Shown here one piece after another: positions 1-33,493 of a stretch of 33,493 nt of DNA (within the stretch, counting starts at the first letter, position 1; each line of letters opens with the position of its first letter). The notes beneath the pieces are model-generated. The model was given only the letters and a program-made list of their open reading frames with translations. It was not told the origin of the DNA and made no database searches. A program made the position numbers and the translations under genes. Source of the stretch: Bacteroidota bacterium (GTDB lineage: Bacteria > Bacteroidota > Bacteroidia > UKL13-3); assembly GCA_947485745.1 (NCBI GenBank), contig CANKQY010000022.1:1-33493 (forward strand), read 5' to 3'.

Positions 1-2
1 AG

Positions 3-1571
3 ATGGAAAAGGTTTATGCGCTAAAAACCAAGGCCATTCTTTGCCGCATTAAAGGTGATTACACTCAGGCAGAAATAGCCATTAAAGAAGCCCTATTGCT
101 TAATGGAAATATCTGGAAAAACCAGCCACTCAATGCCATACTCCTTCAGGAATATGGGAATTTGAGTAATGACAAAAACGAATTTTACAGTGCCACGAAG
201 CTTTATCTGAGAGCCCTTGAAACCATAGACGCACCTGGTTACAATGATCCTAATCTGGTTTTTAACCGATTGAAAATTCAGGTTAACTTGGCAGAGGCCT
301 ATTCGCTGTCTGGTAATTATGCTTTTGCCATACGCCAGTTTCTGCAAGTATTGCCAAAACTAGATTCCCTTAAGGATTACGATGGATATGTAAGATCTGG
401 ATATCATCTGGCAAAATCATTTGTTGAAACCTATCAATACGCATCGGCAGACAGTTTGGCCAATAAACTTTTACCCATAACAGAGACCCTAAAAAACGAC
501 GAACTTAAATCCTATATTCTTCTGATAAAAGGCAACTCCTTATCAAATCAATTAAAATTCAAGGAGGCTATCCCTTATTTCCGTCAAAGTTTTGAGCTGA
601 TGGAAAAAAATCAATCTGCTTTTATTTTAGAATGCGCCACCCTCTATCTAACTGCGATGAAAAACACCAATGACCAGGAAGAAGCTAGAAAGATTATTAA
701 CAGTCAATCGGTGCAAATAGCGCTGCCATCTGCAAAAAAATCGGTCTTACTAAATTTTAAAAAAGTTGCTGTGTATTTTATTGTAAATGAATTGTCGCCA
801 ACCCAGTTGAATTTTTATTACCAAGAAATACTACAATTAACGGATTCGGTAAATAACGAGAATCAAAAAATACAATCATGGGAATTATTAGCCAAATATC
901 AGTTTGAAGAGCAGGAAAAAAACGCGATAGCACTAACTAGAGAGAATGAGTTATTACGTAACAGTGAAGATTATAAACGTAAACAGATTTACTTGATTAT
1001 TGTAATAGCTTCCTTATTGATTGCTACTATTATTTTATTGGCGCTGCGAATACGCCATCGTTCCCAAATTCAAGCACAGGAATTGAAAGTCCAAAAAAAG
1101 GAAAATGAAATTCAAAAGCAACAAACGGACTGGACAATTCAGGAAAAAAATTATCGCAACCAATTGCTGGAGCAGCAAAAAATTGTTTTGACACAGGCCC
1201 TTGCAGATTCCGAGGAACTAAAAGAAAAATTGAATCAGATTGTGGAAGAGCAGGGGCTGAAACAGAGAAAAGAAATGTTGGAACAACTTGAAAAAGCTAA
1301 GGAGGAAAAGTTAGGATTAGATAACTTATTATTGCGATTCAACAGCATCCATCCCTTTTTTATTCCTAATCTTCATAAATCCTATCCAAAAATATCTCAA
1401 TCCGATTTGCAATTTTGCATGCTTTATCGAATGAACATGTCTACCAAAGATATTGCATTAGTTCTACAAATTGAACCACGTAGTATTTATGCCAAAAAAT
1501 ATCGTATCTTGGAAAAGATGGAATTGGGGAAAGAGGATGATTTTGATAAGATAATTTTTAATCGTGCTTAG
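3..1571 (+). CDS. TPR-repeat, membrane-anchored regulator with C-terminal helix-turn-helix (5' partial)
   Basis: The first residues already lie inside a tetratricopeptide helix (GDYTQAEIAIKEALLL), so the true start lies left of the window and the ATG at position 3 is probably internal. About 300 residues of TPR-like helical repeats precede one membrane segment at about residues 330-351 (YLIIVIASLLIATIILLAL), a long charged coiled coil at about 355-450, and a C-terminal helix-turn-helix at about 465-515 (STKDIALVLQIEPRSIYAKK), which resembles LuxR/GerE-type DNA-binding ends. This architecture is common in Bacteroidota and is usually annotated as a tetratricopeptide or LuxR-type regulator; signals and targets are mostly unknown. 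Domain order suggests a TPR sensor on the far side of the inner membrane and a cytoplasmic DNA-binding tail. A link with the downstream protease gene is possible from the shared direction, but the gap is 376 bp. Confidence 0.8.
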   Translation: MEKVYALKTKAILCRIKGDYTQAEIAIKEALLLNGNIWKNQPLNAILLQEYGNLSNDKNEFYSATKLYLRALETIDAPGYNDPNLVFNRLKIQVNLAEAYSLSGNYAFAIRQFLQVLPKLDSLKDYDGYVRSGYHLAKSFVETYQYASADSLANKLLPITETLKNDELKSYILLIKGNSLSNQLKFKEAIPYFRQSFELMEKNQSAFILECATLYLTAMKNTNDQEEARKIINSQSVQIALPSAKKSVLLNFKKVAVYFIVNELSPTQLNFYYQEILQLTDSVNNENQKIQSWELLAKYQFEEQEKNAIALTRENELLRNSEDYKRKQIYLIIVIASLLIATIILLALRIRHRSQIQAQELKVQKKENEIQKQQTDWTIQEKNYRNQLLEQQKIVLTQALADSEELKEKLNQIVEEQGLKQRKEMLEQLEKAKEEKLGLDNLLLRFNSIHPFFIPNLHKSYPKISQSDLQFCMLYRMNMSTKDIALVLQIEPRSIYAKKYRILEKMELGKEDDFDKIIFNRA

Positions 1572-1947
1572 GAAAGACCTTAATTGGCAAATGATATATG
1601 ATTTTATTAAGGGTTTGGTTCGTTTTATTCAGTATAAATTATTAAGAAGACAATGGGAGAAAAGGATTTTTAGAAAAGAAGGATTATGGAAGTCTCATAG
1701 CATAAATTCAACAGTTACAGAGTGGAAAAAGTGTTTTAACTTAGTAACCAATAGGTTTAAAATTATAAAGAATTATGGTAATTCTGAAGTCTTTAAATAA
1801 CAGAATTAACAAGTACTTGAAGAACTTGGCTTCCTTTAACGAGTTACTCCCGAGTAAAAATAATGTATTTTTATGTAAAACTATTTGTTACTCTTAATTA
1901 AAATATTATTTTGCTAAATATTATTAAAACGTAAAAAAGATTTAAAT
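1572..1947. other. Intergenic stretch between regulator and protease; no convincing gene
   Basis: The stretch is very AT-rich. A 78-codon reading frame starts with GTG at 1564 and runs to 1800, but its composition is unlike a recognisable protein and I do not call it. The second half holds a perfect 10-bp palindrome CAAGTACTTG at 1810-1819, a short inverted repeat TTACT-cccg-AGTAA near 1844-1857, and a second GTTACTC copy near 1887-1893. These could be regulatory sites for the protease gene. No clean TAnnTTTG box was found ahead of 1948. Confidence 0.4.
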
Positions 1948-3342
1948 ATGAAAAAATCAAAATTAATTATTGCGACTGGCTTTATTGCAGCATCGATGCT
2001 TTTCTTTGCTTCCTGTAGCAAAGATAAAATTGAGGTTAATACATTAAGCCAACCGCTAAACAACAACTTAACTGAAGCTTCAGTTGCACCCTCAAACATG
2101 GTGGCTAATCAAGCATTGGTTAAATTCAAAACTGGCACTTCAGTTGGCGCCAGAAACGAAGCCTTCGCAAAAATTTCAGCTAAAATGGAAGAATTTATTT
2201 TCACCAAAACCATGGAAGCATCCGGAGAAACTCAAGGTTTGTATCTAATCAGCTTTCCTGCAGCTGTTCCTCAGGCTTTAGTGGCTTTGCAAAACATGCC
2301 TTTTATAGAATTCGCAGAACCAAATTATATCTACCAACACACTGCTACTTCTGTCGACCCTTTTTTCACAAACGGTAGTTTATGGGGTATGACCAATACC
2401 TCTATATATGGAACTGGCGCAAATGTAGCTTGGACAAATAACCACACAGGCTCTTCTGAAGTTGTAGTAGCGGTTATCGATGAAGGTATCGATAATCAAC
2501 ATCAGGATTTATCAAGCAACTGCTGGAATAATCCGGGTGAAACGCCAAACGATGGCATTGACAATGACAACAACGGGTATAACGATGATATGTATGGTTG
2601 GGATTTTGACGGAAATAACAATACTACATTTGATGGAGCTAATGATGACCATGGAACTCATGTTGCAGGTACTATCGGTGGTATATCGAACACCGTTGGA
2701 ATAGTAGGGATTAACTGGAATGTTAAAATGGTAAGTTGTAAATTTTTAGGAAGCAGTGGTGGTACTACTGCAAACGCAATAAAGGCGGTTGATTATGTTA
2801 CAGCCCTAAAAACAAAAGGAATTAACATCGTAGCTAGCAACAATTCTTGGGGTGGTGGCGGATTCAGTCTTGCCTTATACAGTGCTATTAGCCGTGCAAA
2901 CAATGCAGGAGTATTATTTATTGCTGCTGCTGGTAATTCTGGCACCAACAATGATAACACTGCAAGTTTCCCTGCCAACTATTCAATAACTAATAAATAC
3001 CAAGGCAAAACTTACGCTGGATTATCAAATATGATTGTGGTTGCCGCTATTGCCTCAAACGGCACTTTAGCTAGTTTCTCTCAATACGGTGCCAAGTCTG
3101 TTCACCTGGGTGCTCCTGGCGTGAATATATTCTCTTCACTTCCTTACAACAGCTATGGTTCATACAATGGTACTTCAATGGCTACTCCACATGTTACTGG
3201 TGCAGCTGCTTTGTACAAAGCAAACAATTCAAGTGCATCTGCTGCAACCATTAAAGCTGCTATCTTAAACTCTGTAACTAAAATTAGTTCTTTAACTGGA
3301 AAATGTACCACTGGTGGTTGTTTAAGTGTAAGAAGCTTCTAA
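1948..3342 (+). CDS. Subtilisin-family (S8) serine protease, lipoprotein
   Basis: A complete 464-residue subtilase. The signal peptide ends in a lipobox (FASC, Cys23) followed by SKDK, so it should be a lipidated envelope protein; the charged residues after the Cys resemble the surface-export signal described for Bacteroidota lipoproteins (inference). Residues about 50-135 look like an inhibitor_I9-type propeptide. The catalytic triad is visible: Asp178 (VIDEGID), His235 (DDHGTHVAG) and Ser410 (NGTSMATPH), with oxyanion Asn330 (AAAGNSG). An Asp/Asn-rich insert at about 201-225 (NDGIDNDNNGYNDD) looks like the calcium-binding loop typical of this group. There is no T9SS tail; the protein ends shortly after the catalytic domain, with two Cys residues near the C-terminus. 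It probably degrades extracellular proteins or processes surface proteins. It converges with the giant secreted gene on the other strand. Confidence 0.93.
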   Translation: MKKSKLIIATGFIAASMLFFASCSKDKIEVNTLSQPLNNNLTEASVAPSNMVANQALVKFKTGTSVGARNEAFAKISAKMEEFIFTKTMEASGETQGLYLISFPAAVPQALVALQNMPFIEFAEPNYIYQHTATSVDPFFTNGSLWGMTNTSIYGTGANVAWTNNHTGSSEVVVAVIDEGIDNQHQDLSSNCWNNPGETPNDGIDNDNNGYNDDMYGWDFDGNNNTTFDGANDDHGTHVAGTIGGISNTVGIVGINWNVKMVSCKFLGSSGGTTANAIKAVDYVTALKTKGINIVASNNSWGGGGFSLALYSAISRANNAGVLFIAAAGNSGTNNDNTASFPANYSITNKYQGKTYAGLSNMIVVAAIASNGTLASFSQYGAKSVHLGAPGVNIFSSLPYNSYGSYNGTSMATPHVTGAAALYKANNSSASAATIKAAILNSVTKISSLTGKCTTGGCLSVRSF

Positions 3343-3368
3343 TTCTTTGAGGCATAAATTCATTATTA

Positions 3369-3400
3369 AAGTCCCGCAACATGGTTGTGGGACTTTTTTT
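3369..3400 (+). terminator. Rho-independent terminator of the S8 protease gene
   Basis: A 12-bp stem (left arm 3369-3380, right arm 3384-3395, one G-T pair) closes a 3-nt loop and is followed by a run of seven T. It lies 26 bp after the protease stop. On the minus strand it is followed by only three T, so it acts mainly on the plus strand. Confidence 0.88.
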
Positions 3401-3541
3401 GCTTCCAAAGTATTCTCTTTTTTAACACCATGTTTGGCTATGTAGGGTTCCATACTCATACCATCGCACGAACGGAAAAATTTGAGCATGGGTTCAAGAA
3501 TATTGGGTTTCCTCCTTGGTTATACTTAGCAAGAACTTAAA

Positions 3542-6500
3542 CTACTCCTTTATCAGCTTAATCATTTTTACGGTTTGATCCAAAGAAGTAAGTCGTAAAA
3601 TGTAAACTCCAGGTGTTAATTCCGAAACATTTTCCCATTCAATCAATGTTTCTCCAATTGCAGTAATGTTGTATGTTCTATTCTCTATTTTGCGCCCATT
3701 TATATTTGTTAATTCTATGGAAACTTCTCCTTCAGTTTGAACCGAGAAAAGAACACTGAAATGGTTATTTACAGGATTAGGAAATACAATAGGTTCAGGC
3801 ATTGGGTTCAAACCATTATGTTTTAATACAATTGCTTTTGAATAGGTAAAGCTACCATCAAAATCTACAGACTTTAGCCTGTAAGCCACGCTTTCTTGAG
3901 AGGTTTTAACCCAAAAGTATATATCATCAAATTGATAACTCTCTATTCGCTGGCTATTCCCTTTTGCACCAATTCTTGCTATCTCCTCAAATTGGCTGCT
4001 AGTGGTAGAGCGCTCTAATACAAAATGTGAAAGATTTTCTTCACTAGCTGTTTTCCAAAATAGGCTATTGTTGTTGCCCGCTATTTTTCCATCAAATAGG
4101 AGTAGGGTAACTGGCAAATAGCCTCCACTACCCACGCCCAATGGGGTTAGGTTTGTGATAGACCCTATTGATAAACTAAATGGATTTGCCCCACCCGAAA
4201 CTTGCGTGGCGCCCGGATTCCATGTTGGGTTCACATACCTCGAAACATAGGCAGCTCCTCTGTTAAATCCGGAAAGTTCATCTGCCAAATTCCATTGAAG
4301 GGTTGTTGTTAGATTACTTCCTCCTGCGGTTTGCTCTGTTAAGAGCCAAGTTCTATTTACAGCATTAATGGGAACCAGCGGACCAGTTGGAACATTGCTC
4401 GCATTGTAATTGCCGTAAACAGCGTTTAGCACGCGTGCGCGGTACTCATCTGCTACACCTGCATTGGTTATAGATATTGGGTTATATGAATTGGTTGATG
4501 AGCCAACAGGAAATAACACAGCTCCAGTTCGTACACCTGTTCCAATATTTTGGATATTAAATGTTCCAGAACCCGTTGTAGCAACATACGTAAGTACATT
4601 TGACCCAATGGTGGTAGAGCTTGTTCCCGTTAAGGAAAGATTGTAATTGCCTAAGCTAATAATGCCCCTTAAAAACCTCAGTGTTCCCGATACATTTACA
4701 TTCCCCAACAAAACAGCACCATTCAGGTTATTTATTCCCAAATTGATGTAGTTAATTCCTGGAATATTTTGCTGAGAATCTCCTGAAAACACTATGGTAC
4801 CATTGCTATTTACCAAGGTTCCATTTAAAGTTGTATTTCCATGTATACTTAACGAACTCAAAGTATTGTTGAGGGTAAGAGTAGCTGATGAGTTAATATT
4901 TAAATTCTGACAAAATCTTGCAGAGTCTGAAATAATTGGCAAATTACTTACGTTCGGAATTAGCACATCTGTGGTTGAGGTGGGAATAACTCCGCAAGAC
5001 CAATTACCAGCTGTTCCCCAATTTGTACCAACAGCACCTGTCCACGTACTTGTGTTCGACACCATAAGGGTTGCTGCATTAGAGATACCTACTGGCAAAC
5101 ACGCACCCGTAAACATACAGCGGTACTGGTATGCATTCATACTTGCATTGGCACCCGTAATTCTAAGGCTTGTGGTTGTTGCACCAGTATATACTCCTGT
5201 ATTTGCTACATTTATCCACCCTGTACCCTTATTTACTTGCCATTGAAAAGTTGATCCTAATCCATCTGGGATAATTGTAAATGCTGTATCTATTGGTCCA
5301 CATGAGATAGATACATTTGAGGGCTGTGATAAAAATCCGGCTTGACCAGAGCTAAAGGTAAACTCAAAAGCGCCAATGTCTGGTGTTAAACTCCTGGTGC
5401 TATTGTTATAATCTTTGGTTACCGATGTTACAAACATACCAATATCAGCTACTCTGCATGCATTGGTGAAAAGGTCTCCATTCACTCTGTTTGGAAAAAA
5501 CAAATCACTTGAAAGTTGCGAAGGTATATTCTGTATATTGTTTACAGGATTTCCAGTAAACGAATTCCATGAGCCTAAGGTTCTGCTGGTTCCAATACCA
5601 AATTCAACCATAGCAGCAGTTAGAGGAGAAACAAATAAGTTAAAATCATGGGTAAAATTAGTTGCAAAGTTTGTTGAAAGCGCATAGTGATTTCCTGAGC
5701 CGCTTCTTTCGTTGTATAAAATGTTATTTTTTAATGTAAGGCCAGCTGCGGTGCTAGAAGTGTTTCTTAAAAAACAACTGCTGGTATTTGGTCCTGCCGA
5801 TACGCCCCCCAAATAAATAGAATTAAAATAAAAGGTATTATTACCTCCCCCAGTAGCCAATTCTATTCCTCTTACTCTTGGTTGTGTGCCAATTATATTT
5901 GGCATAAGTACAATTTGATTGTTTGCAAACAAGTTGGTACCCGAACCACTGATATAAATTCCTCTTAACACAGGGCTGTTGGTAGCAGTATTCAAATTGG
6001 TTGCTAGCAATTTATATACCCTATTCCTAGTTACTGGAGAATTGCTTAGCGAGCTAACAATCGCAATACCCGTTACAGTAATACCATTTGTAGTACTTTG
6101 GTTTGTCAAATCAAAAATTTGATTGTTTTCTATATTGTTTCCCGAACCATTAGAAGAGAAACGAATGCCAACACAACTGTAATCAACATTTGTTAAAGTT
6201 GTTCCGTATGTGATGATATTACTAATGATGTTATTGCTCACATTTGCCACCCCAGCTTCAATACTTATTCCAATGGAATAGCCCGTTCCATAATTATACA
6301 TATTTGAAACCTTGTTATCATTGCATCCAATTTCTGAAGAGCTGTTGTTTCTAATACCATAAAAAGCATAGGCAACAGAAATTGAATCATAAGGAAATCC
6401 ACCTTGGGATGCTCCGCCAATAGAATTATTCGAAACGGTTACTGTTCCAGAAAACACCTGAATACCTGTAAACACAACTGCGGTGCCAGTTAATTTTATG

Positions 6501-9500
6501 TTTCCAATGCGGTTCCCCGAAATGACTGAATTCACATTACTACCTCCAGCAAACACAATAGGTATCATGGTTCCAGAGGTTAAATAAGCAGCACCCGAAC
6601 GATTGAAATTGGCACCCCCAAATGAATTATCTACAATTTGAACATTGTTAATGTTGTTGTAAGCATAAATGCCATAAACAGCTGCTGTATGTGAACTTGT
6701 AGCAGTTGAATACATAGCATTATTACCAATGCTATAAGCGCTGCCTGAACCTAATAAAATATGGTAATGGTTGCCTCTCGTTTTGGTTTGAATGAGCCTA
6801 TTCCCTTTGCTTGGATCAAGCAAATCTCCAATGGCAATATTTGCGCCTGCATTGGCCACATAAATTCCATAATTTGTAAAGTCTATGATTGTATTGGAAG
6901 TAAGAGTAAGATTGTGAATATTACCTGCAACCGAATTGATTAAAACAGAGGTAATAGGGTTATTGGTATTATTGTTTAATGCAGGCCGAATAATATTGTT
7001 ATGGATGATGAGGCCATTTGTTTGAGTGGAAATTGAACTTGTTGTTAAATACAATGTAGCATAGGCGCCTGAATTTGAGTTCCCCTCAAGGATGCAATTT
7101 TTTAGCGTGTCGTTTAGGCAATTTAAAAAATGCACGGCTGGTGCAGTTCCTGAATTGGGTGTTGTGCCAATGCTATTTCTGATCAATAATTTTTGTGAGG
7201 CGCCTCCATCTATCGTCACATTATTTGCTCCGTTAATCGTAATCAAACCATATCCATTCGCCACCAATGCGCCAGAGAGTGTCCTAATAGAATTATCTGG
7301 TTTAATTAACAAATTATATCCACCAAGCCCAGAATTGTTTAAGGTAACTGTTCCTGGCTCACTAATGTCAGATACAATGGTCAAAACAGTATTACCAGAG
7401 AGGGCACCAGTGTTAATAGCATTAAACACACCCGTTGTTCCCGTTAAAGTAGTGTATGTTTGGCCAACCCCTACTGATATGGTTGCGGGTAGGCTTCCAA
7501 CCACTCTATAAGACAGTGGTGTTGTAGGTGCATTTATTTGAGTTGAAACATCGCTGTGGTTCGCTCCAGGATAAGGAAAATAGGAAATATTGCTTGTTGA
7601 GGCACTGTCTTGAGCAACGATATAATATTGATATTGCTGACCCAAAGCAGCAGGGCCAATAGGTGTATAATCAATGGAAAAACTCCATGATCCAACATTA
7701 GCATTTCCCGAAACCAAAACACCCATAGTACTTACCCATGAACTGGTTGTTGGAAGCGTGCGCCTATACCAAATTCTTGGTGCTAAGGTTGTGCTTCTTC
7801 TCACACCTGTTCCAATATCTTTTATTTCTGCAAATACAGTTCTGTTGCTAGTTGAAGAGGTATTTGTTATGGGAGTTAGATTGATAATTGGTATAAAAAT
7901 ATCAACCCCTGCATAGTTACCTGCATCTGCTCCAATATCTGTAGGTGTTTTAGAGCTCCTTGTTTCACCTTCGTAATCCTCTAAAATCTCTGAAACTAAT
8001 ATACCAGAAGCCTCTGCAGGCGTTGGACTCATTACCTTCATGCTCAAATTAACCTTGTTGCCTGTTGCCAAAACGAAATTAGGATTGCCATAACCTGAAT
8101 TGTAATCTAAAAACAAAGTTGAGCGCCACAATGGTAAGCTCGTATAATCAGTTCCTCCTATTCCTGCCATTACACCACCTATGCCAGGGGTAAAGTATAT
8201 GTTGTAGTTAATCTCTAAACCTGTTAATGATCCAGTTGTTAGAAATATAGCATAATTCTTCCCCGATCCTGATGCATTGGATCTGGCATTTAAAAAAATA
8301 TTGTTCTGAATGTTTCTAACACCCGTTGAGGCTGTGGAATTATAAAATGCATACGTATTATTTAGACTCACAGTAACCGAATTACCACCAATATAAACCG
8401 AATTGTGGTAATAATTATTCGCGTTACCTGCATCAACTATTCCAGCAATAATGTGATTCAAATTAATAGAACTACCACTGGTATCTACGCCCAACCTCAC
8501 CATATTGTTTACAGCCATTACTCCTGAATTCACATTGTAAATGCCATAATGAACACTTGAACCGCTGCTATATGAATTAAGACTATGAACAAAGTTCTTG
8601 CTTAACACATTGATTCCAGATGTACTCGCAGCATAATGAATACCCGTTAAAGAGGTTGCACCTATACTATTTGTATTGCATAACCCATAAACCAAATTGC
8701 CATTACAAACTTGGTCTGGACCACTTGAACTATGCAATATGCCAATATTAGGCGTGTTTGTTCCTACTCCTGTAGAATTGCCGCCAAAGGTTAGGTTGTA
8801 AACTACATTGTTTTTTACACTGGAAGTTCCAGTTGAGGAAATGTAAATGCCCGCTACCCTATTGGCAGTTTGATTGCCGGGTGAGGTTAAATTTGCAATG
8901 GTATTATCGGTAATAATATTGGTTGCTGAACCTGGAGAAATAAAAACACCAAATAAATTATGGTTGGTGGAATCACAAATATTATGCAACCTATCTGTGC
9001 TTCCAATGAGGTTGCCTGTTATACTTAAAGATGGAACGGTAACTCCAATGTGAATACCTCTAAAGTAAACAGTTCCTGTGCCGCCAATATTTATTCCAGA
9101 AATGTTGTTCGAACTAATGGCAATGTTACCATATGAACTACCTCCTGCAACCATAATAGGAGAAAATGTAACGTTGGTTCCGCTAGATTTAAATACAATA
9201 TTGTTGTCATTTAAATTGCTTCCAAGGGTGTTAGCATCTACAAGAAAATCTCCGTTAATTAAACCAAACAAGGTAGTAGTACTGCCAGATAAATCAAGGT
9301 TCATGTTTTGTAGAAAATTACCTTGAATTACGCTAGTAATGTTTGAAGGCAAATTCATATTTACCAAAGAAACGTAACCGGTACCTGAATAATTCATTGC
9401 CGAACCACCACACATAGGTTCAGAACCGCCAATATAATTGCCATAAATAGTGTAGCCAGAACCAGAAGACGCATAAATGGCACCCGCTGCATTGAATGAT

Positions 9501-11236
9501 AACACCCTTTGAGTAGTTTGATAAAAGTTGTTTCCACCTATAAACCATGAGCTATTTCCTGTGGTTAAAAACACCCCATAAGTTGCGTTTGAACCATTGT
9601 AATAATCATAAATATTATTGCCATACAAGGTGTTGTAAATATTTGGATAATTGGAATTTCCCGCAGAATAAATCGCATAAATAGGAGTGTTTATGGTATC
9701 TTTAATGATACAACTCATGATAAAGTTGTTGCTGTTACCCTCTGTACCCGTGGTTGATGCAAAAGTTACGACCCCAGATGTGAGTGAAGTACTGGCGCCA
9801 TTTACCCTACAATCTGTTAATGTATTGCTTACCGCACCATTGATAAACCTGATGGCAGTGCCCGAACTGCTCAAATTCGAAACATGTATTAAACTTTTTG
9901 TTCCACCCAAAATCTTACCATCTATGGTAAGGTAATCCGTTGTGTTAAAATCAAAGGTGGGAGAGGTTATAGAAATAAACTTAATAGGTGTAACAACATT
10001 TACCCTAGGCCTAATAGTTACATTATTCATAGAACTGCTATACAAGTCCCCAAAATTCAATGGATATGTTTCAACTGTGGGACTATAAGTAGCGTCTAAT
10101 TCTAAAGCCAAATTTCCACTAACCCCTTTTAAGCGAATATCATTGGTTGCACTGCCTATGCTGGTGTAATCGCAGCCTGTAGGGCAAATGGTTTTAACCC
10201 CAGTTAACAAACCTGCATCAGTGGCCTGAGAATCGGCAACAAAATTAATAGGAACACTCCCTTCATTACAAGCAAATACCCTAAAAAAATAAATATTTCC
10301 GGGAAGTAAGTTGGTTAAGGCATATTGGTAACTTAATCCTGTACCATTGGGTGAGTTTGAATTTATTCCCGCTAACAATGAAAAATTAATATTATCTGGC
10401 GACATATATACCTGGTAATAGGTCTCTGTGCTAGTATTATCAACCCAACCCACATTAATTGTTGTTGCGGTAATGTTTGTGAACACCAATGAATCTGGTG
10501 CATTTGGAAGTGTATATTTTGGCGCAAAAGTATAGAGCTGACCGTTAGCAGGTTTTGTATTCAAGGCAGTAAACTCTGTAACAGAATTGGTATCAAAAGG
10601 ATTGTTACTTGTAGATGTTAAACAAAAGAAATTACCAGAACCTGTTGCCGCATTGGTAATGCCTATAGACGCTGTTGGAGATAATAATGCGCCTGCCTCT
10701 GGTGTATAAATATACTCTACTTTACTATCAAATTCCTTAAGTCTTAGTTGAAAAGATATCCCTGGATTTGCTGCAGTGGCGCCCCATCTTGCATTAAGCC
10801 ATTGAACGGTAAATATCCTATATGGTGCTGTACCTGTGGTTTGGTAGGAAATAGATGTGGCGGAATTAAAATTTAGATTGTCCCAAAGTGGCGCCAAAAT
10901 AGGCCTTGGAGATAAGGTTCCAGACCCATTTGTCAAATTGTTTGTAAAACTATTTAGCGTGCTGATCGGTTGACCCAAAGAAACATATCCATTGGTTGAA
11001 ATGGCAGCCGTTGTGTAGGAAACACTGTTGTAAACAAAGTTAAAACCGATAGGAATATTATTCACGTATCCTTCATCCAATGTGCCTGTTATGGTAACAG
11101 AATTGGGTGTTAATAATGGCGTAAAAACTGAACTAGAAGGAGTGTACAAGTAATTCCTCACCGTTTGTGCAAACGATGTATTTATACTCATTAAAAAAAA
11201 GAAAACCCAAAGGATGCGTTTGTAAATTTTTACCAT
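3542..11236 (-). CDS. Giant secreted beta-helix protein with FN3 and Ig-like domains and a T9SS sorting domain
   Basis: A 2564-residue exported protein. Order of parts: signal peptide (1-24, ending SFAQ); an N-terminal beta domain; a fibronectin type III domain at about 245-335; a first right-handed beta-helix region at about 350-1105; a linker; a second beta-helix region at about 1255-1955; an Ig-like domain at about 1970-2058; a TWTG...NW...GNW beta module from about 2060; the LPVTLLLF segment at about 2380-2475 that often precedes T9SS tails; and a sorting domain at about 2482-2564 (VFPNPVNNHF ... PGVYILRLTS ... KLIKE). Each beta-helix half closes with the same type of motif (RSSKTPTDIGAD near 1103, RSLTPDIGAFEF near 1955), pointing to internal duplication. 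No catalytic motif is evident. An adhesin or glycan-binding or glycan-degrading surface role is plausible but unproven. It is transcribed alone after the tandem terminators at 11444-11550. Confidence 0.92.
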   Translation of the reverse strand: MVKIYKRILWVFFFLMSINTSFAQTVRNYLYTPSSSVFTPLLTPNSVTITGTLDEGYVNNIPIGFNFVYNSVSYTTAAISTNGYVSLGQPISTLNSFTNNLTNGSGTLSPRPILAPLWDNLNFNSATSISYQTTGTAPYRIFTVQWLNARWGATAANPGISFQLRLKEFDSKVEYIYTPEAGALLSPTASIGITNAATGSGNFFCLTSTSNNPFDTNSVTEFTALNTKPANGQLYTFAPKYTLPNAPDSLVFTNITATTINVGWVDNTSTETYYQVYMSPDNINFSLLAGINSNSPNGTGLSYQYALTNLLPGNIYFFRVFACNEGSVPINFVADSQATDAGLLTGVKTICPTGCDYTSIGSATNDIRLKGVSGNLALELDATYSPTVETYPLNFGDLYSSSMNNVTIRPRVNVVTPIKFISITSPTFDFNTTDYLTIDGKILGGTKSLIHVSNLSSSGTAIRFINGAVSNTLTDCRVNGASTSLTSGVVTFASTTGTEGNSNNFIMSCIIKDTINTPIYAIYSAGNSNYPNIYNTLYGNNIYDYYNGSNATYGVFLTTGNSSWFIGGNNFYQTTQRVLSFNAAGAIYASSGSGYTIYGNYIGGSEPMCGGSAMNYSGTGYVSLVNMNLPSNITSVIQGNFLQNMNLDLSGSTTTLFGLINGDFLVDANTLGSNLNDNNIVFKSSGTNVTFSPIMVAGGSSYGNIAISSNNISGINIGGTGTVYFRGIHIGVTVPSLSITGNLIGSTDRLHNICDSTNHNLFGVFISPGSATNIITDNTIANLTSPGNQTANRVAGIYISSTGTSSVKNNVVYNLTFGGNSTGVGTNTPNIGILHSSSGPDQVCNGNLVYGLCNTNSIGATSLTGIHYAASTSGINVLSKNFVHSLNSYSSGSSVHYGIYNVNSGVMAVNNMVRLGVDTSGSSINLNHIIAGIVDAGNANNYYHNSVYIGGNSVTVSLNNTYAFYNSTASTGVRNIQNNIFLNARSNASGSGKNYAIFLTTGSLTGLEINYNIYFTPGIGGVMAGIGGTDYTSLPLWRSTLFLDYNSGYGNPNFVLATGNKVNLSMKVMSPTPAEASGILVSEILEDYEGETRSSKTPTDIGADAGNYAGVDIFIPIINLTPITNTSSTSNRTVFAEIKDIGTGVRRSTTLAPRIWYRRTLPTTSSWVSTMGVLVSGNANVGSWSFSIDYTPIGPAALGQQYQYYIVAQDSASTSNISYFPYPGANHSDVSTQINAPTTPLSYRVVGSLPATISVGVGQTYTTLTGTTGVFNAINTGALSGNTVLTIVSDISEPGTVTLNNSGLGGYNLLIKPDNSIRTLSGALVANGYGLITINGANNVTIDGGASQKLLIRNSIGTTPNSGTAPAVHFLNCLNDTLKNCILEGNSNSGAYATLYLTTSSISTQTNGLIIHNNIIRPALNNNTNNPITSVLINSVAGNIHNLTLTSNTIIDFTNYGIYVANAGANIAIGDLLDPSKGNRLIQTKTRGNHYHILLGSGSAYSIGNNAMYSTATSSHTAAVYGIYAYNNINNVQIVDNSFGGANFNRSGAAYLTSGTMIPIVFAGGSNVNSVISGNRIGNIKLTGTAVVFTGIQVFSGTVTVSNNSIGGASQGGFPYDSISVAYAFYGIRNNSSSEIGCNDNKVSNMYNYGTGYSIGISIEAGVANVSNNIISNIITYGTTLTNVDYSCVGIRFSSNGSGNNIENNQIFDLTNQSTTNGITVTGIAIVSSLSNSPVTRNRVYKLLATNLNTATNSPVLRGIYISGSGTNLFANNQIVLMPNIIGTQPRVRGIELATGGGNNTFYFNSIYLGGVSAGPNTSSCFLRNTSSTAAGLTLKNNILYNERSGSGNHYALSTNFATNFTHDFNLFVSPLTAAMVEFGIGTSRTLGSWNSFTGNPVNNIQNIPSQLSSDLFFPNRVNGDLFTNACRVADIGMFVTSVTKDYNNSTRSLTPDIGAFEFTFSSGQAGFLSQPSNVSISCGPIDTAFTIIPDGLGSTFQWQVNKGTGWINVANTGVYTGATTTSLRITGANASMNAYQYRCMFTGACLPVGISNAATLMVSNTSTWTGAVGTNWGTAGNWSCGVIPTSTTDVLIPNVSNLPIISDSARFCQNLNINSSATLTLNNTLSSLSIHGNTTLNGTLVNSNGTIVFSGDSQQNIPGINYINLGINNLNGAVLLGNVNVSGTLRFLRGIISLGNYNLSLTGTSSTTIGSNVLTYVATTGSGTFNIQNIGTGVRTGAVLFPVGSSTNSYNPISITNAGVADEYRARVLNAVYGNYNASNVPTGPLVPINAVNRTWLLTEQTAGGSNLTTTLQWNLADELSGFNRGAAYVSRYVNPTWNPGATQVSGGANPFSLSIGSITNLTPLGVGSGGYLPVTLLLFDGKIAGNNNSLFWKTASEENLSHFVLERSTTSSQFEEIARIGAKGNSQRIESYQFDDIYFWVKTSQESVAYRLKSVDFDGSFTYSKAIVLKHNGLNPMPEPIVFPNPVNNHFSVLFSVQTEGEVSIELTNINGRKIENRTYNITAIGETLIEWENVSELTPGVYILRLTSLDQTVKMIKLIKE

Positions 11237-11443
11237 AATCTACTAAAATTGAACAAGTAAATCTATATAAAAAAAATTAAAACTATATAAAATTTTTTGC
11301 GCAAATAAAAAAAAGAATTTAAACATCTATTTAATCCTAAGCCTTTTCTAGCATTTATACCTCTGTATATCAGATTTTTAAAAATCATCTTTTTATTGGC
11401 CTATTTAAAGAAATTGATCCGTTCTTAGGGACAACTTTAAAAT

Positions 11444-11476
11444 AAAAAAGTGAAGATTTTAGCCTTCACTTTTTTT
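11444..11476 (-). terminator. Distal terminator of the 11603-16809 operon
   Basis: A 12-bp perfect stem (11444-11455 with 11464-11475, built around GTGAAG/CTTCAC) closes an 8-nt loop. The A/T runs on both sides give a U-tract in either direction, so it can act bidirectionally. It is the second of two tandem hairpins after the secreted propeller gene. Confidence 0.8.
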
Positions 11477-11512
11477 GTTATAACCTGTTGAATAGGTATA
11501 AGTAGAAATAAA

Positions 11513-11550
11513 TAAAAAGCACCCTCAGAAATTAGCGGCTGAGGGTGCTT
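11513..11550 (-). terminator. Proximal terminator of the 11603-16809 operon
   Basis: A 12-bp perfect stem (11517-11528 with 11539-11550, core GCACCCTCAG) closes a 10-nt loop. On the minus strand it is followed by TTTTTATT. It lies about 52 bp beyond the stop codon of the 1357-residue secreted protein. Confidence 0.85.
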
Positions 11551-11602
11551 TGGTAGTCTAGTAAAGACTCATACAGCTTCTCCTCCTTGGTTCAGACCGA
11601 AA

Positions 11603-14600
11603 CTACTCTATTTTAATTACTTTGAAAGTTTGCGCTTTTTCATGACTTGCGCTTATTTGTAGGTAGTAAATACCTGCAGGTACCATGCGAAGATCAATTT
11701 GAGTTAAGGGTAAAATGCTGCTTCCTTTTAAAACAGATTTACCCGAATTGTCCATTAATGCAAATCGTAAGCCTTTGTTGTTTGGCGCATCAATATATAA
11801 ATCACCTTGTGTGGGTTGAGGGTATACTTTGATAGATGTTATGGCATCTTCCAATTCAATAATCCTACTTACAGAAAAACTTGATTTGCCGTCCCAATCT
11901 ATTTGGTTCAAACGATAATAAAATATTTTAGACTCACTGCCACTTAAATTCACTTGTCGGTCTTCAAAGGTGTAAGAGCTTTTGAGTGCAGTTGTTCCTT
12001 TACCTTTTACCATTCCAATGCTTGTCCAATCTTTGCTATTGGTAGCGCGTTCAATGATAAAATGTTTGTTGTTTAATTCACTGCCAGTGCTCCACGTGAG
12101 CAATACATAATTGCTATACTTTTGGGCTTCAAAACTGAGGTATTGAACGGGCAACACAATGGTGTTTGCACCAATTGCAAACCCACTAAATCCAGTGGTG
12201 AATGTTGACGTAATAATAGAGTCTTGCGTTCCTGGATATACCGAATAACTTGTACCTGTTCCATACACTCCTGTAGCAATGGTTCCACTAGCAATGTTGT
12301 TGGGTGTTTTAAGGATATTAGCATTTGAAAATTTTTGTCCTGTTATGCTTTTCCATCCATTCAATTCTGCTTCTGTATAAAATAATTTTATTTGATAAGA
12401 TCCAGTTGGATTGTTGTTGCTTGGCGTTACTGTATAGGTTTTACTGGCAATTCTTTTATTCGCAGTGGTATTGCTTCCAAAATTGATAGCCCCAACACCT
12501 GCATTGTCTATACTTACCGTGGTTTGCCCGTAATTGTATGAACTGTTATTGGTTAATACGGCCATTATTTTTCCTGTTGGTGAATAAAAAGTATCGGTTT
12601 CGTTAGGACCAAAATTCAAGCTCCTACTGCTAATGGTTGTTTCTATAGCTGGTAATGAAAAGGTAGTTGAATCAAGGGTTAAAAGATTGCCATTTCCTGC
12701 CAAATCGAGCACAGCATTGGCTGCAATTTGAAGGAATATTTTACCAGCATTTACAGGATTAATAATTAAGGAATAAGCATTTGGTGCTGTTTGTGTAAGT
12801 GTTCCTTTTATGCCATTGGTAATAGTGATGGAACTTGTGTTCAAAACACTTGTTGGCTCACTAACTGTTATATTGGCCACAAAGGGAGCGAATACCTGAG
12901 GCTTGGGCATTTGAATGGCAATGCTTGGAACTTGTGTGTCTATAAAAATGGCATAGTCTTCACTTTCACCATAACTCAACAGTCCGCATGGTGGCGTGGC
13001 AGAGCTGCCAAAATTGGTTACCACTCTCATGCGTATCCATTGGTTTATAATAGGAGGTAATGCCAATATTGAAATACTACAACTTCTCCTATCTGTGCCC
13101 GAACCGATTGTTCCAACCAATTCATTGGCATCGGTGAAAAGTCCGTTATTATTGTAATCAATATATATCTTTTGATTTTGTGGATTGGTATTTCCTGTGG
13201 TAACCCATGCTGTATAGGTTGTTCCAGTTTTCACACTGGTGCCATTGTTACAAGTAAAATCAGTATAACTGGCCACGCCAATGCTAGAAGGGTTATTAAT
13301 GGAATTCAATTCAAATGCCTTTATTCCCATGCCATAACCAGATAGGTTAGTGGTGGTAGTTGAACAACTTGCTGCAGGTAAAGGAGTATATCCAATTGTT
13401 TTGCTTGCTGTAGAAGAACCAGTGGCATTACTTACCATCAATGAAATGGAATAATTACCAGCGTTAGTGATCCTAATTTCTGCTCTATTGCTTAATGAGT
13501 CGGTTCCGTTTAAGTATGTCCTACCGCTTGTTGGTTGTATCATCCATTTGCGCGAAACGGGTGCTTGACTTGAGTGGTCAACCAATATAAAATCAGTTGG
13601 ACAAGCACTCAAAGAATTCGGTTGAACCGTGAATTCTGAGATAGGAGCCAAGGCTGTATTTTTATACAAATTACTTTGCCAAATACCTCTTCCATAGGTT
13701 GAGATATAAAGTCGTTCAATGTTTGCACCATTGCTCAAAATTTCCATATCAGATATTTGAGCCACCAAAGGAAGTCCGGTTGAATAGGGTATCCAATTAA
13801 CTAAACCACTATTTCTGTAATATACTCCAAAAGCAGTGCAGATATACATGGAAGAGTCGTTGGCTTTTTGATCCAATTCAAATTTGATGAGGTTATTGGC
13901 CGGTAGGTTTTTAGTGATGCTTACCCAGGTAAGTCCTTTGTTCATTGATTTGAATAAACGTTGTTGCGTAGTTACCACATAAACTATATTGGAATCTATG
14001 TCACATGTTTCAATTTGTTTAATGGCTTCTGGGCCGAGAAATGGAAAGCTGGTAATTTCCGTGAATAGAGGTGACGCAGCGTTTATGTTTTCTGATTTGT
14101 AAAACTTCCGTGGAGAGAAATAAACGTAAAATGTACCACTACTTGTATTTGCAAAAGCGGCACATTTGTTACCCCATGAGATACTACCTGGTATCGCACT
14201 TATTTTGGTCCAACTCACGCCAGATGCCGGATTTGCTCTAAGGTTGTTGGTTCGCCATACATTGGTATCCAATTCAAACATCACATTGCTATCATTTGGG
14301 TGAACAACATAAATTCCACCTCTTCCATTAATGTTAGCTGTTGCATTTGAGACCAGATTTCTTTTAATGCCACCATTTTCATATACCATGCTGCTGTCAA
14401 ATGCATCAGCAGCAAAATCGTCAAAATGATCTCCTCCTCTTACTGTTGCATAATTTTTATTGATAGACACATCCATACCATTGTCTTGCAGCCCGCCTAA
14501 AATATAATCTTTGGCTAGCTGACTGCTTCCCATTTTGTAAAATTCAGAAGCCGAGAGTCCATCTTCAAAGGTGGTCCATGTGCCACCACCATTGGTGGTT

Positions 14601-15676
14601 CTATCTATACCACCATCATGGTATATAAATAATTTATTGGGGTTAAAGGGCGAGAAAAGGAAACCATGTTTGTCTGCATGAACACCATAGGCCCAATGGG
14701 AGAGAAGTGTGAAACTACTTCCTTGATTGGTAGATTTCCAAACATTAATGGCACCAACATACAGGGTGTTGGCATTGTTGGGGTCAACAATTAATGCCAA
14801 GTTGTATGATTCTTGTCCATCCATGGTATTACCAGTTCCCGAGTATCCTAAAATGTTAGGTGTATCTGCCATTAAGGTAAAGGTGCTTCCGTTATTGGTT
14901 GATTGGTAAAGACCACCAAACGGACTAGTACCACCAGTTCGCCATGCTACACAATATAACTTAGAGGTATCAGAAGGACAAACGGCTAATTTAATGCCTG
15001 CACATGTGATTGCAGGATTGATATTGATTTGCGACCAAGTTTCAGCATTATCGAAACTTCTATAAAAATGTGTATTACTTGCAGCATAAAGAATCTGCGT
15101 GCTTTGCGGTCGGTAGGAGATGTCTCTATAGCTTGTTGTTACCGTTGTTTTTTTGACCCAAGTGCTGCCATTATTAGTGGTCTTATAAATGCCATCTGAA
15201 CATGCAGCAATAATGGTGTTGGTATCTCCGGGTAGGAACACCATTTCAGAAATCATTTTGTTGCCCATACCTGTATTTGAAACAAACCATGATTTTCCGC
15301 CATTGGTAGTTTTGTATACGCCTAATCCGCCTGAGTTATAGTTTGCATCGCCTGTTCCCAAATACATTACCTCTGGGTTAAGGGGGTTTATTAGCAGAGA
15401 AGCGCAGGCCGTTTGCGGCAATAAATCACTCATAGGTTTCCATGTATATCCTTCGTTAGCGCTTTTAAAAACACCACCCGATGCCGTTACTGCAAACAAG
15501 ATATTGCTATCTGTTGGATGATACACCAACATAGAAACTCTACCCATGCCCGTTGTTTGCACACTTGGGTTGCTAGGGAATTTTACAGGTCCGTGTTGGG
15601 TAAAGGTGGCACCGGTTTGAGCCAATAACGCTGAGGAGATAAAGAAAACAAGTAGATAAAGTAGTAATCGGTTCAT
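11603..15676 (-). CDS. Secreted sortilin/BNR-type beta-propeller protein with PKD, GEVED and T9SS sorting domains
   Basis: A 1357-residue exported protein. After a signal peptide (1-20, ending LLAQ) come about 600 residues with repeated Asp-box-like turns (TTNGGKSW, TTNNGSTW, SFDNAETW, STNNGSTF, STNQGSSF, TTNGGGTW, SMNKGLTW), the hallmark of sialidase/VPS10-type propellers. Then follow a PKD-like domain (about 665-760), a GEVED domain (about 830-912, IYIDYNNNGLF ... GESEDYAIF), a bacterial Ig-like domain (about 915-1010), the LPVQYLSFEA segment (about 1170-1270) and a T9SS tail (about 1279-1357, VYPQPTQGDLYI ... PAGIYYLQIS). The tail has YPQP where FPNP is usual. No sialidase catalytic residues were identified, so binding or structural function is more likely than hydrolysis. 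Its start overlaps the stop of the upstream lipoprotein gene by 4 bp (ATGA), implying translational coupling. Confidence 0.9.
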   Translation of the reverse strand: MNRLLLYLLVFFISSALLAQTGATFTQHGPVKFPSNPSVQTTGMGRVSMLVYHPTDSNILFAVTASGGVFKSANEGYTWKPMSDLLPQTACASLLINPLNPEVMYLGTGDANYNSGGLGVYKTTNGGKSWFVSNTGMGNKMISEMVFLPGDTNTIIAACSDGIYKTTNNGSTWVKKTTVTTSYRDISYRPQSTQILYAASNTHFYRSFDNAETWSQININPAITCAGIKLAVCPSDTSKLYCVAWRTGGTSPFGGLYQSTNNGSTFTLMADTPNILGYSGTGNTMDGQESYNLALIVDPNNANTLYVGAINVWKSTNQGSSFTLLSHWAYGVHADKHGFLFSPFNPNKLFIYHDGGIDRTTNGGGTWTTFEDGLSASEFYKMGSSQLAKDYILGGLQDNGMDVSINKNYATVRGGDHFDDFAADAFDSSMVYENGGIKRNLVSNATANINGRGGIYVVHPNDSNVMFELDTNVWRTNNLRANPASGVSWTKISAIPGSISWGNKCAAFANTSSGTFYVYFSPRKFYKSENINAASPLFTEITSFPFLGPEAIKQIETCDIDSNIVYVVTTQQRLFKSMNKGLTWVSITKNLPANNLIKFELDQKANDSSMYICTAFGVYYRNSGLVNWIPYSTGLPLVAQISDMEILSNGANIERLYISTYGRGIWQSNLYKNTALAPISEFTVQPNSLSACPTDFILVDHSSQAPVSRKWMIQPTSGRTYLNGTDSLSNRAEIRITNAGNYSISLMVSNATGSSTASKTIGYTPLPAASCSTTTTNLSGYGMGIKAFELNSINNPSSIGVASYTDFTCNNGTSVKTGTTYTAWVTTGNTNPQNQKIYIDYNNNGLFTDANELVGTIGSGTDRRSCSISILALPPIINQWIRMRVVTNFGSSATPPCGLLSYGESEDYAIFIDTQVPSIAIQMPKPQVFAPFVANITVSEPTSVLNTSSITITNGIKGTLTQTAPNAYSLIINPVNAGKIFLQIAANAVLDLAGNGNLLTLDSTTFSLPAIETTISSRSLNFGPNETDTFYSPTGKIMAVLTNNSSYNYGQTTVSIDNAGVGAINFGSNTTANKRIASKTYTVTPSNNNPTGSYQIKLFYTEAELNGWKSITGQKFSNANILKTPNNIASGTIATGVYGTGTSYSVYPGTQDSIITSTFTTGFSGFAIGANTIVLPVQYLSFEAQKYSNYVLLTWSTGSELNNKHFIIERATNSKDWTSIGMVKGKGTTALKSSYTFEDRQVNLSGSESKIFYYRLNQIDWDGKSSFSVSRIIELEDAITSIKVYPQPTQGDLYIDAPNNKGLRFALMDNSGKSVLKGSSILPLTQIDLRMVPAGIYYLQISASHEKAQTFKVIKIE

Positions 15677-16107
15677 TGTCTGTTTTTCCTTTCTTTTTCA
15701 GATTGTTCTAAAATTTCTGCTGGTGTCATTAACGTCCCATCAGTTTTTACTAAATTTTTATTTCTTTCCATCCAGTTGAGGAATTGTTTGTATTCATATA
15801 CGTATTGAACCGACCTACTTGCCTCTGCTTTTTTTTCTGCTTCCGATTTTTCTTTACCGTAAATGTCTCTGGCTTCTCCGCTGTCTTCCGTGGGTTTTTC
15901 GTGTTTAGACCAATAGGCATTAAATGCCTCAACTGCTTGGTAGTAATTCACCTTTGGATCGTTCATCATTTGTATCCAAGTGGGTATTTCCTGCAAGGTA
16001 TCATGCTTTTTTGTTTCGGTTTGAACCGATACCTGTGATATTCGACTGCAGGAGCATAGGTTTATTGTTAGAAGAAGAGTATGAACCAAGGTATTGGTGG
16101 AACGCAT
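15673..16107 (-). CDS. Small putative lipoprotein, translationally coupled to the secreted propeller gene
   Basis: I take the ATG at 16107 as the start (144 residues) because it gives an Arg-led, hydrophobic leader ending in a lipobox-like LCSC; an upstream ATG at 16194 in the same frame would overlap the preceding gene and put a second hydrophobic stretch ahead. The mature part is highly charged: a segment WIQMMNDPKVNYYQAVEAF plus AYW, then Glu/Lys-rich helix, then QFLNWMERNKNLV. From memory of Bacteroidota secretomes, a WxxMMxDPxxNYYxxxxxF..YW segment often occurs near the N-terminus of large T9SS propeller proteins, so this may be a detached piece of such a protein (inference). It ends with a 4-bp overlap on the 1357-residue gene. 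No enzymatic function can be assigned. Confidence 0.75.
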   Translation of the reverse strand: MRSTNTLVHTLLLTINLCSCSRISQVSVQTETKKHDTLQEIPTWIQMMNDPKVNYYQAVEAFNAYWSKHEKPTEDSGEARDIYGKEKSEAEKKAEASRSVQYVYEYKQFLNWMERNKNLVKTDGTLMTPAEILEQSEKERKNRQ

Positions 16108-16175
16108 GTTATAAATTTTTGTAAATGTATTAAAAACAATTGAAAAGTTCAAAAGAAATAAAATGGGGAGGAAAC

Positions 16176-16721
16176 TTATAAGATTCTCTGCCATAAGTTT
16201 TGTTTAGCCTTGAAGGAAACTATTCCTTTATACAAGTCTATAACAAAGTAATCTATAATATAGGCGTTACTATATGTGATACCATTCAATATTACCTCAT
16301 TTCTAAACCATGTTGGGTCAACGTCAAAATCCCATGAATCATAACCAAGGTAACATTCGATTCTTGGACGGTATTTATCTTGATGAAAAATCAATATTAA
16401 TTTATAGGCAAAATCAGGACTAATATAAATGTTGGAAACTTGCTCTCCCCAATACCGACCTCCATAATAACCGCATCTTTCGTTTATAAAGTTATCCTGA
16501 TATTTAAATATTTCTTCAGTTCGAGATTCAAGATAAAATTTTACAGTGTCTAAACTATTATAAGTAAACGTTAAGGTGTCTAATCCATTATTAGTTATTA
16601 ATGCTTTAAATACGCTGTCCAATGGCACAAATTGCCATGGCTCTTGAGCGGGACAAGGCTTTTTACAACTTAAAATGGAAAGTGTAAAAAGTATTGGGAT
16701 AAGAATTCTTAAACAGGCCAT
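16176..16721 (-). CDS. Hypothetical lipoprotein
   Basis: A 181-residue protein starting at ATG 16721; a GTG at 16727 would add Met-Lys. The leader MACLRILIPILFTLSILSC ends in a lipobox and is followed by KK, so it should be membrane-anchored and probably periplasmic. The mature part shows no family I recognise; it is rich in aromatic residues and short beta-like strands. It lies 16 nt downstream of the 3' end of tRNA-Arg on the same strand and 68 nt upstream of the next lipoprotein start, so it appears to be the first protein-coding gene of a tRNA-led operon. Confidence 0.75.
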   Translation of the reverse strand: MACLRILIPILFTLSILSCKKPCPAQEPWQFVPLDSVFKALITNNGLDTLTFTYNSLDTVKFYLESRTEEIFKYQDNFINERCGYYGGRYWGEQVSNIYISPDFAYKLILIFHQDKYRPRIECYLGYDSWDFDVDPTWFRNEVILNGITYSNAYIIDYFVIDLYKGIVSFKAKQNLWQRIL

Positions 16722-16737
16722 TTTCACTTTAAAAAAG

Positions 16738-16809
16738 TAGTCTCGAGCAGAATCGAACTGCTATCAAATGTTTAGGAAACATCTATTCTATCCATTGAAC
16801 TACGAAACC
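16738..16809 (-). tRNA. tRNA-Arg (anticodon CCU)
   Basis: Read on the minus strand, all four arms fold: a 7-bp acceptor stem with one terminal G-U and an inner U-G pair, a D stem GTTC/GAAT, an anticodon stem GATGT/ACATT around the loop TTCCTAA, a 4-nt variable loop, and a T stem AGCAG/CTGCT with loop TTCGATT. Anticodon CCT lies at 16776-16774. Length is 72 nt with discriminator A; CCA is not encoded. The next gene on this strand starts within 17 nt. Confidence 0.94.
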
Positions 16810-16823
16810 AAGAAATACAAAGG

Positions 16824-16854
16824 CGAAAATAGGCATAATGTCTTACTCTTTCAA
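16824..16854 (-). promoter_or_regulatory. Promoter of tRNA-Arg and probably of the lipoprotein/T9SS operon
   Basis: On the minus strand TTG (16854-16852), a 20-nt spacer and TATTTTCG (16831-16824) match the Bacteroidota form TTG-N19/20-TAnnTTTG with one mismatch. The -7 box ends 14 nt before the tRNA 5' end. Confidence 0.6.
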
Positions 16855-16872
16855 GAAAGATTGTTTTTTGGA

Positions 16873-16917
16873 CAAAAAAACCCTCAATAGGTCGTTTGTA
16901 ACAGACTATTGAGGGTT
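16873..16917 (-). terminator. Terminator of the cold-shock gene
   Basis: A 12-bp stem (16879-16890 with 16906-16917, core CCCTCAATAG) is followed on the minus strand by seven T. A smaller hairpin (16959-16965 with 16971-16977, ACTCCAA/TTGGAGT) sits between the csp stop and this terminator and may shape the 3' UTR. Confidence 0.82.
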
Positions 16918-16985
16918 GGACAATAACGAAAAACCTCTTGGGATAATATTATTATCAAACTCCAAAATTATTGGAGTGAGTGGAA

Positions 16986-17180
16986 TTAGTTTTTTAACTT
17001 TACGTTAACAGCTGTAGGGCCTTTTTTTCCCTCGCCGATTTCGAAAGTAACAAGGTCGTTTTCTTGAATTTTGTCGATAGTGTCTGTAACATGTACGAAA
17101 AGCTCGTTTCCGTTATCGTCACTCTTGATAAAACCAAAGCCTTTGCTTTCGTTGAAAAATTTTACTGAACCAGTTGGCAT
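16986..17180 (-). CDS. Cold-shock protein (CspA family)
   Basis: At 64 residues it has the normal length of a single cold-shock domain. The two RNA-binding motifs are present: RNP1 KGFGFI at about 13-18 and RNP2-like LFVHV at about 27-31. These proteins bind single-stranded RNA and DNA and act as RNA chaperones in the cytoplasm, affecting translation and antitermination. It has its own -7 box upstream and its own terminator downstream, so it is probably monocistronic. Whether it is cold-inducible cannot be told from the sequence. Confidence 0.95.
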   Translation of the reverse strand: MPTGSVKFFNESKGFGFIKSDDNGNELFVHVTDTIDKIQENDLVTFEIGEGKKGPTAVNVKLKN

Positions 17181-17220
17181 AAAAAAAATATTTAGTTAAT
17201 TCAAATTTAGAATTAGGTAT

Positions 17221-17228
17221 CAAAGATA
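17221..17228 (-). promoter_or_regulatory. -7 box of the cold-shock gene promoter
   Basis: On the minus strand TATCTTTG matches TAnnTTTG exactly, about 40 nt ahead of the csp start. No TTG lies at the usual distance; an AT-rich inverted repeat (17230-17240 with 17259-17269) occupies the -33 region and may be a protein-binding site or weak structure. Confidence 0.5.
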
Positions 17229-17273
17229 ATTAATTAATTGGCTTTTCTCATTATTAATCAATTAATTAAGCTT

Positions 17274-19277
17274 TTATTTGGTCTGAACCAATATTTTTTG
17301 CTGGTAACTCATTCCCATTTGGTCTTCAATTACCAATAAATATAAGCCTTGTAGAAGCAAACCGGTATTTATTTCTCCTGCATCTATAAATGCAAATTTT
17401 CCGCAAATTTTCCCATTTAGGTCATACAAAGTGGCAGAATATTGCCCTTTACTTTCCATTTTAATGCTCAACGACTCTTGAACGGGGTTAGGGAATACTT
17501 GAATTTTTAACTTATTATTTATGCCAAAAACACTTGTTAAAGTGAGGTCTTTTATGATGTTGGATGATTTCAAAATCCAGCTTTCAGGATCCATTTCAAG
17601 GTTGCTAATTTGGCGAGTATTTTTTATTTTATAAAATCCTGTTGCACCACTTTGTTGCAAAAATATAAGTGAATCTCCTTGCAATGTTTTAATCAAAAAT
17701 GGCAATGGTAAATCAACCAAATTACCTGCACTTTGCGCATTACTTTGAAAAACCGACACTAAAAGTGTATCGGCAATTTGGTTCCACTTTACACTGTATG
17801 TTGGCCAACCCGCGCCATAAATCCATTGGTTAAAAAAGTAGTCATAGTTTTTCTTGCTCAATTCATTTACCAATAAATTAAAATCATTGGTTGTGGCATT
17901 GCCATTTGCAAACCTTGTTTGATAGGTTGAACAAACTTTCAAAAACAAGGAATCTCCTAATAAATAATGCAAAACGCGAATAGCACTTGCGCCTTTGTTG
18001 TAGGTCAATGAGCTACTAAAAATCCGTGACACATTAGTAGTATCAGCACAATATACAGACCCAACTCCAGGCTTCGCATCATTTTGTATTTTGATTATAA
18101 CAGCTAAAGCATTTGCGGGGGTTGTTAGGTATTTGGCTGCCAGGTATTCGGAATAAGTAGCAAAGCCTTCGTTTAACCAAATGTCTTTCCAAGTAGCACA
18201 GGTTACATTATCCCCAAACCATTGGTGTGCCAATTCGTGGGCCACAATACCAAAATTAAGTATCCCCAAACTCGTCATGGTTTGGTGCTCCATACCACCG
18301 CTAAATGGTGCCATTACATGACCATATTTTTCTTTGTAAAACGGGTAAAGTCCGTAAGTTTCTGAGAATGTTTCAAGCATTGATTTTGTTGCCCTAATAC
18401 TATTTACATTGTTACTGTAAGCAAGGGGGTTATTGTATATATAATGTTGAATTAAAACGCTATCTGCTATTTGTTTTGGTTTTGCATAATCTAAGTATTC
18501 TGTGTATTGCCCCACGGTAACCATTACCAAATAATAGTCTATTATGTAATTTGATTGCCAATGGTATTTGTGTTTGCCATTGCCCATAGGCGTAATACTT
18601 TTGAGCAAACCGTTTGAACCAACTCTGTTCGATGTATCTGTGGTTACAGAAATATATACAGAATCTATTTTGTCTTGCAATGATTGCTTGCATGGCCACC
18701 ATTCGTAAGCGCTATATGGCTGACTCAAACTCCAAGTTATTTGATTGCCATAAGTAGGGGAGGCTCTAGTGCTAAATCCACCACCAATAGCTGCACTAGC
18801 GCCACTAGGTGCAATGCCGCGGTAGTATATCTGCACCTCAAATGTTTCACCAAAATTAATTGGTATTGGCAAAACCAATTGAATAATATCAGGCAATCTG
18901 TTAAAGCTAATTTTATTACGGTTTGAACCAATAATAGAGTCGACAATAAAGTTTGCATGAAGTTGAAAGAGGATGGTATCAAGTAGGGCAACCCTTGATT
19001 TGGCAATCGTTTTTACACTACCAGCTATTGCAATGCTATTTCTTTCAACTAATAAATCTAGGTGATGAAATATGATATCATATTTTTCCATTTGTGCCAT
19101 TTGTGCATTGCTGGCATTGGCTTTATTTAAAGAAGTGGCTGAGGATTTTTGTTTAACAATAGCACAAGCATTTTGTGCATTTATAGCAAAAGGTTTTACA
19201 AAGAGTAGTAAGAAAATAACAAAGATAAAACAGTTTTTTACCGAGGAATAAGCCAATTTACGGAGTGTATGAATCAT
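17274..19277 (-). CDS. Secreted M1-family zinc aminopeptidase with T9SS sorting domain
   Basis: A 667-residue exported metallopeptidase. The signal segment runs to about residue 34 (FAINAQ). The M1 zinc site is complete: HELAH at 347-351 and the third ligand Glu370 (LNEGFAT) at the expected distance. The substrate N-terminus recognition motif is GGMEH (327-331) in place of the classical GAMEN. Tyr426 (SLTYNKGA) is in the position of the transition-state Tyr. The C-terminal 75 residues form a T9SS sorting domain (VFPNPVQESLSI ... LQGLYLLVIE ... ILVQTK), so it should reach the cell surface or medium and release N-terminal amino acids from peptides. The C-terminal helical domain of long M1 enzymes is absent, giving a compact peptidase plus tail. 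It appears to be transcribed alone. Confidence 0.92.
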   Translation of the reverse strand: MIHTLRKLAYSSVKNCFIFVIFLLLFVKPFAINAQNACAIVKQKSSATSLNKANASNAQMAQMEKYDIIFHHLDLLVERNSIAIAGSVKTIAKSRVALLDTILFQLHANFIVDSIIGSNRNKISFNRLPDIIQLVLPIPINFGETFEVQIYYRGIAPSGASAAIGGGFSTRASPTYGNQITWSLSQPYSAYEWWPCKQSLQDKIDSVYISVTTDTSNRVGSNGLLKSITPMGNGKHKYHWQSNYIIDYYLVMVTVGQYTEYLDYAKPKQIADSVLIQHYIYNNPLAYSNNVNSIRATKSMLETFSETYGLYPFYKEKYGHVMAPFSGGMEHQTMTSLGILNFGIVAHELAHQWFGDNVTCATWKDIWLNEGFATYSEYLAAKYLTTPANALAVIIKIQNDAKPGVGSVYCADTTNVSRIFSSSLTYNKGASAIRVLHYLLGDSLFLKVCSTYQTRFANGNATTNDFNLLVNELSKKNYDYFFNQWIYGAGWPTYSVKWNQIADTLLVSVFQSNAQSAGNLVDLPLPFLIKTLQGDSLIFLQQSGATGFYKIKNTRQISNLEMDPESWILKSSNIIKDLTLTSVFGINNKLKIQVFPNPVQESLSIKMESKGQYSATLYDLNGKICGKFAFIDAGEINTGLLLQGLYLLVIEDQMGMSYQQKILVQTK

Positions 19278-19341
19278 ATTTAAAAATGAGCTGCAATTTA
19301 GGCAATAATTAACATTGAATAGACTTTAGTTTAAACCATCC

Positions 19342-19371
19342 TTGGCAAATAGCGCACTTTTCTTATTTTTG
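19342..19371 (+). promoter_or_regulatory. Promoter of tRNA-Ser
   Basis: TTG at 19342-19344, a 19-nt spacer and TATTTTTG at 19364-19371 match the Bacteroidota consensus exactly. The box ends 9 nt before the tRNA 5' end, so transcription would begin almost at the mature end. Confidence 0.75.
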
Positions 19372-19380
19372 CCCCTCATT

Positions 19381-19466
<86 letters not shown>

Positions 19467-19473
19467 TCTCACC

Positions 19474-19532
19474 CACCGTAGCTTTATGCCTACGCCAAGG
19501 CTTTGACACACAAAGTCAGCAAAGGTGGGTTC
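19474..19532. repeat. Imperfect direct repeat, copy 1, next to tRNA-Ser
   Basis: The copy begins CACCGTAGCTTTATGCCTAC and ends near GGTGGGTTC. It aligns over its whole length with copy 2 (19556-19610), sharing the blocks CACCG, AGCTT, ATGCCTA, AAGGCTT, ACAAAGTC and AAGGT. It starts 8 bp after the tRNA. Confidence 0.8.
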
Positions 19533-19555
19533 ACTCAACTAGCACAAAACATCCT

Positions 19556-19610
19556 CACCGAAGCTTATGCCTAAGCTAAGGCTTCAGCATACAAAGTCGC
19601 CGAAGGTTCG
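19556..19610. repeat. Imperfect direct repeat, copy 2, abutting the hipA stop
   Basis: The copy begins CACCGAAGCTTATGCCTAAG and ends GAAGGTTCG, one base before the hipA stop codon. Start-to-start distance from copy 1 is 82 bp. It can form an imperfect hairpin (TATGC-CT-AAGC ... GCTT-CA-GCATA) that is not conserved in copy 1. Confidence 0.8.
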
Positions 19611-19611
19611 T

Positions 19612-20844
19612 TTAATATGATTTTCGTCCAATTACTTTTTCAATTTGATTCATAGAACTACTGCTCACATTAGCTTGTTTGGCATACATTTTCCAGTTAT
19701 ATACCACAGTTTGAACCTGTTCAATTATTGCCTTTGAGTTCCTTATTTTAAAATAATCAGCTAATTCCATCAAATGCTTTTTTGTGGGGTTTGCGCTTTC
19801 ATTAGCAATCATAGTGCTATGCATCCCATGACCGGAACTTGAAAAGGTTAGATCATAGGCTGGTGCAAATTTCCAAGCACCATTTTCATCCATTAAAAAT
19901 GCAAAATTTTTACTATGATCATCACGGTTATGAGCAAATACATTAAAAGCTGCTAATCGAAGTATTTTTTCATAGGCACGAACATCCTTTTCAAGTTTAA
20001 ATGCGCAATCCATTAGATTCCCATAGTCTAAGTTACTTAATCTAAAATTATCATGCATTATACCAGCTGCAGAATGGAGGTGTAAGCGTTTATTTCCAAT
20101 TCTATCAAAGCGCTTGGTTCCAAAATAAACCTGCCCAGATTTTCCTTTAAACAGTTTTGAATCACTCATTATTATTCCTGCATCTAAGGCCATATTATAA
20201 TAAGCGAACTCTATGTTTGCAATATCTGGCTTATCTGAAGATGACGGAAACTTTATAAGCCAATGTTCAAAGCCTTCCGGAATTGTTTTGCCTTCACTTA
20301 TTAGCACATTTGAAACTGGATTGTACCCAACTAAAACTTTTGGTCTAGCGCCACCAGAGGAGCCTCCTAGTTGATATAAATTATCTATCACCTCTGAAGT
20401 AACTCCCGAAACAACCTGTAAGGATGCTTGAGCCAATTCATCCAACTCTAAATTGAGATTCTCGTTCCTTAATTCATCCATTTCTGGCTTATAAATAAGT
20501 GCCCCCATGCCATTTCTACCAACATAAGCAAGCCTATCAAGCATGGTGATATTATCTAAATTCACACCACCACTTATTAACCGCCTATCCAAAAGTAACT
20601 TTCCCCAACCATCAGGTAATGAATCTGCAAATACCCCAAATAATCCATCGAATGGAATAGCATCTGCCTTATTTATTTCCCTATTTAATCTTAACTTAAA
20701 TGGTGATATTTCAATACCCCTTTTTATAAATTCAGCATAATATTTAAAATAGATATCTCTGCCCTCAGCAAGTAATTCTCCCACTTCAATTTCATCTTTG
20801 TTTAGCAGAATTGAAACAACTATTTTTTTGACGTGAATCATCAT
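19612..20844 (-). CDS. hipA: HipA-family serine/threonine kinase toxin
   Basis: At 410 residues it is near the family's usual length. Visible parts: the N-terminal subdomain 1 (about 1-110), a Gly-rich loop GGSSGGARPK, a Lys in LIKFPSS that should contact ATP, the catalytic loop HNRDDHSKN at 305-313 (Asp308 in the NxD position), and PAYDLTFS with metal-binding Asp331. HipA toxins phosphorylate translation factors, in E. coli glutamyl-tRNA synthetase, which stops growth and favours persistence; the target here is unknown. The start overlaps the hipB stop by 4 bp (ATGA), the normal antitoxin-first order with translational coupling. The N-terminal subdomain is fused, so no separate HipS is needed. 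Confidence 0.93.
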   Translation of the reverse strand: MMIHVKKIVVSILLNKDEIEVGELLAEGRDIYFKYYAEFIKRGIEISPFKLRLNREINKADAIPFDGLFGVFADSLPDGWGKLLLDRRLISGGVNLDNITMLDRLAYVGRNGMGALIYKPEMDELRNENLNLELDELAQASLQVVSGVTSEVIDNLYQLGGSSGGARPKVLVGYNPVSNVLISEGKTIPEGFEHWLIKFPSSSDKPDIANIEFAYYNMALDAGIIMSDSKLFKGKSGQVYFGTKRFDRIGNKRLHLHSAAGIMHDNFRLSNLDYGNLMDCAFKLEKDVRAYEKILRLAAFNVFAHNRDDHSKNFAFLMDENGAWKFAPAYDLTFSSSGHGMHSTMIANESANPTKKHLMELADYFKIRNSKAIIEQVQTVVYNWKMYAKQANVSSSSMNQIEKVIGRKSY

Positions 20845-21131
20845 CCTCTTGTTTTATCACTAAACAACTTTTCAATTTCTTTTAGGTTTTCGACGCTAGT
20901 TAAAATTGATTCAAAATCGTGAAGACGATTTAAAATTTGAGCTAGTTTGAGTAAAGATTCCAAAGAAATTTGACCTGAATTTTCAAATCGCTTTACACTT
21001 CCCAAAGACACCCCGGAGCGTTTGGCTAGCTCACTTTGACTATACCCTAATTGCCTTCTAATAATCTTGTGTTTTATCGAAAGGTCTTTTTGAATATTAC
21101 TAGGTTTTTTATCTATCCCAAAACTTAACAT
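20841..21131 (-). CDS. hipB: HipB-like antitoxin, XRE-family helix-turn-helix
   Basis: At 96 residues, with an HTH_3/XRE domain at about 22-80 (GYSQSELAKRSGVSLGSVKR as the turn region). HipB proteins bind operators ahead of their own operon and neutralise HipA in a complex. It is directly upstream of and overlapping hipA. A short N-terminal stretch of about 20 residues precedes the domain. Autoregulation is expected; see the palindrome at 21184-21195. Confidence 0.9.
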   Translation of the reverse strand: MLSFGIDKKPSNIQKDLSIKHKIIRRQLGYSQSELAKRSGVSLGSVKRFENSGQISLESLLKLAQILNRLHDFESILTSVENLKEIEKLFSDKTRG

Positions 21132-21183
21132 AGTAGTTAAAATATTAGTCGAATATACACATTTTTTAAATAAATAGCTAATA

Positions 21184-21195
21184 TATTGGCCAATA
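21184..21195. promoter_or_regulatory. Candidate operator ahead of hipBA
   Basis: A perfect 12-bp palindrome TATTGGCCAATA lies 53 bp ahead of the hipB start. A second inverted repeat (ATATT-agtcg-AATAT) lies closer, near 21142-21156. XRE repressors bind such dyads, but assignment to HipB is inference. Confidence 0.4.
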
Positions 21196-21234
21196 AATAC
21201 AATTATTTTTTCACAGATATTAATCTATGAGGAA

Positions 21235-21912
21235 TTAAAATTCTTCCCCTTTTAAATACTTTGTTTTAAGCAGTGGGCAAACTTTATAGCGCTCATCGTG
21301 CGTATCTTGGTAAATGGCTTCAATGGTTTCATATACGTGTTTGATCCCAATTTTATTTGCCCATTCAAACGGCCCATAAGGATAATTGGTGCCCAATTTC
21401 ATGCTGGTATCTATGTCTGTTTGGGTTGCAGTTCCTTCCTGCAAAGTATAGCAAGCCTCGTTAATAATCATAAAAATTATCCTTGGTGTTACCATCCCAA
21501 CTCGGTCTTCTACCACCTTAAAGTCCCAATTCAGTTGTTGCATAAATGAGTCAAGTTTTGGGCGATCCAACTCTTTTGCTAAAGAGATTTCGGCTAAGCT
21601 TCTATTGATAAAGGTAGGAAGCGCATTGATGCCAAATAAGGTGCATTCTATTTTAACATGACAATCAAAAATTGCCTTTGCCAATTGTTGTTTTACTGCA
21701 CAAACAAATACAGGAATATTTTTTAATCCTGCGTAATAGTGCAATTGTTCAATTTTTTCATCAAATTTGAGGTCGAAAATCACATCAAATTGATGCACAT
21801 TTGCGCTTAATAAGTCACTATCATCTATGCAAGTTAATTCACATGAAATACCTTCCAACTTTTCTTGCAGTTCTTTTATTCGGTTCATTGAACCTCTTAC
21901 CAAAATTTTCAT
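21235..21912 (-). CDS. Degenerate 3-hydroxyacyl-CoA dehydrogenase homologue
   Basis: I take ATG 21912 as start (225 residues, MKILVRGSM); a GTG at 21918 would add two. The C-terminal half matches the 3-hydroxyacyl-CoA dehydrogenase C-terminal domain (VGMVTPRIIFMIINEAC, DIDTSMKLGTNYPYGPFEW). The N-terminal half keeps the length and strand pattern of the Rossmann domain but has lost the GxGxxG loop (VRGSMNRIKEL), and the region that should carry the catalytic His (HxxNP) reads FGINALPTF. It may therefore not use NAD or catalyse the normal oxidation. It is divergent from ridA and a PaaG-like isomerase, hinting at a link to acyl-CoA metabolism. A non-catalytic or altered role is inference. Confidence 0.8.
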   Translation of the reverse strand: MKILVRGSMNRIKELQEKLEGISCELTCIDDSDLLSANVHQFDVIFDLKFDEKIEQLHYYAGLKNIPVFVCAVKQQLAKAIFDCHVKIECTLFGINALPTFINRSLAEISLAKELDRPKLDSFMQQLNWDFKVVEDRVGMVTPRIIFMIINEACYTLQEGTATQTDIDTSMKLGTNYPYGPFEWANKIGIKHVYETIEAIYQDTHDERYKVCPLLKTKYLKGEEF

Positions 21913-21934
21913 ATTCACAATCTCAAATTAAAAA

Positions 21935-21942
21935 CAAAGATA
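21935..21942 (-). promoter_or_regulatory. -7 box for the dehydrogenase-like gene
   Basis: On the minus strand TATCTTTG matches TAnnTTTG, 22 nt ahead of the ATG at 21912. It lies within the 44-bp divergent gap to ridA; no TTG is at the proper distance. Confidence 0.4.
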
Positions 21943-21956
21943 ACAAGCCCTTACAC

Positions 21957-22337
21957 ATGGAAAAGAAAATAATTACGAGCAAAAATGCGCCTGAACCAAT
22001 TGGCCCATACAGCCACGCTGTTCTGGTAAATGGAACCTTATACATTAGTGGCCAAGTGCCAAAGGATGCACATACAGGCGAAATGGTTACTGGAGATATA
22101 AAAGCAGAAACCAAAAAGGTAATGGAAAACTTGCAAGCCATACTAGCGGAAGCAAATATGGACTTTAGCCATGTGGTAAAAACAACTATTTTTTGCGTTA
22201 ATCTAGGAGATTTTGCGGCAATTAATGAAGTGTATGGTAGTTTTTTTGCCGGAAACTATCCCGCACGCGAAACCGTTCAAGTGGTTAAACTCCCATTGAA
22301 TGCCAATGTGGAAATAAGCGTAATTGCGGTTAAATAG
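21957..22337 (+). CDS. ridA: RidA family enamine/imine deaminase
   Basis: The ATG at 21957 gives 126 residues, the standard length, beginning MEKKIITSKNAPEPIGPYSH as in this family. RidA hydrolyses reactive enamine/imine intermediates (such as 2-aminoacrylate made by PLP enzymes) to keto acids and ammonia in the cytoplasm as a trimer. Signature residues are present: Tyr18 and Ser31 region (LYISGQ), Arg104 in NYPARET that binds the carboxylate, and Glu119 (VEISVIAV). It is the first gene of a plus-strand unit; the next gene begins 2 bp after its stop. Confidence 0.94.
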   Translation: MEKKIITSKNAPEPIGPYSHAVLVNGTLYISGQVPKDAHTGEMVTGDIKAETKKVMENLQAILAEANMDFSHVVKTTIFCVNLGDFAAINEVYGSFFAGNYPARETVQVVKLPLNANVEISVIAVK

Positions 22338-22339
22338 CT

Positions 22340-22966
22340 ATGAACAAAGGTTTAGCTAAATTTTTATCTGTTTTGGCACACCCTGTTTTTGTGAACTTGT
22401 TGTGCCTTTACTTATTATTTTTGTTGTTTCCACAGCTAAATCATGGCATGCCAATGCGCATTCAGTTGTTTTTTATTGTCTTCATCTTTATTTCAACCAG
22501 TATTATTCCAATACTGATAGTTTTGGTGATGCGCATTACAGGAAAAGTTAAATCTATTACGCTTGAAAGCAATGAGGAGCGCAAATTACCTTTCCTTTTT
22601 ACTTTAGCGCTTTATATTTTTAATTACTATAATTTTTTAAAATCACCTACTACGCATCCCCTTATTTTGCAATATTTACTTGCATGTGCCGCAATCATCT
22701 GTGCCATTTCTATCATTAATTTTTTCAATAAAATTAGTATTCACATGGCCACCTTAGGTGCCTTGTGTGGTTTGCTTGCAACTGTTGGCAATATTGGCTA
22801 TATAGATATACGAATTATATTAGTTTTAGCCATACTTTTTAGCAGTTTAATTGGTTCAGCCAGGTTAAGCTTGAAGGCTCATGTTCCCCAGCAAATATAT
22901 GCTGGCTTTGTTTTGGGTTTTGCCCTAATGTTTGTTGTGATGAATTTTCCTTTAGTTCACTTTTAA
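22340..22966 (+). CDS. PAP2-like integral membrane protein
   Basis: A 208-residue hydrophobic protein with about six membrane segments. Two traces of the PAP2 phosphatase signature remain: KISIHMATLGA, placed like the SGH motif, and ARLSLKAHVPQQIYAGFVLG, placed like SRxxxxxHxxxD with the last Asp replaced by Gln. PAP2 enzymes remove phosphate from lipid phosphates such as undecaprenyl or lipid A diphosphates. The His is kept, but the first Ser and last Asp are not, so activity is uncertain. It starts 2 bp after ridA and ends 10 bp before the isomerase gene, so the three are likely co-transcribed. Confidence 0.75.
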   Translation: MNKGLAKFLSVLAHPVFVNLLCLYLLFLLFPQLNHGMPMRIQLFFIVFIFISTSIIPILIVLVMRITGKVKSITLESNEERKLPFLFTLALYIFNYYNFLKSPTTHPLILQYLLACAAIICAISIINFFNKISIHMATLGALCGLLATVGNIGYIDIRIILVLAILFSSLIGSARLSLKAHVPQQIYAGFVLGFALMFVVMNFPLVHF

Positions 22967-22976
22967 ATGATAAATT

Positions 22977-23759
22977 ATGAGTTACGAAACAGTATTGTTT
23001 GATGTTAATAATGGTATTGCTACCCTTACTTTAAACAGGCCAGATGTGTTTAATGCCTTCAATGAACAACTCAGTGCAGATGTAAATGATGCACTTAAGA
23101 AAACGGCCAAAGATAAAAGCATTCGGGTTTTGGTAATTACAGGTTCTGGTAAAGCATTTTGCAGCGGGCAAGATTTAAAAGCCATTGCTGGCAGTAAAAA
23201 TAGAAGTTTAAGCGATAGCCTGTACAAGAGGTATAACCCAATGATTAAAGCCATTCGTAATTTGCCCATTCCTGTTATTTGTAAATTAAATGGTGTAGCT
23301 GCTGGGGCAGGCTGTTCATTGGCACTTTCATGTGATATGATTATTGCTTCTGAAAATGCCAGTTTAATAGAAGTTTTTGTAAATGTTGGCTTGGTTTTGG
23401 ATTCAGGTTCTTCTTATTTTTTACCTCGTTTAATAGGTTCAGCCCGAGCTTTTGAATTGGCAACTCTTGGGTCAAAAGTTACCGCACAGCAAGCTGCCGG
23501 TTGGGGAATGATTAACAAGGTTGTTAAATTAGAAGAATTAGATGAAGAAGTAAACAAATTGGCTGAACACTATTCCCTAGCTCCAACTAAAGCTATTGGC
23601 CTCATGAAAAAAATGCTCAACAAATCGTTTACAAGCGATTTGGATACCATGTTAGAATACGAGGCTTATTGTCAAGAAATTGCAGGAAGAAGTGAAGATT
23701 ACAAGGAAGGGGTAAATGCTTTTAACGAAAAACGAAAACCTGCTTTTAAGGGAGCTTAG
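22977..23759 (+). CDS. PaaG-like enoyl-CoA hydratase/isomerase
   Basis: A 260-residue crotonase-fold protein. It resembles E. coli PaaG along its length: NRPDVFNAFNE, the oxyanion-hole segments FCSGQDL (61-67) and NGVAAGAGCS (105-114), and Asp142 in VLDSGSSYFLPR, aligned with the catalytic Asp of PaaG, while the two Glu of hydratases are absent. It ends EGVNAFNEKRKPAFKG as PaaG does. PaaG isomerises ring-epoxide-CoA to oxepin-CoA in phenylacetate degradation and also shifts double bonds in beta-oxidation. No other paa genes are here apart from the degenerate dehydrogenase homologue nearby, so the isolated gene may serve general enoyl-CoA isomerisation. Confidence 0.88.
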   Translation: MSYETVLFDVNNGIATLTLNRPDVFNAFNEQLSADVNDALKKTAKDKSIRVLVITGSGKAFCSGQDLKAIAGSKNRSLSDSLYKRYNPMIKAIRNLPIPVICKLNGVAAGAGCSLALSCDMIIASENASLIEVFVNVGLVLDSGSSYFLPRLIGSARAFELATLGSKVTAQQAAGWGMINKVVKLEELDEEVNKLAEHYSLAPTKAIGLMKKMLNKSFTSDLDTMLEYEAYCQEIAGRSEDYKEGVNAFNEKRKPAFKGA

Positions 23760-23947
23760 CACATTTTTTTTTAACTTCCTCATTATTAAGACACTACTTT
23801 TAAGGCTGAAGTACTCAATTTTTTAGTTCTTAATTTTTATTTAAAATTTTAGTAACCAATTAATTATACTTGTTTTTGTCGAAAACTGTTTAATTAATTT
23901 GTTAATTTCTAATATTATTTTAATATCTTAGTGAAAAATTAAAATAT

Positions 23948-24712
23948 ATGGCCATTACAATAACCAATTTATGTGTTGCATTAAAAGACAGTAAATCTTG
24001 TCTAGATTCAATTCAGATTGCAGAAAAATTGCAAAATTATTTTAAGGCAAATGTAAACGCATTTTTAGTTGGCAATTCAAAAATTGGATTGCCTTCCAGC
24101 TTTAATTTGGAAGAAAATGTTGCTACCAAAGGTTTAGGAAAAAAGTTTAATGCCTCTAAAAATGAACTTATTATTTTACCGGTAATAAAAGGTGATCCTG
24201 AAATGGGGTTGCTTACTGTTGCAGAAGCTAATCAAATTATTGAGCGTTCCGAAAGAATGGTTTTAACTGTTCCTTGCATTGGAGCAGCATTCAATTTAAG
24301 CGCAATCGTAGTTCCAATAGATTCGTCCTTTGAAACGCGTCAGAAAGTTCCTTATGCCATAGCATTTGCTAGAGTTTTTAACGCTACCTTACATATCATT
24401 GGTGTTTCAAATGATAAAGGAAAGGATAGTACTGTTTTAATCAATAATTATATGCGTCAAGTATGTAATAACATTGAAGAAAAGGGAGTCAATTATGTTT
24501 CTGAGACTAGGTTAGGTGGAAACCCAACAGATCAAGTATTGGCGTATTCAAAGGAAGTGAATGCTGGAATGGCGGTTATTATGACAGAGCAAGAAACAAA
24601 TTTCACGTCCTTTTTCTCAGGAAAGTACTCCCAACAGATGGTTAAAAACAGCAATATTCCTATTTTATCCATTCATCCGAAGGATTTAATTGTAAGCGAT
24701 GCACGCTTGTAA
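23948..24712 (+). CDS. Universal stress protein (UspA) family protein
   Basis: A 254-residue protein with a C-terminal UspA domain at about 115-247 (SAIVVPIDSSFETRQKVPYA ... NSNIPILSIHP) and a diverged first half that may be a second Usp-like fold, as in tandem Usp proteins. The ATP-binding signature GxxG-(9x)-G(S/T) is not intact: the matching segment reads TEQETNFTSFFSGKYSQQM. It may therefore be a non-ATP-binding type. Usp proteins accumulate under starvation and other stress, with mostly unclear biochemistry. It stands alone with 188 bp before it and 144 bp after it. Confidence 0.85.
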   Translation: MAITITNLCVALKDSKSCLDSIQIAEKLQNYFKANVNAFLVGNSKIGLPSSFNLEENVATKGLGKKFNASKNELIILPVIKGDPEMGLLTVAEANQIIERSERMVLTVPCIGAAFNLSAIVVPIDSSFETRQKVPYAIAFARVFNATLHIIGVSNDKGKDSTVLINNYMRQVCNNIEEKGVNYVSETRLGGNPTDQVLAYSKEVNAGMAVIMTEQETNFTSFFSGKYSQQMVKNSNIPILSIHPKDLIVSDARL

Positions 24713-24781
24713 GCGCTGATTCTATGATGGTAAATTGGTTTAACTTTCATATTTGCCTAATTATCATTAATTTTACTACCT

Positions 24782-24789
24782 TATTTTTG
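24782..24789 (+). promoter_or_regulatory. -7 box ahead of dxs
   Basis: TATTTTTG matches TAnnTTTG exactly, 67 nt ahead of the dxs start. The nearest upstream TTG (24753-24755) has a 26-nt spacer, longer than usual, so the -33 element is weak or absent. Confidence 0.4.
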
Positions 24790-24856
24790 TAAAACCTTGG
24801 AAGGCATTTGTTGTTATATAGTTTTACTTAAAAAACTCGTTATCTAATTTTACTTT

Positions 24857-26785
24857 ATGCCAAAAATGAATATTCAACCAGGCCCTCGTTTAGAAAAAAT
24901 CAATTATCCTGCTGATTTACGGAAATTTCCTGAACAAGATTTGGTTAAAATCTCACAAGAGCTTAGGCAATATATCATTGATACTGTTTCTGTTTATGGT
25001 GGCCATTTTGGTGCCAGTTTGGGTGTAGTGGAGTTAACAGTAGCCCTTCATTATGCATTTAATACACCAATAGATCAACTAATATTTGATGTGGGCCATC
25101 AAGCTTATGGTCATAAAATATTAACGGGCAGAAGGGATGAATTTCACACCAATCGAGTTTATAAAGGACTATCTGGTTTTCCGAAGCGAAGCGAAAGTGA
25201 ATACGATGCCTTTGGTGTAGGTCACTCTTCTACATCAATATCTGCTGCACTTGGCATGGCCGTGGCCTCTAAGCTTAAAGGCGATAACGACAAACAACAT
25301 ATTGCCATTATTGGTGATGGTGCCTTAACCGGTGGTATGGCGTTTGAGGGCCTAAATCATGCTGGAGTTGCTAATGCAAATATCATTGTAGTACTCAACG
25401 ACAATTGTATGAGTATTGACCCAAATGTGGGTGCTTTAAAAGAATATTTAACAGACATTACAACCTCACCAACCTACAATAAATTTAAAGGTGATATTTG
25501 GAAAACGCTTGATCGCATGAGCAAAGTAGGACAGATTTCACAAGATATTTTGTCCAAAATTCATGATACCCTAAAAGGTGGTTTGTTAAGTCACAGTAAT
25601 TTATTTGAAGCCTTAGGCTTTAGGTATTTTGGCCCAGTTGATGGGCACGATGTAAACCACATGGTGAAGATATTTAATGATTTGAAGCACATCCCTGGTC
25701 CAAAATTATTGCATTGCATTACTGTTAAGGGCAAAGGTTTTGCACCAGCCGAAAAGGACCAAACTAAATGGCATGCGCCAGGTTTATTCGATAAGGTTAG
25801 TGGGGAAATAATAAAAGTTCCTTTATCTAGTCCTCAGCCACCAAAATACCAGGATGTATTTGGTCATTCTATTGTTGAATTGGCCGAAATGAACCCTAAA
25901 ATTGTTGGTGTTACACCAGCTATGCCTTCAGGTAGCAGTATGAATATTATGATGAAAGCCATGCCAGATAGGGCTTTCGACGTTGGTATTGCAGAACAGC
26001 ATGCCGTAACTTTTAGTGCAGGTATTGCAGCTCAAGGTTTAATACCTTTTTGTAATATTTACTCTACTTTTATGCAGCGTGCTTACGACCAAGTAGTGCA
26101 TGATGTTGCTTTGCAAAAATTACATGTTATTTTTTGCATGGATAGGGCAGGCTTAGCTGGTGCAGATGGGCCAACGCATCATGGAATGTTGGATATTCCG
26201 TTTATGAGATGCGTACCAAACATGGTTGTTTCTGCTCCAATGAATGAGGAGGAACTGCGCAATTTAATGTTTACCGCTACTTTAGATAAAAATGCAGGAC
26301 CATTCTCCATTCGATATCCGAGAGGCAATGGTGTTTTAATAGATTGGAAACGTCCTTTTGCAGAAATTGAAATTGGTAAAGGTAGAAAGTTAAGAGATGG
26401 AGATGACTTTGCAATTTTATCATTTGGTACAGCTGGTATTTTAGCTCAAACCGCCCTGAACCTTTTAGATAAAGAAGGTATCAACGGGGCTCATTATGAT
26501 ATGCGCTTCGTAAAGCCATTGGATGAAGAATTATTACATGAGGTTTTTACTAAATTTAAACATGTAATAACAGTTGAAGATGGCACAATTGTAGGTGGTT
26601 TTGGATCAGCCATTTTAGAGTTTATGGCAGAAAATCATTACAATGCAGATGTTACTAGGTTAGGCATGCCCGATAAAGTTATTGAGCATGGCGAGCAATC
26701 AGAACTTTATACTGAATGTGGGTTTGATGCAAAAAGTATTGCCCAAATGGCCAAATCAGTTATTGGTGTTAGGCAAAAAGCCTAA
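24857..26785 (+). CDS. dxs: 1-deoxy-D-xylulose-5-phosphate synthase
   Basis: A 642-residue thiamine-diphosphate enzyme of normal length that condenses pyruvate and glyceraldehyde-3-phosphate to DXP, the first step of the MEP pathway for isoprenoid precursors (also feeding thiamine and pyridoxal synthesis). Visible motifs: DVGHQAYGHKILTGRRDEF; the TPP/Mg site Gly153-Asp154-Gly155 (IGDGALTGGMAFEG) with NDNCMSI downstream; Glu380 in GIAEQHAVTF for cofactor activation; and DRAGLAGADGPTHHG. A second Met at residue 4 is an alternative start. It is transcribed alone and converges with pyrH, with 18 bp between the stops. Confidence 0.97.
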   Translation: MPKMNIQPGPRLEKINYPADLRKFPEQDLVKISQELRQYIIDTVSVYGGHFGASLGVVELTVALHYAFNTPIDQLIFDVGHQAYGHKILTGRRDEFHTNRVYKGLSGFPKRSESEYDAFGVGHSSTSISAALGMAVASKLKGDNDKQHIAIIGDGALTGGMAFEGLNHAGVANANIIVVLNDNCMSIDPNVGALKEYLTDITTSPTYNKFKGDIWKTLDRMSKVGQISQDILSKIHDTLKGGLLSHSNLFEALGFRYFGPVDGHDVNHMVKIFNDLKHIPGPKLLHCITVKGKGFAPAEKDQTKWHAPGLFDKVSGEIIKVPLSSPQPPKYQDVFGHSIVELAEMNPKIVGVTPAMPSGSSMNIMMKAMPDRAFDVGIAEQHAVTFSAGIAAQGLIPFCNIYSTFMQRAYDQVVHDVALQKLHVIFCMDRAGLAGADGPTHHGMLDIPFMRCVPNMVVSAPMNEEELRNLMFTATLDKNAGPFSIRYPRGNGVLIDWKRPFAEIEIGKGRKLRDGDDFAILSFGTAGILAQTALNLLDKEGINGAHYDMRFVKPLDEELLHEVFTKFKHVITVEDGTIVGGFGSAILEFMAENHYNADVTRLGMPDKVIEHGEQSELYTECGFDAKSIAQMAKSVIGVRQKA

Positions 26786-26803
26786 ACTTAATTTCTAACT
26801 AAA

Positions 26804-27511
26804 TTAACTTACTGTAGTTCCCACATCATCGCCTTGGCATACACGAAGAAAATTGCCCATTTTATTCATATCAAAAACTACAATTGGCATTTTATTTTCT
26901 TGGCATAAAGTAATGGCAGTCATATCCATAACATTTAGGCCTCTTTCGTAAACTTCTTCAAAGCTAATTTGGTTAAATCTTGTAGCTGATTTGTCTTTTT
27001 CTGGATCCGCGGTATATATACCATCAACCCTGGTTCCTTTTAGTACTAGGTTTGCATCTATTTCAACTGAGCGCAAAGCAGCAGCAGAATCTGTGGTAAA
27101 ATATGGATTTCCTGTACCAGCGCCAAATATTACAACACGACCTTTTTCTAAATGCCTAATTGCACGGCGGCGGATAAAAGGTTCAGCAATTTGTTCCATG
27201 TGTATAGCAGTAAGGAGACGAGTTTTTATGCCAATTTTTTCTAAAGCACCTTGTAAGGCCATAGAGTTAATAACTGTAGCAAGCATACCCATGTAGTCTC
27301 CTTGTGCACGTTCAACTAAACCACCGGCAACACCTTGCACTCCTCTAAAAATATTACCGCCACCAATAACAATGGCCACTTCAACACCTGCATCTACCAC
27401 CGATTTTACATCTATTGCATATTGCTCTAAAATTTTAGGGTCAATACCATATTGCATCTCGCCCATTAAGGCTTCACCACTTAGTTTTAGCAGAACGCGT
27501 TTATATTTCAT
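26804..27511 (-). CDS. pyrH: UMP kinase
   Basis: A 235-residue amino-acid-kinase-fold enzyme phosphorylating UMP to UDP, needed for all pyrimidine nucleotides. Motifs: [10 protein letters not shown] (8-17), GGGNIFRG (50-57), [16 protein letters not shown] (71 on), [16 protein letters not shown] (132-147) and DGIYTADP (163-170). Bacterial PyrH is hexameric, activated by GTP and inhibited by UTP. It lies after tsf as in many bacteria, but a strong terminator separates the two. The usual next gene frr is absent here; dxs converges instead. Confidence 0.97.
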
Positions 27512-27586
27512 TTGTTGAAGATTTTATTTTTAAGTTACGAAGTTACAAATTGGCAAAGGAATATGTTAAATTAATAATTTTTAGGC

Positions 27587-27620
27587 AAAAAAAATCCTCT
27601 TCAAATTTGAAGAGGATTTT
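27587..27620 (-). terminator. Terminator after tsf
   Basis: A perfect 30-bp palindrome (27591-27605 with 27606-27620, core TCCTCTTCAAA) starts 9 bp after the tsf stop. On the minus strand it runs into a T-tract. It separates tsf from pyrH, though read-through is possible. Confidence 0.85.
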
Positions 27621-27629
27621 ATTAAATAA

Positions 27630-28469
27630 TTATAAAGAAACTCGTTTAAATGAAACAACAGTTAAACCTTTCTCAATTCCATCAAGCATTTGTAGGATAG
27701 TTTTGCTGTTGTCTTTAACAAATTCTTGGTTCAATAAAGTTGAGTCTTTGTAGAACTTCCCTAATTTACCTTGAGCAATTTTCTCAAGCATGGCTTCAGG
27801 TTTACCTTCTGCACGAGCTTGGTCCATTCCAATGGCAATTTCACGTTCGATAATTGAAGGATCAACACCGCCTTTGTCTAGAGCTACTGGGTTTAAAGCA
27901 GCAATTTGCATGGCAACGTCTTTACCAGCAATAAAATTTGCTTCGGAAGCAGGATGGTTCAATGAAACCAAAACGCTTAACCTATTACCAGCGTGGATAT
28001 AAGGAACAATATTTTCGCCAGTTACGATTTCGTATTTAACTACGTCGATTTTTTCGCCAATTTTACCAACTTGTTCGGTTAATTTATCTGCAACGGTTAA
28101 GCCATCCATAGGTAAAGCTCTTAATGATTCAATGTTTGCAGCTTTATTAGCTAGTGCGATATTTACTAATTTGTGTGTAAATGCAATAAAATCTTCATTC
28201 TTAGCAACGAAATCAGTTTCGCAACTTAATTGAATGATCACACCAAGTTTATTGTCGCTGGTAACTTTAGCAATAATTGCACCTTCTTTTGCATCACGAT
28301 CAGCACGATTTGCTGAAATTTTAGCACCTTTTTTCCTTAAAAAATCGATGGCAGCTTCCATGTCGCCATTACTTTCTTGTAATGCTTTTTTGCAGTCCAT
28401 CATTCCTGCACCTGTTAACTGACGTAAGTTATTTACGTCTGCAGCACTAATTGTGTTAGTTGTACTCAT
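27630..28469 (-). CDS. tsf: Translation elongation factor Ts
   Basis: A 279-residue guanine-nucleotide exchange factor for EF-Tu. The N-terminal UBA-like part is clear (VNNLRQLTGAGMMDCKKAL), followed by the conserved TDFVAKNEDF that contacts EF-Tu and the two core subdomains (CETDFVAKNE; AGKDVAMQIAALNP). The C-terminal segment ending KTILQMLDGIEKGLTVVSFK is typical of Bacteroidota EF-Ts. It follows rpsB, the universal order, but a terminator-like hairpin fills the 77-bp gap. Confidence 0.97.
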   Translation of the reverse strand: MSTTNTISAADVNNLRQLTGAGMMDCKKALQESNGDMEAAIDFLRKKGAKISANRADRDAKEGAIIAKVTSDNKLGVIIQLSCETDFVAKNEDFIAFTHKLVNIALANKAANIESLRALPMDGLTVADKLTEQVGKIGEKIDVVKYEIVTGENIVPYIHAGNRLSVLVSLNHPASEANFIAGKDVAMQIAALNPVALDKGGVDPSIIEREIAIGMDQARAEGKPEAMLEKIAQGKLGKFYKDSTLLNQEFVKDNSKTILQMLDGIEKGLTVVSFKRVSL

Positions 28470-28500
28470 TATAGTATTTTTATTTTTTCAATATTATGTT

Positions 28501-28548
28501 GTTAAAAAAATGCCTCCGTCGGCCTGCTGGCGGACGGAGGCGTTTTTT
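28501..28548 (-). terminator. GC-rich terminator-like hairpin between rpsB and tsf
   Basis: A 9-bp stem GCCTCCGTC/GACGGAGGC (28512-28520 with 28533-28541), a mismatch, then 3 more pairs around loop TGCT. A/T runs flank both sides, giving a U-tract in either direction. It begins within a few bases of the rpsB stop codon. The GC content is far above its surroundings. Confidence 0.75.
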
Positions 28549-29290
28549 ATGCTTCCTCTTTTTCAGCTACCGCTTCTTTGTCTACTGTTTCTTCTTTCTC
28601 GCGTTTGCGTTCAGATAAACCTTCAACAATTGCGTCTGTGATATAACGGGTAATCAAAGCGATTGATTTTGCCGCATCGTCATTAGCAGGGATGGGGAAA
28701 TCAACTAGCGTAGGATCTGAGTTGGTATCTACTATTCCAAAAGTAGGGATATTTAATTTAGTGGCTTCTGCAACTGCAATGTGTTCACGTTTGATATCAA
28801 CAATAAGTAATGCTGCAGGTAAACGATTAAGATCTGCGATTCCACCTAATACTTTTTTCAATTTGATTTTTTCGCGGTCAATCATCAAACGCTCTTTCTT
28901 ATTTATATTAGTATAAGTACCATCTTGAGCTAACTTTTCTAAAGTTTGCATTTTCTTAATACTTTTTCTTACTGTTCCAAAATTGGTAAGCATACCGCCT
29001 AACCAACGATCGCAAACATAAGGCATGTTTACGCGTTTAGCCTCGTTTTCCATAATCTCTTTAGCTTGCTTTTTAGTAGCAACATAAAGAATTTTACGGC
29101 CAGACTTAACGATGTTTTTAATGGCTTGGGCGGCCTCATCCAGCTTTACAGCTGTTTTGTGTAGATCGATGAGGTGGATTCCGTTTTTCTCCATAAATAC
29201 ATATGGTGCCATTTTCGGATTCCATTTGCGGGTTAAGTGACCAAAGTGCACTCCCGCTTCCAGCAACTCTTCGTGCGTGATTTTTGACAT
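28547..29290 (-). CDS. rpsB: 30S ribosomal protein S2
   Basis: A 247-residue S2. The family segments are plain: LLEAGVHFGHLTRKWNPKM at the start, PYVCDRWLGGMLTNF in the middle, and FGIVDTNSDP ... IPANDDAAKSI near the end. The tail is a charged Lys/Glu extension (KREKEETVDKEAVAEKEEA), longer than the E. coli end in character and common in Bacteroidota. S2 binds the 30S head/platform with S1. It lies 19 bp after rpsI on the same strand. Confidence 0.98.
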   Translation of the reverse strand: MSKITHEELLEAGVHFGHLTRKWNPKMAPYVFMEKNGIHLIDLHKTAVKLDEAAQAIKNIVKSGRKILYVATKKQAKEIMENEAKRVNMPYVCDRWLGGMLTNFGTVRKSIKKMQTLEKLAQDGTYTNINKKERLMIDREKIKLKKVLGGIADLNRLPAALLIVDIKREHIAVAEATKLNIPTFGIVDTNSDPTLVDFPIPANDDAAKSIALITRYITDAIVEGLSERKREKEETVDKEAVAEKEEA

Positions 29291-29309
29291 ATAAATTGAT
29301 AAATTCTGA

Positions 29310-29696
29310 TTAACGTTTTACGAATTGGAAACGTTTACGAGCCTTCTTCTGACCTGGCTTCTTACGTTCTACCATTCTAGGGTCACGGGTTAATAAACCA
29401 GCAACTTTCAAAGATGGCTTCAATTCGGCGTTGTGTTTCACCAAGGCACGCGATATGGCTAATTTAATAGCATCTGCTTGACCAGTTTGACCACCACCAT
29501 TCACGTGAATGGTTGTATCAAATTGTCCTTCGGTATTGGTAACTTGAAATGCTTTGTTTGCTGCAATTTGCAAACTTAATGTTGGAAAATAAACCTTGTG
29601 GTCTTTTTTGTTAACAGTCATTGTTCCTGTACCTGCAGTGAGGTAAACACGGGCAACCGCTGTTTTTCTTCTTCCTAATGCGTTATTGATTTCCAT
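29310..29696 (-). CDS. rpsI: 30S ribosomal protein S9
   Basis: A 128-residue S9 starting LGRRKTAVARVYL and ending in the basic tail KKARKRFQFVKR; the C-terminal Lys-Arg reaches the P-site tRNA. It also has HVNGGGQTGQADAIKLAISR and LTRDPRMVERKKPG. It starts 3 bp after the rplM stop, the usual L13-S9 pair. Confidence 0.98.
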   Translation of the reverse strand: MEINNALGRRKTAVARVYLTAGTGTMTVNKKDHKVYFPTLSLQIAANKAFQVTNTEGQFDTTIHVNGGGQTGQADAIKLAISRALVKHNAELKPSLKVAGLLTRDPRMVERKKPGQKKARKRFQFVKR

Positions 29697-29699
29697 CTC

Positions 29700-30143
29700 T
29701 TAGAATTTTAATTCTTTTGGTTGTTGTGCTCCATGAGGATGCTCAGATCCAGCGTAAACATGTAGGTTACGGAATAATTCAGAACCCAATTTGTTTTTTG
29801 GAAGCATTCCCTTAATTGCATGTTCTGCAATATAAGTTGGCCTGCGCACAAGAATATCTTTTGCTACCTCAAAACGCAAACCTCCTGGGTATCCAGAGAA
29901 GAATTTGTATTCTTTGTCATTCAACTTGTTTCCAGTGAAACGGATTTTATCTGCATTGATAATAATCACGTAATCACCACAATCTGAATGAGGTGTAAAT
30001 GATGGCTTGTGTTTGCCACGTAATATGTTTGCCACTTTGCTAGCAAATCTTCCTAAGGTTTGTCCTTCAGCATCAATCACAAACCAGTTTTTGGTTGTGC
30101 TTGCCTTATTGGCTGAGATTGTTTTGTAACTTAATGCGTCCAC
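29700..30143 (-). CDS. rplM: 50S ribosomal protein L13
   Basis: A 147-residue L13 with a GTG start at 30143 ([15 protein letters not shown], as in relatives; no ATG gives this N-terminus). Family features: [45 protein letters not shown] and [13 protein letters not shown]13 is an early-assembly 50S protein. It leads the rplM-rpsI-rpsB unit behind a consensus promoter. Confidence 0.97.
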
Positions 30144-30170
30144 GCTTGATCAGTTTTATTAAAGGGGTTG

Positions 30171-30201
30171 CAAAAATAGGCCATGTTTTGATAATTCACA
30201 A
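30171..30201 (-). promoter_or_regulatory. Promoter of the rplM-rpsI-rpsB operon
   Basis: On the minus strand TTG (30201-30199), a 20-nt spacer and TATTTTTG (30178-30171) fit the Bacteroidota consensus. The box ends 27 nt ahead of the GTG start, giving a short leader with little room for an autoregulatory structure. Confidence 0.7.
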
Positions 30202-30348
30202 CAAAATGTTTAAAAAATCTCACTTTTTCCTATTTGAGGGTTGCGAAGATAGGCAAATAGTTGGGATTCACCTACCAATTTGCCAAAAGAAATATTGAAT
30301 AATAGATGTAAAATTGCTGAGGGTTGTGGTAAAGTCGAGTTTTCTGTC

Positions 30349-30837
30349 TTATACCTTTACAAATTTTTTATATCGATAGGTTCCTTTTGTATTGAATACC
30401 AAAATAATATATGGTCCTGGCCGCATACTATTTACCTCTGGAAGGTCGAAAACGAATGGAATGGCAAAATTATCACTTGCTGGGAGTGTTCTTTGAATCA
30501 TGATTTTACCAAAATAATCAATTAAATAAAAGTTAGCGGTGGTTCCTGTATTTTGAACAAAGGTAAATCTCAATATGTCATTGTCAGAAACAAAGGTTGG
30601 AATTAAATCTATTTCAAACCCGTTGCATGGCCCATCTGTCCAAGTTAATACGCCATTTCTATACCTAGCTTCACAATCATGTCTGTACGTAATGCCATCG
30701 CAACCACAAACAGGTCTATAGTTTGGATCAGGACAAGGAAAAGAAGGAGTAATACTCAACGGATCAATGCATTGTGCAGAGATTTCAGAAGGTTTGAACC
30801 AACTAATTACAAAGAGAAAAAGTATAAATCTTGCCAT
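30349..30837 (-). CDS. Secreted Kazal-domain protein
   Basis: A 162-residue exported protein: signal peptide 1-22 (ending ISAQ), then a Kazal-type domain with six Cys (23, 35, 44, 46, 55, 71) and the signature YRPVCGCDGITYRHDCEAR, then about 85 residues of beta-rich sequence (FTFVQNTGTTANFYLIDYFG ... PYIILVFNTKG ... YKKFVKV) resembling a T9SS-type C-terminal domain without the usual NPN start. Kazal domains are classically serine-protease inhibitors; bacterial ones of the VCGCDG type are common but rarely tested. The gene starts 5 bp after the histidine kinase stop, so the two are probably co-transcribed. Confidence 0.85.
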   Translation of the reverse strand: MARFILFLFVISWFKPSEISAQCIDPLSITPSFPCPDPNYRPVCGCDGITYRHDCEARYRNGVLTWTDGPCNGFEIDLIPTFVSDNDILRFTFVQNTGTTANFYLIDYFGKIMIQRTLPASDNFAIPFVFDLPEVNSMRPGPYIILVFNTKGTYRYKKFVKV

Positions 30838-30842
30838 TCTTA

Positions 30843-33493
30843 TTATTTCACTTCAATAATAGGCCAAGAAAAATAAAACTTACTGCCTTTGCCTAATTCT
30901 GATTCAATCCAAACGGAGCCACCTTTATCTTCTACCATCTTTTTTACAATGGCTAATCCAACACCTGTGCTTTCGAAACTATCTCGCGATTGCAAAGTTT
31001 GAAAAATATCGAAGACCTTTTCAAAAAACTCTTTTTCTATCCCAGGACCATTGTCTTTGACGCAAAACTCATAAAATCCATCTTTTGTTTTACAAGTAAC
31101 TGAAATAGTTGGTTTTGGGTTATTGTTATATTTTATGGCGTTGCTAATGTAATTTGAGAAAACTTGTTCAATGGCAATTTTTTCAGTGTGCATTTTTGGA
31201 AGTTTTTCCTGAATAGTTATTTTAAACTTATCGGAAGGGGTCATACTGGTAATTAATTCATTTAAGCTTTCATTTAGGCTAAATGAAATCGCATCATATT
31301 TTATTCTGCCAGCTATAGAATACTGTAAAATACCATCAATTAAACCTTCCATTCGTTTTACCCTTTTGCGCATTAAATCGAGGTTATTTTTGGTTTGAGT
31401 TTCTATCTTACCTTCCAAGTCCTCCTCAATCCACATACTTAAATTGTTAATGCCCCTCAATGGTGCCTTTAAGTCGTGCGATACCACGTAAGCAAATTGA
31501 TCTAATTCTTTATTTTTCTTTTCTAATTCAATGGTGTTTTGTTCAATAATTCTAACAACTTCTTTTTCGATAGAAATATCCTGGAAAATACCCCTAACAC
31601 TAATTATCTTTCCATTAACAGTGTAGGGTATTCCTTTTGTTCTAATGTAGGGGGTATTTCCCTTGCAGGTAATAATTTGTGCCTCTATTTCAAATTCTTC
31701 TAAATTCTCAATTGCATTAATAAACGCCTGAACCATCTGATCTCTTGTTTCTGTCGTGAATAGGTTGTAGGTTTCATTTAAAGTTGGCTGAACCAATTCA
31801 TCCATTTCACAAATACTAAACATTTCTTTCGACCAAACAATTTCTCTTTTCTTCACATCAATTTCCCATCCTCCAACTTTAGCAATATGTTGTACTTCCT
31901 CAAGGTCTGTTTGTTGTTTAAGTATTTTTTGTTGAATTAATGTTGCTTCAGTTACATCAAAATTAACACCTATCATTCGTATAGCTTGATTGGCAAGATT
32001 TCTGAAAGTTTTTGAAAAAGCCTTGATGTATTTCACATCATTTGAATCAGAAACAACTCTAAAAACACTTTTAAAGTCGATATTATTATTAATTGAATTT
32101 TGAATGTCTGCTTTTACTTTTCCCCTATCTTCTGGGTGTAGCAATTTCTCAAAAGCTTCATAATCATTGGTAAATTGCATAGGGTCAGCATTATATATTT
32201 CGTACATACTTTGATCCCAAATCAATTTATTGGATATTATATCCCAATCCCAAATACCCAGATTAGCCGAGGATGTGGCTAGCTTGAGTCTTTCTTCATT
32301 TTGTTTAATTTTTTCTTCAGATTCTTTTCTGTTGGTTATGTCTATGCCATAACCAATTACATTTAATATTTCTTCATCCTTATCCAAAATTGGATAAAAC
32401 CGTCTTAATATCCAATTGATTTTACCATCAGCGGTGGTAAATTTTTCTTCAAATTCAAATTGTTTTTTTTGCGATTTAACAATTTCAAAAAGTTTTCTTC
32501 TTTCATCTGCAACCGTAACATTCTTTTGATATTTTTCAATATAATCATAATCATCGTGACCAATCAACCATTTTCTTTTTTCTGGATCTGAAACGGCCAT
32601 TTCATTTACAAAAAGATATCTATGGTCTTTGTCAAATACCACTAAATCGGAAGGAATTTTATTTAGCACAATTTCATAAAATTCTTTTAAATTTTTAACT
32701 TTCTCTTCTGAATGTTTCCTTTCTGTGATATCGGTTATTACAGCAATAAGGAAACTTTCATTTAGGTTCTGGTAAATCGATTTTTTAACTAGGTGTATTT
32801 TTTCGCTCCCATCCGAATCAATAAAAATTACTTCTTGTAGTTTATCTTCCTTATTAAGAAACTGTTGTTCATCGTCTTTGATAAAGTTTTTTGCAATACT
32901 TTTTTCAAGAAATCTTGAATCATCTTTACCCATGATTTTCTTTTTATCAATACCGGTTAATTTTGTGTAGGCATTATTAACCATGATCCATTCATGTTTT
33001 CTATTTTTTACAAATAATGGATTAGGAATGGAGTCAATTATTTTATTTAAAAAATCACGAGAATTTTCTATTTCAATTTGAGCATTTTTGATAGAGGTAA
33101 TATCGCGCGCTATTGCCTGAATTGCTTTTTGTTTGTCTTCTGTGTCTATTAATTGAACATTTTGTCCAATCCATAATGTTTTTCCTGATTTGGCGGTAAT
33201 AGGGAATTCTAAATAGGTAACTTTTTTCCCAATGAAAGATTGTTTTTTGTAAAAGGATTCTACCTGCTTTGTGCGATCTGGTTTTACCAAATCAAGGTAG
33301 TTCATTTTCAATAATTCTTCGGTACTATAACCTGTAATTTTGGCAGCAATATCGTTTACATAAACAAAATTACCCAAGGTATCTGTATAATAAAAAATAT
33401 CAGTTGCAGATTCAATGAGGAGTCTAAATTTTTCTTCATTTTCTTTTAATTTAATTTCTGTGAAATGGCGTTGAAAAGCAGCTCCTAAATTCC
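30843..33493 (-). CDS. Multi-PAS sensor histidine kinase (5' partial)
   Basis: The frame stays open to the window edge (it reads ENEEKFRLLIESATDIFYYT ahead of 33377), so the start lies outside and a TTG at 33377 is inside the first PAS domain. Counting from that TTG, there are about five PAS/PAC units: one cut at the edge to about 95, then about 105-220, 225-350, 355-475 and 480-605. A coiled coil and HisKA follow with phospho-acceptor His634 (VVSHDLKAPLRG), then an HATPase domain with N box (NYISNAIKYN), G1 box (DNGPGIE) and G2 (STGVGLAIVKK). It ends right after the ATPase domain, with no receiver domain and no membrane span in the visible part, so a soluble kinase is likely. Ligand and partner regulator are unknown. 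It sits 5 bp ahead of the Kazal gene. Confidence 0.93.
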   Translation of the reverse strand, partial: NLGAAFQRHFTEIKLKENEEKFRLLIESATDIFYYTDTLGNFVYVNDIAAKITGYSTEELLKMNYLDLVKPDRTKQVESFYKKQSFIGKKVTYLEFPITAKSGKTLWIGQNVQLIDTEDKQKAIQAIARDITSIKNAQIEIENSRDFLNKIIDSIPNPLFVKNRKHEWIMVNNAYTKLTGIDKKKIMGKDDSRFLEKSIAKNFIKDDEQQFLNKEDKLQEVIFIDSDGSEKIHLVKKSIYQNLNESFLIAVITDITERKHSEEKVKNLKEFYEIVLNKIPSDLVVFDKDHRYLFVNEMAVSDPEKRKWLIGHDDYDYIEKYQKNVTVADERRKLFEIVKSQKKQFEFEEKFTTADGKINWILRRFYPILDKDEEILNVIGYGIDITNRKESEEKIKQNEERLKLATSSANLGIWDWDIISNKLIWDQSMYEIYNADPMQFTNDYEAFEKLLHPEDRGKVKADIQNSINNNIDFKSVFRVVSDSNDVKYIKAFSKTFRNLANQAIRMIGVNFDVTEATLIQQKILKQQTDLEEVQHIAKVGGWEIDVKKREIVWSKEMFSICEMDELVQPTLNETYNLFTTETRDQMVQAFINAIENLEEFEIEAQIITCKGNTPYIRTKGIPYTVNGKIISVRGIFQDISIEKEVVRIIEQNTIELEKKNKELDQFAYVVSHDLKAPLRGINNLSMWIEEDLEGKIETQTKNNLDLMRKRVKRMEGLIDGILQYSIAGRIKYDAISFSLNESLNELITSMTPSDKFKITIQEKLPKMHTEKIAIEQVFSNYISNAIKYNNNPKPTISVTCKTKDGFYEFCVKDNGPGIEKEFFEKVFDIFQTLQSRDSFESTGVGLAIVKKMVEDKGGSVWIESELGKGSKFYFSWPIIEVK

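Follow-up and report, generated by a model that had tools for sequence, protein, structure and literature searches.

Likely co-transcription of a lineage-specific lipoprotein gene with tRNA-Arg(CCU) in a Bacteroidota bacterium

Introduction

In E. coli, tufB is co-transcribed with tRNAs. In the literature on bacterial tRNA-mRNA dicistronic transcripts, no directly comparable Bacteroidota study was found. The sigma-A promoters of Bacteroidota carry the -7 box TAnnTTTG and a TTTG motif near -33 (PMC7366714; PMC9723704). Leaders have a median length of 24 nt in F. psychrophilum (PMC9723704), and an A at position -3, which suits Bacteroidota initiation, is a positive initiation determinant in F. 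johnsoniae (PMC6847099). Here, a tRNA-Arg(CCU) gene followed by genes for two lipoproteins (lp1 and lp2) and a propeller protein was analysed in a Bacteroidota genome (G000); "the window" is the whole stretch of DNA under study (33,493 nt).

Methods

The anatomy of the locus, its conservation, the absence of hairpin terminators and the promoter matches were read directly from the DNA. Promoters were scanned for as TTG-N19-21-TAnnTTTG (9 scored positions), and were assigned to a transcription unit by consensus match only. The adjacency of tRNA-Arg(CCU) and lp1 was searched for with lp1 as the query in 60 relatives, 64 genomes of the family and GTDB contigs, and was also looked for at 80 M1-peptidase loci. 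The names tuf, secE, nusG and rplK were assigned by reading the protein sequences, not by profile search.

Results

The features around the tRNA gene were as follows (G011 is a closely related species):

16874..16916, minus strand: csp intrinsic terminator (ccctcaatag...ctattgaggg-T7), identified by sequence and conserved in G011
16824..16854, minus strand: putative sigma-A-type promoter of tRNA-Arg, TTG-N20-TATTTTCG (-7 box 16831-16824), 8/9 consensus positions
16809-16738, minus strand: tRNA-Arg(CCU) (ARAGORN 16809-16737/16738; Rfam RF00005, 61.1 bits)
16722..16737, minus strand: 16-nt spacer CTTTTTTAAAGTGAAA, the presumed mRNA leader once the tRNA is 3'-processed; identical in G011 and without hairpin terminator
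16176..16721, minus strand: lp1, a 181-aa lipoprotein with signal peptide and lipobox LSC (alternative start GTG 16727)

ARAGORN and Rfam confirmed that the tRNA ends at 16738, as given in the preliminary description, and both start codons named there as next (ATG 16721 or GTG 16727) lie on the same strand. The discriminator base is A16738 and CCA is not encoded; among the 35 tRNAs of the genome, this is the only copy with the CCU anticodon. The genome carries a gene for RNase Z (above the curated cut-off), the enzyme that should process the 3' end of a tRNA without an encoded CCA. The ATG of lp1 follows the tRNA on the same strand after 16 nt, and was preferred over the in-frame GTG because of the A at -3. 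A leader of this length is ordinary beside the F. psychrophilum median.

The csp gene (16986-17180), upstream of the tRNA, ends in a clear, strong terminator, so tRNA-Arg(CCU) should start its own transcript. The 8/9 promoter site ends 14 nt 5' of the tRNA, and its core atgcctattttcgc recurs 5' of tRNA-Ser(UGA) in the same genome (L105). Across the genome, 33 regions upstream of tRNAs were scored, and 20 of them gave 8 or 9; the background in the window, per kb per strand, was 4.4 for score 7, 0.97 for score 8 and 0.06 for score 9. Both promoter boxes and their 20-nt spacing were kept in G011, where the sequence between the boxes has diverged.

Together with the untranslated parts on both sides and the terminator stem, the csp gene (window ~16896-17232) forms a block of ~335 nt that is identical in G000 and G011 (L031); the neighbouring M1 peptidase has a protein identity of just 89% between the two. 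Similar blocks (85-86%) are found elsewhere in G015 and G018. The identity of the csp block may reflect either strong RNA constraint or recent transfer.

From the tRNA start to the lp1 start, the scan returned 7/9 sites only, i.e. the chance level, and no site stood above background between the two genes. No hairpin with a T tract was found there either. A bare T6 run lies immediately 3' of the tRNA with no G+C-rich hairpin next to it, and part of the transcripts might terminate at this run. In both G000 and G011, most tRNAs that stand last in a cluster have an intrinsic terminator; tRNA-Arg(CCU) has none. The preliminary description had left no room for a separate promoter or terminator: no hairpin terminator was indeed found, but the statement was too strong for the promoter, which could overlap the tRNA, though only at 7/9 sites. 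The best of these, TAG-N21-TACTTTTT, would overlap the tRNA 3' end and yield a nearly leaderless lp1 mRNA, the tRNA transcript itself ending at T6. TACTTTTT is one position off TAnnTTTG, but sites of this score are frequent by chance, a full TTG at the right spacing is absent and the T6 run lacks an adjoining hairpin, and we regard an overlapping promoter as quite unlikely.

A match to tRNA-Arg(CCU) was present in 18 of the 19 genomes of the genus, where its usual neighbours are the M1 peptidase and tRNA-Ser. Within the search described above, its adjacency to lp1 was confined to G000 and G011 (L149). As to conservation of the adjacency, G011 has kept the promoter boxes, the tRNA, the identical spacer and the lp1 start, and the 16 other genus genomes with tRNA-Arg(CCU) lack the arrangement. 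In other members of the genus a hairpin-T terminator stands directly 3' of the tRNA (L035, L036, L038, L040, L042, L044 and L046). From these comparisons, the adjacency is most likely derived and young; in two close relatives, common descent without function would give the same pattern. The window also encodes a 2564-aa repeat-rich protein of secreted type (3542-11236), of which a homologue (81% identical) lies 5' of tRNA-Arg(CCU) in G002 (L040), in the same general locus and on the opposite side of the tRNA.

lp1 had no Pfam or NCBIfam match. Its first 42 codons are 88% identical in G011, as far as the G011 contig end inside lp1, with 5 non-synonymous and 3 synonymous changes, so that selection on the protein cannot be claimed. 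Relatives of lp1 are rare (5 of the 64 family genomes). In several members of the genus (G004, G017, G013, G014 and G003), tRNA-Arg(CCU) is flanked or split by additional, incomplete copies of itself, as if mobile elements had repeatedly integrated at this tRNA. lp1 could be a degenerating insertion next to a tRNA prone to integration, scarcely expressed, an account with which the partial tRNA duplicates, the rarity of lp1 and its mostly non-synonymous divergence from G011 agree. We judge it unlikely: the 181-aa frame is intact and includes a lipobox, no tRNA fragment is repeated in the window, and the spacer and start are conserved in G011. An integration origin of the whole operon was likewise unsupported, the tRNA 3' end being repeated nowhere in the window.

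G004 (L046) carries a 5' half of the tRNA, one complete copy and a 3' portion (124-163, 176-250 and 14072-14126), ~13.9 kb apart; G013:C41 (87125-87305, L042) has three short fragments (tRNA positions 17-41) at 78-nt spacing, 5' of the intact tRNA. Further partial-copy loci are L032 (G017, 3624-3663), L042 (G013), L047 (G014) and L048 (G003).

Downstream of lp1, the following features were assigned:

16122..16152, minus strand: putative own promoter of lp2-propeller, TTG-N20-TACATTTA (-7 box 16129-16122), 8/9 consensus and conserved in G002
15673..16107, minus strand: lp2, a 144-aa lipoprotein, ATG 16107, a start common to G002
11603..15676, minus strand: propeller protein with a Sortilin/Vps10-type propeller, GEVED and a T9SS sorting tail; 4-nt overlap with the lp2 stop (ATGA)

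Eight further genomes from this genus and family have lp2 and the propeller gene side by side, without lp1 or the tRNA, and no tRNA was found at the lp2 loci examined. The closest copy is in G002 (proteins 76-92% identical), where the pair stands alone, lp1 and the tRNA are absent, and lp2 is divided over two frames. Upstream of lp2, G002 and the window are unrelated until approximately the lp1 end, where conservation begins with TTG-N20-TACATTTA and the ATG matching 16107. This ATG is most likely the lp2 start, rather than a codon within the lp1 overlap. Since conservation with G002 begins near the lp1 end, lp2-propeller is most likely transcribed from a promoter of its own, lp1 and lp2 having been joined secondarily.

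A single operon in which the tRNA provides the only promoter for lp1, lp2 and the propeller gene would fit the shared strand, the small gaps and the lack of any terminator found between lp1 and lp2, which also leaves read-through from lp1 into lp2-propeller possible. The gene order argues against it, the pair occurring without lp1 and the tRNA in eight other genomes (the G011 contig stops inside lp1), as does the putative independent promoter before lp2, conserved in G002 where homology breaks off near the lp1 end. We therefore hold a single tRNA-led operon to be very unlikely. The preliminary description had placed the tRNA at the head of such an operon, with the only promoter-like match preceding the tRNA. 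The first claim was unsupported, as lp2-propeller is inherited as a pair apart from lp1 and the tRNA and has a conserved putative promoter; the second holds for tRNA-lp1 and fails for the whole operon, given the 8/9 site in the lp1-lp2 gap.

Discussion

Quite probably, tRNA-Arg(CCU) and lp1 form one co-transcribed unit in which the 3' cut of the tRNA makes the lp1 mRNA, and lp2-propeller is a separate unit with its own promoter. Co-transcription of the tRNA with lp1, in an ordinary manner, appears likely and is the best reading because the promoter is only upstream, no terminator intervenes, the spacer is conserved, RNase Z is encoded and the same genome offers two precedents. With it, the spacer is best read as a 16-nt leader whose 5' end, at C16737, is made by processing.

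We infer read-through, processing and translation of the tRNA-lp1 transcript as follows. In the lineage to which G011 and the species of the window belong, lp1, which has no promoter of its own, would have been placed directly behind tRNA-Arg(CCU). RNA polymerase would start at TTG-N20-TATTTTCG, transcribe the tRNA and continue into lp1, with no hairpin terminator between. RNase Z would cut after the discriminator A16738, to release an lp1 mRNA with the 16-nt leader CUUUUUUAAAGUGAAA-AUG. lp2 and the propeller gene would be expressed as a two-gene unit from their own promoter, and might be reached by read-through from lp1 too.

The proposed tie between a surface-protein operon and tRNA maturation shrinks, with lp2-propeller separate, to one small lipoprotein in two closely related species, and the sequence analysis gave no hint of special regulation through the tRNA. 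That lp1 output follows the transcription and maturation of tRNA-Arg(CCU), with 3' processing needed to release the leader, as a switch that couples an envelope protein to growth rate, seems to us highly improbable.

Three of the 35 tRNAs in the genome run directly into an ORF: tRNA-Thr(GGU)-tuf, tRNA-Trp(CCA)-secE-nusG-rplK and tRNA-Arg(CCU)-lp1. Because the first two share its layout, the lp1 unit belongs to a kind accepted within this genome, and existing knowledge of tRNA-mRNA operons is unchanged by it. What it would add is a modest case of promoter capture in nature, recent and lineage-specific, in which a non-housekeeping gene seemingly gains expression behind a tRNA, at a position where close relatives keep a terminator. 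In tRNA-Thr(GGU)-tuf, a tufB-type operon (L062/L066), the tRNA likewise leads into an ORF, with a 33-nt gap; unlike the lp1 unit, it contains several clustered tRNAs, and its ORF encodes a translation factor. The tRNA-Trp(CCA) unit (L066) resembles the lp1 unit in having a same-strand ORF 12 nt after the tRNA and no terminator, but its genes serve core functions in transcription, translation and secretion, and G011 (L089) has the unit too, whereas lp1 encodes a lineage-specific lipoprotein.
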